Source of the DNA: Myxococcales bacterium
GTDB lineage: Bacteria > Myxococcota_A > Polyangia > Nannocystales > Nannocystaceae
Assembly: GCA_014240065.1 (NCBI GenBank)
Contig: JAAZXR010000011.1
Span: 1 to 64,000 of the forward strand
Direction: 5' to 3'
DNA: 64,000 nt
Of the stretch, positions 1-64,000 are shown piece by piece; the stretch's first letter is position 1, and each line of letters starts with the position of its first letter. The notes beneath the pieces were generated by a model that saw only the letters and a program-made list of their open reading frames with translations, was not told the origin of the DNA and ran no database searches. A program made the position numbers and the translations under genes.

Positions 1-87
1 GATCACGGCCTTCGGGTCTGGGTCGGGAGCGGGAGGCTCCTCCGTGCTGGGTTGCGTCGACGGTTCGGCCGGGGCGACTTGTTGCAT
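1..87 (-). CDS. Possible 5' end of a divergent gene leaving the window
   Basis: An open minus-strand frame starts with ATG at 87, four bases after a CAGGAG ribosome-binding site, and runs off the left edge. The 29 visible residues (MQQVAPAEPSTQPSTEEPPA and on) are rich in Pro, Glu, Ser and Thr, like a linker. An in-frame stop lies upstream near 190, and no ATG, GTG or TTG lies between that stop and the ATG. The frame overlaps the proposed start of the kinase gene, so either this is a shadow or the kinase start needs revising. No function can be given. Confidence 0.3.
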   Translation of the reverse strand, partial: MQQVAPAEPSTQPSTEEPPAPDPDPKAVI

Positions 88-1785
88 GCTCTCCTGCAGC
101 TGCTGCAGCGTGTCCTTCTCCTTGTTTCCCGCGCCGCGGCGCTCGAAGAGCGCGCGCGAGCCGCCAAGAGTATCAAGGTCCGGCAGCTATGGTTCCACGC
201 GATCTTTGAGGGCGCCCGCGACCCCATGATCATCGCCGATCGAACGGGCGTGGTCGCCGACGTCAACAAGGCGACCGTCGAGTTCACAAGTCGCGACAAG
301 TCGAGCCTGATAGGGTCCGACCTCGTCGAGCTCTTCGCCGGCGATTCTCGCCAGCAGATCGCCGGCGTCATCGCCGACATGGCGACGAGCGAGAGCCCAG
401 ACAAACTCCTCGACCTGAAGATGCAGCGCGCGGGCGAAAAAGCGAACGACGTGAGCGTCAGCATCACTCGCGTCGTGATCGACACGGAGCCGAAGACCCA
501 CATCGTCGCCCGTGATGTCACGCTCGTGAAGCGCGCCGAGCTCGAACGCGAACAGCTCGAGAAGCGCCTGCGGCAGGCCCAGCAGCTTGAGTCCCTCGGC
601 ACCCTCGCCGGGGGCATCGCCCATGACTTCAACAACCTCCTCGGTCCGATCGTCGCGTACTCAGAGATGCTTGAGCCATTCACCGCGATGGACATGGAGG
701 CGGAGGAGATGCGGCAAGACATCGTCGCCGCGGCGAGCCGCGCCGCCGACCTCGTCAAACGAATCCTGCACTTTAGCCGCAGATCCGACCGTCGAGTCCG
801 CACGCTCTATGTGGCGGAGGTCCTCTCCGAGGTCGCCCGCCTGCTCCAACGCACCCTCCCACCGGGGCTCAGCCTGGTCTTCGGACAAGTCGATGTGGAC
901 GCGCGAATCGAATGCGACCCCACCGAGCTTCAACAGGTCATCATGAACCTTTGCACCAACGCGATCCACTCCATGGAGACCAACGGGGGCGTGCTGTCCT
1001 TGACGATCGCGCGCGTGGGCGTGTCCTCGATCGGCGAACGAGATGACCCACTCGGCGACCTCGGCGAAGGCGACTACGTGCGCGTCTCCGTCGCGGACTC
1101 GGGCCACGGAATGACGCCCGAGGTTCGGGACCGCATCTTCGAGCCGTACTTCACCACGAAGGCGACTACGCGGGGAACTGGACTCGGGCTCGCGACCGTC
1201 TTTGGTATCATTCAAGACCTCGGCGGGACGATTCGCGTCCAAAGTGAGGTGTCGGTCGGGACCCAGTTTGATCTCTACATTCCAGCCTCCTCGAAGACCC
1301 CGGAAGTGATGCTTGAAGTGGGCGCGGTCGCCGACGTCAGCGAGCTCGGGATCGAGAATGTCCTCGTGGTCGATGACGAGCCGGCGAATATCCGCATGCT
1401 TGATCGCGTGCTCACCACGTTCGGCGCCAAGGTCACTGGTTTCACCGAGCCCGACGACGCCCTCACCTATCTGCGTGGGTTCTCTCGCGACTACGACGTG
1501 CTCATTACGGATCTGACCATGCCAAAAATGACCGGCGTCGAGCTCACGCGCGAGCTGAGGACATTTGACCGATATCTCCCGGTCATCGTGTACACCGGCT
1601 ATGGCGACGAACGTAACGAGGCGCAGGCGATCGCCGCCGGCGCGCGCATGATGATTCGGAAACCGGTGACTCGGAAAGTGCTGCTGCGGTCCTTGTCGAT
1701 CCTCGTCAAGGAGGGCTTCATCGCGACCGCCCGTCGGCGGCGAAGCGAGGAGTCCGCCAGCGACCCCTCGAAAAAGGCACACTGA
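52..1785 (+). CDS. Hybrid sensor histidine kinase (PAS, HisKA, HATPase, receiver)
   Basis: Probable cytoplasmic two-component hybrid kinase. A PAS domain (about residues 50-165, around DPMIIADRTG) is followed by a coiled linker and the phosphoacceptor motif GGIAHDFNNLL with His near residue 190. The ATP-binding domain shows the N box (LCTNAIHSM), G1 (ADSGHGM), F box (FEPYFTTK) and G2 (GTGLGLATVFGI). A C-terminal receiver domain carries VVDDEP and the phosphoacceptor Asp in LITDLTMPKM near residue 487, plus the conserved Lys of RKPVT. The frame is open to the window edge; TTG at 52 is the first visible start, TTG at 79 or 82 are alternatives, and the true start could lie outside. No cognate regulator gene is adjacent. 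The class is clear; the signal is unknown. Confidence 0.9.
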   Translation: MRRRFGRGDLLHALLQLLQRVLLLVSRAAALEERARAAKSIKVRQLWFHAIFEGARDPMIIADRTGVVADVNKATVEFTSRDKSSLIGSDLVELFAGDSRQQIAGVIADMATSESPDKLLDLKMQRAGEKANDVSVSITRVVIDTEPKTHIVARDVTLVKRAELEREQLEKRLRQAQQLESLGTLAGGIAHDFNNLLGPIVAYSEMLEPFTAMDMEAEEMRQDIVAAASRAADLVKRILHFSRRSDRRVRTLYVAEVLSEVARLLQRTLPPGLSLVFGQVDVDARIECDPTELQQVIMNLCTNAIHSMETNGGVLSLTIARVGVSSIGERDDPLGDLGEGDYVRVSVADSGHGMTPEVRDRIFEPYFTTKATTRGTGLGLATVFGIIQDLGGTIRVQSEVSVGTQFDLYIPASSKTPEVMLEVGAVADVSELGIENVLVVDDEPANIRMLDRVLTTFGAKVTGFTEPDDALTYLRGFSRDYDVLITDLTMPKMTGVELTRELRTFDRYLPVIVYTGYGDERNEAQAIAAGARMMIRKPVTRKVLLRSLSILVKEGFIATARRRRSEESASDPSKKAH

Positions 1786-1820
1786 GCGGCGTGTCCGACT
1801 CCAGAGGCCCGCGGCGGGGC

Positions 1821-3200
1821 TCAGGCGACCTCGTCACGGTCGATCTCAAGCGTCGTGTGACGGGACGGGTCAAAGACCTTCACGACGGGATGGTCGGTGC
1901 TCGACGCCCACACCCGGCCGTCTGGCTCGAACACCGTCACGGCCCCCCCGTACCCCGCCATCCCCTCGACGCGGCGGGTGTTGATATCGACCGATGCGTC
2001 GCACTCGAAGTTCAAGATGCCTCGCCGCATCACGAGGCGCTGACCATAGTGGATGTTCCTGTGACCATGGACGATCGCGCGGACCCCCGCGTCATGAATG
2101 TCTTGCACGCCGGCGCCGGTCAGCGGGAAATCGATGTCGCGATACTTGGTGCGGAAGGTGTTCCCGATGGGCCCGTGATAAAGCTCGAAGAGGTCTCGCT
2201 GCAGCAGGTCGCTGAAGGCCTCGTTCAGGCCCGCGACCCCCTTCTCCCGCAGGAGCTTGGCCGAACTGTCGCCGAGCCCCGCGTGCACAAAGAGGCAGCC
2301 CCCGTGGCGCACCGCGAGCTTCATCTGGCTGAAGAACCATCCAAACTCGCCGCCGGGAGAGAGCAACTCTCTCCCTTTCAGCGCCGCCGCGTAGATCTGC
2401 CACATCGGCATGCCGAGCTCGCGGCTCTTCGCGGTCATCTCCATGACCTTCTCGCGGATTCGAACGAGCTCCTTAAGCAACTTCTTGCGAGGGATCCGAT
2501 CACCGACGACCGCGGGAAAATCCGTGTACCACGACTCATCGGGAAGCAAGAGCTTCGCGAGCTCGTCGTCACTCGGATAATCGGATTGACGAACCTTCCC
2601 CTCCAGATAGTTCGTCCAGATCTCGTGAAACAAGGGCACGCTCTTCTTCCCCATCCGTACGAACAAATGGGCGAAGCGCGGCTCCTTACGCCCCAGATGT
2701 TGGAGCCCAACGAGGGTGCGCAGGTCATGATTCCCCGCCAAGATTCGGACACGCGCCCCCTTCGCTTGCAGCGCCGCGATGGCTCGGAGGAGGCGCAGGT
2801 TGTCAGGCCCCTTGTCGAAGCAGTCTCCTCCCACGACAAACTCGCTCGCCTTCCCCTGCTCGAGCAACTCGAACTCCTCGTCACCCTCGCCAAGTTTCTC
2901 GACCGCGCCGCTCGCCACGAGAGAGGTGAACCAGGCGTCCGTGTCGGCGTGGATATCGCACAGGAACACCACACGTCTCCCCGACCAAGACCACGGCTGC
3001 CCCCCGAGGTACTCGCGCACCGACGCTGGCTCCGCGTCGTACGGGGCCCCCTCATAGAGTTGGGAGGTGTTCGCGACCCGCGACCACCAGTCCGCCTCGT
3101 CGGGGAGCACCCCCTTCACCCACGCCGCGCCGCGACGTTCGAGCCCCAGTCGGGGCACCTCGGCGTCCTTCGAGCTCGATCCAGCACCTGAAGCGCTCAT
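1821..3200 (-). CDS. Calcineurin-like metallophosphoesterase
   Basis: Predicted dinuclear-metal phosphatase of the PPP/calcineurin superfamily. The signature blocks occur in order: DIHAD (D-x-H, about residues 72-74), GGDCFDKGP (the GDxxDRG-type block with Lys for Arg), LAGNHD (GNHD/E), then late His ligands in FVHAGLGD and VHGHRN. The frame is open up to a TTG at 3290, but that start would overlap the upstream phosphatase gene by 83 bases. ATG at 3200 (MSASGAG) leaves a 7-base gap and keeps the whole domain, so I prefer it; ATG at 3260 is also possible. It is probably co-transcribed with the histidine phosphatase. The substrate is unknown; protein phosphatase or Ap4A-hydrolase-like activity is possible. 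Confidence 0.87.
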   Translation of the reverse strand: MSASGAGSSSKDAEVPRLGLERRGAAWVKGVLPDEADWWSRVANTSQLYEGAPYDAEPASVREYLGGQPWSWSGRRVVFLCDIHADTDAWFTSLVASGAVEKLGEGDEEFELLEQGKASEFVVGGDCFDKGPDNLRLLRAIAALQAKGARVRILAGNHDLRTLVGLQHLGRKEPRFAHLFVRMGKKSVPLFHEIWTNYLEGKVRQSDYPSDDELAKLLLPDESWYTDFPAVVGDRIPRKKLLKELVRIREKVMEMTAKSRELGMPMWQIYAAALKGRELLSPGGEFGWFFSQMKLAVRHGGCLFVHAGLGDSSAKLLREKGVAGLNEAFSDLLQRDLFELYHGPIGNTFRTKYRDIDFPLTGAGVQDIHDAGVRAIVHGHRNIHYGQRLVMRRGILNFECDASVDINTRRVEGMAGYGGAVTVFEPDGRVWASSTDHPVVKVFDPSRHTTLEIDRDEVA

Positions 3201-3207
3201 CGCGTGG

Positions 3208-3912
3208 TCAATCGCCTCCGCCCGAGGATTCGGCGCGAACCTTCCAGGTTCCAGCCGCATGTCGCCACCGCGCGTCGGGGCGTCGTTCAAAGAGGATGGG
3301 CTCGCAGTGATGCATAGAGAGTTCCGGAACTCTGCCCAATTCTAACACGCCGAGCGCGACGGCTGCGTGACGAAATGCCGCGCCATGCCCGACAAAGAGC
3401 ACCGCGTGGGTCCGGTCAGCGCTGGCCGCCACAGCTCGCATGACTCCGTCCGCGTACGCGGCCACGCGAGCCCCGGCTTCGAGCAGCGATTCTGCGCCGG
3501 CGTAGGGCAGCCGGAACCGCGAGGCCGATTTCCAGCCGGTCGGCAATTCTCCCACTCGAGGATCTCGCCTCGCGACGGCTTCGATCTCCGAGACGCTGAG
3601 GTTCGCGAGAGAGCCGAGCCCGCGCTCCATCAAGTCGGGGGTCTCCACCACGCCGCCGACATCACGCCCGAGGGCCGACATCACGCCGCGGGCGGTCTCC
3701 ACCGCTCGAAGCAGCGAGGAGCAGTGGACGCGTGGACAAAGCTCCGCCCCATGCGCGGCCACGAGCTCGCGAAGCTTGTCCGCCGCCGCGCTGGCCTGCT
3801 CCCGCCCCTTGTCCGTCAGAGGATGAGGGAGCCACGCGCTCGGTACGCCCGGTGGCTGCGCATAGTCGCCGTGCCGCATGAACACAGCGTAGGTCGTCGG
3901 TGAGGTATTCAT
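3208..3912 (-). CDS. Histidine phosphatase family protein (SixA/PGM-like)
   Basis: A 234-residue phosphatase of the histidine phosphatase (phosphoglycerate mutase) superfamily. The catalytic RHG motif is in VFMRHGDY near residue 13, the conserved Arg follows in SSLLRAVETAR, and the second catalytic His lies in LFVGHGAAFRHA near residue 175. There is no signal peptide, so it should be cytoplasmic. ATG at 3912 is the only reasonable start. It lies 7 bases ahead of the metallophosphoesterase, so the two phosphatases form a likely operon. Families with this fold include SixA phosphohistidine phosphatases, cofactor-dependent mutases and alpha-ribazole phosphatase; the sequence alone does not choose among them. 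Confidence 0.88.
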   Translation of the reverse strand: MNTSPTTYAVFMRHGDYAQPPGVPSAWLPHPLTDKGREQASAAADKLRELVAAHGAELCPRVHCSSLLRAVETARGVMSALGRDVGGVVETPDLMERGLGSLANLSVSEIEAVARRDPRVGELPTGWKSASRFRLPYAGAESLLEAGARVAAYADGVMRAVAASADRTHAVLFVGHGAAFRHAAVALGVLELGRVPELSMHHCEPILFERRPDARWRHAAGTWKVRAESSGGGD

Positions 3913-4089
3913 GATCCCGCGGCGCTGCCTCGAACATCATAGCGCGGACGCGACGGCGGTCCCACATGCGCTCCGTCACCTCCGCGCCCCGCCGGCGCCC
4001 GCGTCCTTGAGCGCCGAACGCGCAGAGGCATGGCGTTCGATTGCCTGGTCGCTACACTCCCGACACCGCGCAGGCGAGCGGCGACACCG

Positions 4090-6390
4090 ATGCCAGGCGA
4101 ATACCTCATCTTCAACCTCCTGGTGCTCTTGGGTCCACTCGGCCTGAGCTTTTGGCACCGGACGAAGTTTGTCCACCTGTGGCCGCTCGCCTTCTCGTCC
4201 GCCGCGCTGGCGAGCGCGCCCTACGTGATCTGGGACGCCCTCGTCACAGAACGACACTGGGATTTTAACGAGGCGTATTCGTTGCCCATTCGCCTCTGGG
4301 GCCTGCCCCCGGGCGAGTGGCTGTTCTTCGTGACCGTCCCGTTCGCCTGCCTCTTCGCGTGGAAGTTTTTGATCAAACCGGAGCGTGGCGCGAGGCGACC
4401 GAAGCGTGGATGGATCTACATTGTCGCCGCGCTCCTCATCCCCGCCGGAGCCGCCCTGTGGACCGGCGGTAAGGAATACACGGCGCTCGCGCTCATCGCC
4501 CTCGGCGTGAGCGCCCTCCTGGACCGCGCGCTCGACACCGGCGTGACCGTGAACTCTCGCTATCCGCAATTCGTCGCGCTCTTGATGGCCCTGACCTTCG
4601 TCTTCAATGGATACCTCACAGCGAGACCCGTCGTCGTCTACAACCCCGCTTACCAGCTCGACATTCGCGTCTGGACAATTCCCGTCGAAGACTTCGTGTA
4701 CGGGCTGTCCCTCGTGAACTTCTCGGTCGTGCTGTTCGAGGCATTCACCCGCGCCGCGGGCCTGAGCCGCGGCATCGAGCGTCGATTCGGAGGCTACCGG
4801 CACCGCCTCAACGAGGTCGACGATCAGCTCCCGCGGACGCTGTCACAAACCGCCGAGGCCGAGGCCTCGAGGAGCGTGGCCGTCGTGGGCGGCGGCGTCG
4901 CGGGCATGCTCGCCGCTGCCAGCCTCGCCGAGCGAGGCTTCGACGTGGAGCTGTTTGAGGCCTCCGACCACGTCGGGGGGAAGCTCGGCTCATGGGAAGC
5001 GAACGTGGGCGGCGGCCGCAGAATGCAAGTGGAGCACGGTTTTCACGCCTTCTTCCGCCACTACTACAACCTCAATGACTTCCTCGACAGACTCGATATT
5101 CGCCGCTCATTCCGACCTGTTGAGGACTACACTATTTTGGACGGCTCTGGGCGCGCCTACGGGTTCGCAGACCTTCACCGGGCCCCGATCTTGAATCTTG
5201 TCTCGCTGCTCGGGACCGGCATGATGCGCGTTCGCGACGTGCTCCGACCCGAGATGAAGCGGATGCAATCGATGATGGAGTACGACCCGTCCGAGACCTT
5301 TGAGCGCTGGGATGACATCTCCTTCCAGTCCTTCGCCGACGACGTCAAACTCCCTCGCGAGCTTCAGCTGGTCTTCAACAGCTTCTCGCGCGCGTTCTTC
5401 GCCAGCCCCGAGCACATGAGCATGGCGGAGCTCATCAAGAGCTTCCATTTCTACTTCCTCAGCCACGACCACGGGCTGCTCTACGACATCCCAAATGATG
5501 ACCATGAGCTCACGCTCCTGGCGCCCATTCGCGCGCACCTCGAATCCCACGGGGTCGTCATCCGCACCTCTACCCGCGTCGAGAGCGTCGAGCTGGCGGA
5601 GGACAGCGTGAGCGTCGATGGTCGCCCGTTCGACTACGCGATCCTCGCGGCGGACGTGATGGCGACCCGGCGACTCGCGGCGCGCTCCACGTCGATTCAA
5701 CAGCGCGACCCGGCCCTCACCTCGAATCTTGAGCGCATGCGCGCGTCACAACGCTACGCGGTGCTCCGCGTTTGGATCGATCGTGACATCTCACGTGATC
5801 TCCCAGGGTTTGTGATGACCGATCGCGCGCAGCTCCTCGATTCGGTGTCGCTCTATCATCGAATCGAGCAGACCTCCGCGCGGTTCTCCGCCGAACATGG
5901 AGGCGGCGTCTTTGAGTTGCACTGCTACGCTGTGCCCGACGAGTTTGGCGATGATGAGAAGATCAAGGCCGCGATGCTCGAGGACTTCTTCGAGTATTTC
6001 CCGGAGCTGCGCGGCGCGAAGATCATGCACGAACACGCCTACGTGAAAGCCGATTTCACCGCCTTTCACACCGGCCTGCATCGATTCCGCCCCACCACAG
6101 ATACGGCGCACCCGCGACTGCTGCTGGCAGGCGACTGGGTCAAGCTCCCGTGCCCCGCGATGCTGCTCGAGGGCGCGGCGACCTCCGGCATGATCGCCGC
6201 CAATCGCATCCTTCAAGCAGAGGCCCTCCGTCCGGCGCAGCTGTACACCGTCCCCCTGCGGGGGTTTTTGCCACCCACCAAGCGGGGTCGCCCGTCGCCG
6301 TCGCTTCCGCGCGCGCCCGCCGTCCCCGCATCCCCCGAGCCACGCACAGACGCGTCTCCCCAAGAGCCCGACCGCTCAGGGCGCCCGTGA
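4090..6390 (+). CDS. Fused lycopene cyclase and CrtU/CruE-type carotenoid desaturase/methyltransferase
   Basis: Two enzymes in one 766-residue chain. Residues about 1-225 hold two copies of the small lycopene cyclase (CrtYc/CrtYd, CarR-type) membrane domain, with W-x-FN-x-x-YSL and GLPPGEWLFF in the first and IPVEDFVYGLSLVN in the second, about six membrane segments in all. From about residue 262 an FAD-binding domain begins (VVGGGVAGMLAAAS ... FEASDHVGGK) and continues with HGFHAFFRHYYNLN, typical of the CrtU/CruE enzymes that turn beta-rings into phi/chi aromatic rings. A Pro/Arg-rich tail ends the protein. ATG at 4090 begins exactly at the cyclase domain; an earlier ATG at 4030 adds 20 unlike residues. 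Lycopene to beta-carotene to isorenieratene-type pigment is the inferred route. The 3' end overlaps the facing Rieske gene by 15 bases. Confidence 0.88.
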   Translation: MPGEYLIFNLLVLLGPLGLSFWHRTKFVHLWPLAFSSAALASAPYVIWDALVTERHWDFNEAYSLPIRLWGLPPGEWLFFVTVPFACLFAWKFLIKPERGARRPKRGWIYIVAALLIPAGAALWTGGKEYTALALIALGVSALLDRALDTGVTVNSRYPQFVALLMALTFVFNGYLTARPVVVYNPAYQLDIRVWTIPVEDFVYGLSLVNFSVVLFEAFTRAAGLSRGIERRFGGYRHRLNEVDDQLPRTLSQTAEAEASRSVAVVGGGVAGMLAAASLAERGFDVELFEASDHVGGKLGSWEANVGGGRRMQVEHGFHAFFRHYYNLNDFLDRLDIRRSFRPVEDYTILDGSGRAYGFADLHRAPILNLVSLLGTGMMRVRDVLRPEMKRMQSMMEYDPSETFERWDDISFQSFADDVKLPRELQLVFNSFSRAFFASPEHMSMAELIKSFHFYFLSHDHGLLYDIPNDDHELTLLAPIRAHLESHGVVIRTSTRVESVELAEDSVSVDGRPFDYAILAADVMATRRLAARSTSIQQRDPALTSNLERMRASQRYAVLRVWIDRDISRDLPGFVMTDRAQLLDSVSLYHRIEQTSARFSAEHGGGVFELHCYAVPDEFGDDEKIKAAMLEDFFEYFPELRGAKIMHEHAYVKADFTAFHTGLHRFRPTTDTAHPRLLLAGDWVKLPCPAMLLEGAATSGMIAANRILQAEALRPAQLYTVPLRGFLPPTKRGRPSPSLPRAPAVPASPEPRTDASPQEPDRSGRP

Positions 6391-7368
6391 CCGAAGCGCC
6401 TCGGGGCGCTGACGTATCTCGGTGAATTCTCCTTGGCGCAGGGCGAAGGTCCGCTCCGCGTACATCGCGTCCTCCACCCAGAGCCGCGCCGCCCGACGCT
6501 CGATGAAGTAGGCCATGATGCGCTTGATGAGCGACGAGCGGGCGAACGCCAGAAATCCCGAGCGCTCCGAGGTCGCGACCGTGGCCTCGATGACCGCGCA
6601 CCGCGCCGTGTCAATCGGAGTCGCGTGAGTCTCCACCAGTGAACCCTCTCCCTCCCCCCGAACGATCGTCATGACGATCACTCGACTTGACGGGCAGTCG
6701 AACGTGGCGTCCACCTCCATCGCGATCCGCCCCGCGATCCGGTAGGAGACACGCAGCAAGATTGAGTCGGGGGACTCCTCAAGTACCCGCAACTTCGCGA
6801 AGCTGTGCGGGTGAAAATGAACGCCATGCCACGGGTCGAGTCGATTCGCGATCACGTCCTGAGGCTCGCAGCGCACCTCCATCCGGATCACCCCCGCGAG
6901 AGACTTCTCTGGACGAATCGGATGAACCGGCGCGTCTGTCAGGGGCTCGATGCCAGGGATTTGAACCCACGACAGGATGCCGTCCTCGTAGGTGCGCAGG
7001 GGCGCCCACGCGCCGTGGCGCGCTTCGCCGAGCGCCAGGCCATGCCACGGGCACACGACCTTCCCATCGCGCGTGGATCCGCAAGACAGGTCCGCGCCCA
7101 TGTGGGGACACGCGGCGGGCGCCACGAGGAGGCCCGACGGACCGCGCCAGGCGACGAGCTCGCGGCCGGACACCTCGAACCGCTGCAGCGTGTGACCGAC
7201 CCGCGACGACGCGTCGAGGACGAACCATCCGCCCGCCCCCTTCGCCATGGCATGCCGCAGCGCCTCCTGGATGCGCGCGGGGCTCGCCTGCTTCCAATCT
7301 TCTTCATGGGACAAGCCCGCCACCGCCTGGGGTTGTGGTCGCCTCCCGATGTGGATCAAATCCCGCAC
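6376..7368 (-). CDS. Rieske non-heme iron oxygenase-like protein (DUF5914 type)
   Basis: A 330-residue protein with an N-terminal Rieske 2Fe-2S domain: CPHMG near residue 87 and CPWHG near residue 106 supply the two Cys and two His ligands. Downstream, NRLDPWHGVHFHPHSF contains D-x2-H-x4-H, the mononuclear iron ligand pattern of Rieske oxygenases, so both redox centres appear intact. NRLDPWHG followed by HP-x-SF is, from memory, characteristic of the DUF5914 family seen in actinobacterial carotenoid clusters. It starts at GTG 7368. It converges on the carotenoid fusion gene with a 15-base overlap, which suggests a role in oxidising the aromatic carotenoid. There is no transmembrane segment. 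The substrate is an inference. Confidence 0.83.
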   Translation of the reverse strand: MRDLIHIGRRPQPQAVAGLSHEEDWKQASPARIQEALRHAMAKGAGGWFVLDASSRVGHTLQRFEVSGRELVAWRGPSGLLVAPAACPHMGADLSCGSTRDGKVVCPWHGLALGEARHGAWAPLRTYEDGILSWVQIPGIEPLTDAPVHPIRPEKSLAGVIRMEVRCEPQDVIANRLDPWHGVHFHPHSFAKLRVLEESPDSILLRVSYRIAGRIAMEVDATFDCPSSRVIVMTIVRGEGEGSLVETHATPIDTARCAVIEATVATSERSGFLAFARSSLIKRIMAYFIERRAARLWVEDAMYAERTFALRQGEFTEIRQRPEALRSRAP

Positions 7369-7480
7369 GCCCCAAGCATGGCGTCTCTTTCAGCGTTCGC
7401 CAGGACGGCGCGCTTGTCAGCCCCGTCAACCGCGCCGAACCGATAAATATTGAGTACTATCGAACACTTATGATGCAGAC

Positions 7481-7499
7481 CTCACGCGAGCGGCGTGAG
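7481..7499. other. Short hairpin between the SulP and Rieske genes
   Basis: CTCACGC and GCGTGAG form a perfect 7-bp stem around a 5-base loop in the gap behind the SulP stop codon. No T-tract follows on either strand, so a factor-independent terminator is doubtful. It may mark the end of the SulP transcript or help stabilise its 3' end. Confidence 0.35.
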
Positions 7500-7527
7500 C
7501 CTTCCTCGCCCGCGGACGGGTGAGCCT

Positions 7528-9354
7528 TCATCGAGATCTGTCGGCGTGCTGTGACCTCGCCAGCGGCACATTCTCTTCGACCGCGACGGCCGGTGGCAGG
7601 AAGCTCCGCCCGTCGCGCCACGGGCAGGTCGCGCACTCACCTTGGGCGAGCGCCATGGCGTGGACGCGCGCCGCGTCCAACGCCATGAGCCACGTCTCCT
7701 GGGTCTCAAATACATTCTCCTCACCGATGCTCTCGAGGGCGCCGCTGCGCTCCAACACGCGATACGCCTCACGGTTGAGCCCAGCCAAGACGAGGTGACG
7801 CCCCCTCTCGCGCATACGCGCTGCGGTCGCCGACAGCTCGTCTGCGCACGACGCGTCCATCCCGGAGGTGCGCTTGAGCCTGACGACCAGCGCGACCAAG
7901 TCGTCTTCATGGGACATCTTGTCAAGCGCGGCGCCTAACTCTGGAGCGGAGCCGAAAAACAAGGCGCCTTCCACGTGGAGAATCCGCACCTTGCGACAGC
8001 GCTGCTGGTCCGCTGCGACGATCGCTTGAGTGCTCTCGGGGCGCGTCGGCGCCTCGTCGTGCGGAGCGCCCTCCTGCATGCGCCCTTCACTGGTCAAGAC
8101 GAGCTCTCGAATGACAAGCATCCGCGCGCGCCGCAGGTGCAAGATCAGACTCATCGAGATCCCCAAGTAGATCGCGAGGTCGAGCCGAATCGAGCACGTG
8201 CCGATCAGCGTCACGCCGAACGCCACCGCGTCCCCCCACGACGCACGAATCGCTCGATGGATCCGTGTCGCGTCGACGAGATCGAAGGCGATGACGAAGA
8301 GGATCCCCGCGAGGCTCGCGATGGGCGTGTGGTTGATCGCCCCCCCAGCGAACACCACGAGCGTGAAGAGGACGACTCCCGACATGACGCTGGACCACCG
8401 CGTTTGGGCCCCCGCCTGCTCGTTGAGCGCGGACCGCCCCAGGCTCCCGCTGACCGGGTAGCCCGAGAACAAGCCGGCCGCGAGGTTCGCCATGCCCTGG
8501 CCGAAGAACTCTCGTGAGCTGTCGATGGCGTCCCCCGTTCGCCCCGCGATGGCGCGCGCGACCGAGGACGACTCGATCAGTGACAACACCGCGCAAGCGA
8601 CCGCGAGCGGCAGCAGCTCGGGCCACAGTTCAGCGCTCGGCCGGGTGAAGGGGGGCAGCCCGCTCGAAATTTCCGAGATATCCGAGACGACCCGGAGGCC
8701 CCGCTGCTCGAGCTCCATCGCCCAGCTCGCGAGGGTCATCGTGCCCAAGGCGATCAGCGCGCCTGGGTATTTCTTGTCAGCGCGCGCGTTGATCCACCGA
8801 ACACCCGCGAAGATAACCAAGGTGGCGGCGCCGACCACCACAGACACGCCGGACGTGTCGGCGAGCCCCGCCGACCACCCCCGCGCCATGATCCACAAGG
8901 TCCCCCTCACCCCGTCGGTCCCCGTGAGGTTGGAGAGCTGGCCGGCTCCGATCAGCAGCGCCGCCCCCGTGATATATCCGAGCACCACGCTCGTGGAGAC
9001 GTAGCCGACGACGCGGCCAAGTCGCAGCAGCCCCGCGACGATCTGAATCAAGCCGACCATCACCGCGAGCGCGAGCGCCACCTGCACGGGATCCCCGTGG
9101 TGGGTGGACACGACCGCGGCACCCACCAGCAGGCTGAGCGCGTTCGTCGGGCCGGTGACCACGTGCCTTGAGGAACGCAGGATCCCGCCTACCACCGGCG
9201 GAATCATCGACGCGTAGAGCCCCACCACTGGAGGCAGGCCTGCGATTGTGGCGTAGGCGAGCCCTTGCGGCACCGCCAGGAACGCCACGGAGGTCGCGGG
9301 CCAAAGCTCCCGCGAGAGGGTCCTCAATTTCGCCGTCGTTTGCGACTTGGGCAC
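7528..9354 (-). CDS. SulP family anion permease with STAS domain
   Basis: A 608-residue inner-membrane transporter. The N-terminal part carries the SulP signature (AVPQGLAYATIAGLPPVVGLYAS) and about ten to twelve hydrophobic segments through residue ~410. A cytoplasmic C-terminal STAS domain (about residues 450-570) contains VRILHVEGALFFGSA and TSGMDASCADEL. SulP proteins move sulfate, bicarbonate or other anions; the family does not reveal the substrate. The gene lies 55 bases behind the diiron protein gene on the same strand, so it could be the last gene of that operon. An extra C-terminal piece (ECATCPW) has two Cys two residues apart and is not part of the usual STAS fold. Confidence 0.93.
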   Translation of the reverse strand: MPKSQTTAKLRTLSRELWPATSVAFLAVPQGLAYATIAGLPPVVGLYASMIPPVVGGILRSSRHVVTGPTNALSLLVGAAVVSTHHGDPVQVALALAVMVGLIQIVAGLLRLGRVVGYVSTSVVLGYITGAALLIGAGQLSNLTGTDGVRGTLWIMARGWSAGLADTSGVSVVVGAATLVIFAGVRWINARADKKYPGALIALGTMTLASWAMELEQRGLRVVSDISEISSGLPPFTRPSAELWPELLPLAVACAVLSLIESSSVARAIAGRTGDAIDSSREFFGQGMANLAAGLFSGYPVSGSLGRSALNEQAGAQTRWSSVMSGVVLFTLVVFAGGAINHTPIASLAGILFVIAFDLVDATRIHRAIRASWGDAVAFGVTLIGTCSIRLDLAIYLGISMSLILHLRRARMLVIRELVLTSEGRMQEGAPHDEAPTRPESTQAIVAADQQRCRKVRILHVEGALFFGSAPELGAALDKMSHEDDLVALVVRLKRTSGMDASCADELSATAARMRERGRHLVLAGLNREAYRVLERSGALESIGEENVFETQETWLMALDAARVHAMALAQGECATCPWRDGRSFLPPAVAVEENVPLARSQHADRSR

Positions 9355-9409
9355 GCGCGCAGTGTCCTACGAAGTCGTCAGGACGTCCACTACGTCACCA
9401 CTTCTTCCG

Positions 9410-10630
<1,221 letters not shown>

Positions 10631-10635
10631 TGTCC

Positions 10636-11373
10636 TCAATCGATCGTCGCCAACAGTTGACGAGCGCGGCTGGTGTGGAGCCTCGTGATGAACTCATTGA
10701 TGAGCGGGAGCCCGCGGTCGAGCAGTCTCCCCGCCTCGTCTGGGTCGAGCCGCCCCACGCGCGTCGCGAACATGCGAGCCTCCAGGCGCACGAGGCTCTT
10801 CATCGCCTCTCCGTAGACCGCGAGATCCCCCGGTGAGAAACCGAGCGCTGGATCGAAGCCTGCCGCCCGCAGCCGCACCCACGCCTCGACGACCCACACA
10901 TCCTCCTCCAACACCTCTTCGTTCGCCGCCTCCCCTCGCGAGGTCAGCAGCCCGGCCTCACCAAGCTCCAGGATCTCCGAGACAGAGCAGCCGGTGCGCG
11001 CCGCGACCGCCGACGCGGACACGAAGGGGGTCGCCCGTGTCGGACGGAGTGCGGACCGAACTCGCGTTCGCACCTCCGACATGATCGCCCGCTGCTCGGG
11101 TGAGAAGGCCTCTTCCTCGCCGTCGAGCACCGCGCGGATCGCCTTGAGCGGCAAGAACCGTTGATGGGCGAGCTCTCGGACCAAGCGAATCCGCTCCAGG
11201 TGCTCTTCCGAGTAGTAGGCCATGTTGCGCCCGGTCTTTTGTCCTTCCGGCACGAGCCCCTGCTGAATGTAGAAGTGGATGGTCTGCCTATCCAGCCCGG
11301 TTCGCTCGCAAAGATCGCGCATCTTGAAGACGAACACCTCCCGATCGATCTCGCGTGTCACCACGGTCGTCAC
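10636..11373 (-). CDS. MerR family transcriptional regulator
   Basis: The winged helix-turn-helix of MerR regulators covers roughly the first 80 residues (KMRDLCERTGLDRQTIHFYI, then a Tyr-rich wing and RIRLVRELAHQRFLPLKAIR). A long C-terminal effector region follows, with a second helix-turn-helix-like stretch (VSASAVAARTGCSVSEILEL) that is unusual for simple metal sensors, and no evident Cys metal site. The start is set at GTG 11373, which overlaps the upstream reductase stop as GTGA with a GAGGTG site in front; a GTG at 11394 is in frame but less likely. It probably controls its own operon from the promoter near 12640. Confidence 0.88.
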   Translation of the reverse strand: MTTVVTREIDREVFVFKMRDLCERTGLDRQTIHFYIQQGLVPEGQKTGRNMAYYSEEHLERIRLVRELAHQRFLPLKAIRAVLDGEEEAFSPEQRAIMSEVRTRVRSALRPTRATPFVSASAVAARTGCSVSEILELGEAGLLTSRGEAANEEVLEEDVWVVEAWVRLRAAGFDPALGFSPGDLAVYGEAMKSLVRLEARMFATRVGRLDPDEAGRLLDRGLPLINEFITRLHTSRARQLLATID

Positions 11374-12578
11374 TGGGGCACCTCGATCACGCACGGCCCC
11401 GTCGCCCGCGCCACGCAGGCGAGCACGTCACCGGCAGCCCGCTCACGATCCGTCAGGCAGTTCGGCGTCTCCATCGCCACGGCCCCGTCCACGAGCTTCA
11501 CCTTGCAGGCACCGCATCCACCCATCGTGCACGAGAACGGCATCTGGACGCCCGCCTCGATCCCGCTCTTCAAGATGGTGTCCGACGCGGCCACCTCCAC
11601 CTGGGACGAGCGTTCTCCCGATATGAACGTGAGCGTCGTCTGGCCCTGCTCCTCGCTCGACCGCTCGTCAATCTCCGGAGACGCGAAGCGCTCCTCATCG
11701 ATCTGGTCAGCTGCGACTCCCCGCCCGCGCAGGGTGACGCGCGCCGACTCCAGCAGCCCCGCAGGTCCACACACGAGATACCGCTCCGGCGGCGCCGAGA
11801 GGGACGCGAGCGCGGCGTCGAGCGCCTCGGAGAGCACCTCCGGCACCAAGCGACCCTCCATCGCAGATCCGGGGGGTCCGTCACGCTCGTAGACGCGATG
11901 GATGAAGAGGCGTCCCCGCCGGGCCCGCGCGAGGTCGTCGAGCTCTTGAGCCAACAGCGCGTGTCGCGGCGTGCGGACCCCGTGAATCAACACAAACTCG
12001 TAGCGGCTTGAGGCGGCGTCCAGCAGGGAGTGACAAATGGCCGCCATGGGGGTCACGCCGCTCCCACCCGCGATCATGACCACGCGGCGCACGTCGCCCT
12101 CCAAGAGCGCCTCCCCAAACCTCCCGGAAGGTCCGAGGAGCCGCAGCGTCGCCCCTTCGCGCACGTGCTCGGTGAGATAGGTCGACGCGCGCCCATCCGC
12201 CACTCGTTGAATCGTTAACCGCAAGCGCCCCGCGTCGCTGCAATTGTGGCTCGCGGAGTACGCTCGCTTTAACACACCGTCGGGGTGCGGCACCCGGACC
12301 GTATAGAACTGGCCCGGCCTCACGCGCGGCGCGTCTCGGCGCTCAGGCCGTAGCCACAAACTCACGGCGTCCTCGGTCTCCTCGACCCGTCGTTCCACCA
12401 CATGGGTCGCCCCTTCCAACAGACCAGGCTGCGGCGCGCGAGCGACCGCGACGCGCGCCGGCGCTCGGGTCGCGACCCACCGCGACGCGGTTCGGCCACG
12501 CCGATCTTCGTAGGGCGCCGGGTGACGGCCCGACACGCTCCGCCACACCATCTCAAGATCGGCGCGAAGTTGCCCCAT
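11370..12578 (-). CDS. FAD/NAD(P)H oxidoreductase with C-terminal plant-type 2Fe-2S ferredoxin domain
   Basis: An electron-transfer flavoprotein. After about 60 residues of leader, the FAD domain shows RPGQFYTVRVP and RAYSASHN (RxYS-type flavin binding); the NAD(P) domain shows VMIAGGSGVTPMAAI and CGPAGLLE; the C-terminal ferredoxin domain has C-x5-C-x2-C (FSCTMGGCGACK) and a fourth Cys in LACVA. The frame is open to a GTG at 12665, but that lies upstream of the predicted promoter -10; ATG at 12578, with ACGGAG five bases ahead, fits better. It heads the operon reductase, MerR, diiron protein, each joined by short overlaps, so it is the likely reductase of the diiron enzyme. Confidence 0.9.
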   Translation of the reverse strand: MGQLRADLEMVWRSVSGRHPAPYEDRRGRTASRWVATRAPARVAVARAPQPGLLEGATHVVERRVEETEDAVSLWLRPERRDAPRVRPGQFYTVRVPHPDGVLKRAYSASHNCSDAGRLRLTIQRVADGRASTYLTEHVREGATLRLLGPSGRFGEALLEGDVRRVVMIAGGSGVTPMAAICHSLLDAASSRYEFVLIHGVRTPRHALLAQELDDLARARRGRLFIHRVYERDGPPGSAMEGRLVPEVLSEALDAALASLSAPPERYLVCGPAGLLESARVTLRGRGVAADQIDEERFASPEIDERSSEEQGQTTLTFISGERSSQVEVAASDTILKSGIEAGVQMPFSCTMGGCGACKVKLVDGAVAMETPNCLTDRERAAGDVLACVARATGPCVIEVPQ

Positions 12579-12630
12579 ACGACTCCGTCGAACCTTGGTC
12601 CAGCGCGCGTGCAGTCGCCCCATACGCATG

Positions 12631-12662
12631 ATTCTAACACAGTTCTGTATACTGTCTAGCAA
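12631..12662 (-). promoter_or_regulatory. MerR-type promoter of the reductase-merR-diiron operon
   Basis: Reading the minus strand, a -35-like TTGCTA (12662-12657) and a -10-like TAGAAT (12636-12631) are separated by 20 bases, longer than the normal 17 and matching MerR-activated promoters. The spacer holds the dyad listed separately. The start of transcription would fall just ahead of the ATG at 12578. Confidence 0.55.
12639..12655. promoter_or_regulatory. Dyad operator, probable MerR binding site
   Basis: ACAGT and ACTGT half-sites are exact inverted repeats separated by seven bases (5-7-5) and lie centrally in the long promoter spacer, as in MerR, SoxR and CueR operators. The site probably serves the regulator encoded second in this operon. 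Confidence 0.5.
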
Positions 12663-12794
12663 CACATTACATAGCGATTTTATCGTTGATTATCAGTATG
12701 TTGAGAGGTTAGTGGGCTCCGGGGCGACAACTCGACGCCCGTGGGTACCTCGACCCGCTGGTCGTACAGCAATGGAATCAGTACCGTCGTTTCG

Positions 12795-14075
<1,281 letters not shown>

Positions 14076-14219
14076 CCGCCGCGCCCACGAGCCGCGCGTA
14101 TCGCCCACAGAGGCCCGCGCGGGCCAAATCCACCCGTCTCCGTGCTGAGATTGCCCATGGCGTGGTGCTCGGCGGCGGCGCGCCTTGCCCCCCACACCGC
14201 GTCTTGAAACACTCCGGCC

Positions 14220-15290
14220 ATGCGCATCTTGGATCTTCGAGGAACTCACCGCGAAATGGGCCAGCAGTTCGGCGAGCAGTGTCGCGGCGAGATCGAGACC
14301 TTCTACAAGCTTCGAGTGGCCAACGCCATCGCGCAGGCCAAGCAGCATGGCGGCCGCGACGTCGATGAGGCGACGCTGCTGCGGGTGGCGACGGCGTGCA
14401 TCGAGCCTACTCGTCAGTACCATCCCGCGGGTTGGGAAGAGCTCGAAGGCATCGCCGACGGCGCCGATATGAGCCCCACGAAGATCCTCGCCATGAACGG
14501 TCTCACCGACCTCCGCGACATCCTCGCGTGGCACGGCGACCTCGAGACCTTCGGTGGCTGCTCCAGCGTCGTCGTCGGCCCCGACCGCAACCGCGCTGGA
14601 CACGGCCATTGCGGCCAGACGTGGGACCTCGCCACGGACAATATGCCCTACGTGCTGGTCGTGCGCCGCGCCCCCGCCGACGCACCCAGCACGCGCTCGC
14701 TGACCACCGTCGGATGCCTGTCCTTGATCGGGCTCAACGAGCGAGGAATCGCCGTCGGGACCACCAATATCAGAACGAAAGATCCCCGCGCCGGCGTCAC
14801 CTATCTCAGCATCATCCACAAGGTCTTGCACTGCGACACGCTCGAGGCCGCGACGACCGCGGTGGTCGATGCTCCCCGGGCGGGCGCTCACTACTACTAC
14901 CTGATGGATCGAGGCTCGCGAGCGGCGGCCATCGAGTGTTCCGCGAACCTCGCCGACGTTCATCCAGTGACCGACGGCGTCTTCGTTCACACCAACCACT
15001 GCCTCGTCCCGGCCCATCAAGGGATCGAAGCCAACACCCCCGCCGCCTCTTCCCATGCGCGGCAGTCGCGGCTCGAGTCGCTCGTCGAGGCCGCCGAGGA
15101 CGCCGTCACCGCGACGACGATTGAGTCCGCGTTCGGTGACCGAGCCAACGGTGAGGACGCCATCAGCCGCGTAGACTTCAACGGGATCAGCAGCAACGGC
15201 GCCGTCGTCATGGCGCCCGCGGCGGGACTCTTTCGCGCTTGCCACGGCACACCTCACGACGCCGAATGGCTCGAGATCCCGGTCGCGTGA
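14220..15290 (+). CDS. C45 family autoproteolytic acyltransferase/hydrolase
   Basis: A 356-residue protein of the peptidase C45 (isopenicillin N acyltransferase-like) group of N-terminal nucleophile hydrolases. The start MRILDLRGTHREMGQQFGE is typical, and FGGCSSVVV contains the Gly-Cys pair where self-cleavage would expose Cys114 as the N-terminal nucleophile. HGHCGQTWD and the later NERGIAVGTTN also fit the family. There is no signal peptide. Relatives cleave or transfer acyl groups on amides such as penicillins, acyl-dopamines and acyl-amino acids; the substrate here is unknown. The stop lies 21 bases ahead of the S9 peptidase gene on the same strand, so the two may be co-transcribed. Confidence 0.88.
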   Translation: MRILDLRGTHREMGQQFGEQCRGEIETFYKLRVANAIAQAKQHGGRDVDEATLLRVATACIEPTRQYHPAGWEELEGIADGADMSPTKILAMNGLTDLRDILAWHGDLETFGGCSSVVVGPDRNRAGHGHCGQTWDLATDNMPYVLVVRRAPADAPSTRSLTTVGCLSLIGLNERGIAVGTTNIRTKDPRAGVTYLSIIHKVLHCDTLEAATTAVVDAPRAGAHYYYLMDRGSRAAAIECSANLADVHPVTDGVFVHTNHCLVPAHQGIEANTPAASSHARQSRLESLVEAAEDAVTATTIESAFGDRANGEDAISRVDFNGISSNGAVVMAPAAGLFRACHGTPHDAEWLEIPVA

Positions 15291-15310
15291 CATTGGGAGG
15301 CGTCGCTGAC

Positions 15311-17614
<2,304 letters not shown>

Positions 17615-18353
17615 GCCAACGCACGGCGCAACACGTCGCGTCCGTGCGTGTAGTGATATTCGAGCTGGTCCGCCCCGTAACGCGCGTCCGTCCCTACCGG
17701 GCATATCGCGCGCGCGTCCGCGTAGGCGCGCCACCCCGCGAGCGGCAGGCGAGTCGCTCCGGCCGGGATCGGAGCGGCTCGGCGCGCCTCCTCCATCGCC
17801 GGGCCACACGGTCCGCGGCACCCCTCGCACGGACCAGACGACGTCTCACCGGCGGTCGGGGCCGGCCACGTTGTGACGATGGCCGCGCGAAACGAAATCC
17901 ACGGGCCCCAGCGCGCGTGCGCGCCCAACCCCGCCGGCCCAAAGCTCGCGAGCCCCGCCTGGGCGGCGAGATCACGCATGGACGGGGGGTGTTGTGCGTG
18001 GGCGTATCTCACCTCCCACGCCCCGTCGGGGAGGCTCTCGGCGGGCGCGCTCACGCGAACCGCCGCCTCCACCATCCGCTCCGCCACCTCGTCGATCGGA
18101 TCGAGCGAATCGAGGAGCGCCGGCTCCTCCACGAGCGTGTCGAGGCACCGATCCCACCAGCCGCGAGAATGACCCACCACCACCACGAGCCTGTCTCCCA
18201 CCGCGGTCGAGAGGAGCTGACGCGGCGTCGGCACGCCACGGTCGTGGCGCCGAGCGCTCGCGAGCCCGCACAAGTCAAAGCCTCGCGAGCTCAGCTCCCG
18301 CATGAGGTCCGACAAGATAGGGTCTACGCGCATCGTCGGCTAGCGTACTCCAT

Positions 18354-19211
18354 TCACGAGGCCCCGGGCGCCCGCCTTTGCGGCGCGTACCGGCCCGCGC
18401 CGACCTCGATGAGGTAGCCCGAAAGCTCGGCCTCGAACAGCGCCGCCATGGCAGCGGCAGGGTCTTCGAAGTCGACCGCGGAGACGCCGGCTCCCCCGGC
18501 CAGCGCGAGTCGATCGCGAACAAACCACAGATGCTCAGGCCACTCAGGCTCCTGCGCCTCCGCGGGAGAACCCGACAACCACGCCGCGGTCCGGAGCGCC
18601 AGTCCCTCGCTGGCGGGCGCGCCGAGACATGTCGCGCCAGCCCCCGCGAGAAGCCCCGCACCCGGCGTGCCCACCACCACCGCCACGTGTCGACCGCGCG
18701 CGAGCCCGAGCCTCCCGGTCTGCACGGAGCCTGAGCGGAGCCCCGCCGCGACCACGATGACGTGCGAGCAAAGCTCCACCACCCGCCGGTTTCGGCTCGC
18801 GAACATGCCCCGCGTCGGCGTGGTCCCGAGCGGCTGGTGGAACAGCACACCGCTGCGCGGGGTGCTCGCCCCCGCCAGCCTCTCAAAGAGCCCCTCGTTG
18901 GTCGCCGGGTACGGACGATCCGATCCGAGGGGGAGCACGGCGAGGGTACCGACCCCGATCCGCAAGCTCGCCTCGTGGGCCGCCGTGTCAATCCCGATGG
19001 CGCCCCCCGAGACCACCGAAAATCCAGCGCGGCGGGCGCCGTACACGATCTCATCGACGGCCGCGACAAAGCGGCGCTCTGTCGCACGGCTGCCGACCAC
19101 CGCCACGCGGGGCGCCCTCGGGATCTGACCAACAAGCTCCATACCTCTGGTATCGCCGCCGCCGTCCGAACGTTGCGCGTCGTCACCCGAGCAAGACACA
19201 ATTTTGATCAC
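18354..19211 (-). CDS. dprA: DprA-like DNA processing protein
   Basis: Rossmann-fold DprA (Smf) domain: RVAVVGSRAT, VVSGGAIGIDTAAHEASL, a loop ending in FASRNRRVVELCSHVIVVAAG, and GSVQTGRLGLARGRHVAVVVG. DprA loads RecA on incoming single-stranded DNA in natural transformation. At 285 residues it lacks the usual N-terminal SAM domain, and the C-terminal part has only a weak trace of the winged helix, so it is a minimal or divergent form. The frame opens at GTG 19211, but ATG at 19142 (MELVGQIPRAPRVAVV) is equally possible. It lies 20 bases upstream of the QueG-like gene on the same strand. Confidence 0.8.
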   Translation of the reverse strand: MIKIVSCSGDDAQRSDGGGDTRGMELVGQIPRAPRVAVVGSRATERRFVAAVDEIVYGARRAGFSVVSGGAIGIDTAAHEASLRIGVGTLAVLPLGSDRPYPATNEGLFERLAGASTPRSGVLFHQPLGTTPTRGMFASRNRRVVELCSHVIVVAAGLRSGSVQTGRLGLARGRHVAVVVGTPGAGLLAGAGATCLGAPASEGLALRTAAWLSGSPAEAQEPEWPEHLWFVRDRLALAGGAGVSAVDFEDPAAAMAALFEAELSGYLIEVGAGRYAPQRRAPGAS

Positions 19212-19269
19212 ACGACGCGCGTTCTGCGGCGCGATCGGCGGGCCGAGGCGCGGGCTGCCTCGTGGGCGA

Positions 19270-20715
19270 TCAGCGGCCTGTGGCGGCTTCGCCCGACGCG
19301 GACAAGCTCGCCGACCTGTTCCCGGTGGAGGCGCTCGCCGAAGCCGAACTTGTGGTGCCGCCTGCGGAGGAGACGGTGGGCTCCTCGGTCTCGCTCATCT
19401 CTGGCATCCGCATCTCGACGGGATCTCCCTCTTCGACCTCTTTCAAGCCGACCAGCACGATCCCCAACGAGGCCTGCTTTTGGACCTGCACCACCATCAC
19501 CTCAGCGAGCACTCGCCGTGGATGCCCCTCTTCGTAGGGGACATGGAATTCATGATTTGGGGAGTATTCATCACCCTTGTGAATCACCTCAAGGATATTG
19601 CCGCGGCGCACGCCTTGGTCAGAGCCGAGGTTGATCACAAACAGATTGAGCTCCCCGATCAGCGCGGTCCCCCGGAATGAACTGAGGATACGACCAAGAT
19701 CGTTGCTCTGATTTTCTACGGGGCGGATCCGCGAGAACCGTGAGCGGAGCTCTCCGACCTTAAACCCGCGCTCGATGGGGCGCATTGCATCCACGATGCG
19801 CACCTCCGCGCTCTTTTTGGCCACCCGCTGCACGTACACCTCCCCGACGATCTCAACGAGCTGACCGATCACCGGCCCTTTCTTCACCCGGTTCCGCTTC
19901 TTGCCGCGAATGATGACGTCATGCACTGGCCGCGTCGGCGCGAACACTGCGAGCCGCTCTCCCGCCACCGGCGGATTGGAGGCGTCATAGCTGATGTAGG
20001 CGATATCGCCCAGACTCACCATGACCTTCGCCTGGGCAGCGCCCGAGATCTCCATCGCGCTGTCCATGTCTTCTTGATCGACGAACGCGTAGCGGTCGAG
20101 CAGCTGTTCTTGATGCTTCACGGCGTCGATCCGCCGCGTCTGCTCATAGCTGATCGCCGGAGAGGGGACCTGCAGTCCACCAGCTGCTCCATCCTCCGCG
20201 TCGAGCAAGCGCACGCGGTCACCGGGAAAAATCCAGTGGGCGTTCGTTATCGATTCATTAAACGACCACAGCTTGGGCCACAGATATGGATCCCGAAAAT
20301 ACCCCTCGCTGATGGCCCACAGGGTGTCGCCGGGTTCGACCACATGAAACTCGGGCATGGTGATCCCGTACCCGCCACCCTCCATGTCGTACAGGTTGAG
20401 ATCGAGGATGTCGTTCCCCATCGGCGCCGCTTCCTCACCATCCTCCCCGCCGGTGGACGCGCCAGGCCCACGGATCGTCCCCGTCGTGCCACCGCTCGCG
20501 CGCGATGAATTCCCAAGAATTCCCGGATTTGCGCGGGTGGTTGGATCGACATTTCCACCTGATTGCATCCCGACCCCAGGCGCCCCCGCGCCGCTCGGTC
20601 GGCCATCCGCCACCGGTGGTTGAGCCAAGGCGAGCGTCGGAATCACGAGTGAGACCGCGGCCGCGGCCGGCAGGAGAGAGGAGAGCGTGATTGTGGTGCA
20701 CCGACGAAATTTCAT
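19270..20715 (-). CDS. Exported LysM domain protein
   Basis: A 481-residue secreted protein. A signal peptide with ALA-Q cleavage is followed by a Gly/Pro-rich low-complexity stretch to about residue 100. A LysM peptidoglycan-binding domain spans residues ~120-170 (FHVVEPGDTLWAISEGYF ... NAHWIFPGDRVRLL). The large C-terminal region (SDQGVRRGNILEVI and neighbours) is predicted beta-rich and not recognised. The ATG overlaps the stop of the CpoB-like gene as ATGA, so the two are translationally coupled. Together they suggest an envelope or peptidoglycan function, perhaps linked to Tol-Pal or to a secretion assembly. Confidence 0.88.
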   Translation of the reverse strand: MKFRRCTTITLSSLLPAAAAVSLVIPTLALAQPPVADGRPSGAGAPGVGMQSGGNVDPTTRANPGILGNSSRASGGTTGTIRGPGASTGGEDGEEAAPMGNDILDLNLYDMEGGGYGITMPEFHVVEPGDTLWAISEGYFRDPYLWPKLWSFNESITNAHWIFPGDRVRLLDAEDGAAGGLQVPSPAISYEQTRRIDAVKHQEQLLDRYAFVDQEDMDSAMEISGAAQAKVMVSLGDIAYISYDASNPPVAGERLAVFAPTRPVHDVIIRGKKRNRVKKGPVIGQLVEIVGEVYVQRVAKKSAEVRIVDAMRPIERGFKVGELRSRFSRIRPVENQSNDLGRILSSFRGTALIGELNLFVINLGSDQGVRRGNILEVIHKGDEYSPNHEFHVPYEEGHPRRVLAEVMVVQVQKQASLGIVLVGLKEVEEGDPVEMRMPEMSETEEPTVSSAGGTTSSASASASTGNRSASLSASGEAATGR

Positions 20716-21926
20716 TGTTGAACTCCCGACATCTCAGCGAGTTTCTTCTTTGCGATGCTCGACGCTCGCGCGTTCGGATACGCGAGGACAAGCTGCTCAA
20801 GTACATCTTTGGCGTTTGCGGTGTCGCCAATTTTTCCATAACAAAGCCCAATCTTTAGCAGGGCGTCCGAGGCCTTATTCCCACCGCCATACCGCTCGAT
20901 CACCTCGGTGAACGCCGCCAGCGCGTCGGAGAAGTGCCGTTGATCGTAGGCCGCCTCTCCCTTCCAGTACAGCGCATTGTCGGCGTATTCATGGCTGGGA
21001 TGCGCGCGAGCGAAGCGCTCGAAGGCGTGCTCCGCGTCGATGAATTGCCCCGAGGTGTAGAGGCTGCGCGCCGCTTGATACTCGGCGGCAGGATCAGCCG
21101 CGATCTTCTTTGAGCGAGACTTTTTGTTGGCGCGAGACTTCCGCGTCGGCTTTGACTTCTTGGAAGCCTTGCGTGGGGGACGCTTTTGCTTCGTCGCCTC
21201 CACCAGCTTCGTCCCAACGAGCGTGAACTTGCGTCGGGCGCCGTCCTCAGCCCCTTCGCTAGGTTCGTAAGCGGGGAGCGCACCGTCAGCGGCGGGAGTT
21301 GACGCGCTCACTTCCCAATCGGAGGGAACCGTCCCCGAGGGCGTGCCGCCCTCCGCGTCCTCGCCGACGCCGTAGGGGCTCCCAGAGGTCCCGCTCACGC
21401 CAAATCCTGGCTCCAAGCCGCTCGCATCCAAGGCGGGGTTCCCGTCTGAGATCGTCACCGACTCTCGTAGACGCGTGCCGCGCGTGGTCTCCTCGCGTCG
21501 CTCGCTGATGGCTGAACGGCCCTCCCGGCGGTCGCCGGAGGTCTCACGCTCAAGCTTCACGACGGGTAGGTCGCGCGGGCCTCCCGTGGACATCGCGCTG
21601 GCATCCATCGGTGTCCAGGTCTGCTCCGCGGAGACGCCACGCTCCAGGGTCACCGGTCGCCGGTCGTTCACTGCCACCGGCTGGGTGTCAGCGGGGCCAC
21701 CGCGCTCCAGTCGACGCACCCGCGATTCGATCTCGAGAAGGCGCTTGCGCAGCGACGCGTTGTCCTGTCGCATTCGCGCGATAAGCGCATCGTCGTTTTC
21801 GACCGATGGAACGGCGCTAGCGCTCGAATTACCGTTCGACGCGCAACCTGCGCCAGAGGTCAATGCGAGGAGCATGGTCGCTCCAAAGAGGACGGGAAAT
21901 CGAGTTGTTCGGCGCGGAAGAGTCAC
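20712..21926 (-). CDS. CpoB/YbgF-like TPR lipoprotein
   Basis: A 404-residue outer-membrane lipoprotein candidate with lipobox TSGAGC. Next comes a short coiled coil (ALIARMRQDNASLRKRLLEI), a long low-complexity region, a Lys/Arg-rich block around residues 250-275 and three TPR units at the C-terminus (EYQAARSLYTSGQFIDAEHA, DNALYWKGEAAYDQRHFSDA, SDALLKIGLCYGKIGDTANA). This coiled-coil-plus-TPR plan is that of YbgF/CpoB, which coordinates outer-membrane constriction with peptidoglycan synthesis. The basic block is unusual. It overlaps the LysM gene by four bases. Neither tolB nor pal is in the window, so the name is by architecture only. Confidence 0.82.
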   Translation of the reverse strand: MTLPRRTTRFPVLFGATMLLALTSGAGCASNGNSSASAVPSVENDDALIARMRQDNASLRKRLLEIESRVRRLERGGPADTQPVAVNDRRPVTLERGVSAEQTWTPMDASAMSTGGPRDLPVVKLERETSGDRREGRSAISERREETTRGTRLRESVTISDGNPALDASGLEPGFGVSGTSGSPYGVGEDAEGGTPSGTVPSDWEVSASTPAADGALPAYEPSEGAEDGARRKFTLVGTKLVEATKQKRPPRKASKKSKPTRKSRANKKSRSKKIAADPAAEYQAARSLYTSGQFIDAEHAFERFARAHPSHEYADNALYWKGEAAYDQRHFSDALAAFTEVIERYGGGNKASDALLKIGLCYGKIGDTANAKDVLEQLVLAYPNARASSIAKKKLAEMSGVQQ

Positions 21927-22068
21927 GGCAAGCCCTAGGCTAGCAGGGCAAGGGGAACGTCACCAAAAACGGCGCAGCCCTCGACATCTCCGGCGCCGCG
22001 AACGCAACAAGCGTGCAGTACGGACCCGGGCGCAGCCGCGAAGTCGCCCCCGATGCGCCGCCCCGGTC

Positions 22069-25050
22069 CTACCAGCTGACCAGGTCCTCGGGCTTGACCT
22101 CGATCACCTCACCGATCGCAGCGAGCGCCTCCAGGTCCACCGTCTCGCGATTGCCCAGCACCGTGATCACCGGCGCGGTGTCTCCCTTCACCACCGCGTC
22201 AGACCACGCCTGCAGCTCGTCCACGGACAGCGATTTTGTGCGCTCGCGTCGCGCCGGGCGGGGATCTCCAGACAGCCCAGCCCTCTCCCATGAGCTCACT
22301 TTTCGCGGAATCCGCCGTGGTGAGATTCGACCCGTGCGGAACTCCTCTTCCATCGCGGCCTTCGCCACCGACACCGTGTTCGTATCGAAGCGATGTTCGA
22401 GCAGCAATTCGAGCATCAAGGTGAGGGCGTCGACGGTCTTGTCGCCCTGGGTGCCGAGCGACCCGCCGAGGAACCACTCGTCGTCTGCATAGCTGCCCGT
22501 GCTCACGAAGGCGTAGGCGCTGTAGGCCAAGCCGCGAGCCTCACGCACCTCCTGAAAGATCAGGCCGCCCATCCCGCCTGAGAGGTAACTCGACCAGACC
22601 TCGGCTGACGCGCGCTCGACCTCTTCCCCAGGCGGCCGAGGCACGGTGATCGAGACGGAGGACTTCGCGACGTCCCGGTGCAGAAAGTAAATCGTCGGGC
22701 GCTCCACCCGTCGGTAGCGATTTGGCTCACGCCGTTCGGTCGCCCCAAGCCCCTCCGAGGTCAACAACAGCGGCTCGACCTCCGCCCGCGCGCGCGGTCC
22801 GAAGTAGCGGACCTCTCGCCGGTAGGAGAACAGCCCGCGGGAGAGCGCCTCCACGTCGCCGCGCGTGAGTTTCTTGAGGCCCACATTGCTCAATTGGTGG
22901 AGGAAGGCGCTCTCGCCACCCCTACGGCCGAAGGAAGTGAGCGCCCAACCGAGGAACCGTGGCGACTCGAGGTTGTCGTTCCTGATCCCGATCTTCGTGT
23001 TCTTCGCGTTCTCTAGCGCCTCGTCTTCGATCACAACCTGGCCGAGCCACTCTTGTACCAGCGCCAAGCCCTGCTCCATCTTGTCGTCGATTCCGCTCAC
23101 GCTGACCGTGGTCGCGTGGTCGCTACAAGAGACGGAGATATCCACGCCAATCTTCGAGAGCGTCTTTTTGATCGACTCGTTGCTCTTGGTGGCGGTCCCA
23201 GAGCGCTGCGCGAGATCCAACGCGAAACACAACCCCGGGCTCCTCCAGCTCCCCACGTCGAATCGATAGGACACAAGAAACAGCTTGTTGCGCTCGTTGT
23301 GCGCCGTGAGCAACACACCGCTCGGCGCCTCCGCCCGCTCGAACGCCTCACCTTCCACCAGCCACTTGGGCTCGATGGGGGTCGCCTCCATGCCGAGGAT
23401 CCGCTGCGAAAAGCCGCTCTTCCGCGAGGGGTCAAGCGCCACCGGCGAGATCGTCGGTTTCTCGATCTTGGGGAGCTCCGGGGACCCGGGGATGCGCTTG
23501 ACCGCCGCGTAGGCGTCACCGACATACTGACGAGCGACACGCAGCACATCCTCCCGCGTCACCGCTTGGAGCCGCGCCCTGGAAGCGACCATGTCCGGCC
23601 AATCCCATCCTTGGATGAACGCGTCGGTCATCTTGGAGACCCGCGCGCCGGGATACTCGAGCTCCAGCTGAAACTGTAGTTCATCGGCGAGCTTCACCGC
23701 CTCAAGATCGTCGTCGCTAAAAGACCCACGCTTGAGGTCGTCGATGACACCGAGCAACAGCGTCTCGAGCTCCTCGGGCGTTTGCCCCTCTTTCGCCGTC
23801 GCCGACAGCCGCCACCACCCCGCCTCTTTGACGAAGGTCGGGCTGGAGCCCGCGCGGGCCACCTTCTGCGTGGTGGTGAGCGCGATATTCAAGAGTCCAG
23901 AGGAACCATTGTCGACCAGCATATCGAGCACCTCTAGCGCAGCGCGGTCTTCATGTTTGGCGGGGACAGTCTGCCACGCGAGGACGATCGACGTCTCTCC
24001 CTCCGCTTCGATCACCCGCTCCACGCGCGACGACATGGGCGTCACTTCCGCCGGTGCGGCGGTGCCAAGTTTTCGGACCGGGAGTCTCCCAAAGCTCGCT
24101 TCAAGCACCGGAATCGCCGTCTCAGCGTCGATGTCGCCCGCCAGGACGATGGCCATATTGTTGGGGCCGTACCAGTCTTGAAAATAGTCGACCATGTCTT
24201 GATAGGCCGGCGTCTTGAGGTGCTCCACGAGACCGATCGTGGGCTGCGTCCCGTATGGATGGCCCGGGAACATCGATTTCATCATCGCCTCATTCACCCG
24301 CCGATACGGCGAATCGAGCGAGATGTTTTTCTCCTCGTAGACCGCCTCAAGCTCGGGATAAAACAGGCGAAACACGGGATCCGAGAACCGCTCAACCTCG
24401 ACCGCCGCCCACGCCTCCAGCCGGTTCGACGGGACGTCAGCGATGTACACAGTCTCGTCGAGCCAGGTGTACGCGTTGAGCCCGTCGATACCCATCTGGG
24501 CGTAGAGGCGGCTGAGTTCGTTTGGAATCGAGAACTTCGACGATTCCTGCGTCGCGCGATCGATCTTCGTGAGCGTCTCCTGTCGCGCCGCGTCATCTTC
24601 CGCCGCGCGGAGCTCCATGTACAGGCGCTCGATCTCCTCAATATGTGGGCGCTCCGCGGCCATATCTGTGGTCCCCAGCTCGTCGGTCCCCTTGAACAGC
24701 ATGTGCTCAAGGTAGTGAGCCAGACCGGTGGATGTGGACGGATCATTCCGGCTTCCGGTTCGCACCGGCAGGTACGCCGAGAACCGTGGCTTCTCCCGAT
24801 CGGTGCTGATGTAGACCGTCATGCCATTGGAGAGGCGATGAATCGTGACCGCCATGGGATCATCGGGGAGCGGCGCAGGGATCGTCTTGGGGAGGTTCGA
24901 GGCCTCGATGATCGCCGCGGCCGAGGCTGAGCCCGCGCCTGGCGCCGCCGTCGACCCGCTGGGGCTCGCGCACGCGGACGTCGCGAGCGCCGTCGCGAGA
25001 GAGATCGGCAATAGGAGCATTTTGCGTCGCGGGGATTGAAACCTGAACAT
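22069..25050 (-). CDS. M16 family zinc metallopeptidase, lipoprotein
   Basis: A 993-residue double-domain M16 (pitrilysin/insulinase-like) protease with a signal peptide and lipobox TSAC. The inverted zinc motif HYLEH (H-x2-E-H) is near residue 112 in AHYLEHMLFKGT, and the third ligand Glu is likely in ELEAVYEEKN about 115 residues later. A charged insertion follows the zinc site (PHIEEIERLYMELRAAEDD). The second half repeats the fold without the zinc motif, as in most M16 proteins. ATG at 25050 starts a clean signal peptide; a TTG-type extension to 25203 is unlikely. It lies 142 bases upstream of the CpoB-like gene on the same strand. The role is periplasmic or surface peptide degradation. 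Confidence 0.92.
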   Translation of the reverse strand: MFRFQSPRRKMLLLPISLATALATSACASPSGSTAAPGAGSASAAAIIEASNLPKTIPAPLPDDPMAVTIHRLSNGMTVYISTDREKPRFSAYLPVRTGSRNDPSTSTGLAHYLEHMLFKGTDELGTTDMAAERPHIEEIERLYMELRAAEDDAARQETLTKIDRATQESSKFSIPNELSRLYAQMGIDGLNAYTWLDETVYIADVPSNRLEAWAAVEVERFSDPVFRLFYPELEAVYEEKNISLDSPYRRVNEAMMKSMFPGHPYGTQPTIGLVEHLKTPAYQDMVDYFQDWYGPNNMAIVLAGDIDAETAIPVLEASFGRLPVRKLGTAAPAEVTPMSSRVERVIEAEGETSIVLAWQTVPAKHEDRAALEVLDMLVDNGSSGLLNIALTTTQKVARAGSSPTFVKEAGWWRLSATAKEGQTPEELETLLLGVIDDLKRGSFSDDDLEAVKLADELQFQLELEYPGARVSKMTDAFIQGWDWPDMVASRARLQAVTREDVLRVARQYVGDAYAAVKRIPGSPELPKIEKPTISPVALDPSRKSGFSQRILGMEATPIEPKWLVEGEAFERAEAPSGVLLTAHNERNKLFLVSYRFDVGSWRSPGLCFALDLAQRSGTATKSNESIKKTLSKIGVDISVSCSDHATTVSVSGIDDKMEQGLALVQEWLGQVVIEDEALENAKNTKIGIRNDNLESPRFLGWALTSFGRRGGESAFLHQLSNVGLKKLTRGDVEALSRGLFSYRREVRYFGPRARAEVEPLLLTSEGLGATERREPNRYRRVERPTIYFLHRDVAKSSVSITVPRPPGEEVERASAEVWSSYLSGGMGGLIFQEVREARGLAYSAYAFVSTGSYADDEWFLGGSLGTQGDKTVDALTLMLELLLEHRFDTNTVSVAKAAMEEEFRTGRISPRRIPRKVSSWERAGLSGDPRPARRERTKSLSVDELQAWSDAVVKGDTAPVITVLGNRETVDLEALAAIGEVIEVKPEDLVSW

Positions 25051-25154
25051 GGGCAGCGAGGCTATCTGCAAGGTGTTTAGCCGGTCAAACGCCCCCGGGG
25101 CGCCGTGGATTCTGCCGCCTCGATCCCGCGCTCCAGGGGCTGGTAGACTCCCAC

Positions 25155-25646
25155 GTGCGCGAAAACTCGACCCCGGGCGACACCCGCTTAAAACTAGAGT
25201 CACGCGCGTTTTTTGGCGTCCTCGTGTTTGTGGCGGTCATCGCCGCCGGCATCGAGTGCGTCGAGCGGTGGCGATATGGCGGACAGTCGGCGTCTGTCGG
25301 GGAGTCCAGCCCGCCGCAGGGCACTCCATGCACCCCCCCGCCGTTCTCGTTGCCACCAGCGGCCCGGGCGTTCCGATCCCTGGCAGACACCGCCAGCGGC
25401 GCGTGCCTCCTGCGCTACGAGAGCGCCGCGCCCCCGACCGCCGAGGTCACGCGATTGCTCGAGCAGGCCAACGCGCCGGCGTGCGATCACCTCACCCAAT
25501 ACTGGAGGCTCGACACCGACTTTTGGTGCGCCCGCGACGACGGGGCGCGCGGCGGATGCCGCGGCAGCCTCTGCGTCTGGCGGGCCGCCGACGGCGACGC
25601 CTGGTTCGCTCGCTGGCAGATGATCCCGCCGACTTCTCCGCCGTGA
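25155..25646 (+). CDS. Small membrane-anchored hypothetical protein
   Basis: A 163-residue protein from a GTG start. One N-terminal transmembrane helix (FFGVLVFVAVIAAGIECVE) follows a short basic-acidic leader. The remainder is predicted outside the cytoplasm with six Cys (ACLLRYES, PACDHLTQYW, DFWCARDDGARGGCRGSLCV), suggesting disulfides. The stop ends one base before the stop of the convergent beta-propeller gene, a fit that supports it being real. I do not recognise the family. Confidence 0.6.
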   Translation: MRENSTPGDTRLKLESRAFFGVLVFVAVIAAGIECVERWRYGGQSASVGESSPPQGTPCTPPPFSLPPAARAFRSLADTASGACLLRYESAAPPTAEVTRLLEQANAPACDHLTQYWRLDTDFWCARDDGARGGCRGSLCVWRAADGDAWFARWQMIPPTSPP

Positions 25647-26801
25647 TTACTGCAGGCGCCACGCGCCCAGCGCGTAGGGAGCGAGCCCGGTAGATTCGAC
25701 CTCCGACAGCGCCTCGCCGCCCAACGAGAATCGACGCACGCCCGGATTCTTGACGCTGCGATCACCGAAAAACAGCTCGTCCTCATACAGCTCAAGGCTG
25801 CGCTCGGCGGACTGCAACCCCCCAACGAGGAGCTGTGGCGCCGCGTCACCATGCACCGCCCAAAGCTCCACCTCGCTGAAGTCAGCGGTGTAGATGGCGA
25901 CGACGGTCGTGGCCCCGTCCTCGGACACCACGAAGTCTTGGGGCTGCAAGTAGTTCATCTCCCCGCCCCCCGGGAAATACTCGGGGGGCACGTGCCAGTC
26001 CCACGTCGCCGCGTCGAGATCCACGTCCACGACCCCCTCACAGAGCACCAGCAGATGCCCGGGCTGGGTGGGATGCGCCCGATGTTCGCGGCTCCACGCG
26101 CACGGCAGCGGAATCCCCTGCACACCGGAGGTGCCCGGCTCGAGGTCGATGAGGGCCGGGTCCATCACGTCCACTTCGACGAGCTGATCAAATCCCACCG
26201 GGGTCCACCCGTCGAGCCGATTGACGGGGTGACTGAGCACCCACGCTCGACCCTCGTGGACGTAGGCAAACTCCGTCTCGGCGACCTCGTCTTCGTCCGC
26301 GAGCGTCGACATGTCCACGCTCGCGACGAGCGACGCCCCTGGCGCGCCAAGGAAGTCATGAATTTGCACCTCGGACGCCCCGTACAGGCTCACGACCGCG
26401 CGCCCCGTCGCTACGAACGCCAGGCCATGCGGATTTGTGGAGGTGGCCGTCGCGGAGACGATGGCGTGCTCCGCGACGAGCGCGAACCCGTCGTATGGAT
26501 CATAGACCGAGACGTAGTCGTGCATAAAGCGGTTGAGGACGTAGACGTACTCCCCGTCGGAGAACGGAATCGCGTCGGGGCTCGCGGAGGCGACGTCGCG
26601 GTATAGGGTGCCGGCCTCGAGGTCGTACACCGACAGCGCGCCGGTGGAGAAGTCCGTGGTCGTGATGAGCATGGCCGGCCCTTCGAGCCGCTCGGGCACC
26701 ACGGAGGGAGGTGTCCACGTCTCGCATCCACCGCCGAGCACCCCCAAGATCCCCGCGAAGGTTGTCGACGCACGCCTCCGCCATTTTAGACCCGTCACCA
26801 T
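25647..26801 (-). CDS. Beta-propeller-like surface lipoprotein under B12 control
   Basis: A 384-residue lipoprotein (lipobox LGGGC). The body repeats short beta-rich units such as GALSVYDLEAGTLYRDV, DYVSVYDPYDGFALVAEH, VVDVDLDAATWDWHV and FGDRSVKNPGVRRFSL, spaced like blades of a propeller. It is the second gene behind a cobalamin riboswitch, four bases after the first lipoprotein. In Bacteroidetes, BtuG is a surface beta-propeller lipoprotein that binds cobalamin very tightly, so a BtuG-like role is an attractive inference; no sequence signature proves it. The start ATG at 26801 gives a normal signal peptide. Confidence 0.75.
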   Translation of the reverse strand: MVTGLKWRRRASTTFAGILGVLGGGCETWTPPSVVPERLEGPAMLITTTDFSTGALSVYDLEAGTLYRDVASASPDAIPFSDGEYVYVLNRFMHDYVSVYDPYDGFALVAEHAIVSATATSTNPHGLAFVATGRAVVSLYGASEVQIHDFLGAPGASLVASVDMSTLADEDEVAETEFAYVHEGRAWVLSHPVNRLDGWTPVGFDQLVEVDVMDPALIDLEPGTSGVQGIPLPCAWSREHRAHPTQPGHLLVLCEGVVDVDLDAATWDWHVPPEYFPGGGEMNYLQPQDFVVSEDGATTVVAIYTADFSEVELWAVHGDAAPQLLVGGLQSAERSLELYEDELFFGDRSVKNPGVRRFSLGGEALSEVESTGLAPYALGAWRLQ

Positions 26802-26805
26802 GGGC

Positions 26806-27552
26806 TCACAGGTTCGGATTCACCACCGCGATCGCGTCGAGGTCAAAACCCCCCTTGCCACCCATGCCCGGGTCGCACCAGTCTCCGTCTCGCGCGCTCC
26901 AATAGCTCTCGCTCCGATCGATCAGCCGGACGAAGCGGATCCAGTCCACGCCGACGGCCTCCAGGTCGAATGTGTCCCCGCCAGCGCTGAGGGCGCCCCA
27001 GCCCTCGGTCCCCTCATCCCAGACAGCCTCCGTCGGCGTTCGCCCCGCGCACCCGTCGAGGTCGCCATCGGCCGCGCAGTCGAACTTCAGCCACTCGCAG
27101 CCGTCCGCGCTCACCCAGACCTCCGCGGGCTCCGGGAAATCGACGGAGAAGGGATTCTCGAACACGACGAAGTCCGGGCCGCTGTCGCTGTTGTACGCGC
27201 CGTCGAGACCGAGGTCGATGACAATGGAGCCGCCGCAACCAAGCGACACGACGTCGGTGGCACCACCCGGTGGTCCCGCGACCAAGCTGTGCACGTCGTC
27301 GTGGCCGTGGCCGCCGGCTTCGACGGTCGCCTCCGCGGGCGAGAAGTGGGCGGCGCAGCGACCATAGGTCTGCGCTTCCGCGATCTCCTCGTCTGTGCAC
27401 GGCTCGACACATCCGGTCCACGGCTCGATCGGCGGTGACTTCGAGGCCACAGCGTCGTCCCCCGAGTCGCACGCGGCGAGACAAACAACGGCGGCGAACG
27501 AAGCGGCGACGAGCGACCGGCAGGCGGGTGATACTGGAGTGAGTCTCAACAT
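26806..27552 (-). CDS. Cell-surface lipoprotein, first gene after the cobalamin riboswitch
   Basis: A 248-residue lipoprotein with lipobox CLAAC. The mature protein carries a His-rich patch (GGHGHDDVH) and a domain with VVSLGCGGSIVIDLG, GPDFVVFENPF and EVWVSADGCEWLKF, a pattern recurring in bacterial cell-surface proteins of unknown function. ATG at 27552, with AAAGG five bases ahead, is the start; the frame runs open further upstream only because it crosses the riboswitch. The ribosome-binding site lies in a hairpin at the end of the riboswitch leader, so translation is probably shut off when cobalamin is bound. Together with the downstream propeller protein it is a candidate corrinoid capture system. 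Confidence 0.8.
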   Translation of the reverse strand: MLRLTPVSPACRSLVAASFAAVVCLAACDSGDDAVASKSPPIEPWTGCVEPCTDEEIAEAQTYGRCAAHFSPAEATVEAGGHGHDDVHSLVAGPPGGATDVVSLGCGGSIVIDLGLDGAYNSDSGPDFVVFENPFSVDFPEPAEVWVSADGCEWLKFDCAADGDLDGCAGRTPTEAVWDEGTEGWGALSAGGDTFDLEAVGVDWIRFVRLIDRSESYWSARDGDWCDPGMGGKGGFDLDAIAVVNPNL

Positions 27553-27557
27553 GTTGA

Positions 27558-27577
27558 CCTTTCGCCTTGTGCGAAGG
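27558..27577 (-). promoter_or_regulatory. Hairpin hiding the ribosome-binding site (riboswitch expression platform)
   Basis: On the minus strand CCTTCGC pairs with GCGAAAGG (one bulged A) across a short loop. The 3' arm contains the AAAGG ribosome-binding site of the lipoprotein gene. Another strong hairpin, CTCGCC/GGCGAG with a GAGA loop, lies at 27625-27640 between it and the aptamer. The arrangement suggests translational control. Confidence 0.6.
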
Positions 27578-27639
27578 ACCGATCTACAATGAGCGGTCTT
27601 CACGTCCCCTCGAGGCTGTGGGGTCTCGCCTCTCGGCGA

Positions 27640-27810
27640 GCTCGACGGTAGGTTTTCGGGCTCACAAGCGCGGCCATCTGGCCTCCTAGGACTCGCGGCT
27701 TCCCAGCGATTGCCAGTGCCTTCGGTGCGAGTTTCGTTCTTGCTTACCGCTGCGGGGGCAGCCCCGGATTTGCACCGGATTCCCTCAGGGCGAGCCGTGA
27801 AGCGCGCGCC
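27640..27810 (-). ncRNA. Cobalamin (adenosylcobalamin) riboswitch
   Basis: On the minus strand the conserved core is present in order: GGAATCCGGTGCAAATCCGG, the B12-box-type GCTGCCCCCGCAGCGGTAA (27742-27762), then CACTGGC, GGGAAGCCGCGAGTC and GAGCCCGAAAACCTACC. This is the standard cobalamin aptamer consensus. It lies between the choice-of-anchor lipoprotein gene and the two-lipoprotein operon, 88 bases ahead of the first start codon. Bound cobalamin should lower expression, typical of B12 uptake genes. Confidence 0.95.
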
Positions 27811-27914
27811 GTCGATATTCGATGAGTACGTCGCGAGCGCGCGGTCGTCAACCCAGCCTCTCCTCACCCACCATGGCGCCCGCCTGGTCCCCGAGCGCAT
27901 CCAGCGCCCATCGC

Positions 27915-30092
27915 TCAGCCAGGGGTGAGGCCCGGGGCTGCGGCCGTGAGCCCCCAGGTCCAGTTGTCCAGCACCACGAGCGAGTCGTACAGGTGACCCC
28001 CCGCGTCCCACACCGCCAGCCGGATCTCTGCGGTCTCCCCGGGCTCCACGTTGCCGCTCATGGTCAGCCAGCCGGTGCCGCCCCCCTTGTAGTAGTGCCC
28101 CGTCGTCGTCCCCGGGTCGTCCAGACAACCGGGATCGAACTGTCCGGTCGCGTCGTAGGCGTCAAAGCCCGTCCCGATGAGCTGGTCGACCCCGACGCAG
28201 CCCAGGTAGTCGCTGCTTTGACCGCTGCATCCGATGGGTCCGTTCTCGCACTGGGAGAACAGGCCATTCGCCGACTGCGCCAGGTTCACGCCGAGCGGCC
28301 ACAACACCGTGCCGTCCGAGAACTGATCGTAGACCGCGATGTTCTTGTCGGTCGGGTTGTCGAGATCCGTGCTGTCGAGCAGCGCGACGAACATGTCCGT
28401 GTACTGACTGCACACGTACTCTGGGAACTCCGCGGAGAAGAAATTCAGATCGGCCGTGAAGGATTGGGCGTTCGTAGGCACCCGCACGCGGATCGTGAGC
28501 ATCACGGGATCATTCGACGTCGTCGCGTCTGTCGGACAGCCAGGCACGTTGGGGAACGCGTCCCCGTTGGCGGCGTACCAATCCGCCGGGGGCGGCGAGA
28601 CTGTCCCCCACCACATGCCGCCCTCGAAGCTGTTGAACGGTGGATTCGTGTCCGTCAGATCCGCGGCGACCCCGGACGACAACACGACCAGGGAGTCGAA
28701 ACCCGTGGGCAGATTCGCGCCAAAATTGTCACGCACGGCGGCCTGGTCGGCGTTCTCAAGCGTGGTGCCATCGGTCTCCGTCAAGGTCGCGGCGATCACC
28801 CCCCAGACGCGCTCTGCTTGGGTCGGGGGCGTCTCGACCGTGAACTGACATAGATCGAGGGCGCGGGCGTAATTCAGCACGTCGTTGGTGTCGCTGCTGA
28901 TCCCCGAATCGCAGCCGAGCTCTGGCTCGTCCACGGTCCCGTCGCAGTCGTCGTCGATCCCGTTGCCCGGGACGTCGTACGCGCCGGGGTTCACGAGCTC
29001 TGGATCGAGCGAGCAGCCGATCTGCTCACAGCAGTCGAGGACGACGCCGTTCTCGCATTGGTCGTATCCATCACCGTCCATATCGTTCGAAGAATCTGTG
29101 AGTCCGTCGCAGTCGTTGTCGAGACCATCCCCGCACACCTCCACCGCAGGCAGGACTTGGCCGACACATGGGCCCCACGCCAAGCCATCGGTGTCGCAGG
29201 TCTGAGTGCCCGCCGCGCACTCGCCCACCCCTTCGGTGTCGGCCGCGCCGAGGTAGCAGCTTTGCACCTCGCCGGGGACGCACAAGCACCCGGGCCCCCC
29301 CTCGCATCCGTCCACTGGATCCCCGTTGCAATCGAGCGTCCCCATATCGCACGGGCCCATCACGCAGTCGCCCTGCTCACACAGCGGGGCCGCGTTCGCG
29401 TACACGCACTCGTTCCCGCAGCTCCCACAGTTCATCGGATCGCTTTGCACGTCGAGACACTGACCCGCGCAGCACGCATCGGCGCCGAGGCAGCCATGCG
29501 AGGGCGTACACCCGGGAACGCACGCGTCGCCGTCGCAGATCGTGCCCAGCGCGCAGTCGACGTCCTCGACGCAGCCGACGCACATGTGGCTAGGGAGGTC
29601 ACAGACGGTCGGCGACATGCAGTCAGAGTCATCCGCACACCCAGGGACACACTCGTTGTCCGACGTACAATACTCCCCCGTCGCGCAGAGGTCTTCGGCG
29701 GGAGTACACGGCACACAGGCCCCTTCGTCACACACTTCGCCGGCGGGGTCGCCCACGCAGTCGGCGTTCGAGGTGCACCCGGTGGAGCCGGTGGAGCCGG
29801 TGGAGCCGGTGGAGCCGGTGTCCTCACCACCAGTGGTGGTCTCGTCGCCGGAGGTCGCACCACCACCGCTCGTCGTCTCGCCCGCCCCCGACGTCGAATC
29901 GTCTGCGCCGCTCGTCTCGGAGTCGCCATCCGAGGCCACGGTTTCAGCGGAGGAGCCCGATTCTGTCCCGCTGAACGAATCGATCCCGAACGAAGCCTGC
30001 GTCTCGCTTGATGTGCAAGCCATCGCGTTCGCTACCAAAACAATGACCGCCGCGCGCCCGCGCGACGAGACAGACAACCATTTACAGCTCAT
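27915..30092 (-). CDS. Large Cys-rich lipoprotein with MopE-like repeats and choice-of-anchor L domain
   Basis: A 725-residue exported lipoprotein (lipobox NAMAC) from ATG 30092; an upstream extension to 30332 has no signal peptide and is rejected. A Ser/Thr/Gly-rich spacer is followed by about 250 residues of Cys-rich EGF/dickkopf-like repeats (C-x5-C-type, e.g. SNADCVGDPAGEVCDEGACV), then MopE-type calcium motifs (CGDGLDNDCDGLTDS, NGIDDDCDGTVDE). The C-terminal third matches the choice-of-anchor L domain (YARALDLC, VLSSGVAADLTD, FFSAEFPEYV). Such proteins are common in predatory myxobacteria and are thought to be surface adhesins. It lies just upstream of the riboswitch but is not under its control. 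Confidence 0.87.
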   Translation of the reverse strand: MSCKWLSVSSRGRAAVIVLVANAMACTSSETQASFGIDSFSGTESGSSAETVASDGDSETSGADDSTSGAGETTSGGGATSGDETTTGGEDTGSTGSTGSTGSTGCTSNADCVGDPAGEVCDEGACVPCTPAEDLCATGEYCTSDNECVPGCADDSDCMSPTVCDLPSHMCVGCVEDVDCALGTICDGDACVPGCTPSHGCLGADACCAGQCLDVQSDPMNCGSCGNECVYANAAPLCEQGDCVMGPCDMGTLDCNGDPVDGCEGGPGCLCVPGEVQSCYLGAADTEGVGECAAGTQTCDTDGLAWGPCVGQVLPAVEVCGDGLDNDCDGLTDSSNDMDGDGYDQCENGVVLDCCEQIGCSLDPELVNPGAYDVPGNGIDDDCDGTVDEPELGCDSGISSDTNDVLNYARALDLCQFTVETPPTQAERVWGVIAATLTETDGTTLENADQAAVRDNFGANLPTGFDSLVVLSSGVAADLTDTNPPFNSFEGGMWWGTVSPPPADWYAANGDAFPNVPGCPTDATTSNDPVMLTIRVRVPTNAQSFTADLNFFSAEFPEYVCSQYTDMFVALLDSTDLDNPTDKNIAVYDQFSDGTVLWPLGVNLAQSANGLFSQCENGPIGCSGQSSDYLGCVGVDQLIGTGFDAYDATGQFDPGCLDDPGTTTGHYYKGGGTGWLTMSGNVEPGETAEIRLAVWDAGGHLYDSLVVLDNWTWGLTAAAPGLTPG
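29779..29820 (-). repeat. 9-bp coding tandem repeat (CCGGTGGAG, about 4.7 copies)
   Basis: Near-perfect 9-base units encode the Gly-Ser-Thr spacer (GSTGSTGSTGSTG) of the choice-of-anchor lipoprotein. Changes in copy number keep the reading frame. Confidence 0.9.
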
Positions 30093-30413
30093 CGACGCCC
30101 ATGGTGGCAGCACAATACGAGATTTCCGCGGCCCAGTCAGTGACGCCACGGGGACAACCACCAACCCAGGTGCAGATTCCCCGCGGCCATCCACGCGGCG
30201 CATACCAGTCCCCCTCCGCTCGTCTCGCACCACACCGCAAATCGCGCCGCCGCGCGTCTCCCCCCCCTGACAACAGGTACGGAGCGCGCGACCAACCACC
30301 TCCCGCTCGGTGGGTCCGCTGCCGCGCTTCACCGCGACGACTTGAGCTCGACAAGTCCTCGCGCCCTCGACGGCGGTGACGCTGTCACTCCAGGCGCAAC
30401 GCCAACCCGAGGG
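30093..30413. other. Intergenic region without a supported gene
   Basis: About 320 bases upstream of the choice-of-anchor lipoprotein. Open frames on both strands lack ribosome-binding sites and plausible protein composition. The promoter of the lipoprotein gene should be here, but no convincing -35/-10 pair stands out. Confidence 0.5.
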
Positions 30414-30599
30414 CTACGCGCGGAAGTAAAACAGCGTGATCGTGAGACAGTGAAACTCGCTATCCGAGCTCTGGGTCACGATGGTGTCGACAACCTCGAC
30501 CGCGTTGTTCCGCAGCCACTCCGTGGCTCGTTCGCCAATCTCTTCACGCTCGCGCGCCTTGGTCGCCGAAAACACCTTTACCCCGTTGTACGCTTGCAT
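30414..30599 (-). CDS. Small conserved protein of unknown function
   Basis: A 61-residue soluble protein beginning MQAYNGVKVFSATKARERE and ending in SSDSEFHCLTITLFYF. ATG at 30599 follows an AGGAG site by ten bases, which decides the start over an ATG at 30617. The amphipathic helix-plus-strand layout and well-behaved composition argue that it is real. From memory, similar short proteins occur in other delta-proteobacteria, without assigned function. A TTGACA promoter and a palindrome lie upstream. It is divergent from prmA. Confidence 0.7.
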   Translation of the reverse strand: MQAYNGVKVFSATKAREREEIGERATEWLRNNAVEVVDTIVTQSSDSEFHCLTITLFYFRA

Positions 30600-30656
30600 C
30601 GCTTTGTCGCTCCTCATGCACCGCGGCTCCGACTAGAGCCCGGTGACTGCGCTCAA

Positions 30657-30685
30657 CAGGTACCCCGTCTACGTTCCCGTGTCAA
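30657..30685 (-). promoter_or_regulatory. Sigma-70-like promoter of the small conserved gene
   Basis: A consensus TTGACA (30685-30680) is followed after exactly 17 bases by a weak -10 (TACCTG, 30662-30657). It points to the 61-residue gene that starts about 58 bases downstream. Confidence 0.45.
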
Positions 30686-30690
30686 AAGAA

Positions 30691-30711
30691 TTATCCAGCG
30701 CTGCTGGATAA
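30691..30711. promoter_or_regulatory. Perfect 9-bp inverted repeat, probable operator
   Basis: TTATCCAGC and GCTGGATAA are exact inverted repeats around GCT, five bases upstream of the TTGACA element and about 95 bases ahead of prmA. A T-rich run follows on the minus strand, so a terminator is a second reading, but no minus-strand gene lies upstream to be terminated. Confidence 0.5.
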
Positions 30712-30806
30712 GCGCCGCCTCCTCGCGGGCGAAATCGCGAGTGTGGGGATCCGCCCCAAATCCTGCGCGCGCGGAGCGAATCCTTGAGTGACCGCGGTGT
30801 ACAACC

Positions 30807-31748
30807 GTGCCCATGTCCGCGAAGCGAGAACAACCCCCATGGTCGACCCTCACGCTGATCGCGTCCGAAGGTCCGACCACAGCAGCGGCCCAGGGGCTTC
30901 TCGAACATCAGCTGGAGTCGTTGGGCGCGCTGCTCCTCGAAGACGACGCGGTCACCGGCGTCGAGTATCGCGACGCGAGGACCTTTGAAGTCGCGGAGCG
31001 ACCGTCGCTGGTGGTCTACACCACGCCACAAGCCCTCGACAGACTCGAGCAACGCAGCCGAGAGGTGAGCCCTCTGCTCGGACTACCACCGCTCCACACC
31101 CGCCGCTACACCACCAACGACGACAGCTGGCGCGACAGTTGGAAGGAGTTTTTCAAGCCCCTCCGGCCCGGCTCGGGTAGATTTCTCGTCCGCCCGAGCT
31201 GGATCGAACGGCGTGATGACGACCCAGAGCTCGAGATCATTCTCGATCCAGGGCGGGCGTTTGGGACCGGACAACACGAGAGCACGTCGCTGTGCCTCGA
31301 GTTCATCGCGTCCCTCGACACGTCGCTCCAGGTCAAACCAAGACGCGTCCTCGACCTCGGGTGCGGCTCTGGGCTCCTCGGTCTCGCCGCGGCCCGGCTG
31401 TGGTCCGGCTGTGAGATCGTCGCGGTCGATGTGGACCCAGAGGCGGTCGAGACAACCAAGGAAAATGCGGCGCACAACGGCCTCGAACGACGTGTTCAAG
31501 CGTTTCGAGGCGCGGCCGAGGACATCGACGACACCTTCGATCTCGTCCTCGCGAACATCCGCCCCTCCGTGTTGATCCCCAACGCGCGCGAGATTGCTGG
31601 TGCAAGTTCGAAAACTTTGATCTTGAGCGGTATCCTCGACGAGGAGTTTGAGAATGTCCTCGCCGCCTACCGACCGCTCGACCTCATCGAAGCCCTGCCC
31701 GCCAAGAGCGCGACCGGATGGACCGCGGCGTGTTTGGAGCGACCCTAG
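30807..31748 (+). CDS. prmA: Ribosomal protein L11 methyltransferase
   Basis: S-adenosylmethionine-dependent methyltransferase that modifies ribosomal protein L11. The N-terminal substrate-recognition half is followed by the diagnostic block DPGRAFGTGQHESTSLCLE near residue 150, SAM motif I VLDLGCGSGLLGLA near residue 181, AVDVDPEAVE, and motif IV LANIRPSVLI (the N-I pair of PrmA). It starts at GTG 30807 (or ATG 30813); length 313 residues is normal. The stop is immediately followed by the rsmE start, a pairing that is common in bacteria. Confidence 0.95.
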   Translation: MPMSAKREQPPWSTLTLIASEGPTTAAAQGLLEHQLESLGALLLEDDAVTGVEYRDARTFEVAERPSLVVYTTPQALDRLEQRSREVSPLLGLPPLHTRRYTTNDDSWRDSWKEFFKPLRPGSGRFLVRPSWIERRDDDPELEIILDPGRAFGTGQHESTSLCLEFIASLDTSLQVKPRRVLDLGCGSGLLGLAAARLWSGCEIVAVDVDPEAVETTKENAAHNGLERRVQAFRGAAEDIDDTFDLVLANIRPSVLIPNAREIAGASSKTLILSGILDEEFENVLAAYRPLDLIEALPAKSATGWTAACLERP

Positions 31749-32450
31749 GTGACCACTCGCGTCTTCGTGGATGAGCGAACACCCGACGGCGAAGGTCTGC
31801 GCGTACAGCTGTCGCCGCAAGAGTCCCATTACGCGCTGCGTGTGCGGCGACTTCAACCCGGCGCGTCGCTCATCGCGATGGACGGTCGCGCGCGCCAATG
31901 GGCCGCCACCGTGCTCTCCCAGGAGAGTCGCAAGTGCCTGATTTCACTTGATGAAATACTAAATCCCCCATCACCGACGGCGCCCGTTTTCTTGCTCGTG
32001 GGCAGGCCCGATGCCGCTGCTTGTCTCGAGCTCCTCACCGGCGCGTGCGAGCTCGGGGTGCACATGATCGCGTTCGTCGACACTGCCCGCAGCCAGCGTC
32101 ACAGCCCCTCGCCGGAGCGAGTCGCTCGGACGATCCAAGCGGCCATGCGCCAGTGCGGCAGGTTCTCCCCGCCCGACGTGAGGCACTTCGCGAGCCTCGA
32201 GGAGGCGTTGCAATTTGAATCACATCTCCCCTGCGTCTTCGGTGATCTCGAAACGCGCGACGAGCAGGTGGAGGTGGCCGCCGTGCCGTCACCTCCGTGT
32301 CGTGTCGCGGTCGGTCCGGAAGGTGGATGGACTCGCGACGAGCGCGCGCTGTTGTCAACGCTTGGCGCGACCCCCGTTCAAGTTTCTCCGTGGGTGCTGC
32401 GCACCCCGACCGCGGCCCTCGCAATTGTGGCGAAATCCTTAGTTTTCTAG
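31749..32450 (+). CDS. rsmE: 16S rRNA (uracil-1498-N3) methyltransferase
   Basis: SPOUT-class RNA methyltransferase. The N-terminal PUA-like domain (residues ~1-70) has SPQESHYALRVRRLQPG. The C-terminal trefoil knot carries the family motifs VGPEGGWTRDE near residue 187 and VLRTPTAALAI at the end. It methylates U1498 of 16S rRNA. The GTG start follows the prmA stop with no gap, so both are translated from one mRNA. Length 233 is usual. Confidence 0.95.
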   Translation: MTTRVFVDERTPDGEGLRVQLSPQESHYALRVRRLQPGASLIAMDGRARQWAATVLSQESRKCLISLDEILNPPSPTAPVFLLVGRPDAAACLELLTGACELGVHMIAFVDTARSQRHSPSPERVARTIQAAMRQCGRFSPPDVRHFASLEEALQFESHLPCVFGDLETRDEQVEVAAVPSPPCRVAVGPEGGWTRDERALLSTLGATPVQVSPWVLRTPTAALAIVAKSLVF

Positions 32451-32474
32451 CGTTCGTGGTATCCTTATCATCGC

Positions 32475-33065
32475 GTGCCCCGATCATCACCAGGCGCCGC
32501 ATGCCCTACTTGCGACGTGCGGCTCCCCCTCGATCCGGAATGGAAGACCCGCTTCCAGCCTCCAACGATCACGTGTGAGCACTGCGACACAGCGCTGCGA
32601 CCCGTGACGAGCGCGAGCGTGTGGCGACGAGCTGCCGGCGCGCTCGTCGACACGCTGGTCGTCGCAGGCTGCGGATCCCTCGCGTTCGCATTCATCGGGC
32701 TGTTCGGCCTGCAACCGCAGCTGATGCCCGGCGGATCCGCCGACGAGTGGCTGCGCTTCGCGGCCCTCCCGATGACCACTCTCGGGCTCGAACTAGCCCC
32801 GGTGTTGATCATCGCGGTCGTCTACCTGGTCATATTTGTGGCGCTGCGAGGTCAGACACCGGGCATGAAGGTGGCGCGCGTCTACGTCGTGGACCCGGCC
32901 CTCCGCGCGCCTTCGTACGGGCGCTCCACCGCCCGCGCGCTCTTCCAAGTGGCCGGGCTCATGTTCGGCGCCATCAACTTGTTTTGGGTCATCATCGATC
33001 GAGAGCGACGGACCCTCCACGACCGGCTCTCCAATACGTACACGATTCAACGGGGGAATTGCTGA
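32475..33065 (+). CDS. RDD family membrane protein with N-terminal zinc ribbon
   Basis: A 196-residue inner-membrane protein from GTG 32475. Two C-x2-C pairs (ACPTCD and CEHCD) form a likely zinc ribbon at the N-terminus. The RDD domain follows: SVWRRAAGALVDTLV with the Arg and Asp, two central membrane segments, GQTPGMKVARVYVVD, a third segment and RRTLHDRLSNT with the final Asp. RDD proteins are poorly understood; some are Na+/H+ or K+/H+ antiporters. The stop TGA overlaps the next ATG (TGATG), so the RDD protein and the MshEN-HEAT protein are translationally coupled. Confidence 0.9.
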   Translation: MPRSSPGAACPTCDVRLPLDPEWKTRFQPPTITCEHCDTALRPVTSASVWRRAAGALVDTLVVAGCGSLAFAFIGLFGLQPQLMPGGSADEWLRFAALPMTTLGLELAPVLIIAVVYLVIFVALRGQTPGMKVARVYVVDPALRAPSYGRSTARALFQVAGLMFGAINLFWVIIDRERRTLHDRLSNTYTIQRGNC

Positions 33066-35530
33066 TGACCAGACTCGCGGATATTGTCGCGGCGCGCGGC
33101 ATGGTGAGCGAGCAAGACCTCGCCGCCGCGCTCGAGCGCCAGTCGATCTATGGAGGGAGCCTCGACACCCTCCTCTACGAACAAAACCTCCTCGTCGAAG
33201 AGGCGCTCATTGAGCTGTTGGAGGTCGCGAGCGGACTCTCCATCATGCCGGCCGCCATGCTGCACCGGACGGGTCCGCGTCCCTCCAACGATCTCCCCGC
33301 CGCGCTCCTCGACACCGGCTGGCTCGCGCCCATTGGAACGCCGAACATCCACGGCATCGTGTGCCATCCGGAGACCTCGGACGAATTGAAAGCGCAGGCG
33401 CTGCAGGCCGCTCCGCAAGCGCAGCTGTATGTCGCGCCGGAGTGTGTGCTCGCGCGGCTGAACGGCGAACGCATAGGAGCCAGCGTGCCTCAACGCCATG
33501 CGCTCTTGGCGGAGAGATTCGCGAACTTCCTCCAAGGTCGGGCGAACGACGCCGACGCCAGCGCTGCGTCCTCCCCCGACGAGAATGTCGGGAGAGCGCC
33601 GACCATGCTCGGAATCCCGAGCGCCTTTGGCCCGCAGGGTCTGCCCGGCGCGCCGGCGTCACCGGCGTCACCGGCGTCACCAGAGGACCCGCCAGTCCCT
33701 AGCTTCGTCCCTCCACCCGCCGCCATCCCGGTCAAGCCGAATCCCAACCTCCCCCTGGGTATCCCGATCCCCTCCCTCGCGGGGCTGCCTCCGATGCCAA
33801 ACGCCGGTGGCGCCGCGCCCACACCCACCGCACCCAGCGCCCCCACTCCCAGCGCCCCCACTCCCAGCGCCCCTGCCCCCAGCGAAAAAAGCGGCCTTCA
33901 AATTCCGTCGCTGCTGCGCCCCGCGGACGACATCAAGCAGACGCTGCTGGGCAACTTGCCCCCCTCCATGGGCTCCGAGGATTGGCCCGATCCAGGAGAA
34001 TCTGATCTCTCAGGCCTGAGCAGCCCGACTGACCCCGCCAACGTCAACCCTGCGCCGACCGGTGACGACGCCAAGCAACGGGCGCTGGCGCTCGCCGACG
34101 CGCATCGCAGCCTCGCGGCCGCGAACGACCGCGATGAGATCACCAACTCGCTCGTGGGAGCCGTGCGCACGCAGTGCCCACGGGTCGTGCTCTTTAGTGT
34201 TCGCAAAGCGGGGCTGATCGCCCTGGAAGTGGAAGGCACGTTGAAGAGCGCGCACGGGGTGACGATCCCGCTGGAGGGCGAGCTTGGGAAAGCGGTCGCT
34301 GGCACACGCGTCATCGATGCGGTCCGCGATCTCGACCTGCGAATCGCCGTGCAGCTCGAGCGAGCGGACCCCTGCGTGTTTTGCCCGGTACGGGTCCAGG
34401 AGCGGACCGTGCTCATCATCTACGCCGACCGTGGCGGGGCTGAGATCGACGGCGCGGCGCGAGCGACCGTCGCGTCCTTGGCAGAGACGGCCGCGGAGCG
34501 ACTGCTCGACGTCCTGATCCGCCGGCGCCAACCGACGGGCAGCGGGAACAAGGCGAGCGCTGCCGCGGAGCCAGCGGGGTCCGCACCGGCGATTTCAGAC
34601 TCCTCCCTTCGGGCGAAGATTGCTATTCACGACGAGGCGCCCCCCGCGGCGTCCTCGGTCGCACATGGACGCGCGAGCGACGATCCGGGCGAATCGCTTG
34701 ACGGACTCATCAGTCGCGTCGTCGCGGGTGAGTCTCCAGTCTCCGAGCTCGTCGACCGGGGACAAGACGCCGTCCGCCGTGTGATGGCGACCTTCCCGGG
34801 CACCATCTCGGTCGAGGCGCGCCAGCGGAGCACGGTCCCCAACCCCTCAGCCCACGGCCCGTTGCTCAAGCTTTGTGTGGAGATGGGTGCGATCATCAGC
34901 GACGATCTCATCGCCTATATGGGTTCGAGTCACGAACAAACGCGGCTGTACTCGGCATTTTGCTTCCAAGAAATTCGCGACGCCAAGTGCATGCCTGAGC
35001 TCGCGAGGCTCGCCTTCGACCCGAGCTCCGAGGTGCGCTCGGTGTCCAGTCGAGTGCTCGAAACCTACAGCAGGGCCGACGGCTTTGAAGCCAGCGTCGC
35101 TACGATCCGCCAGGAACTCCACTCCACGAATATTACGCGGCAGCTGCACGCAATTAAGGCCGGCGGCATCCTTCGAGATGTGGAGGCGATCCCGCGCCTC
35201 ATCGAGATGCTGGCGGGGCGTGATGAGTACCTCCAAGACGCGGTCATCGAATCGTTGTGTACGATCACGGCGCAGCAGCTTGGAACCAAGGCCCACCGCT
35301 GGCAAAACTGGTACCACGATCACGGCGCTCGACATCGCATCCAGTGGTTGATCGGCAGCCTCCGGCACCGCGACCGAAACGTGCGTTCGTGGTCTGGCGA
35401 CGAGCTCCGGAGAATCACCAGCGCAGCCATCGTCTTCCCAGTGGACGGGGATCGGGGCCAGCGAGAGGCCGGGGTGCGTCAGTGGGAGGCCTGGTGGGAC
35501 CAAGAGTGTCAGCGTCGGTTCGGCACCTAG
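33065..35530 (+). CDS. MshEN-like and HEAT-repeat protein of unknown function
   Basis: An 821-residue cytoplasmic protein. Residues ~1-60 match the MshEN/GspE N-terminal domain (LADIVAARGMVSEQDLAAAL ... ALIELLEVASGLSI), which in type IV pilus and type II secretion ATPases can bind c-di-GMP. A Pro/Ala/Ser-rich linker (~190-330, with PAS and APTPS repeats) leads to a GAF-like middle domain (~360-500). HEAT-like repeats near the C-terminus (LARLAFDPSSEVRSVSSRVL, IPRLIEMLAGRDEYLQDAVI) end the chain. There is no ATPase motif, so it is not a motor. ATG at 33065 overlaps the RDD stop. A c-di-GMP-responsive scaffold is a guess from domains only. Confidence 0.78.
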   Translation: MTRLADIVAARGMVSEQDLAAALERQSIYGGSLDTLLYEQNLLVEEALIELLEVASGLSIMPAAMLHRTGPRPSNDLPAALLDTGWLAPIGTPNIHGIVCHPETSDELKAQALQAAPQAQLYVAPECVLARLNGERIGASVPQRHALLAERFANFLQGRANDADASAASSPDENVGRAPTMLGIPSAFGPQGLPGAPASPASPASPEDPPVPSFVPPPAAIPVKPNPNLPLGIPIPSLAGLPPMPNAGGAAPTPTAPSAPTPSAPTPSAPAPSEKSGLQIPSLLRPADDIKQTLLGNLPPSMGSEDWPDPGESDLSGLSSPTDPANVNPAPTGDDAKQRALALADAHRSLAAANDRDEITNSLVGAVRTQCPRVVLFSVRKAGLIALEVEGTLKSAHGVTIPLEGELGKAVAGTRVIDAVRDLDLRIAVQLERADPCVFCPVRVQERTVLIIYADRGGAEIDGAARATVASLAETAAERLLDVLIRRRQPTGSGNKASAAAEPAGSAPAISDSSLRAKIAIHDEAPPAASSVAHGRASDDPGESLDGLISRVVAGESPVSELVDRGQDAVRRVMATFPGTISVEARQRSTVPNPSAHGPLLKLCVEMGAIISDDLIAYMGSSHEQTRLYSAFCFQEIRDAKCMPELARLAFDPSSEVRSVSSRVLETYSRADGFEASVATIRQELHSTNITRQLHAIKAGGILRDVEAIPRLIEMLAGRDEYLQDAVIESLCTITAQQLGTKAHRWQNWYHDHGARHRIQWLIGSLRHRDRNVRSWSGDELRRITSAAIVFPVDGDRGQREAGVRQWEAWWDQECQRRFGT

Positions 35531-35661
35531 CGCATGGGTCCGTCATCACCGGGCGCCCTCGGGAACGCCCATTGTAGGCGGTTTGTGCGGGCCCATCGGC
35601 GCCGCGCTGCCCCCGCGATTTTGGTTCCGACGAGCGGCCCCCTCCATGTTACACACGGAGC

Positions 35662-37380
35662 GTGTTTGAGACCATTTCAAAGGGCTTTCGCGCGGCGAAG
35701 GAGCGCCTCACTGGCACGGGGAAGCTCACCGAAGACGTCATCGACGAGGCGCTCAAAGATGTACGGCTGAGCCTGCTCGAAGCCGACGTCGAGTTTCGAG
35801 TCGTTAAAAAGTTCCTACGAAACGTAAAGACCGAAGCGCTCGGCGAGGAGGTCGCCCTCCGGACAACGACGAACGACGGCCAAATTCGCGTCCGCCCCGA
35901 GGACCACTTCGTCCAGATTTGCAACGACGCCCTCGTCGACCTGATGGGGCCCGTGGACACCTCGTTGGCGACGGCCTCCAAGGGGATCACCGGGGTCATG
36001 ATGGTGGGCCTGCAAGGATCGGGAAAGACGACCTCGACCGGCAAGCTCGCGCGACACCTCCAACAAGAGGGACACAAGGTGATGCTGGTCGCCGCCGATG
36101 TCTACCGACCCGCCGCGATCAATCAGCTGCAAGTCCTCGGTCGTCAGCTCGACATCCCCGTCTTCGCCCGCCCCGGCGGAAACCCTGTGGAGATCTGTCG
36201 TGACGCGACCATCGAAGCCGCCAACAAGGGCGCCGACTTCGTCATCTACGATACGGCGGGTCGCCTCACGGTCGACGACGCGCTCATGACCGAGCTGGCC
36301 GACATCAAGGCCTCCGTAAACCCCGCCAATATTCTGTTGGTCATCGACGCGATGATCGGACAGGACGCGGTCACCACCGCCCGCGCCTTCGACGAGAAGA
36401 TCGACGTCTCCGGCGTCATCTTGACCAAGCTCGACGGTGACGCGCGCGGCGGCGCAGCCCTCTCCATCAAGGCCGCGACCGGCAAGCCTATCAAGTTTCT
36501 CGGCATGGGCGAGGGCCTCGACAAGCTCGAGGAGTTTCGACCGGAGGGGCTGGCCTCCCGCATCTTGGGCATGGGCGACATCGTCGGTCTGATGCAAGAC
36601 TTCCAGGGGGCGGTCGACGAAGAGCAGGCGACCAAAGACGCGGAGAAGATGCTCGGGGGCAAATTCTCCATGGACGACTTCTTGTCGCAGATCCGCACGC
36701 TGCAGTCCATGGGCTCCATGCGGGAGCTCATGGACAAGATGCCGCTCGGGCAGATGTTCGGCGGAGAGCTCCCACAAGAGGTGCTCGACCAAGCGGCGGA
36801 CGACAACGAGCTCCGCCGGATCGAGTCCATGATTCAATCCATGACGCGCAAGGAGAAGGACGACCCAGAGCTGTTCCTCTCGGCCGAGCACCGTAAGAAA
36901 CAAAAGGCCCACGAGAAACTCTCTCGTCGAAAACGGCGGGCCCCAAAGATGCCGGACGCGGGCAAGGAGCTCGGCGAAGAGGCCTTCATCGGGAGCCGGG
37001 TGGAGCGCGTCGCGCGGGGCAGCGGCAACGACACAGACTCCGTCCGCGGACTCATCTCACGCTTCATCATGATGCGAGACATGTTCGGCGTGCTCGGCGA
37101 TCTCATGGGGACATCATCGGGTGGCCTCATGAGCAAGCTCCCCGGCATGGGCAAGCTCAAACAGCTCAACGCCGCGCGCAAGCTCGCGCGGGATCCCGAG
37201 GCGCTGCAGGCGATGATGGGCGGTCAGATGCCCGCGGGCGGGGTCCCGGGGATGGACGCTCTCGCCGGTCTCGGGGGCATGGGCGCCGCTCCGCCGGCGA
37301 TGACAAGGAAGCAAGCGACGCAGAAAAAAAGCAAGCGCAAGACCGCGAAGAATGCTCGCAAGAAGAACCGGCGGAAGTAG
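35662..37380 (+). CDS. ffh: Signal recognition particle protein Ffh
   Basis: GTPase that targets nascent membrane proteins to FtsY and the translocon together with SRP RNA. The N domain has LTEDVIDEALKDVRLSLLEADV; the G domain shows G1 GLQGSGKTTS (~115), VAADVYRPAA, G3 DTAGR (~196), G4 TKLDGDARGG (~254) and G5 FLGMGE. The Met-rich M domain carries the RNA-binding RVERVARGSG motif. GTG at 35662 is the start. At 572 residues it is longer than most Ffh (about 450); the excess is a charged insert in the M domain and a strongly basic tail (KKSKRKTAKNARKKNRRK). No SRP RNA was found in the window. Confidence 0.97.
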   Translation: MFETISKGFRAAKERLTGTGKLTEDVIDEALKDVRLSLLEADVEFRVVKKFLRNVKTEALGEEVALRTTTNDGQIRVRPEDHFVQICNDALVDLMGPVDTSLATASKGITGVMMVGLQGSGKTTSTGKLARHLQQEGHKVMLVAADVYRPAAINQLQVLGRQLDIPVFARPGGNPVEICRDATIEAANKGADFVIYDTAGRLTVDDALMTELADIKASVNPANILLVIDAMIGQDAVTTARAFDEKIDVSGVILTKLDGDARGGAALSIKAATGKPIKFLGMGEGLDKLEEFRPEGLASRILGMGDIVGLMQDFQGAVDEEQATKDAEKMLGGKFSMDDFLSQIRTLQSMGSMRELMDKMPLGQMFGGELPQEVLDQAADDNELRRIESMIQSMTRKEKDDPELFLSAEHRKKQKAHEKLSRRKRRAPKMPDAGKELGEEAFIGSRVERVARGSGNDTDSVRGLISRFIMMRDMFGVLGDLMGTSSGGLMSKLPGMGKLKQLNAARKLARDPEALQAMMGGQMPAGGVPGMDALAGLGGMGAAPPAMTRKQATQKKSKRKTAKNARKKNRRK

Positions 37381-37394
37381 GAGTCCAGCCTCGT

Positions 37395-39128
37395 ATGCCC
37401 CCGCAGTTCGCCTCTCTCGTCGACCACCTCGCGTGGCGCGCAGAGGCTCACCCCTCGCGCCCGCTCTACACGTTTCTCCCCGATGGTGAGACGGAGGAGG
37501 CGACCCTCACCTTCCAAGACGTCGACGTGGCGGCGCGGCGGCTCGCGGCCCACTTGCAGACCTTCGCCGAGGTCGGTGACCGCGCCTTGCTGCTCTTCGC
37601 CCCCTCGCTCGACTACCCTGTCGCGTTCCTCGCGTGCCTCTACGCGGGCGTCGTGGCCGTGCCTGCCTATCCTCCAGAGCCTGGACGACCTGGACCCGCG
37701 ATGGCGCGGATCGACACCATCATCCCGGAGGCAGAGGCGCACATCATCCTGACCACGTCTCGGACGTGCCCTCAAGCGGTCCTCGCAGGCGAGCGGAGCC
37801 CGTACGACATGGACGACATTCATATCGTGCCCACCGATGAGATCGCGCTGCCACCTCCCGACGCGTATCGGCGCCCCGCGAACCTAGAGGACCGCCTGGC
37901 CTTCCTTCAGTACACGAGCGGTTCGACCGGCGCGCCCAAGGGCGTCATGGTCTCGCACCGCAACCTCATGGCTCACCAACGGCTCTCGCACCTCGTCTTC
38001 AACCGAGAAGAGGAGAGCACCACTGTGAGCTGGCTGCCCCTGTACCACGACATGGGGCTCATCGGCGCGCTCCTGTATCCGCTCTACGTCGGCGGCAGGC
38101 TGGTGCTCATGCCACCCGCCGCGTTCATCCGTCGCCCCATGCGATGGTTGGAGGCGATCCATAAATATCGCGCCGGCGTCAGCACCGCGCCCGACTTCGC
38201 ATATCAGATGTGCATGGAGCGAGCACGCGACGAGGAGATCGCGGCGCTCGACCTCTCTTGCTGGGAGCTGACCGTGTGTGGGGCGGAGCCATTGAAACCC
38301 AAAACCCTCGACGATTTCTGCCGCCGTTTCGAACGCACTGGATTCTCTCGAGAGGCTTTCTTGCCCTGCCACGGGATGGCAGAGGCGACCTTGATGGTGA
38401 CAGGTGGAGCGCATGATCGCGTCCCCCCGATCCGGTGGTTCTCCGACAAGTCCCTCCGACGCCGTGCGGCGGCCGTCTGCGAGCCCGAGACCCCGGGGGC
38501 CCGACCGCACGTGTCGTGCGGACGCCCCACCGCAGAACACGACGTCTCTATCGTGGACCCAACGACGCGTTCCCCGCTCGACGACGGCGCGGTCGGAGAG
38601 ATTTGGTTCCGCGGACCGAGCGTGTGTGGAGGGTATTGGAACCGCCCCCAACTCAGCGAGGAGGCCTTCCAGGCGTTTCGAACCGACGGCGACGGTCCGT
38701 GGATGCGCACCGGAGACGTCGGCTTCATCGACGATGGTGAGCTGTTCGTGCTCGGTCGCCTGCATGATCTGTTGCGACGCGATGGCGAGTGGATCTATCC
38801 GCACCTCCATGAGTACGACCTCGAGATCGCAGAGCTGGTCAACGGACCGGTCGTCCTCGTCGCCGATCCGTCGAGCCCACCGACCGATCAGCGAATCGTC
38901 GCGATGGCTGAGGTCAGGAAATCGCGCGCCGCCGAGGGTGAGAGCATCGCCGACCAAATCCAGCGCGTCTTGAGCTCCACTCAGCTCACGGTGGACGACG
39001 TCATTTTGCTCCCGCCGCGCACGATCGGTCGCACCTCAAGTGGGAAGCTCCGGCGCTTCCGATGGGCGGCCGTGCTTGAGATGGACGACTTCGTCCCGCT
39101 GTACCGCAGCCAGCGGCGGCCCTCCTAG
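37395..39128 (+). CDS. Fatty acyl-AMP ligase (FAAL)
   Basis: A 577-residue adenylate-forming enzyme of the FAAL group that activates fatty acids as acyl-adenylates for transfer to an acyl carrier protein. Core motifs include LQYTSGSTGAPKGVMVSH (P-loop, ~171), SWLPLYHDMGLIGALLYPLY (the FAAL hallmark), CGAEPLKPKT, MAEATLMVTGG and the C-terminal hinge GRLHDLLRRDGEWIYPHL. ATG at 37395 lies 14 bases after ffh. No carrier protein, polyketide synthase or peptide synthetase is adjacent, so the partner is elsewhere. Its stop codon shares CTAG with the facing DUF3604 gene. Confidence 0.92.
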   Translation: MPPQFASLVDHLAWRAEAHPSRPLYTFLPDGETEEATLTFQDVDVAARRLAAHLQTFAEVGDRALLLFAPSLDYPVAFLACLYAGVVAVPAYPPEPGRPGPAMARIDTIIPEAEAHIILTTSRTCPQAVLAGERSPYDMDDIHIVPTDEIALPPPDAYRRPANLEDRLAFLQYTSGSTGAPKGVMVSHRNLMAHQRLSHLVFNREEESTTVSWLPLYHDMGLIGALLYPLYVGGRLVLMPPAAFIRRPMRWLEAIHKYRAGVSTAPDFAYQMCMERARDEEIAALDLSCWELTVCGAEPLKPKTLDDFCRRFERTGFSREAFLPCHGMAEATLMVTGGAHDRVPPIRWFSDKSLRRRAAAVCEPETPGARPHVSCGRPTAEHDVSIVDPTTRSPLDDGAVGEIWFRGPSVCGGYWNRPQLSEEAFQAFRTDGDGPWMRTGDVGFIDDGELFVLGRLHDLLRRDGEWIYPHLHEYDLEIAELVNGPVVLVADPSSPPTDQRIVAMAEVRKSRAAEGESIADQIQRVLSSTQLTVDDVILLPPRTIGRTSSGKLRRFRWAAVLEMDDFVPLYRSQRRPS

Positions 39129-41050
39129 ATCGCCGGCGTCGACCATACCGGGCTCGTCCACGCGCGCTCCCTGATCGCCCGCTCCACTTGAGGATCGTCG
39201 CAGACATCGGGGCGGTCGCCCTCCGGGATGCTCAGACAGTCGCGCCAACTCCAGCGACATACGGGCAACTCCAGCACCCTCGCGTAGTACCACGCGGGCC
39301 GCTCCGGGTCGTAGGCGTCATCAGTCCACACGGCACACAGCGAATCGCTCCCCTCCCCGATCGGAGCGCAGGTCAGTTCATCCACCGAGCCCGGCGCGTC
39401 TGTGATCGCCGCGTCAAACACCTCGACCCGCGCTCCGCCCTCATCATCCAGCCAGCCCTTAACGATCTGCACGCGCTCGAGTCCCCTGCCAGGTGCGACC
39501 GCGGTCCCAACATCGCGCTCCGCCTGCACCGCGATCTTCATGGAGCCCCCAGCCGCCGCCGCGATCTCAGCGCCCATGGGTACGCCGCTCGCGTCGCCGC
39601 GACTCACGAAATCGCCGGCGCTACAGAGATCATCAGGTACGTCCGCGCCGGCGAATAATCGAACCCCGATGCGAGGGCCGCTCGTGCCGTACACCTCGCG
39701 ACGCTGCATCGCGTCGAAGAGCGGGCCGCGGCTGTTCTCCTCGGCCCACACGGCGATCAACCCGCCCGGGCTGTTTCGTGGGCCGCTCGGGACCGCGGCG
39801 ACCAGGCGACCCGCTGCGTCAATTTCCCGCGATCCAAAATGTCCTACGTAGTCGTCTTCCTCCACGCGGCCGGCCGTCGCGTTGTGAGTGTCCGTCGCCG
39901 CCACGACCCCGATACGAAACGGGTTGAAACCAAGCAGCGTCCACTGCTGCAGCCCCGCGTTCAAGATGCCACGCAAGAAGTCTCTCCGCGACACGCAGCC
40001 CTGGCCGATGATCCCGTTGAGCCCCGTCCCCTCGCCACAATCGTCAAATGGGACCTTCCGGAGCTTCTCGAAGTCACAAAACTCGTCCGGAGGCGCGTCC
40101 AACGTGTCAAATCCGTTGGAACACTCCGCGTCACCCTTGTGTTGAAAGACCTCCAGCAGCGGCTCATTTCGGGCGCGCAGCGTGGCTCGTTCGGTCGCCT
40201 CCTCGTCGCTCGTCGTCTCCGGGATGAAGAGGTTCCCGTTGGACCAGTTCGTATTGTGAGGGATGCTCAGAAAGTCGCAGCCGTCGATCCCTGCCCTGCA
40301 CGCGGTTTCAAGCCCGCCGAGCAGCTGCGTCACCGTGGGCGCCTCAAAGTGTGAGAGCGGGATCTCTGGGACGCGCTCGGATCGGAAGATCAGATTACGG
40401 TGAAGGTTCGCGAGGCTCGCGGTGCCCGACCACTCGTAGGCCACGAAACTCGTGAACTCGCACACCTCCGACCGATCGTAGAATTGTTCGTTGATGTCTT
40501 GGAGCTGGCTCCAGACATCCGACGCGAGCGCGTCGCAATCCTCCGCGCCCTCTCCACAGATGTCACTGAAACGTACCGGCGCCGTCGCACCCAGCGCGAT
40601 GCCCCATGGGACCAGGGCGTCCGGTCCGCCCAGGCGGAACGCCACGCAGGTCTCTGAATTGTACGCGATGGAATCCGGATCTTGGCAGGCTTGCACCTCA
40701 GCCAAAAATTCTGCGTGTTCTGTCACCGCCGCGAAATCCAACGGTCTCGGGTTGGTCACGGTGGTAGTGCCAGCGCCGTTCGCGTCCAGCGGCGGCAGCG
40801 AGACCTCGCCCCCCTGCGCATATCGGTAGGCGTCAACAGGGCCCAGACGGACGTCCGAGTTCCACGCGTCGAAAGACCAGCCGGTGTGCACATGCAGATC
40901 ACCGAAATAGAGGTTCCGCTGTTCGTTGTAGTCGAGGCAAGGAGTCCGATCCTCCACCCACGGCGGCTGCGCAGGCGCGCCTCCGCACTGGGCCAAGCCA
41001 GCCGCTGCGATGCAAACCACGACGCCGCGTTTGCTCACCACGCCCCTCAT
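39125..41050 (-). CDS. DUF3604 (PHP-like) lipoprotein
   Basis: A 641-residue exported protein (lipobox AGLAQC). The DUF3604 family resembles PHP metal-dependent phosphoesterases: YFGDLHVHTGWSFDA (~50-62), LDFAAVTEHAEFL (~105), IPHNTNWSNGN and AATDTHNATAG provide several His and Asp likely to bind metals. The function of the family is not established. ATG at 41050 overlaps the parvulin gene stop as ATGA. In other proteobacteria DUF3604 and PpiC genes often travel together, in line with the coupling here. The TAG stops of this gene and the FAAL gene use the same CTAG. Confidence 0.88.
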   Translation of the reverse strand: MRGVVSKRGVVVCIAAAGLAQCGGAPAQPPWVEDRTPCLDYNEQRNLYFGDLHVHTGWSFDAWNSDVRLGPVDAYRYAQGGEVSLPPLDANGAGTTTVTNPRPLDFAAVTEHAEFLAEVQACQDPDSIAYNSETCVAFRLGGPDALVPWGIALGATAPVRFSDICGEGAEDCDALASDVWSQLQDINEQFYDRSEVCEFTSFVAYEWSGTASLANLHRNLIFRSERVPEIPLSHFEAPTVTQLLGGLETACRAGIDGCDFLSIPHNTNWSNGNLFIPETTSDEEATERATLRARNEPLLEVFQHKGDAECSNGFDTLDAPPDEFCDFEKLRKVPFDDCGEGTGLNGIIGQGCVSRRDFLRGILNAGLQQWTLLGFNPFRIGVVAATDTHNATAGRVEEDDYVGHFGSREIDAAGRLVAAVPSGPRNSPGGLIAVWAEENSRGPLFDAMQRREVYGTSGPRIGVRLFAGADVPDDLCSAGDFVSRGDASGVPMGAEIAAAAGGSMKIAVQAERDVGTAVAPGRGLERVQIVKGWLDDEGGARVEVFDAAITDAPGSVDELTCAPIGEGSDSLCAVWTDDAYDPERPAWYYARVLELPVCRWSWRDCLSIPEGDRPDVCDDPQVERAIRERAWTSPVWSTPAI

Positions 41051-41886
41051 CGCGCCACCTCTACGTCATACGCCGCCCGCAGCCTCTCTAGGTTTCGCCT
41101 TCTCATGGATTCCCGTCGCTCCGCCGCTCTCAACTCTCGCACCTGCCCCCGCACCTGGTCAAACGCGGTGGAACCAGCCGGGACGATCCTATCCACCCTC
41201 ACCAGCATCCAACCATGAGCACCGCGCGCCGCGGTCCACGAGCCCGGCCCGACGGAAAAGACCACCCGCGCGACCTCCTCGCCGAATCGGCGCGCCGTCT
41301 CCGCCTCGTTCATCCCCCGCTGCGCCCGCGAATGTGCCGATGGCTTGCCCGCGAAGTCGACGACCGAGTCATCTGCCTCTATGCCCAGCTCATTGGCCCG
41401 CGCCTCCAGCAGGCTCAGCTCAGCGCCCCCGACCTCCCCCAGCTGCATCTGGCTAAAACTGCGCTGCTCCGGGACCGAGAACGACTCCACGTTCGCGTCG
41501 TACCATGATCGCAGCACCTGCTCCGAGACGTCGTGAACACCCGACGACTGCTCAAGCACCATCTCCATCTTCTGGATGAGACGCCGGCGCACGATGGGAT
41601 CCCGGCGATCGAGGCCGAGACGAAGGGCCTCGCGATACAGCACCTCGCCGTCGACCATGCTCTCGATGGCGCCGTCAACTTCCTCCGGGCTCGGCGCCCG
41701 CTTGAGCGTCGCCGCGAGCCGCGCCCGCGTCGACTCCACGGCGCCCTCGTCGATCGAGATCTGCGTCATGGTTGGCGAGCGCGCGAAGACGCCGCCCGCC
41801 ATGACGACAGCGGCCACCAAAAAAAATACAGCCACCGGCTCTCGGCACACCCTCGAGGCGCCCGCCCCGATCACGGAGACTCTCAC
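41047..41886 (-). CDS. PpiC/parvulin-type peptidylprolyl isomerase
   Basis: A 279-residue envelope protein with a single N-terminal membrane anchor (VAVFFLVAAVVMAGGVFA). A SurA/PrsA-like N-terminal region (SPEEVDGAIESMVDGEVLYREALRLG) precedes a divergent parvulin domain (GEEVARVVFSVGPGSW, HGWMLVRVDRIVP). GTG at 41886 overlaps the AI-2E gene stop (GTGA), with a GGGGGAGG site ten bases ahead; the frame continues upstream but overlaps that gene. It probably helps fold the DUF3604 protein, whose gene overlaps its stop codon. Confidence 0.82.
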   Translation of the reverse strand: MRVSVIGAGASRVCREPVAVFFLVAAVVMAGGVFARSPTMTQISIDEGAVESTRARLAATLKRAPSPEEVDGAIESMVDGEVLYREALRLGLDRRDPIVRRRLIQKMEMVLEQSSGVHDVSEQVLRSWYDANVESFSVPEQRSFSQMQLGEVGGAELSLLEARANELGIEADDSVVDFAGKPSAHSRAQRGMNEAETARRFGEEVARVVFSVGPGSWTAARGAHGWMLVRVDRIVPAGSTAFDQVRGQVRELRAAERRESMRRRNLERLRAAYDVEVAR

Positions 41887-42956
41887 CGGGACGCAGCCTC
41901 CCCCTCGTCGGTGGACCCCTGCTGCAGCTGCCGGAGCTCTCTTCCGGATCCGAGCAGCACGGCGATCCAGCGAGTCTCCTCGTCGTGACTCAGGAGGATT
42001 TTCACCAACATGGTCAGCGGGACCGCGAGCAGCATGCCCACCGGTCCCCAGATCCACCCCCAAAACAGTAACGACAAAAACACCACGAGCGCTGAGATGC
42101 CGAAGGAGCGACCCATCCATCGCGGCTCGAGCACCGTCCCGAGCAGTCCGTTTAGGAGGAGGAAACAGACGAGGAGCGCGAGGGCGGTCGTCCCATCAAA
42201 TTGAATCCAGCCCAGCAACACCGGAGGGATCGAGGCGACGAGCGATCCGATCTGCGGCACGTAGTTGAGTAAGAACGCGACCAGCGCCCACAAGAACGCG
42301 TACTCCACCTTGAACGCGAGCAAGATGATCCACGCGCCGAGTCCAGTCAATATGCTGACCATCGTCTTCACCCACAGGTAGCGATGGATGTCACCGATGA
42401 TGGACCCCCCGCTCAAGGAGACGTCGGCGGCGATTCCGAAGGCGAGCCGCAGCTTGCGTGGCAGCCCCGCAGCTTCTGCCAACATAAATCCAAGCGTCAC
42501 GATGACGAAAAAAATCTCCGACACAAGCGCGCCCAACGCAGCGAGCGTCCCCCCGACGAGCTCCATGAGCACCTTGGTGTCAAACTCTTCGATGATATCT
42601 GCGCCTCGTACCTCGACACCTGCGCTCTCCAGGATGAGGCTGAACGCGGCCATCTTCGCCTTCAGATTCTGCTCAAACTCGGGAATCCTGCGGCTAAAAT
42701 CGGCCACCGAGTCACCGAGAAAATATCCGATCCCTCCCGCGACACCGAGCACGAGCGCCAGCACGAGGAGGATGGAGAGGGGTCGTGGGACGCGGCGCAC
42801 CACGAACCACTGGAGCAGCGGGGAGACGAGCGTCGCGATGAACGTCGCCAGGATGACCGGCACGAGGATGTCGGACGCGACCTTCGCCCCCGCGACGACG
42901 ATGACAAACGACGCGATCGCGAGGAGACTCCCGGAGGTGCTGGTTTTCTTCGACAC
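41883..42956 (-). CDS. AI-2E family transporter
   Basis: A 357-residue inner-membrane protein of the AI-2E (PerM/TqsA) family with about eight transmembrane segments; characteristic parts are ILVPVILATFIATLVSPLLQ, FLLNYVPQIGSLVASIPPVL and GPVGMLLAVPLTMLVKI. GTG at 42956 follows the VWA gene stop by 13 bases; the in-frame start at 43046 would overlap that gene. Family members export quorum signals or act as Na+/H+ antiporters; the substrate here is not known. The next gene overlaps its stop, so it belongs to the four-gene operon. Confidence 0.9.
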   Translation of the reverse strand: MSKKTSTSGSLLAIASFVIVVAGAKVASDILVPVILATFIATLVSPLLQWFVVRRVPRPLSILLVLALVLGVAGGIGYFLGDSVADFSRRIPEFEQNLKAKMAAFSLILESAGVEVRGADIIEEFDTKVLMELVGGTLAALGALVSEIFFVIVTLGFMLAEAAGLPRKLRLAFGIAADVSLSGGSIIGDIHRYLWVKTMVSILTGLGAWIILLAFKVEYAFLWALVAFLLNYVPQIGSLVASIPPVLLGWIQFDGTTALALLVCFLLLNGLLGTVLEPRWMGRSFGISALVVFLSLLFWGWIWGPVGMLLAVPLTMLVKILLSHDEETRWIAVLLGSGRELRQLQQGSTDEGEAASR

Positions 42957-42969
42957 CGCCTGCAGTCTA

Positions 42970-45900
42970 TCAGCGTTTGGCGACCTCCGGCCCTCGCGTC
43001 CGCGATCGGTGTCCCCTCGCGGGCGCGCGAGCGAGTCCGAGCTCACCGAGGTTCACGCTGCTCCGTGCGCGAGTCACAAGGAATGGCCGCTGCTCGACGC
43101 GCAGGCCGACGACGGGATCAAACGACAGGATGTCCACGGCGCCCGTCGCTACCCCCAGCGGTCCGACGTCGTGTATCTCCACCGAGATCTCATACGGCGC
43201 GGCGTTGGCCCCGGCTGGGAGGACGAACGCCTCGTAGGGGAACGCCCCGCTCGCGTCCTCCGTCAGCGCCCCCCCGCTCGGGAGCGCCTTGCGCCGATAG
43301 TAGGCGTGGTTCCCCCGCGCGTCGCGAAGATGCAGGTCCATGTCGGTGCTCGCCGCGTCCCAACCGAGCGCGACGAGCACAGTGCGCTCACGTGGCAACG
43401 CGACGCCCACTCGGCGGCTCAGGGTCGCGATCGCTTCAGCGTCCTCAGGTCGCGAGAGCCTCCACCCCGCGAGGACCATGCCGAGCTCCGCCCGGAGCGA
43501 GGAGCGCGCGCCCTCGCCTCTCGCTTCCACGTTGAGAGGCTCCGCGCCTTCGACCAATCCCGCGAGCAGCGTCGCGGCGTCCTCGTAGTGTCCCCTGGCT
43601 AGGGCGTCGACAGCGAGCGCTCGCGCGCTGGTCGGGTGCATGGGTCGCAGCCTCTCCGCGCGCTGCAGCGCGTCATGAGACAGCCGGTCCGCGGCCGTTC
43701 CAAGCCGCACCAAACTGCGCGCCGCGAACCTCCGCACGTCATCGCGGTGCGGATAGAGGTCGATCAACGAGCCGAAGGCCCGCCCGGCGCGCCCGTAATT
43801 GCCTGTCCGTTCTTCGACGACTGCGACCGCGAGGATGCTCAACAGATTGGCGGGTTCGTTCCGCATCCACGCGTCCGCCACGCTGGAGGAGGTCTGCTCA
43901 TCTCCCCATCCTAGGAGCGAGATGACCGTCGAGAACGTACCTCGGTGGGCTTGGCTACCCTCGCCAAGAAACCCCGCTCGAACTTCGACAACGGGCCGCT
44001 GGGCCTGAGAATCCCCCCCAACCCCCGCCGGCACTGGCACCTCGTCTACGGGTCGATGTCCCCTCTCCGTGGGCTCTGTTTGAGCTTGCTCCGTCCGGGC
44101 TCGCTCCTCCTTCGCTGCCTGCGCCGGCCCACTCTCCCGGGCGCGCACGCCGGTAGTTCGATCTAAGATTTCACTCGGACCCCGTCGAGATGCCTTCTCT
44201 CGCCAGGACACCGCTCGCGCGAGCGATTCTCGATCTCCGCGCAGGTGAGTCTGCGCCCAGGTGCTCCGCTGCAACACCCCGCGCGGGACCGGCGCCACGA
44301 CGCCCTCTGGACGAACCGCCCCTTCGCTCCCCGTCGCCTGCGCCGGGCGCGGAGCGAAGGATACGTCGGTCCATCCATTAAACAAGCCGCGCCGCGCCGC
44401 CTCCGCCGCGATCTTCTTAAACATTTCGGCCATGCCGCCGCGCCCCGAGTCGGCGATTTGCGACCGGCGCTGTTCAAACGCCAACACCCGCCCGTAGGTC
44501 GAGAGTCCAGCGGCGCCACGGCGGCGCAGGGGGATCTGAGCGGTCCTTCGAATCCCCTCGACGACCTCGTGGGCCTCAAGGATGATCTCATCTCCCGCGA
44601 CACGGAGCGCCGCGACCATGACCTCATCGCCAGCTTGGACCCGGGCGACCGCGCTCGGATAAATATCGGGCGTATTGGGGCTTGAGATGAGGACGTGACC
44701 CACGGTCCGCAGCAGCCGCGCTGCCGCTCGCTGCGGGGGCTCCTCGCGTGAGAGCAGCACGCCTGGTCGTGGCGGTTGGTCGACCAGGGTGCCGAGCAAC
44801 GAAGTATTTGAGTGCGACGACGCCGCGAAGGCATCCAGCCGCCGAAGGCCCCGGGATTCCAGCGCGCGCACCAGCCCCCCGAGATATTCCGGCGAGCTTC
44901 CACCCGCGGTCACAACGCCGTCGGAGACCAGCAGCAGCCGATCAAAGGACTCCGGGCCGTGGCTGCCAAGAAACCGGAGCCCCCCCTCCAAGTTTGTCGC
45001 GCCGAGTGGACCCCGCCGCAGCAGCGTCTCCAGGACTTCATCACCATACTGCCGAAGATCACCCCGAAAGATCGTCTTCGCGGTCTGGTCAAACGCCACG
45101 ACCCACAGCCCGAGGTCCGGCGAGGTGCGCGCCCGCAGGGTCCCGAGTACGCCGTGAAGGTGTCGAATATTTCGTTCAAATGAGGCAGACTGCGAGGCGC
45201 TCGTGTCCACGAGGATCGCCAGCGTCTTGGGCTCCTCGGCGTGATCGTGTCCCACCGGCATGAAGCGCACCATCGAGAGCCGCTCGTCGGCGACGCCGAC
45301 CTCCTCGGGCTCGTGGTCCTCCCACATCATCGGCGGTCCGCTCGCGTTGACCCCATCCCACGTCCACGTGGGGCGCGGCGGGCCGCTTCGCAGACTCGGA
45401 TCAGCGCCGTCGCTCCACGTTCGAACGCTCATCGCGCGCGCCGGAGGATCACACAACGCCGACGACGACCACCACGACGGCGGCCCCGATCGCAGCGCCG
45501 AGAGCTCTCCTCGGACCTTGACAGTGGCGCCCTCGGCGACTCGGTGGAGGCGCAGCTTGACGCCATCCTCCGTTTGTTTGGCTCGATATGCCGGCTGCAG
45601 ATCGTTCGGTCCGCGCGGGGCGGCCGCGTCCGCCTCGCGAGGCGTCGCGCCGGCGTCATGCCAGCGCACGCCGTCAAAGACAGAGAGGCTGACCAACAGC
45701 GAGGAGGGAGGCGGCTTCAGCGCGAACTCCACGTCAGTCACGCCGCGGTCGCGATGCAGAATCTCCGCCTCAAATCGAGTAGTGAGGATCGGATCCTCCT
45801 CGAAGAAGTCCACGACCACGCGATCGAGGGGCACGCGAGCTCCTCCGGAGAACGTCAGCGCGAACATCGGCCGCTGCTGGTCCGCAGCTTCAATTTCAAC

Positions 45901-46059
45901 TTGGCGCGCGGTGAGCGGCGCCTCTGCGTCGCGCTGCGACGGCGTCGAGGACACCGAACATCCGACGCTCAGCCACACGAAGATCGCCCCCACCGCCGCG
46001 CCTGAGCCCACCCTCGAGTGGATGCTGTCCCAAGCGTTCGATCGATCTCCCAACGCCAT
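42970..46059 (-). CDS. VWA and DUF2135 lipoprotein with TPR-like region
   Basis: A 1029-residue exported lipoprotein (lipobox LSVGC). A von Willebrand factor A domain (~280-450) has the metal-ion-dependent adhesion site DTSASQS, with later acidic residues in LLLVSDGV. After a low-complexity Pro/Glu/Gln stretch (~620-720), a helical TPR-like part (AVAVVEERTGNYGRAGRAFG) leads to a C-terminal DUF2135 domain (TDMDLHLRDARGNHAYY, ASGAFPYEAFVLP). The VIT-VWA-DUF2135 plan is usual for large bacterial surface proteins of unknown task. It heads an operon with the AI-2E transporter, parvulin and DUF3604 protein. Confidence 0.86.
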   Translation of the reverse strand: MALGDRSNAWDSIHSRVGSGAAVGAIFVWLSVGCSVSSTPSQRDAEAPLTARQVEIEAADQQRPMFALTFSGGARVPLDRVVVDFFEEDPILTTRFEAEILHRDRGVTDVEFALKPPPSSLLVSLSVFDGVRWHDAGATPREADAAAPRGPNDLQPAYRAKQTEDGVKLRLHRVAEGATVKVRGELSALRSGPPSWWSSSALCDPPARAMSVRTWSDGADPSLRSGPPRPTWTWDGVNASGPPMMWEDHEPEEVGVADERLSMVRFMPVGHDHAEEPKTLAILVDTSASQSASFERNIRHLHGVLGTLRARTSPDLGLWVVAFDQTAKTIFRGDLRQYGDEVLETLLRRGPLGATNLEGGLRFLGSHGPESFDRLLLVSDGVVTAGGSSPEYLGGLVRALESRGLRRLDAFAASSHSNTSLLGTLVDQPPRPGVLLSREEPPQRAAARLLRTVGHVLISSPNTPDIYPSAVARVQAGDEVMVAALRVAGDEIILEAHEVVEGIRRTAQIPLRRRGAAGLSTYGRVLAFEQRRSQIADSGRGGMAEMFKKIAAEAARRGLFNGWTDVSFAPRPAQATGSEGAVRPEGVVAPVPRGVLQRSTWAQTHLRGDRESLARAVSWREKASRRGPSEILDRTTGVRARESGPAQAAKEERARTEQAQTEPTERGHRPVDEVPVPAGVGGDSQAQRPVVEVRAGFLGEGSQAHRGTFSTVISLLGWGDEQTSSSVADAWMRNEPANLLSILAVAVVEERTGNYGRAGRAFGSLIDLYPHRDDVRRFAARSLVRLGTAADRLSHDALQRAERLRPMHPTSARALAVDALARGHYEDAATLLAGLVEGAEPLNVEARGEGARSSLRAELGMVLAGWRLSRPEDAEAIATLSRRVGVALPRERTVLVALGWDAASTDMDLHLRDARGNHAYYRRKALPSGGALTEDASGAFPYEAFVLPAGANAAPYEISVEIHDVGPLGVATGAVDILSFDPVVGLRVEQRPFLVTRARSSVNLGELGLARAPARGHRSRTRGPEVAKR

Positions 46060-46172
46060 CCCTCATAGGACGCCGCCAAACCGAAAGTGTTCCGTGATGC
46101 GGCAAAAAATCTCGCCTCACGCGAGGTCGATTCGCGGTTCGCACCTTTGCGTACACCGACGGCGCCGCCCGC

Positions 46173-47795
46173 TCAGGTCGGACGAGGCGGATCCGCCAGA
46201 GCCGCCGCGCCCTCCGGAGCCGCTCCAACCGCCGAAATTGCTCCAGCTTTTGGATCCGCTGCCAACGGCAAGCGAATCCAAAAGCTCACTCCCGGACCCG
46301 AGGTGTGCTCGATCACTCCAACTTCTCCTCCATGATCGATGACGACCTTCTTCACGATAGAGAGGCCGAGACCGGTACCGGATCTCCTCGTGGTGACGTA
46401 GGGCTCGAAGACCTGATCTTCCTCAACGTCCACGAGCCCGGGTCCACCATCCCACACCACCATCATGGCGGTCTCCGCGTCCGCCGTGAGCCGGATTCCG
46501 AGCGACGGGTCTGGCACGCCCGCCTCTCTCATGGCGACGATCGCGTTCTCCACCAAGTTCACGAGCACTTGACGGAGGAGCTGGCGATCACCTCGCACGA
46601 TCATCTCCACCGCGTCGATCTCCCGCTCAATTTTATGATCCTCGAGCGGATACGCGCGGACAAAATCCTCGACGACGCGCACCAAATCAACGCGCTCAGC
46701 CCGAAACTCGGGCACCGTCGAGAAGAGGGAGAAGGAGGTCACCATGCGCCGCAGGGTCTCCACCTCATCGAGGATGATCTCGACCGAGGTGTCCAGCAGC
46801 TCGCGTGATGCGGTGTCACTCGGCACGCACTTGGTCTGCAGCTGCTGCGCCGCCAGACCAATCGGCGTCAATGGGTTTTTGATCTCGTGCGCGAGACGAC
46901 GTGCCATCTCCTGCGATACAGCGACCCGCTGCAGATACTGGAGCCGAGCGCGGGCGCTCGCGAGCTGATCGAGCATCGCGTTGAGATCGCCCGCGAGAAC
47001 TGCGAGCTCATCTTGCCCAACAACCGGCGCTCTCGACGAAGCGTCTCCCTCCGACACCCGCCTCATGGTGTCGCTGATATGGGTGAGTTTCCGCGTGGTC
47101 TGTCGAGCGAGGATGAGCCCCGCGAACAAGGAGATCAACAACGCCCCGCCGCTCGCGAGGAAGACCGCGCGTTTCAGTGAGTGCGTCGCGTCCTCTTGGG
47201 AGACCTGGCTGCCGTCGGCGAGCCTGACCATCCCAACGTTTGCTTGAGTCGCCGCGAGCGCATCGAGCGTCGGTAGTCCTGGATCTGCGACGACAAACTC
47301 GGCCACCATGAGACGCTCCTCCCCACCCGCGTCGACTGTCCGCGTCACCCTGGTCGCCTCAGAGACGCCGGCCCCACCCGCGGTCAGCGTGGGATGGCGC
47401 GGCGGTGCGTCTTCTCCTACATACAATGACACGAGGGTCGGGTCACGCTGGGTGGCGGCTCGACTCCACGTCGCCTCGCTCGCTCCTCCTCGCGCCGAAT
47501 ACTCCTCCGCGAGATGGTCCATCTTCGCAGCGATGAGCTCCTCGCGGGCGTCTCGCAGCGCCGCGTCGAGCGCGTAGACATCCTCCAACAACCCTCGGGA
47601 GTCCTCCACGTGTTGCGTGACGAACGCTTGAAAATAGAGGACGGTCACCCCTACGAGGATGACGGATGAGCACACGCACAAAAAACCCATCGCGAGCATG
47701 GCGTAGATCACACGAGCTTCGAGACGGCGGTACCACGGAGCGCGATCCAAGATCCGCTTCACTTCGTCTCGCTGTGATCGTCGCTGGGTCATCAC
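46173..47795 (-). CDS. NtrY-like membrane sensor histidine kinase
   Basis: A 540-residue inner-membrane kinase. The first transmembrane helix is ~30-55 and the second ~208-230 (AVFLASGGALLISLFAGLIL), bounding an extracytoplasmic sensor domain. A HAMP domain follows, then the dimerisation box LAHEIKNPLTPIGLAAQQL with His near residue 303. The ATPase domain shows NLVENAIVAM, WDGGPGLVDV, FEPYVTTRRSGTGLGLSIV. The E-I-K-N-P-L-T-P-I sequence is that of NtrY kinases of nitrogen or redox regulation. No NtrX regulator is adjacent; the nearest receiver protein is on the other strand beyond a 420-base gap. Confidence 0.9.
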   Translation of the reverse strand: MMTQRRSQRDEVKRILDRAPWYRRLEARVIYAMLAMGFLCVCSSVILVGVTVLYFQAFVTQHVEDSRGLLEDVYALDAALRDAREELIAAKMDHLAEEYSARGGASEATWSRAATQRDPTLVSLYVGEDAPPRHPTLTAGGAGVSEATRVTRTVDAGGEERLMVAEFVVADPGLPTLDALAATQANVGMVRLADGSQVSQEDATHSLKRAVFLASGGALLISLFAGLILARQTTRKLTHISDTMRRVSEGDASSRAPVVGQDELAVLAGDLNAMLDQLASARARLQYLQRVAVSQEMARRLAHEIKNPLTPIGLAAQQLQTKCVPSDTASRELLDTSVEIILDEVETLRRMVTSFSLFSTVPEFRAERVDLVRVVEDFVRAYPLEDHKIEREIDAVEMIVRGDRQLLRQVLVNLVENAIVAMREAGVPDPSLGIRLTADAETAMMVVWDGGPGLVDVEEDQVFEPYVTTRRSGTGLGLSIVKKVVIDHGGEVGVIEHTSGPGVSFWIRLPLAADPKAGAISAVGAAPEGAAALADPPRPT

Positions 47796-48218
47796 GGGCT
47801 TGTCATAGTTCTAACATCATTTAGATCTGCGCCGTGACGGAGGCGTCACGCAGACATGGTGTCGGTGACGACGTAAGCGTCATCGTTGTCGACCGCCTCT
47901 TCGCTCCCGATGTCTCCGTGCACACATCCACGGTAGCCACTCTGCTCAGGTCGGACGGTTCGAGCGCGGAGGCGTGATCGACCGTGACGCCTTCCGACGG
48001 TCGAGCGAGCGCCGCGACCATCGAGCCCTCTGTAGGTCACGACGCTCACGGAATCAGCGTCGATCCGCGAACGTCGTCGCGCGGGGACACGAGCGTGAGG
48101 AGCTCGTGGAGCGGGGAGTGCGCCCTCTCTGGGCGTCGCCGCGCATCCACTTGCGATGGCGCTCTTTCGGCCACGATTACCCTCGACAACGCCGCGACGG
48201 TCCTAGACACTACCTCGC
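47796..48218. other. 423-base intergenic region between divergent signalling genes
   Basis: No supported gene. It holds a perfect 7-bp hairpin (CGTGACG/CGTCACG, GAGG loop, 47834-47851) and must contain the promoters of the kinase and the response regulator. Short open frames here have arginine- and serine-rich composition without ribosome-binding sites. Confidence 0.5.
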
Positions 48219-48596
48219 GTGGTTGTCGAAAAGACCGTCCTGTACGTTGAAGACAACGACGCGAACTTCACGTTGGTGCAGCGCCTGCTCCAGTCTACCG
48301 GGAGCTACAAGGTCGTGCGCGCGGTGTCTTCCGAGGATGCCCGGGCGGCCCTCAAACAGCAGCTCCCCCGGGTCATTTTGTTGGATCACGAGCTCCCGGG
48401 AATGCTCGGAATCGACTTCGCAAAAGAGATCAAATCCGACGAGCGAACAAAGGACATCCCGCTCGTCTTGATCACGGCGAGTGTGATGAAACGAGAGCGA
48501 GAGGCGGCGCTCTCGGCCGGTGTCGACAAGTTTATCGAGAAGCCCTTTGACATCGTCATGCTTCGAACCCTCGTGGACTCCCTCTCTGCGACGTAA
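48219..48596 (+). CDS. Single-domain response regulator
   Basis: A 125-residue CheY-like receiver: acidic pocket in VLYVEDND, phosphoacceptor Asp in ILLDHELPGM near residue 57, Thr/Ser switch in LVLITASV, and Lys in FIEKPFD. There is no output domain, so it acts through protein contacts. GTG at 48219 is the start. In myxobacteria such proteins often serve in chemosensory or phosphorelay chains. Its kinase is unknown, though the divergent NtrY-like kinase is a candidate. Confidence 0.9.
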   Translation: MVVEKTVLYVEDNDANFTLVQRLLQSTGSYKVVRAVSSEDARAALKQQLPRVILLDHELPGMLGIDFAKEIKSDERTKDIPLVLITASVMKREREAALSAGVDKFIEKPFDIVMLRTLVDSLSAT

Positions 48597-48611
48597 CGAC
48601 GCCGCGCTGGC

Positions 48612-49997
48612 TCAGTCGCCCCCCTCGCTCCGCTCGCCCCCTCCGAACCCGCGATCCAAAGCGGCGAGCTGCTCTGGTGTATTGACCCCCGCGACCTCCG
48701 CCGCGCCGACTCGCAGCGCCTTCACCGGCCCCGCGGCCGCGGCCACGGCCACGAGGTCCGTCAAGTACACCTCTCCCGCGGCGTTGCGATCTGAGAACGT
48801 CCAGAGCGCGCTCGTCAACAGCTCCACGCGCGCTGCGTAGACGCCAGCGTTGCATTCCCGGAGCTCCAATTCGTCAGCGCTCGCGTCCTTGTGTTCGCGG
48901 ATACATACGATCTCACCGGTCAGACCACGCACGACTCTCCCATAACCTGCGGGGTCGTCAGCCTCGAAGGTCATCAGGGCGAGGGGGGTGTGCTCGTCGA
49001 GCAACGCCACGAGCTCTCGGAGTCGTCCTCCATTAATCCCGGGGACGTCACCGCTCAAGATCAGCGCGACCTCTTCTCCGGTCCGCAACGCTGGCAGCGC
49101 GCACTGAACCGCGTGACCAGTCCCGCGCTGCTCCGGCTGTGACGCGAAGCCGGTGTCCTCGTACCCGGCTCCGAGTATCGACTCGCGAACGCGCTCGCCC
49201 TGATAGCCGATCACGATCACAGAGCGACTCGCGCCAGCGCCGGAGGCCGCGTCAAGCACGTGGTGAATCAGCGGGCGACCGCCGAGATGATGCAACACCT
49301 TCGGCAGGTCGGAGCGCATGCGGGTCCCCTTCCCCGCGGCGAGGATCAGCGCCACAAGATTCGAACTCATGGCGCGCACCCTAGCACCGTTCGCTGCGAG
49401 CAGGAGCGCCTCCATCGCTTCAAGCTCCTCCGCCGTATTGCACGGGTCAGTCGCCTCCGCGCAGCGCAGGGCGGATCTCTCGAGCACGCGAAATGGTAGA
49501 GAGCTCAAGATCGACCGCGCCGCTCGCTCACCGGTCGCCAGAGCCCGCGTCACCGCGGCGGCCGCCGGTGAGACGCGATAGGCCGCCAAGAGCGGGTGAG
49601 GCCCCTTCGGGCCGCTGCTGAGCGCTACGGCGGCCTCATCCCCCGCGGCGAGCTCCGAGAGCGCCAACCGAACATCCTGGGGATCGAGGGCTGGCACGTC
49701 ACACGGGGCGACGACCGCGAATTCTTCTTGTCTTGTGAGGGCATGACGCAGCCCGAGGTCCAGCGCGGCCAGCGGCCCATCGACCCCCGCGTCCCGCTCA
49801 TCGTCGACGCGGACGGTGCCAGCGGGCAAGGTGCCGAGCCGCTGACTCGGTTGCGCGACGATGACGACCGTCGTCGCCCCTGCATCACGCAACGCCTCAC
49901 ACACCCACTGCAACAGCGACTTTCCGAGCAGCCGTGCGGTCGCCTTGTCGCGGCCGAGTCGTCGGGATCGGCCGCCCGCTAGGATCACGCCGATCAT
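48612..49997 (-). CDS. MobA-GlmU(N) fusion: Mo-cofactor guanylyltransferase plus sugar nucleotidyltransferase
   Basis: Two nucleotidyltransferase domains in one 461-residue chain. Residues ~1-205 are MobA-like (VILAGGRSRRLGRDKA, PCDVPALDP), which attaches GMP to molybdopterin. From Met210 a second Rossmann-like domain begins (LVALILAAGKGTRMRSDLPK, QPEQRGTGHAVQ, ILSGDVPGI, ECNAGVYA), matching the uridylyltransferase part of GlmU but without the left-handed helix acetyltransferase. No stop separates them; a second start at ATG 49370 with a weak AGGGTG site could also make the second domain alone. ATG at 49997 overlaps the oxidoreductase stop (ATGA), placing MobA in the formate operon. Confidence 0.88.
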   Translation of the reverse strand: MIGVILAGGRSRRLGRDKATARLLGKSLLQWVCEALRDAGATTVVIVAQPSQRLGTLPAGTVRVDDERDAGVDGPLAALDLGLRHALTRQEEFAVVAPCDVPALDPQDVRLALSELAAGDEAAVALSSGPKGPHPLLAAYRVSPAAAAVTRALATGERAARSILSSLPFRVLERSALRCAEATDPCNTAEELEAMEALLLAANGARVRAMSSNLVALILAAGKGTRMRSDLPKVLHHLGGRPLIHHVLDAASGAGASRSVIVIGYQGERVRESILGAGYEDTGFASQPEQRGTGHAVQCALPALRTGEEVALILSGDVPGINGGRLRELVALLDEHTPLALMTFEADDPAGYGRVVRGLTGEIVCIREHKDASADELELRECNAGVYAARVELLTSALWTFSDRNAAGEVYLTDLVAVAAAAGPVKALRVGAAEVAGVNTPEQLAALDRGFGGGERSEGGD

Positions 49998-52333
49998 GAA
50001 GGCGCCGGCGCACCCTCGCCACGAGCGTGGATCGTGACCACGACCGACTTGGACGTCGGGGTCTGGCTCTTCGCCGCGAAGCTCTCAAGCGGGACCAGCA
50101 CGTTCGCCTCTGGGAAGTAGGTCGCGACGCAGCCACGGGGGACATCGTAAGGGACACACACGAAGCCCGGCGCCCGCCGCGTGGTGCCTTGGAAATGACT
50201 CACGATGTCAACGCGATCACCTTCGTCCACGCCGCGTGCCCCCATATCTTCACGGTGCATGAGCACGACACGTCGGAAATTATGGATCCCTCGGTAGCGG
50301 TCGTTTAGGTCGTAGACGGTGGTGTTGTACTGATCGTGGCTTCGTATCGTCATCATCAGCAGCTGATTCTCTGCGAGCGGAATCTGCGGCAGCCCATGCA
50401 CGATAAAATTGGCGCGGCCAGTCTTTGTGGTGAACCTCCGCTCGCTCGGACCGTTGGGGAGCGCGAATCCATGGGACGTGCGGGCCCGCTCATTGTAGCG
50501 TTCGAACCCCGGAATCGTGGCTTCGATGAGGTCGCGGATCCGGTCGTAGTCTGCCGCGAGCGCGCCCCAGTCGAGACTCCCCTCGCCCTCAAACGTGGCT
50601 CGGGCGATCCCCGCGACGATCGAGGGCTCCGAGCGCAGATGGACCGACGCCGGCTTCAGGCGGCCGCGCGAAGCGTGCACGATGCCCATGGAGTTCTCCA
50701 CCGTGACGAACTGCGGCGTGTCGCCGGCGAGATCATGCTCGGTGCGCCCGAGGCACGGGAGGATCAACGCCTCTGAGCCAGTGACCAAGTGGGACCGATT
50801 CAGCTTGGTGGACACGTGCACCGTGAGCGCGCACCTCCGCATCGCCGCGGCCGTCCGGTTTGAGTCTGGCGTGGCAGAGACGAAATTTCCTCCCATCGCG
50901 ACGAAGCAGCGCACCTCGCCCCGCTCCATCGCGTGAATCGCGTCCACAACATCCAGCCCGCGGTTCCGCGGCGAGCGCACGCCGCACGCCACCTCCAGGC
51001 GGTCGTAGAAAGCATCGGGCATCACGTGGGAGATCCCCATGGTGCGGTCGCCTTGAACGTTGCTGTGTCCGCGTACGGGGCACAGCCCCGCGCCTGGCCG
51101 GCCAATATTTCCACGAAGCAAGAGCAGGTTCACCACCTCTTGAATATTCGCGACTCCGTTCGCATGCTGCGTGAGCCCCATCGCCCAGCACGCGATGGTC
51201 GCCGGCGCCTGGGCGTACATCGTCGCGACCTCCCGCATCTGCGCCCGGCCAATCCCCGATTGCTCCTCAAGCTGCTCCCACGGCGTCGCCTCGAGCGCGT
51301 CGCGCCACGGCTCGTAACCTGCGCACGCGTCGTCGATGAAGCCGCGATCCACGACGCTCCCGGGCGACGCGTCTTCGAGCGCCAGCACCTCCTTCATGAT
51401 CCCTTTGAGCAGCGCGACATCTCCGTTAATCTTCACCTGCAAGTAGACGTCGGTGAGCTGCACGCCGCTCGAGATCATGTCTTGTGGCTTTTGCGGGTGC
51501 TTGAAGCGCTCCAACCCGACCTCCCGCAGCGGGTTAATCGAGACGATCTTCGCACCTGCGAGTTTGGCGTCTCGCAGCGCGGACAGCATGCGAGGATGGT
51601 TCGTTCCGGGGTTTTGACCTATCACAAAGATCAACGCGGTCTTTGTAAAGTCGGCGAGTTGAACGGTCCCCTTCCCGATCCCGATGCTCTCTCCCAAGCC
51701 TACCCCGCTCGACTCGTGACACATATTTGAACAGTCGGGGAGGTTGTTGGTGCCGAGGGTGCGGGCGACGAGTTGATACAAGAACGCCGCCTCGTTGCTC
51801 GTCCGCCCGGAGGTATAAAATACCGCTTGATCGGGATGCGCCAGCGCTCGAAGCGTGCCCCCAATCTTCGTGAACGCCTCGTCCCAGCTGATCTCCTCGT
51901 AGCACTCAGCGCCTTCCCGCCGCCACATAGGGTGGGTCAGTCGGCCTTGGCGGTTCAGCCAGTAGTCCGATTGCTCGCTCAGACGCTCGATGGACCACTG
52001 CTCGAAGAACGTGGGCCCCACCGTCCGCTTGTCCGCCTCATCCGCGACCGCCCTCGCCCCGTTCTCACAAAACTCTGCCAGCGCCCGATGCTCGGGATCC
52101 GGCCACGCACATCCCGGGCAGTCGAATCCCGCCGCTTGATTGACCCGCGCCAGCACGCGAAGCCCTCGCACGGGACCGGCGCGCTCGAGGGTATACGCCA
52201 ACGACGAGACCACAGCCCCAACCCCCGCCGCCGCCGTACCCCGCGCATCTCGCAGCACGGGAGCCCCCGGTTCTACAGGGACCAGCGCCGCGCCCGCGTC
52301 ACGCGACGTTTTTGGGGGGGAGGACTCACTCAC
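49994..52333 (-). CDS. Molybdopterin oxidoreductase, FdhF/YdeP formate dehydrogenase-like
   Basis: A 779-residue soluble oxidoreductase. An N-terminal CPGC pair near residue 72 (GFDCPGCAWPD) matches the YdeP-type cluster region. The molybdenum domain follows, with NMCHESSGVGL near residue 203, where the Cys-His pair aligns with the selenocysteine-His pair of E. coli formate dehydrogenase H, so a Cys probably ligates Mo. Further family blocks are GQNPGTNHPRML, AMGLTQHANG, NLLLLRGNIGRPGAG and DQYNTTVYDLNDRY. Some YdeP-group proteins aid acid resistance and their substrate is not fixed. MobA is coupled downstream and FdhD is nearby, supporting a formate-type enzyme. Confidence 0.92.
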   Translation of the reverse strand: MSESSPPKTSRDAGAALVPVEPGAPVLRDARGTAAAGVGAVVSSLAYTLERAGPVRGLRVLARVNQAAGFDCPGCAWPDPEHRALAEFCENGARAVADEADKRTVGPTFFEQWSIERLSEQSDYWLNRQGRLTHPMWRREGAECYEEISWDEAFTKIGGTLRALAHPDQAVFYTSGRTSNEAAFLYQLVARTLGTNNLPDCSNMCHESSGVGLGESIGIGKGTVQLADFTKTALIFVIGQNPGTNHPRMLSALRDAKLAGAKIVSINPLREVGLERFKHPQKPQDMISSGVQLTDVYLQVKINGDVALLKGIMKEVLALEDASPGSVVDRGFIDDACAGYEPWRDALEATPWEQLEEQSGIGRAQMREVATMYAQAPATIACWAMGLTQHANGVANIQEVVNLLLLRGNIGRPGAGLCPVRGHSNVQGDRTMGISHVMPDAFYDRLEVACGVRSPRNRGLDVVDAIHAMERGEVRCFVAMGGNFVSATPDSNRTAAAMRRCALTVHVSTKLNRSHLVTGSEALILPCLGRTEHDLAGDTPQFVTVENSMGIVHASRGRLKPASVHLRSEPSIVAGIARATFEGEGSLDWGALAADYDRIRDLIEATIPGFERYNERARTSHGFALPNGPSERRFTTKTGRANFIVHGLPQIPLAENQLLMMTIRSHDQYNTTVYDLNDRYRGIHNFRRVVLMHREDMGARGVDEGDRVDIVSHFQGTTRRAPGFVCVPYDVPRGCVATYFPEANVLVPLESFAAKSQTPTSKSVVVTIHARGEGAPAPS

Positions 52334-52400
52334 GCCCCTACGATGCCGTCGGATGGCGAAGAACTCAAGACAATCACCGATTCTGCGTTAAGATTCGGCC

Positions 52401-52778
52401 GTGAAGCTTCGAATCCTCGGAAACTCTATTCGGCTGCGGCTCACTCGCGCTGAGGTCGCGGCCGCCGCGATGGGATCCGCCGTTGAGGCGCGCTGCGTCT
52501 TTGGGCCGGATCCTGCGAGCGCCCTCGTATACTCGCTCGTGCCCGACGAGCACGCGGCCCAGCTCTCGGTGAGCTGGCTGAGCGGCTCGCTGACGATTCG
52601 GGCTCCCCTCCCCCTCATCCAGCAATGGAACGACTCCGACATGGTGGGGATGGAGCGCACGTGGCGACAGACCGAGGACGCGCGCTTGAGAGTGCTCGTC
52701 GAAAAGGACTTCTCTTGCCTGAAGCCTCGCGACGACGGCGAAGATCTCGACACCTTCCCCAACCCCGAAGCGACCTAA
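52401..52778 (+). CDS. Small conserved protein (DUF7009-like) in the formate locus
   Basis: A 125-residue soluble protein from GTG 52401. It begins MKLRILGNSIRLRLTRAEV and ends in VLVEKDFSCLKPRDDGEDL followed by FPNP, a strongly conserved-looking C-terminus. From memory, this matches a small family of unknown function sometimes named DUF7009. It lies on the opposite strand between fdhD and the oxidoreductase gene, facing fdhD and divergent from the oxidoreductase by 67 bases. Its position hints at a link to Mo enzymes, which is unproven. Confidence 0.78.
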   Translation: MKLRILGNSIRLRLTRAEVAAAAMGSAVEARCVFGPDPASALVYSLVPDEHAAQLSVSWLSGSLTIRAPLPLIQQWNDSDMVGMERTWRQTEDARLRVLVEKDFSCLKPRDDGEDLDTFPNPEAT

Positions 52779-52788
52779 GGGTCCGCGC

Positions 52789-53625
52789 CTAGCTGTCGCT
52801 GACGATGCGGGCTGCCCCGGCGTACACACACATTCGCTCGCCGCGGACGAAGCACGCCAGCGTCATCCCGCACGCGTCCGCCAATTCGACCGCCAGCGAG
52901 GTCGGGGCCGACACCGCCGCGATCACAGGTACCCCCGACATCATGGCCTTTTGCACGATCTCAAAGGACACGCGACCCGACACCATCAACAGGCTCCCGG
53001 AGGTGACAGCGTGCCTCAAGCGCCACCCCAGCACCTTGTCCACCGCGTTGTGTCTCCCCACGTCCTCAAACACCCGCAACAGGTCTCCCTCCCGCGTGAA
53101 CAGGCCCACACCGTGGACGCCCCCCGTCATGGAGAAAGTCGGCTGCGCTGCGGCGAGCGCCCGCGCGGCGCCCTCGATGACCCGCGATGCGACCGTCTCG
53201 CGCCTACCGGCCAGCGACGACCTCTTCGCGAGGAGGTCATCAATGCTCGTGCGGCCGCACACCCCACAGCTCGATCCGGTCAGGTTGGTGCGCCGCATTT
53301 TCTCGATGGCCGGCAGCCGGTCCTCAGGAACGACCACCTGGAGCACGTTCCCCTCCCCCTCCTCGTCCGCACCCTCGTCGCAGTGTCGAATACTCCGCAC
53401 GTCGTCGAGCGTCTCAATGGCCCCCTCCGCGAGCAGCATCCCCAACCCTAGATATTCATCGTGTCCGGGGGTGCGCATCACCACAGCCACCGGCGCACCG
53501 TTGACCCGAATCTGCAAGGGAACCTCCATCGCGACCGCATCATCGGCGCTCCCCGCGATCCTCCCCTCCCGCCACTCTTGTCTAAGAAGCGGGCGACAGG
53601 CTGCTTCGTCGTCTTTCACCGACAC
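52789..53625 (-). CDS. fdhD: Formate dehydrogenase accessory sulfurtransferase
   Basis: FdhD passes sulfur from a cysteine desulfurase to the molybdenum cofactor of formate dehydrogenase. Key parts: MEVPLQIRVNG, RTPGHDEYLGLGML, the CxxC loop in SSCGVCG near residue 118, FSMTGGVHGVGLF and FEDVGRHNAVDKVLGWRL, and SGRVSFEIVQKA. Length 278 is normal. It lies on the same strand as the oxidoreductase-MobA pair but is separated from it by the small opposite-strand gene. The start is 28 bases from the divergent glnE start, so their promoters must overlap. Confidence 0.95.
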   Translation of the reverse strand: MSVKDDEAACRPLLRQEWREGRIAGSADDAVAMEVPLQIRVNGAPVAVVMRTPGHDEYLGLGMLLAEGAIETLDDVRSIRHCDEGADEEGEGNVLQVVVPEDRLPAIEKMRRTNLTGSSCGVCGRTSIDDLLAKRSSLAGRRETVASRVIEGAARALAAAQPTFSMTGGVHGVGLFTREGDLLRVFEDVGRHNAVDKVLGWRLRHAVTSGSLLMVSGRVSFEIVQKAMMSGVPVIAAVSAPTSLAVELADACGMTLACFVRGERMCVYAGAARIVSDS

Positions 53626-53653
53626 ATCATAGCCTCTGCGCGGAGATTGGTGG

Positions 53654-56600
53654 ATGATGGTGGCTGTGAGTCACGTCGCGCTGGCCATCCACTCGCTGCT
53701 CGATTCGCTGTCCGCGAACTCGAAGCCGCTCGCCACGCTGGACGCGGTCGCCGAACAGTCCACGACAGATCTGCCGACCCGCAGGATCGTCCGCGCCATC
53801 CTGGCGGGACCCGAGCCGATCGAGGCGCTTCGCAGAGCCGCGCGCCTGCCGGACGCGGCGCTCGAGCACCCCAGGTTTGATAGTTTCGCGCCACTTCTCC
53901 ACCAGGGCAACTACCCCGCGCGACTTTGTGGGCTGTTCCCCGAGGGCATCGCCGCCATCTCCCCACTCGAGCGAGCCATCGACACGGGCTCTCCCGATCT
54001 CGCGAGCTTGAGGGCCCGCTTCGTCGAGGCGCGCGCCGAGGTCTGTGACGACGACGCGATCGGTCGCGTCTGCGCCGCGCAATACCTCAACTTATGCGCC
54101 TTGGAGACCGCGAAGGCGCCGCTTGAGCGCGTCTGTACGGGGCTCTCCGAGCTCGCCGCCGCCGCCGTCCAGTTCGCGCTGTCTCTAGAGCCAGCGCTCG
54201 AAGACAAGGTCGTGGTCTTCGGCATGGGCAAACTTGGAGGGCTGGAGCTTAACTTCCGCAGCGATATTGACCTCGTCTTCGTCCACGCCGACGACGCCGC
54301 CCCAGCCGGCCCCGAGGGGCACGCCCTGCGCGTACGACTTCACGACGCAATTCGGCGGGTGGTCGCCCGACTTGAAGGCGCCGGCGTGTGGCGGCCCCTG
54401 TTTCGGGTGGACCTTCGGCTGCGCCCCTTCGGGAGCCGCGGCCCGATCTCCTGCTCCTGCGCCGCGGCCATCCGATACTTCGAGGCCCATGGGCGCGGAT
54501 GGGAGCGCCAAGTCTGGATGCGCGCGCGCCCGATCGCCGGCGCGATAGAGCTCGGCGAGCGACTGCTCCGAGAGCTGAGCCCATTCGTGTACCGACAGAG
54601 CACGTCGCCGGCCATCATTGACGAGATCAAGAGCCTCACCGAGCGCGCGCGCCGTGAGGTCACCCGACGTCCGGGCGCGGTGGGGACAGACGTGAAACAC
54701 GATCGCGGCTGCATTCGAGAGATCGAGTTCTTCACCCAGGGCCTCCAGCTCCTCCACGGTGGCAAGATCCCCGCGCTCCGGACACCGAGCACCATGGCCG
54801 CGTTCGACCGGTTGCTCGCCCACGGCTTCCTCTCCGATCACGAGCACAGCGTGTTGTCCCGAAGCTATCGCTGGCTCCGCCGACTTGAGCACCGCACCCA
54901 GCTCGAGGACGGCCTCCAGACACACCTCGTCCCCCATGAGCTCGCGGCGGCGAGCCTCCTCATCGCGAGGATCGACGCGCCGACGACCCCGCGTGCATTG
55001 GATGATGAGGCCGGGTCGCTGTTGCTCGCGGAGCTCGCCGACGTCCGCGAGGCGATCATCTCCCTCTGCGACCCGGAGGACGAGCGCGACGCTCCGGAAG
55101 CCCGCGCGGCGCGCCTCGATAAAGACGCGGTGCTCGATCCCATGGCGAGTGATGACGTCGCCGCCGCGGCGCTGCAGCGACTCGGCGCGAACGACGGCTA
55201 CGAGGCGCTCGCCCTCGTCCGCGCGCTCCGCTCGGGCTCCCATTCGGCGTTGAGCGCGAACGGCACCCCCTTTGAGGGCGCCCGACGGCTCGTGTTCGCG
55301 TGCCTCCAAAGCGGCGACTCGGAGCGCGCGCTGTCTCGCATGGTCGCGTTCTCCTCCGCGCGACCCGCCCACTTCTCCGTGTGGCGCCTGCTGGCGAGGG
55401 ACGAGCACCAACGAATCGTCCGCCTGCTCGCGGATCTGTTCAGCTTGAATGAGTCGCTCAGCCAGGGGCTCATCGGCTTCCCCCACACGAAAGGTCGCCC
55501 CGAGGAGGCCTCCTTCACCTTCCTCGCCGAGGCTTCGCTGGACGCTCCCCTCACGTCCGCCCAGATCTCGGCTCACTTCAGCGCAACGATGGCGCGCCTC
55601 CCAGACGGATGCTCCGCGGACGAGGTCGACGCCGCGTTGAACCACACCCGTCACCGCATGCTCACTCAAATCGCCCTCCACGACCTCGCCCACCAGCCGA
55701 GCGCCGCAGATGTCGGCGCTCGGCTCGCAGATCTGGCTGACGAGGTGTTGCGGCGCATGCTTGAAGACCTCAAGCATCGCGCCTCGAGCACGCGGGGTGA
55801 ACCCGGGGGCGGGTTCGACCTCGCGGTCCTCGCGCTGGGTAAGCTCGGGATGCGATTCATGGATTTCGGATCCGATGTCGACTTGGTCTTCGTGTTCCGA
55901 CCACGCGATCCTCAGACCAGCTCCGCAGAGCAGGTGCGTCCCTACGCGACCCGCATCGGAGTCGAGATGATGTCGAGGCTTCGCAGCCGCGCCGGAGGAG
56001 CGCGACTGTACGATGTGGACACGCGGCTCCGCCCGTCTGGACGACAAGGCCTGCTCGTCTCCTCAAGCGACGCGTTCTCGCGCTACCAACGCGGCCCGCT
56101 CCCCGTGTGGGAGCGCCTCGCGTCGCTCTGGATCCGACCGATCGCCGCCGCGAGGTTCGGCGCGGATCCGGCTGCGCCCTCAAGCGACGCCGAAGTGTCC
56201 GAGTGGTCGTCGCGACTCGCGAGTGATACGAGAGAGGCGATCATGTGCGCGCAGATGGAGCCCGACCAAATCACCAACGACACCAACCAGATCCTTGACC
56301 GCATCTTTCACGAGACGTCTCGCGAACCGCGCACGACGCGCTCGCCCGTGGAGGCCATGCGAAGCATGCTCGACCAGATCGGCGCCGGCGCGACTCCACA
56401 CACTATCCTGGACGCGAAGCTCGGCCCAGGCGCGTGTCTCGACTTCGAGCTCATGGCCGCCGCCCTGTTCTTGCGACACCGCGAGACGCTACGAGGCGTT
56501 CATACGCCCCCGGCCCCGCACATCTCCGCGGTGATCGACGCATTGGAGGGAATCGACGCAATCGGCCCGTCCGAGGCCGAAGACCTCCGATCTGCATATG

Positions 56601-56797
56601 CGTTCCTCCGCAAATTTCTGAACCGTTTGCGCATGGACGCGCACAGACTCGGCGACGGTTCCGCTGATAGCTTCGCCATCAACTCCCCTCGCCTACCGCG
56701 CGTGGCGCGTAGAATGGGCATTGAGGACCAAACTGCGCTTGTGCGACAATTTCTTGAGCACAGAATCGCGGTTCGCTCTATCCTCAACGAACTCTAG
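53654..56797 (+). CDS. glnE: Bifunctional glutamine synthetase adenylyltransferase/deadenylase
   Basis: Regulates glutamine synthetase by attaching and removing AMP under control of PII. Two nucleotidyltransferase domains are present: the first at ~185-210 (VFGMGKLGGLELNFRSDIDL), the second at ~720-745 (LALGKLGMRFMDFGSDVDLV), each with the conserved S-D-x-D-L. Linker helical domains include CIREIEFFTQGLQLLHGG and DVDTRLRPSGRQG. At 1047 residues it is a little longer than the usual 950. ATG at 53654 is the start. No glnA or glnB is in the window. The stop is 8 bases ahead of the DUF4388 gene. Confidence 0.95.
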   Translation: MMVAVSHVALAIHSLLDSLSANSKPLATLDAVAEQSTTDLPTRRIVRAILAGPEPIEALRRAARLPDAALEHPRFDSFAPLLHQGNYPARLCGLFPEGIAAISPLERAIDTGSPDLASLRARFVEARAEVCDDDAIGRVCAAQYLNLCALETAKAPLERVCTGLSELAAAAVQFALSLEPALEDKVVVFGMGKLGGLELNFRSDIDLVFVHADDAAPAGPEGHALRVRLHDAIRRVVARLEGAGVWRPLFRVDLRLRPFGSRGPISCSCAAAIRYFEAHGRGWERQVWMRARPIAGAIELGERLLRELSPFVYRQSTSPAIIDEIKSLTERARREVTRRPGAVGTDVKHDRGCIREIEFFTQGLQLLHGGKIPALRTPSTMAAFDRLLAHGFLSDHEHSVLSRSYRWLRRLEHRTQLEDGLQTHLVPHELAAASLLIARIDAPTTPRALDDEAGSLLLAELADVREAIISLCDPEDERDAPEARAARLDKDAVLDPMASDDVAAAALQRLGANDGYEALALVRALRSGSHSALSANGTPFEGARRLVFACLQSGDSERALSRMVAFSSARPAHFSVWRLLARDEHQRIVRLLADLFSLNESLSQGLIGFPHTKGRPEEASFTFLAEASLDAPLTSAQISAHFSATMARLPDGCSADEVDAALNHTRHRMLTQIALHDLAHQPSAADVGARLADLADEVLRRMLEDLKHRASSTRGEPGGGFDLAVLALGKLGMRFMDFGSDVDLVFVFRPRDPQTSSAEQVRPYATRIGVEMMSRLRSRAGGARLYDVDTRLRPSGRQGLLVSSSDAFSRYQRGPLPVWERLASLWIRPIAAARFGADPAAPSSDAEVSEWSSRLASDTREAIMCAQMEPDQITNDTNQILDRIFHETSREPRTTRSPVEAMRSMLDQIGAGATPHTILDAKLGPGACLDFELMAAALFLRHRETLRGVHTPPAPHISAVIDALEGIDAIGPSEAEDLRSAYAFLRKFLNRLRMDAHRLGDGSADSFAINSPRLPRVARRMGIEDQTALVRQFLEHRIAVRSILNEL

Positions 56798-56805
56798 CTC
56801 CGTCG

Positions 56806-58269
56806 ATGACTGCCAATCAAGAAGTCCAAGTTCCCGTCCGGGGCTCTCTCAACAAGGTCGCGTTCGCCCAGGTGTTGATGGGGCTGTCGCGGGCGCGCGC
56901 GTCGGGGACCTTGTACTTGCTCCGCGATACGACCAAGAAGGTCGTGTTCTTTGAGAAGGGTCTGCCTGTTTTTATCCGGTCGAACGTCCAAGACGAGTGT
57001 CTCGGGCAACGTCTCGCGAACGAGGGCCTCATCACGCAAGAGCAATGCGATCAGACCCTTGAGGCGATCCGTCGGACTGGCAAGAAGCAAGGCGAGCTCC
57101 TGGTGGAGATGGGCATCCTCTCCAAGGGGAACCTTCAGCACGGCCTGCTCAACCAGCTCCTGTTCAAGCTGACTGAGGTGATCGGTTGGAATGAGGGCAA
57201 GTACCAGTTCAAGACCGGGACCGACGCGTCGCCTGTCAAAATTAAGATTACGAGACCCCTCTCGAGCCTCATCCTGGCCGGTGTGCTCGAGCACCTCTCC
57301 GAAGAAGCTGCGAAGAAACTCCTCGAGCCGCAGCTTGAGAAGTACGCGCGAGAGACGGAGGTGGACGCCGACACGGAGGTCCGCAGCGTCCTCACGCTCG
57401 ACGAGCGACGCTTTATCGCCCGAGTCACCGGCGCGCGAACCGTCGCCGAGATCCTTGAGAACGCCAGCGAGGTGGCCTTGGAGCGGCCGGCGGCGCTCCT
57501 TCACGGGATGATCTCCGTGGGCGGACTCGAGCTGTTCGACGAAAAGGACAGCGAAGCCACCCCCCGGGAGGTCAGCCCGCCAGAGCACCATGACCGCCCC
57601 GATGAGTTCTTCAAGCCGGACTACGAGCACTCGGAGGCGATCACCGAATACGAGGACACCCCGCTGCCGGGCACCGTGCCTTCGTCTGGCATGGAGATGT
57701 CCGACGAAGATGAGGCCATGTTCGCGGGCGTCGAGGACAGCAAGCTCGCGGTCCTCTCCGATCTCAGCGCCACGGATGACGAGGAGATCGAGGAGATCGA
57801 GGAGATCGAGGAGATCGAGGAAGACTCGTCCCTCGAGCTCGTAGACATCGAGAACGTGGAAGAGATCGATCTCGACGTCGATGAGGCTCAAAACGAGGAC
57901 GACGAGATGGCGGGCGCGATACATTTCGCGCGTGGGGAGTCTGCCTTCGCGGAGGGCGAATGGGAGGCCGCGGTCGATGCCTTCGAAGACGCGTACGAGA
58001 CTGGCGTGGACGTGGCAGAGCTCCATGCGATGCTCGCGTTCTCCCGTTATCGGACCGCGGAAGACGACCCCGAGATGGTCGAGCATGTCGTTGAGCTCCT
58101 CAAGTACGCGGAGGATCTCGATCCCAAGCTCGACTCGATCTACGCGTTTCAAGGGGTCGTACAGCTCTTCGGGCGGGGTGACAAAGATGCCGCGAAGGCC
58201 TGCTTTAACCGCGCGATCGAGCTAAATCCCTACTCTGACCTCGCGCTCGAATACATCGACCAGGTCTAG
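56806..58269 (+). CDS. DUF4388 (PATAN) and TPR protein
   Basis: A 487-residue cytoplasmic protein. An N-terminal DUF4388/PATAN domain (~10-100: GSLNKVAFAQVLMGLSRARA, GTLYLLRDTTKKVVFFEKGL) is followed by a related second helical part (RVTGARTVAEILENASEVAL), then a very acidic linker with four Glu-Ile-Glu repeats, and TPR units (HFARGESAFAEGEWEAAVDA, CFNRAIELNPYSDLALEYID). DUF4388 proteins in myxobacteria are linked to signalling and motility (response-regulator-like partners). The ATG follows the glnE stop by 8 bases. Confidence 0.85.
   Translation: MTANQEVQVPVRGSLNKVAFAQVLMGLSRARASGTLYLLRDTTKKVVFFEKGLPVFIRSNVQDECLGQRLANEGLITQEQCDQTLEAIRRTGKKQGELLVEMGILSKGNLQHGLLNQLLFKLTEVIGWNEGKYQFKTGTDASPVKIKITRPLSSLILAGVLEHLSEEAAKKLLEPQLEKYARETEVDADTEVRSVLTLDERRFIARVTGARTVAEILENASEVALERPAALLHGMISVGGLELFDEKDSEATPREVSPPEHHDRPDEFFKPDYEHSEAITEYEDTPLPGTVPSSGMEMSDEDEAMFAGVEDSKLAVLSDLSATDDEEIEEIEEIEEIEEDSSLELVDIENVEEIDLDVDEAQNEDDEMAGAIHFARGESAFAEGEWEAAVDAFEDAYETGVDVAELHAMLAFSRYRTAEDDPEMVEHVVELLKYAEDLDPKLDSIYAFQGVVQLFGRGDKDAAKACFNRAIELNPYSDLALEYIDQV
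57784..57819 (+). repeat. GAGATCGAG tandem repeat (4 copies)
   Basis: Four perfect 9-base units encode the Glu-Ile-Glu repeat in the acidic linker of the DUF4388 protein. Confidence 0.9.
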
Positions 58270-58270
58270 C

Positions 58271-58290
58271 CCGCCGCGACCATGGCGGCG
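58271..58290 (+). terminator. Hairpin after the DUF4388 gene
   Basis: CGCCGC and GCGGCG form a 6-bp GC-only stem around seven bases, directly behind the stop codon. There is no T-tract, so it is at best a weak or factor-dependent terminator. Confidence 0.3.
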
Positions 58291-58454
58291 ACAATTCGAG
58301 CGCGGCCCACGAGCGGCGAGGTGGTGTGGCGCGCTACGCAAGACTGGATCCACGCCGGCGAAGTCGCGGCCTCCGTGACCCCCCGGGGTCGCAGGCCGTG
58401 CCCCGGAGCGACCGCAAAGACGCGCCGCGCACGCTCTTCACCGGGCCCAAGGGC

Positions 58455-59147
58455 TCAGCGAGACGCGAGCACAGGGGACCCGGGCATGTGTGACGGCAAC
58501 TCGCTCGCGGCCGAGCTTCGACCGTTGGCGGCGCTGCGGCGGAGACGATCCACGATCATCTGACGAGCCATCGCGATGACTCCCTCTGTAAACTCTTGGT
58601 AGCCCTCGTCCACAGGCTGACGATCGTAGAGGACCTCGAGCTCCATGCGCCGGTAAGACACCGCGTCGGAGACGAGTCGGATGAGGTTGACCAAGTCCTG
58701 CTCTGGGAACGCGCTGTGATCATGCGCGTACTTCTGAGCGATCTTGCGTCGCGTTTCTTCACTCCGCTGATCGAGCAGCTGGCGGAATCGAGCTGCGAAT
58801 CGGGCGTCAACCCGCGAAAGGCTGAACGCGGCGCGCAAAAACGCCGCGTGGCTGGGCTGCGCCCACGCGCGCTCGATCGACTCCACGAGCACCATCGGGA
58901 GCTCCAGCAGATCGTCTGGCAACCGCAGCTCCGCGACCGAGTTTTCTTCCGCGAACAACTCGATGATCTGCTCGACCATCGCCGCCTTGCTCTCAAAGTA
59001 GTGATACAGGCTTGGTTGTCGCAGACCTACCTTCTTGGCGAGCGTGCGGAGTGACGCTCCTGCGTATCCTCGTTCAGCGATGAGCTCAACCGCCGCCAAA
59101 AGAATTTGCCGGTGGCGCTCCGAAAAGGTTCGTGTCGATGTTTGCAT
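58455..59147 (-). CDS. TetR family transcriptional regulator
   Basis: A 230-residue TetR/AcrR repressor. The N-terminal helix-turn-helix is clear (RHRQILLAAVELIAERGYAG, LRTLAKKVGLRQPSLYHYFE), followed by an all-helical ligand-binding domain without an identifiable ligand. ATG at 59147, preceded by AGAGG at eight bases, is the best start; upstream in-frame ATGs at 59174 and 59219 have no ribosome-binding site. It is divergent from the pyrophosphatase-like gene across about 200 bases, the usual arrangement for a TetR target, but no clear operator palindrome was found. Confidence 0.92.
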   Translation of the reverse strand: MQTSTRTFSERHRQILLAAVELIAERGYAGASLRTLAKKVGLRQPSLYHYFESKAAMVEQIIELFAEENSVAELRLPDDLLELPMVLVESIERAWAQPSHAAFLRAAFSLSRVDARFAARFRQLLDQRSEETRRKIAQKYAHDHSAFPEQDLVNLIRLVSDAVSYRRMELEVLYDRQPVDEGYQEFTEGVIAMARQMIVDRLRRSAANGRSSAASELPSHMPGSPVLASR

Positions 59148-59346
59148 GGTCGTTGCCTCTGGATTCTCTGACATCGGAAGGAGGCAGAACGTATCAGGGA
59201 ACCGGGCCTCCGTGGCCATCCCTTTTTATTTCATACACAACTTCTTGAGATGAATGCGCACGGCGCGGTCCTCCGCCACCAGGCGTCCGCCAAACGCGAA
59301 ATCTGGGGCCCTGCGTCGAAATGGCCGGCCGAGCGTTTCTTCTCCC

Positions 59347-59838
59347 ATGCCCGCCGGTTTTCACGATAGGCTCACGGCGACCCTCCCCGTGAGATCTGCC
59401 GCAACGCCCTGGGATTCTCGAGAGTTCCTCTCGAGGCTGCCGGACATCCTGAACGTCGAGGTGGAGACGGCGAGAGGATCATTCCTCAAGCGTCGCGCCG
59501 ACGGCACCGTGGACTTCGTCTCCCCGCTGCCGTGTCCCTACAACTACGGCGCCGCCGTCGGTCACGTCGGCGGTGACGGTGATCCCCTCGACGTCATCCT
59601 GCTCGGGGCGCGGCGAGCCCCCGGCGCCCGCGTGGACGCGCCGGTCGTCGGGGTGATCCGCTTCCTGGACGCGGGCCGCGAAGACCATAAGATCATCTGC
59701 GGAGAGGCGCTGGGCGCCTCGACGGCACGGGGGCTCTCACGCTTCTTCCGCGTCTACACCCTCGCGAAGCGCCTGCTCAATCGTCGTCGCGCCCTGACGG
59801 GCGAGACCGCCTTCCTCGGCGTCTACGTCCGCGAATAA
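59347..59838 (+). CDS. Inorganic pyrophosphatase-like protein
   Basis: A 163-residue protein resembling soluble family I inorganic pyrophosphatase: PLPCPYNYGAAVGHVGGDGD, DPLDVILLG with the metal-binding Asp residues, VGVIRFLDAGREDHKIIC with the D-x-K motif. The family usually has about 170-180 residues, so length fits, but the N-terminal Glu of the E-I-(P/N) block and a few active-site residues are not obvious. ATG at 59347 is preferred; an upstream GTG/ATG at 59254 adds a low-quality stretch. It may be a divergent diphosphatase with a non-standard substrate. It is divergent from the TetR gene. Confidence 0.72.
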   Translation: MPAGFHDRLTATLPVRSAATPWDSREFLSRLPDILNVEVETARGSFLKRRADGTVDFVSPLPCPYNYGAAVGHVGGDGDPLDVILLGARRAPGARVDAPVVGVIRFLDAGREDHKIICGEALGASTARGLSRFFRVYTLAKRLLNRRRALTGETAFLGVYVRE

Positions 59839-59872
59839 CTGTGGGGCCTCTCCAACCACGACACCGTCGCCG

Positions 59873-62227
59873 TTACTGGGCAGCGGTCGCCGTCGCCGCC
59901 GTCGCCGCCGCGGCTGGCTCGGCGACGCTCGGCTCCACACCCATCTCGCGGAGCAGATGCTCCGCGCCATCCACCGCGTCCATCAGCCACATCACGTAGC
60001 GAAAGTCGACCTGGATGGAGCGGGTGATCTCCGGCATGAAGATCCAATCGCTCGCCATCGCCTCGTAGTTGCCGTCGAACGCGAGCCCGACGATTTCTCC
60101 CGCCGCGTTGATGCACGCCGATCCTGAATTGCCGCCTGTGATGTCGAGGTCCGCCAAGAAGTCCACGGGCACCTCGCCGATCTCCTCGTCGATATACGCG
60201 CCGTATTCCCCGCGCTTGGCCGCCTCGAGGACGGGCTCGGGCACCACGAATGGCGCCTCCCCCGTGTGTTTGGCGACCACCTCCGACAGCTTCGTAAACG
60301 GGGTGTAGACCGCCGCTTGTGGGGTCGGTCGATATCCTCGCACGGTGCCGTAGGTCACGCGGAGGGTGCTGTTCGCGTCGGGCGCCAAGGTGGCCCCCTT
60401 GTAGGCGCGGAGCGCCTCAACATAGACGGGCGTCAACGCCGATCGCGCCGCCCGGTAGGTTTCATCGCGCACGTTGGCGGCCTTCCGCGCCTCAAGGAGC
60501 GCGGAGGCGAGCGTTAAGAACGGATCGCGCAGGGTCTTGCTCTTGGCGCCGCTCTGCAGCTTCTCGACGTCGCGCCGGTCAAGGGATCGCCGCAGCTTCA
60601 GCACCGCGTCCACGTCACCGAGGTCGCTGGCTGCGTACATCTCCTCTACGAGCGCGTCGATCGCCGCGTCATCCCTGGGCCCGTCTCCGAGCACCACGCC
60701 CAGCACGTCGGGCTGTTGGTCGGCCGGGAGCGCCGCGGCTCGCTTCAACGCGAGCCCGAACAAGGCGGCGTCCGCTCTGGGTGCGAAGGTCCGTTGGGAC
60801 GCTGTGAGCGACGTGCGCATCGCCTTATCCTTGGCTCCCTCGCCCTTCTCGCCCTGCGCCTTTTTCTTCCCCTTCTTCTTCCCCTTCTTCCCCTTCGCCG
60901 GCTCCCGCTTCTCGGCGCCGCGCAAGATCGCGAAGGCGCGCGAGAGCAGCGTCGAACCGCCGAGGATCTCCGACTCCGCATAGCGCGTCGTGGCGCTTGC
61001 GAACCGGGGCGCGTCGAGCGTGGCCAGGTCATCGAGGACGGCCCCATATTTCTCGGTCCGCCCCGCGTCGGCGGCGATCCACGCGCGGAGTTGTTCTTGG
61101 TCCTCAGCCTTCACCTTCACCAGCCCGCCTTTACTCAGGCCATCGAGCATGCCGCGGTTGTTGGTCAAGCCGTTGTTCCACCCCCGGAGCCGGCGATTGA
61201 CCTTGATCGCGAGCTCCGGATCCTCCGCCGCGAGCTTCTCGAGGACCGAGATCCGCTGCTGGTAGCGCTCGATGGCGTACGGGTAGTAGCTGTCGGTCAT
61301 GAACTCTGCGAGGTCGGCCGTCGCGAGGCGGTTGGTTCGACCCGGATAGCCGGCGACCATGACCAAGTCTCCCTCTCGCAGCGGCTTCGTCGCGACCTTG
61401 AGGTGGTGCGCCGGCGAGAACGGCACGTTGTCCTCCGAGTAGTCGGCGGGCTTGCCGTCGGGTCCGACATAGGCCCGCAGAAACGTGAAGTCCCCCGTGT
61501 GCCTCGGCCACCGCCAGTTGTCGATCTCCCCGCCGTAGACCCCCACGCCCTCGTGGGGGGCGTAGACCAACCGCACATCGCGGATGGCCATGGCCTTCGC
61601 CTGGTAGAATTCTGCTCCCTCGAAGAAGGAGCGGATGCTGCAACGGACGTCCTCATCCTCCGCGTTGCAGCGCTCCTCGAGTGACTTGATATTCTCTTCG
61701 ATCTTCGCGAATCGCTCGCCCGCGTCTGTGAGCTCCTCCGTGCCTTCCTGCACCTGCTCGGTGACCTCTTCCACCGCCGTCGTCACAAAAATTTGCTGGC
61801 GTGGGCCCGCCCACAACTCTTCGCTGCGATCGGTGGCGAGGTATCCATCCTTGAGCAGGTTGCGCTCCGCGGTGGAGTTGTACTGCAGCGCCACCGGCAC
61901 CGCGCAGTGGTGATTCGTAACGATCAACCCGTCGGGCGACACAAAGCTCCCCGAACAAAATCCAAGCGACACGATCGCCCCGAGCGGGAACGCGGCCGGG
62001 TTCGAGAGCGCGGCGGGGTCGTACGCGATCCCCAGCGCCCGGAGCGTCTCGCCATGCGCGGCCATCTGCGTCGGCATCCACATGCCCCCTGGGTTTTCGA
62101 ACGTCGGACTCTCGGCCGCCGCGACCTCCTCCGGCGCGACGACGGTGGTGGCCTGTGAGGCGCAGCCAACTGCGACGAGGAGCGCGGTGCATGGAACGAA
62201 CCACGAGAACAATGATCGACGGAGCAT
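59873..62227 (-). CDS. S46 family dipeptidyl peptidase (DPP7-like), lipoprotein
   Basis: A 784-residue exported peptidase with signal peptide and lipobox VAVGC. The chymotrypsin-like triad is visible: His in SPDGLIVTNHHC (~107), Asp in GGEIDNWRWPRHTGDF (~236) and Ser in ITGGNSGSACIN (~700). In GLAFDGN the residue that separates the groups is Gly, as in DPP7 (hydrophobic P1), not Arg as in DPP11 (acidic P1). A Lys/Gly-rich insertion (KKGKKKGKKKAQGEKGEG) lies near residue 460 in the helical domain. ATG at 62227 starts the signal peptide; the frame continues upstream but without one. S46 peptidases release dipeptides from peptide N-termini in the periplasm. Confidence 0.93.
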   Translation of the reverse strand: MLRRSLFSWFVPCTALLVAVGCASQATTVVAPEEVAAAESPTFENPGGMWMPTQMAAHGETLRALGIAYDPAALSNPAAFPLGAIVSLGFCSGSFVSPDGLIVTNHHCAVPVALQYNSTAERNLLKDGYLATDRSEELWAGPRQQIFVTTAVEEVTEQVQEGTEELTDAGERFAKIEENIKSLEERCNAEDEDVRCSIRSFFEGAEFYQAKAMAIRDVRLVYAPHEGVGVYGGEIDNWRWPRHTGDFTFLRAYVGPDGKPADYSEDNVPFSPAHHLKVATKPLREGDLVMVAGYPGRTNRLATADLAEFMTDSYYPYAIERYQQRISVLEKLAAEDPELAIKVNRRLRGWNNGLTNNRGMLDGLSKGGLVKVKAEDQEQLRAWIAADAGRTEKYGAVLDDLATLDAPRFASATTRYAESEILGGSTLLSRAFAILRGAEKREPAKGKKGKKKGKKKAQGEKGEGAKDKAMRTSLTASQRTFAPRADAALFGLALKRAAALPADQQPDVLGVVLGDGPRDDAAIDALVEEMYAASDLGDVDAVLKLRRSLDRRDVEKLQSGAKSKTLRDPFLTLASALLEARKAANVRDETYRAARSALTPVYVEALRAYKGATLAPDANSTLRVTYGTVRGYRPTPQAAVYTPFTKLSEVVAKHTGEAPFVVPEPVLEAAKRGEYGAYIDEEIGEVPVDFLADLDITGGNSGSACINAAGEIVGLAFDGNYEAMASDWIFMPEITRSIQVDFRYVMWLMDAVDGAEHLLREMGVEPSVAEPAAAATAATATAAQ

Positions 62228-62377
62228 GGGATGGTAGCTATCACAGTTGCCGCGGACCCGGCAGCGGTCGACGACGTGACCTGGGCCCAACCCTCGTTCG
62301 CCGCGCATAGAGCGCTCGCAGGTGCTTTCGAGCGGCATCGCGGACTGCTCGTTTGTGGAACGCGCTATGTTGCCAAC

Positions 62378-63424
62378 GTGAGTGAAAGACACTCCTCGCC
62401 CGATCTGCTCGTTGGCCGCCCGCCCGCGGCCAAGCGACGCGATCGGAGGGGGCGGCGACCCCGCCGCGCCCTCGCGGCCGCGGTCTCGCTCGCCGTCCTG
62501 CACGTCTCGGGGGGGCTCCTCGGCTGTCGTGCTCCGGAACCGCCGGAGGCGGCGCCGCAGCCGGACACCTCCCCCCCCCTCGTCGATCCGCTCCGGGAAG
62601 ACCAACGCTTGGCGCGACTCGACTACTGCCGCGAAGCCGTGGCGCTGAAAATTCGCGAGAGTTGGCGCGACGCTTCGCCGAACTTCCGTGCGGGCGGTCA
62701 GCTCCGCAACAACGGCCGGGTATTTTTCTACCCCGTGCACCGCGGAATTTCTCGCGCGTGTGATCAGCTGTTGCGCGACGAACACGGTGATTTCGAGCGC
62801 TTCAGCATCACCTACGGCCGCGTCGAGCGCCTCGTCGCGCTCGCCAACCTCTACGCTGAAGATACGCGGGCGCTCCATTCTCTGGCACAAGCCCGGACCA
62901 TCAGCCGCGCCTCTCAACGAGAAATAGAATCAATCTTCGCGCACATGAGGGCGCTCTACTCCGAGTGGGAGCGAGTTGAGCGGGCGCTGCAATTAAAATC
63001 ATACGCGCTGCAAGCGAAGAACAATGAGGCGCTCCTCTCGCACCTTGAGGGAGCAGGAGCCCATCTTCAGCGGAGAAAGGTGGAGTTCGTGATTGAGCTT
63101 CGGAGGCTTCGCCGCTGCTATACAGATCCGCAAGAAGAGCTTGACTGCGCGTCTGTCGCAGACGCCGTCACGGCCGCCTTTCGCACGTGGTCGACGCCAA
63201 CCCCCGGAGCGGACGCGCTCGAGTTCGACCGTCAACGCGCCCAGACGTTCTGGCTCGCCACGTTTGAAGAGGACGCGACGACCCTGATCACGTTGCTCCA
63301 GAAGCGCCCGCCGAAGCTCACCGACAAGGCAGGCCCCCTCGGACTGGTCTTTGACGTCCGCGTCGACCTCGCGGTCGGGAGGCTTTTGCGGGATGCGAGC
63401 ACCCTCGCCTTCGACTTCCCTTGA
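62378..63424 (+). CDS. Hypothetical lipoprotein with long helical domain
   Basis: A 348-residue exported protein from GTG 62378. The N-terminal basic region leads to lipobox GGLLGC, although the signal peptide has an unusually long basic stretch (RPPAAKRRDRRGRRPRRA). The mature part is predicted almost wholly helical (RLVALANLYAEDTRALHSLA, ERVERALQLKSYALQAKNNE), with a Cys pair in RRCYTDPQEELDC. The open frame upstream to 62231 is not convincing. It is divergent from the S46 peptidase gene. I do not recognise the family; it may resemble DUF3829-type lipoproteins. Confidence 0.62.
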   Translation: MSERHSSPDLLVGRPPAAKRRDRRGRRPRRALAAAVSLAVLHVSGGLLGCRAPEPPEAAPQPDTSPPLVDPLREDQRLARLDYCREAVALKIRESWRDASPNFRAGGQLRNNGRVFFYPVHRGISRACDQLLRDEHGDFERFSITYGRVERLVALANLYAEDTRALHSLAQARTISRASQREIESIFAHMRALYSEWERVERALQLKSYALQAKNNEALLSHLEGAGAHLQRRKVEFVIELRRLRRCYTDPQEELDCASVADAVTAAFRTWSTPTPGADALEFDRQRAQTFWLATFEEDATTLITLLQKRPPKLTDKAGPLGLVFDVRVDLAVGRLLRDASTLAFDFP

Positions 63425-63463
63425 GCCGCCACCGTTGCGCCGTCCTTGGTGAGGCCGCGCGGC

Positions 63464-64000
63464 CTACGCGGCGACTCTCGTGGGCGCGTCGTCTGCCAGA
63501 TCCGCGAGACTGCGACGAAGCTTCTGCTTCACGCGCTGCTCAAGTTGTCGGACCCGCTCGCGGGACAACCCGAGATCCTTACCGAGATCGGAGAGCGTTT
63601 TTTTCTGGTCGTGACCAAACAACCGCTCACGGACGATTCTCCGCTCTCGCTCATCGAATCGACACATCGCGTCATCGACCCGCTGGCGTACGAGCCCCGC
63701 CATCTGCGAAGACTCGAACAACAAGCTCTGGTCTGAACGCTCATCGCTCAGCGTCTCCAACACTGTCGTGGTGCTGTCGCGGTAGGCCTTACCGTCGAGC
63801 GAGAGGTCCCGCCCGTCGATGCGTTGCTGCATCAGTCGAATTCGCTCCTCGGTACATCCAAACATCTCGGCGAGTCGCGGGGTGATCTCGGGGCTCTCGC
63901 CGAGGGTGGCCAGCAGCTTCGATTTCTCGCGGTGCAGTCGGAAGAACAGCTTGCTTTGCAGCGGTCCCGTCCCAACACTGACCATGCTCCATGACTTCAG
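63464..64000 (-). CDS. RpoH-type sigma factor, C-terminal part (cut by window edge)
   Basis: The frame runs off the right edge, so the 5' end is missing. The visible part begins inside region 2.4 (LKSWSMVSVGTGPLQSKLFF, as in sigma-32), followed by region 3 (ITPRLAEMFGCTEERIRLM) and region 4 (DERERRIVRERLFG, KTLSDLGKDLGLSRERVRQL). The ATG at 63985 is inside this gene and is not its start. The SKLFF block and the length of regions 3-4 match the heat-shock sigma factor RpoH rather than RpoD. It is convergent with the lipoprotein gene, 39 bases apart. Confidence 0.88.
   Translation of the reverse strand: MKSWSMVSVGTGPLQSKLFFRLHREKSKLLATLGESPEITPRLAEMFGCTEERIRLMQQRIDGRDLSLDGKAYRDSTTTVLETLSDERSDQSLLFESSQMAGLVRQRVDDAMCRFDERERRIVRERLFGHDQKKTLSDLGKDLGLSRERVRQLEQRVKQKLRRSLADLADDAPTRVAA

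Follow-up and report, generated by a model that had tools for sequence, protein, structure and literature searches.

The closest described counterparts of the locus analysed here are the BtuG and BtuH lipoproteins of Bacteroides, both of which are measured B12 binders (PMC6143338, PMC8941943). BtuG has been studied in the context of gut B12 competition and was reported to be exclusive to Bacteroidetes (PMC6143338). In BtuH2, Asn399 and Phe401 contact the phosphate/nucleotide loop and the lower ligand of B12 (PMC8941943). BtuG1 of B. theta is a natural G–H fusion that includes a BtuH domain (PMC10404256). Another extracytoplasmic B12-binding protein, the β-jelly-roll BtuJ (DUF4465), is already known in Myxococcota. 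A full-text search of the open literature revealed no BtuG paper on Myxococcota except the work on DUF4465, a different fold. In the open literature searched, lipoprotein-mediated B12 capture of the BtuG/BtuH type has been described only from Bacteroidetes.

Within the window, the whole 64,000-nucleotide stretch of DNA analysed here, from a myxobacterium of the Nannocystaceae related to the predatory soil bacterium Nannocystis, cmscan identified a single Rfam match, a cobalamin (B12) riboswitch (RF00174) at positions 27630..27828 of the minus strand. The match covers the entire aptamer (model positions 1–189 of 189) and reaches 94.3 bits (gathering threshold 31.5; E = 3.5e-22), confirming the clear B12 riboswitch that the original prediction had placed upstream of a lipoprotein gene. 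Our own riboswitch model scores the same aptamer at 92.6 bits. The 4.7 Mb genome, which is 98% complete, contains two cobalamin riboswitches, including the one in the window. The leader between the aptamer and the first gene, gene A (27553..27629, minus strand), is presumed to be the expression platform on the basis of its sequence, fold and conservation with the sister genome G148. It comprises a GC-type hairpin (CUCGCC-GAGA-GGCGAG), a second hairpin (AAGACCG...CGGUCCUU) and a Shine–Dalgarno-like GAAAGG at 27563-27558 of the minus strand. The leader of the sister genome is nearly letter-identical, while the gene A protein there is just 76% identical. Thermodynamic folding of the leader yielded a z value of 0.51, which has no significance and is uninformative on whether the presumed platform would act transcriptionally or translationally.

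Gene A (26806..27552, minus strand) encodes a 248-aa lipoprotein, whose start at 27552 lies 77 nt past the aptamer and whose lipobox is clear (LAAC, C28). Pfam searches identified no family covering gene A or 40 relatives. Single-sequence searches against Pfam and PDB returned nothing useful and no similarity to BtuH; useful matches came from family profiles. A profile of 25 myxobacterial sequences, searched against 177,635 PDB sequences, produced exactly two matches, BtuG1 (8blw_B, E = 0.12) and BtuH2 (7biz, E = 0.23). After the profile was widened with relatives from a second phylum, these remained the sole PDB matches, with E-values of 1e-5 and 0.013, respectively. The AF2 model of gene A (pLDDT 79.5) also finds 7biz as its top Foldseek match (E = 5.5e-4, probability 1.00), with a partial fold overlap (TM 0.43), followed by CBM32/discoidin domains. 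Profile and fold comparisons thus both relate gene A to the C-terminal B12-binding domain of BtuH.

The PDFVVFENPF-type motif noted in the original prediction is real: GPDFVVFENPF (residues 125-135; 27148..27180, minus strand) is near-invariant in the family alignments. Its invariant N133-P-F135 aligns with N299-A-F301 of the 7biz chain. As this chain comprises 501 residues for a tagged 103-593 construct, we infer a numbering offset of 100, under which N133 and F135 would fit the B12-contacting Asn399 and Phe401 of BtuH2. These are the only BtuH contacts mapped in gene A, since the profile leaves the C-terminal half, with Tyr510, Trp511, Trp577, His476 and Gln333, unaligned. Like BtuH, gene A encodes a lipoprotein within B12 loci. 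A Pfam search detected no N-terminal PKD/Ig-like domains in the 248 residues, and the sequence is very divergent from BtuH; gene A is therefore classified as a BtuH-like domain rather than as BtuH. Sequence profiles and the model place it as a free-standing relative of the domain with which BtuH binds B12, and binding is predicted for it. The "extra partner" of the original prediction accordingly does not represent a novel kind of protein. The His patch (GGHGHDDVH) of that prediction lacks conservation: in the family alignment a single His column is common, with Q, N or E in its place in other members, and a His metal patch is rejected. An assignment to DUF4465/BtuJ was likewise rejected, as neither gene A nor 40 relatives match DUF4465.

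Gene B (25647..26801, minus strand) starts 4 nt past the gene A stop, forming a tight two-gene unit, and encodes a 384-aa protein. Both proteins had been proposed to be lipoproteins; the LAAC of gene A supports this assignment, while gene B has a signal peptide with an atypical and weak lipobox (GGGC, C26) and is a probable lipoprotein. Single-sequence Pfam and PDB searches identified no relative of gene B, and phmmer did not retrieve BtuG up to E 10. The AF2 model, built from 17 sequences, has a pLDDT of 89.2 and a pTM of 0.87, and folds into a β-propeller of about 27 strands. In the structural comparison with BtuG that had been suggested as a check, a Foldseek search of 350,542 PDB chains returned BtuG structures as all of the best 13 matches (E = 5e-13 to 4e-11), followed by an archaeal surface layer protein, XusB, NirF and BtuK1. 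The TM-scores are 0.56–0.64 for BtuG and up to 0.61 for unrelated propellers; since the YncE-type propeller is a broad fold and these scores are close, the fold of gene B alone is not decisive. In the first profile search against PDB, designed Pizza propellers ranked top, while a wider family profile retrieved BtuG1 (8blw_B, E = 8.5e-5) and further BtuG chains at about 3e-4 (8ptf, E = 2.8e-4) among other propellers.

Gene B shares with BtuG1–3 of Bacteroides the seven-bladed YncE-type propeller, to which BtuG is nearest, the presumed lipoprotein nature, riboswitch control and, in relatives, the link to btuB. It differs in its low identity (10–14% in Foldseek alignments), in the non-adjacent btuB, in lacking the Bacteroidetes export signal and in belonging to another phylum. 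Homology to B. theta BtuG at the BLAST level (E < 1e-10, the cut-off of Wexler et al.) was not detected by phmmer, and gene B is therefore named BtuG-like rather than BtuG. The evidence supports a BtuG-like propeller, with tight B12 binding and a lid role predicted for it. The central idea of the original prediction, a riboswitch-driven BtuG-like propeller with a partner in a myxobacterium, thus stands on the Rfam, AF2 and Foldseek results. Given the G–H fusion in BtuG1, genes A and B constitute the same pair encoded as two genes. Beyond the pair, a 163-aa open reading frame at 25155-25646 (plus strand) converges with gene B and occupies the same position in G148 (L035:1-477), and a predicted M16-type (HxxEH) zinc peptidase, recognized by eye from its HYLEH motif, lies at 22069-25036 (minus strand).

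Among 193 genomes from its class, 72 contain a gene A homologue, nearly always as a single copy. In a second phylum, accessed through a Kapaibacterium record, 26 of 198 genomes do so. We inspected 79 loci of gene A relatives, which are the best-scoring ones from named genomes and not a random sample. In 51 of them, a cobalamin riboswitch precedes the gene in the same orientation at a distance of no more than 8 kb, as counted with a model (R1) built partly from some of those same records. A TonB receptor is present in 33/79, a propeller in 28/79 and both in 23/79, and about a quarter (21/79) have none of the three. As a genome carries about 1–3 cobalamin riboswitches, the number of linked loci expected by chance is far below one. 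In Myxococcota and in some other phyla, the neighbours of gene A repeatedly include the riboswitch, a TonB receptor and a propeller. In another genome of Nannocystaceae (L202, G095:C72), a single run reads riboswitch-btuB-btuG-btuH-btuF-btuC-btuD, encoding in order the receptor, the propeller, the gene A homologue, a periplasmic binding protein, a FecCD permease and an ATPase. Seven loci, mostly from Corallococcus (L072, L084, L088, L102, L122, L126 and L127), carry the gene A family in duplicate, at a spacing of about 2–4 kb, with a separate riboswitch match upstream of each copy. Four Polyangium loci (L074, L077, L083 and L109) carry gene A homologues with no riboswitch, receptor or propeller nearby, and the domain may also serve purposes other than B12 uptake.

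The window contains no TonB receptor, consistent with the original remark that none lies alongside, yet this absence is local and not a property of the system. The genome has seven TonB plug-domain matches, six of them above the cut-off. For one receptor, on another contig (C169:124743-127220, plug match E = 1.1e-18), the best match in nine relatives is the receptor encoded in the riboswitch cluster. E. coli BtuB (E = 2e-14) and B. theta BtuB1 (E = 1e-11) are among the PDB chains that it matches. The plug domain and the orthology to the cluster receptor identify it as the BtuB orthologue. We looked for a riboswitch before this gene and found none. Because the receptor stands apart and lacks a riboswitch, the btu operon appears to be split in this lineage; gene B lies under the riboswitch here, while btuB adjoins its counterpart in relatives. 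The genome has one FecCD-type ABC importer, encoded on contig C158 with a binding protein and an ATPase, which likely carries B12. It also encodes a cobalamin-dependent MetH and other B12-binding domains. A GATase_3 protein is absent from the genome, hence also CobB/CbiA and CobQ/CbiP, which makes de novo B12 synthesis unlikely. With MetH present and CobB/CobQ absent, the organism probably scavenges B12. Published isolation media for myxobacteria include the vitamin (PMC12919014).

The second cobalamin riboswitch of the genome, also on C158, precedes a gene for a 164-aa lipoprotein (L033:9117-9611); riboswitch and gene together span L033:9117-9914, equivalent to G000:C158:106616-107413. The family of this lipoprotein has no Pfam match, and 15 of 16 members match the NCBIfam family LIC13354 (NF047669). 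Its relatives occur near gene A in 15 of the 79 loci, in most cases right between the riboswitch and gene A, a position taken in about a dozen relatives, sometimes by two or three tandem copies. The gene A family in turn resembles LIC_13355 of Leptospira: all 41 members of its alignment match NF033170 (best E = 4e-20), with P0001 at 16 bits, far under the curated cut-off of 120. The locus tags LIC_13354 and LIC_13355 are consecutive, and both genes are upregulated together in host-adapted Leptospira, 3.77- and 3.72-fold, respectively (PMC3953431). Published work treats LIC_13355 as an adhesin-like lipoprotein that binds laminin and plasminogen, and does not mention B12 (PMC11891782). As the two cobalamin riboswitches of Leptospira are located elsewhere (PMC3953431), a B12 role for these two proteins is just a lead.

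Considering these findings, we interpret the locus as a cobalamin-repressed operon for the capture of corrinoids at the outer membrane, in which genes A and B would feed BtuB and then the ABC importer, with a probability of roughly 0.78. The computed support for this reading comprises the riboswitch, gene order, homologies, folds, conserved linkage, the orthologous receptor and the absence of CobB/CobQ. In this mechanism, low intracellular B12 would lead the riboswitch to permit expression of both genes, whose products would be envelope lipoproteins, presumably exposed at the surface. Gene A may gather corrinoids through its N-x-F loop, and gene B would serve as a high-affinity lid that passes the ligand to the C169 receptor. 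TonB and the C158 FecCD importer would probably complete uptake across the inner membrane, and the imported B12 would serve MetH and other B12 enzymes.

An explanation that we consider unlikely, but the most serious of the rivals, is that genes A and B are regulated by B12 without binding it, playing a structural or assembly role at BtuB as does BtuL of B. theta. It draws on the observation that BtuL and BtuK2, which belong to such operons in B. theta, showed no cobalamin binding in an assay (PMC12751083), and on the mapping of only two BtuH contact residues in gene A. That contact pair is, however, invariant in the gene A family, and the nearest structural relatives of both proteins are measured binders. 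It is less probable still that the two proteins capture another ligand, such as haem, a xenosiderophore or a cobalt/nickel chelate, with the riboswitch governing a replacement for B12-dependent metabolism. The xenosiderophore propeller lipoprotein XusB does appear among the structural matches of gene B, and some gene A relatives lack a B12 context; yet BtuG structures outrank XusB, relatives pair with a BtuB-like receptor and no His metal site is conserved in gene A.

Propeller and jelly-roll/discoidin folds are common, as the CBM32/discoidin matches ranking after 7biz illustrate, and genes A and B could in principle be ordinary YncE-like and carbohydrate-binding-like surface lipoproteins that stand behind the riboswitch by chance. 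The linkage of riboswitch and gene A in 51/79 loci from several phyla, at so few riboswitches per genome, largely refutes this explanation, which we regard as highly improbable.

A capture operon of this kind also bears on how widely such systems are distributed. We tentatively consider, with the odds still leaning against it, that surface corrinoid capture by BtuG- and BtuH-like lipoproteins may be a multi-phylum module rather than a gut adaptation of Bacteroides, possibly including LIC_13355 and, as a third, previously unrecognised partner in corrinoid handling, the small LIC13354-like lipoprotein. Such a module would span Myxococcota, Binatia, CSSED10-310, Hydrogenedens and Kapaibacteria, and Leptospira by homology. 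The occurrence in Myxococcota of a G and H pair under a riboswitch, together with a BtuB orthologue, and the presence of related modules in further phyla suggest that lipoprotein-aided B12 capture is wider, and perhaps older, than described. These findings provide proteins ready for assay, suggest a likely function for a conserved lipoprotein family without a Pfam entry and point to a connection with two uncharacterised Leptospira proteins that can be tested.
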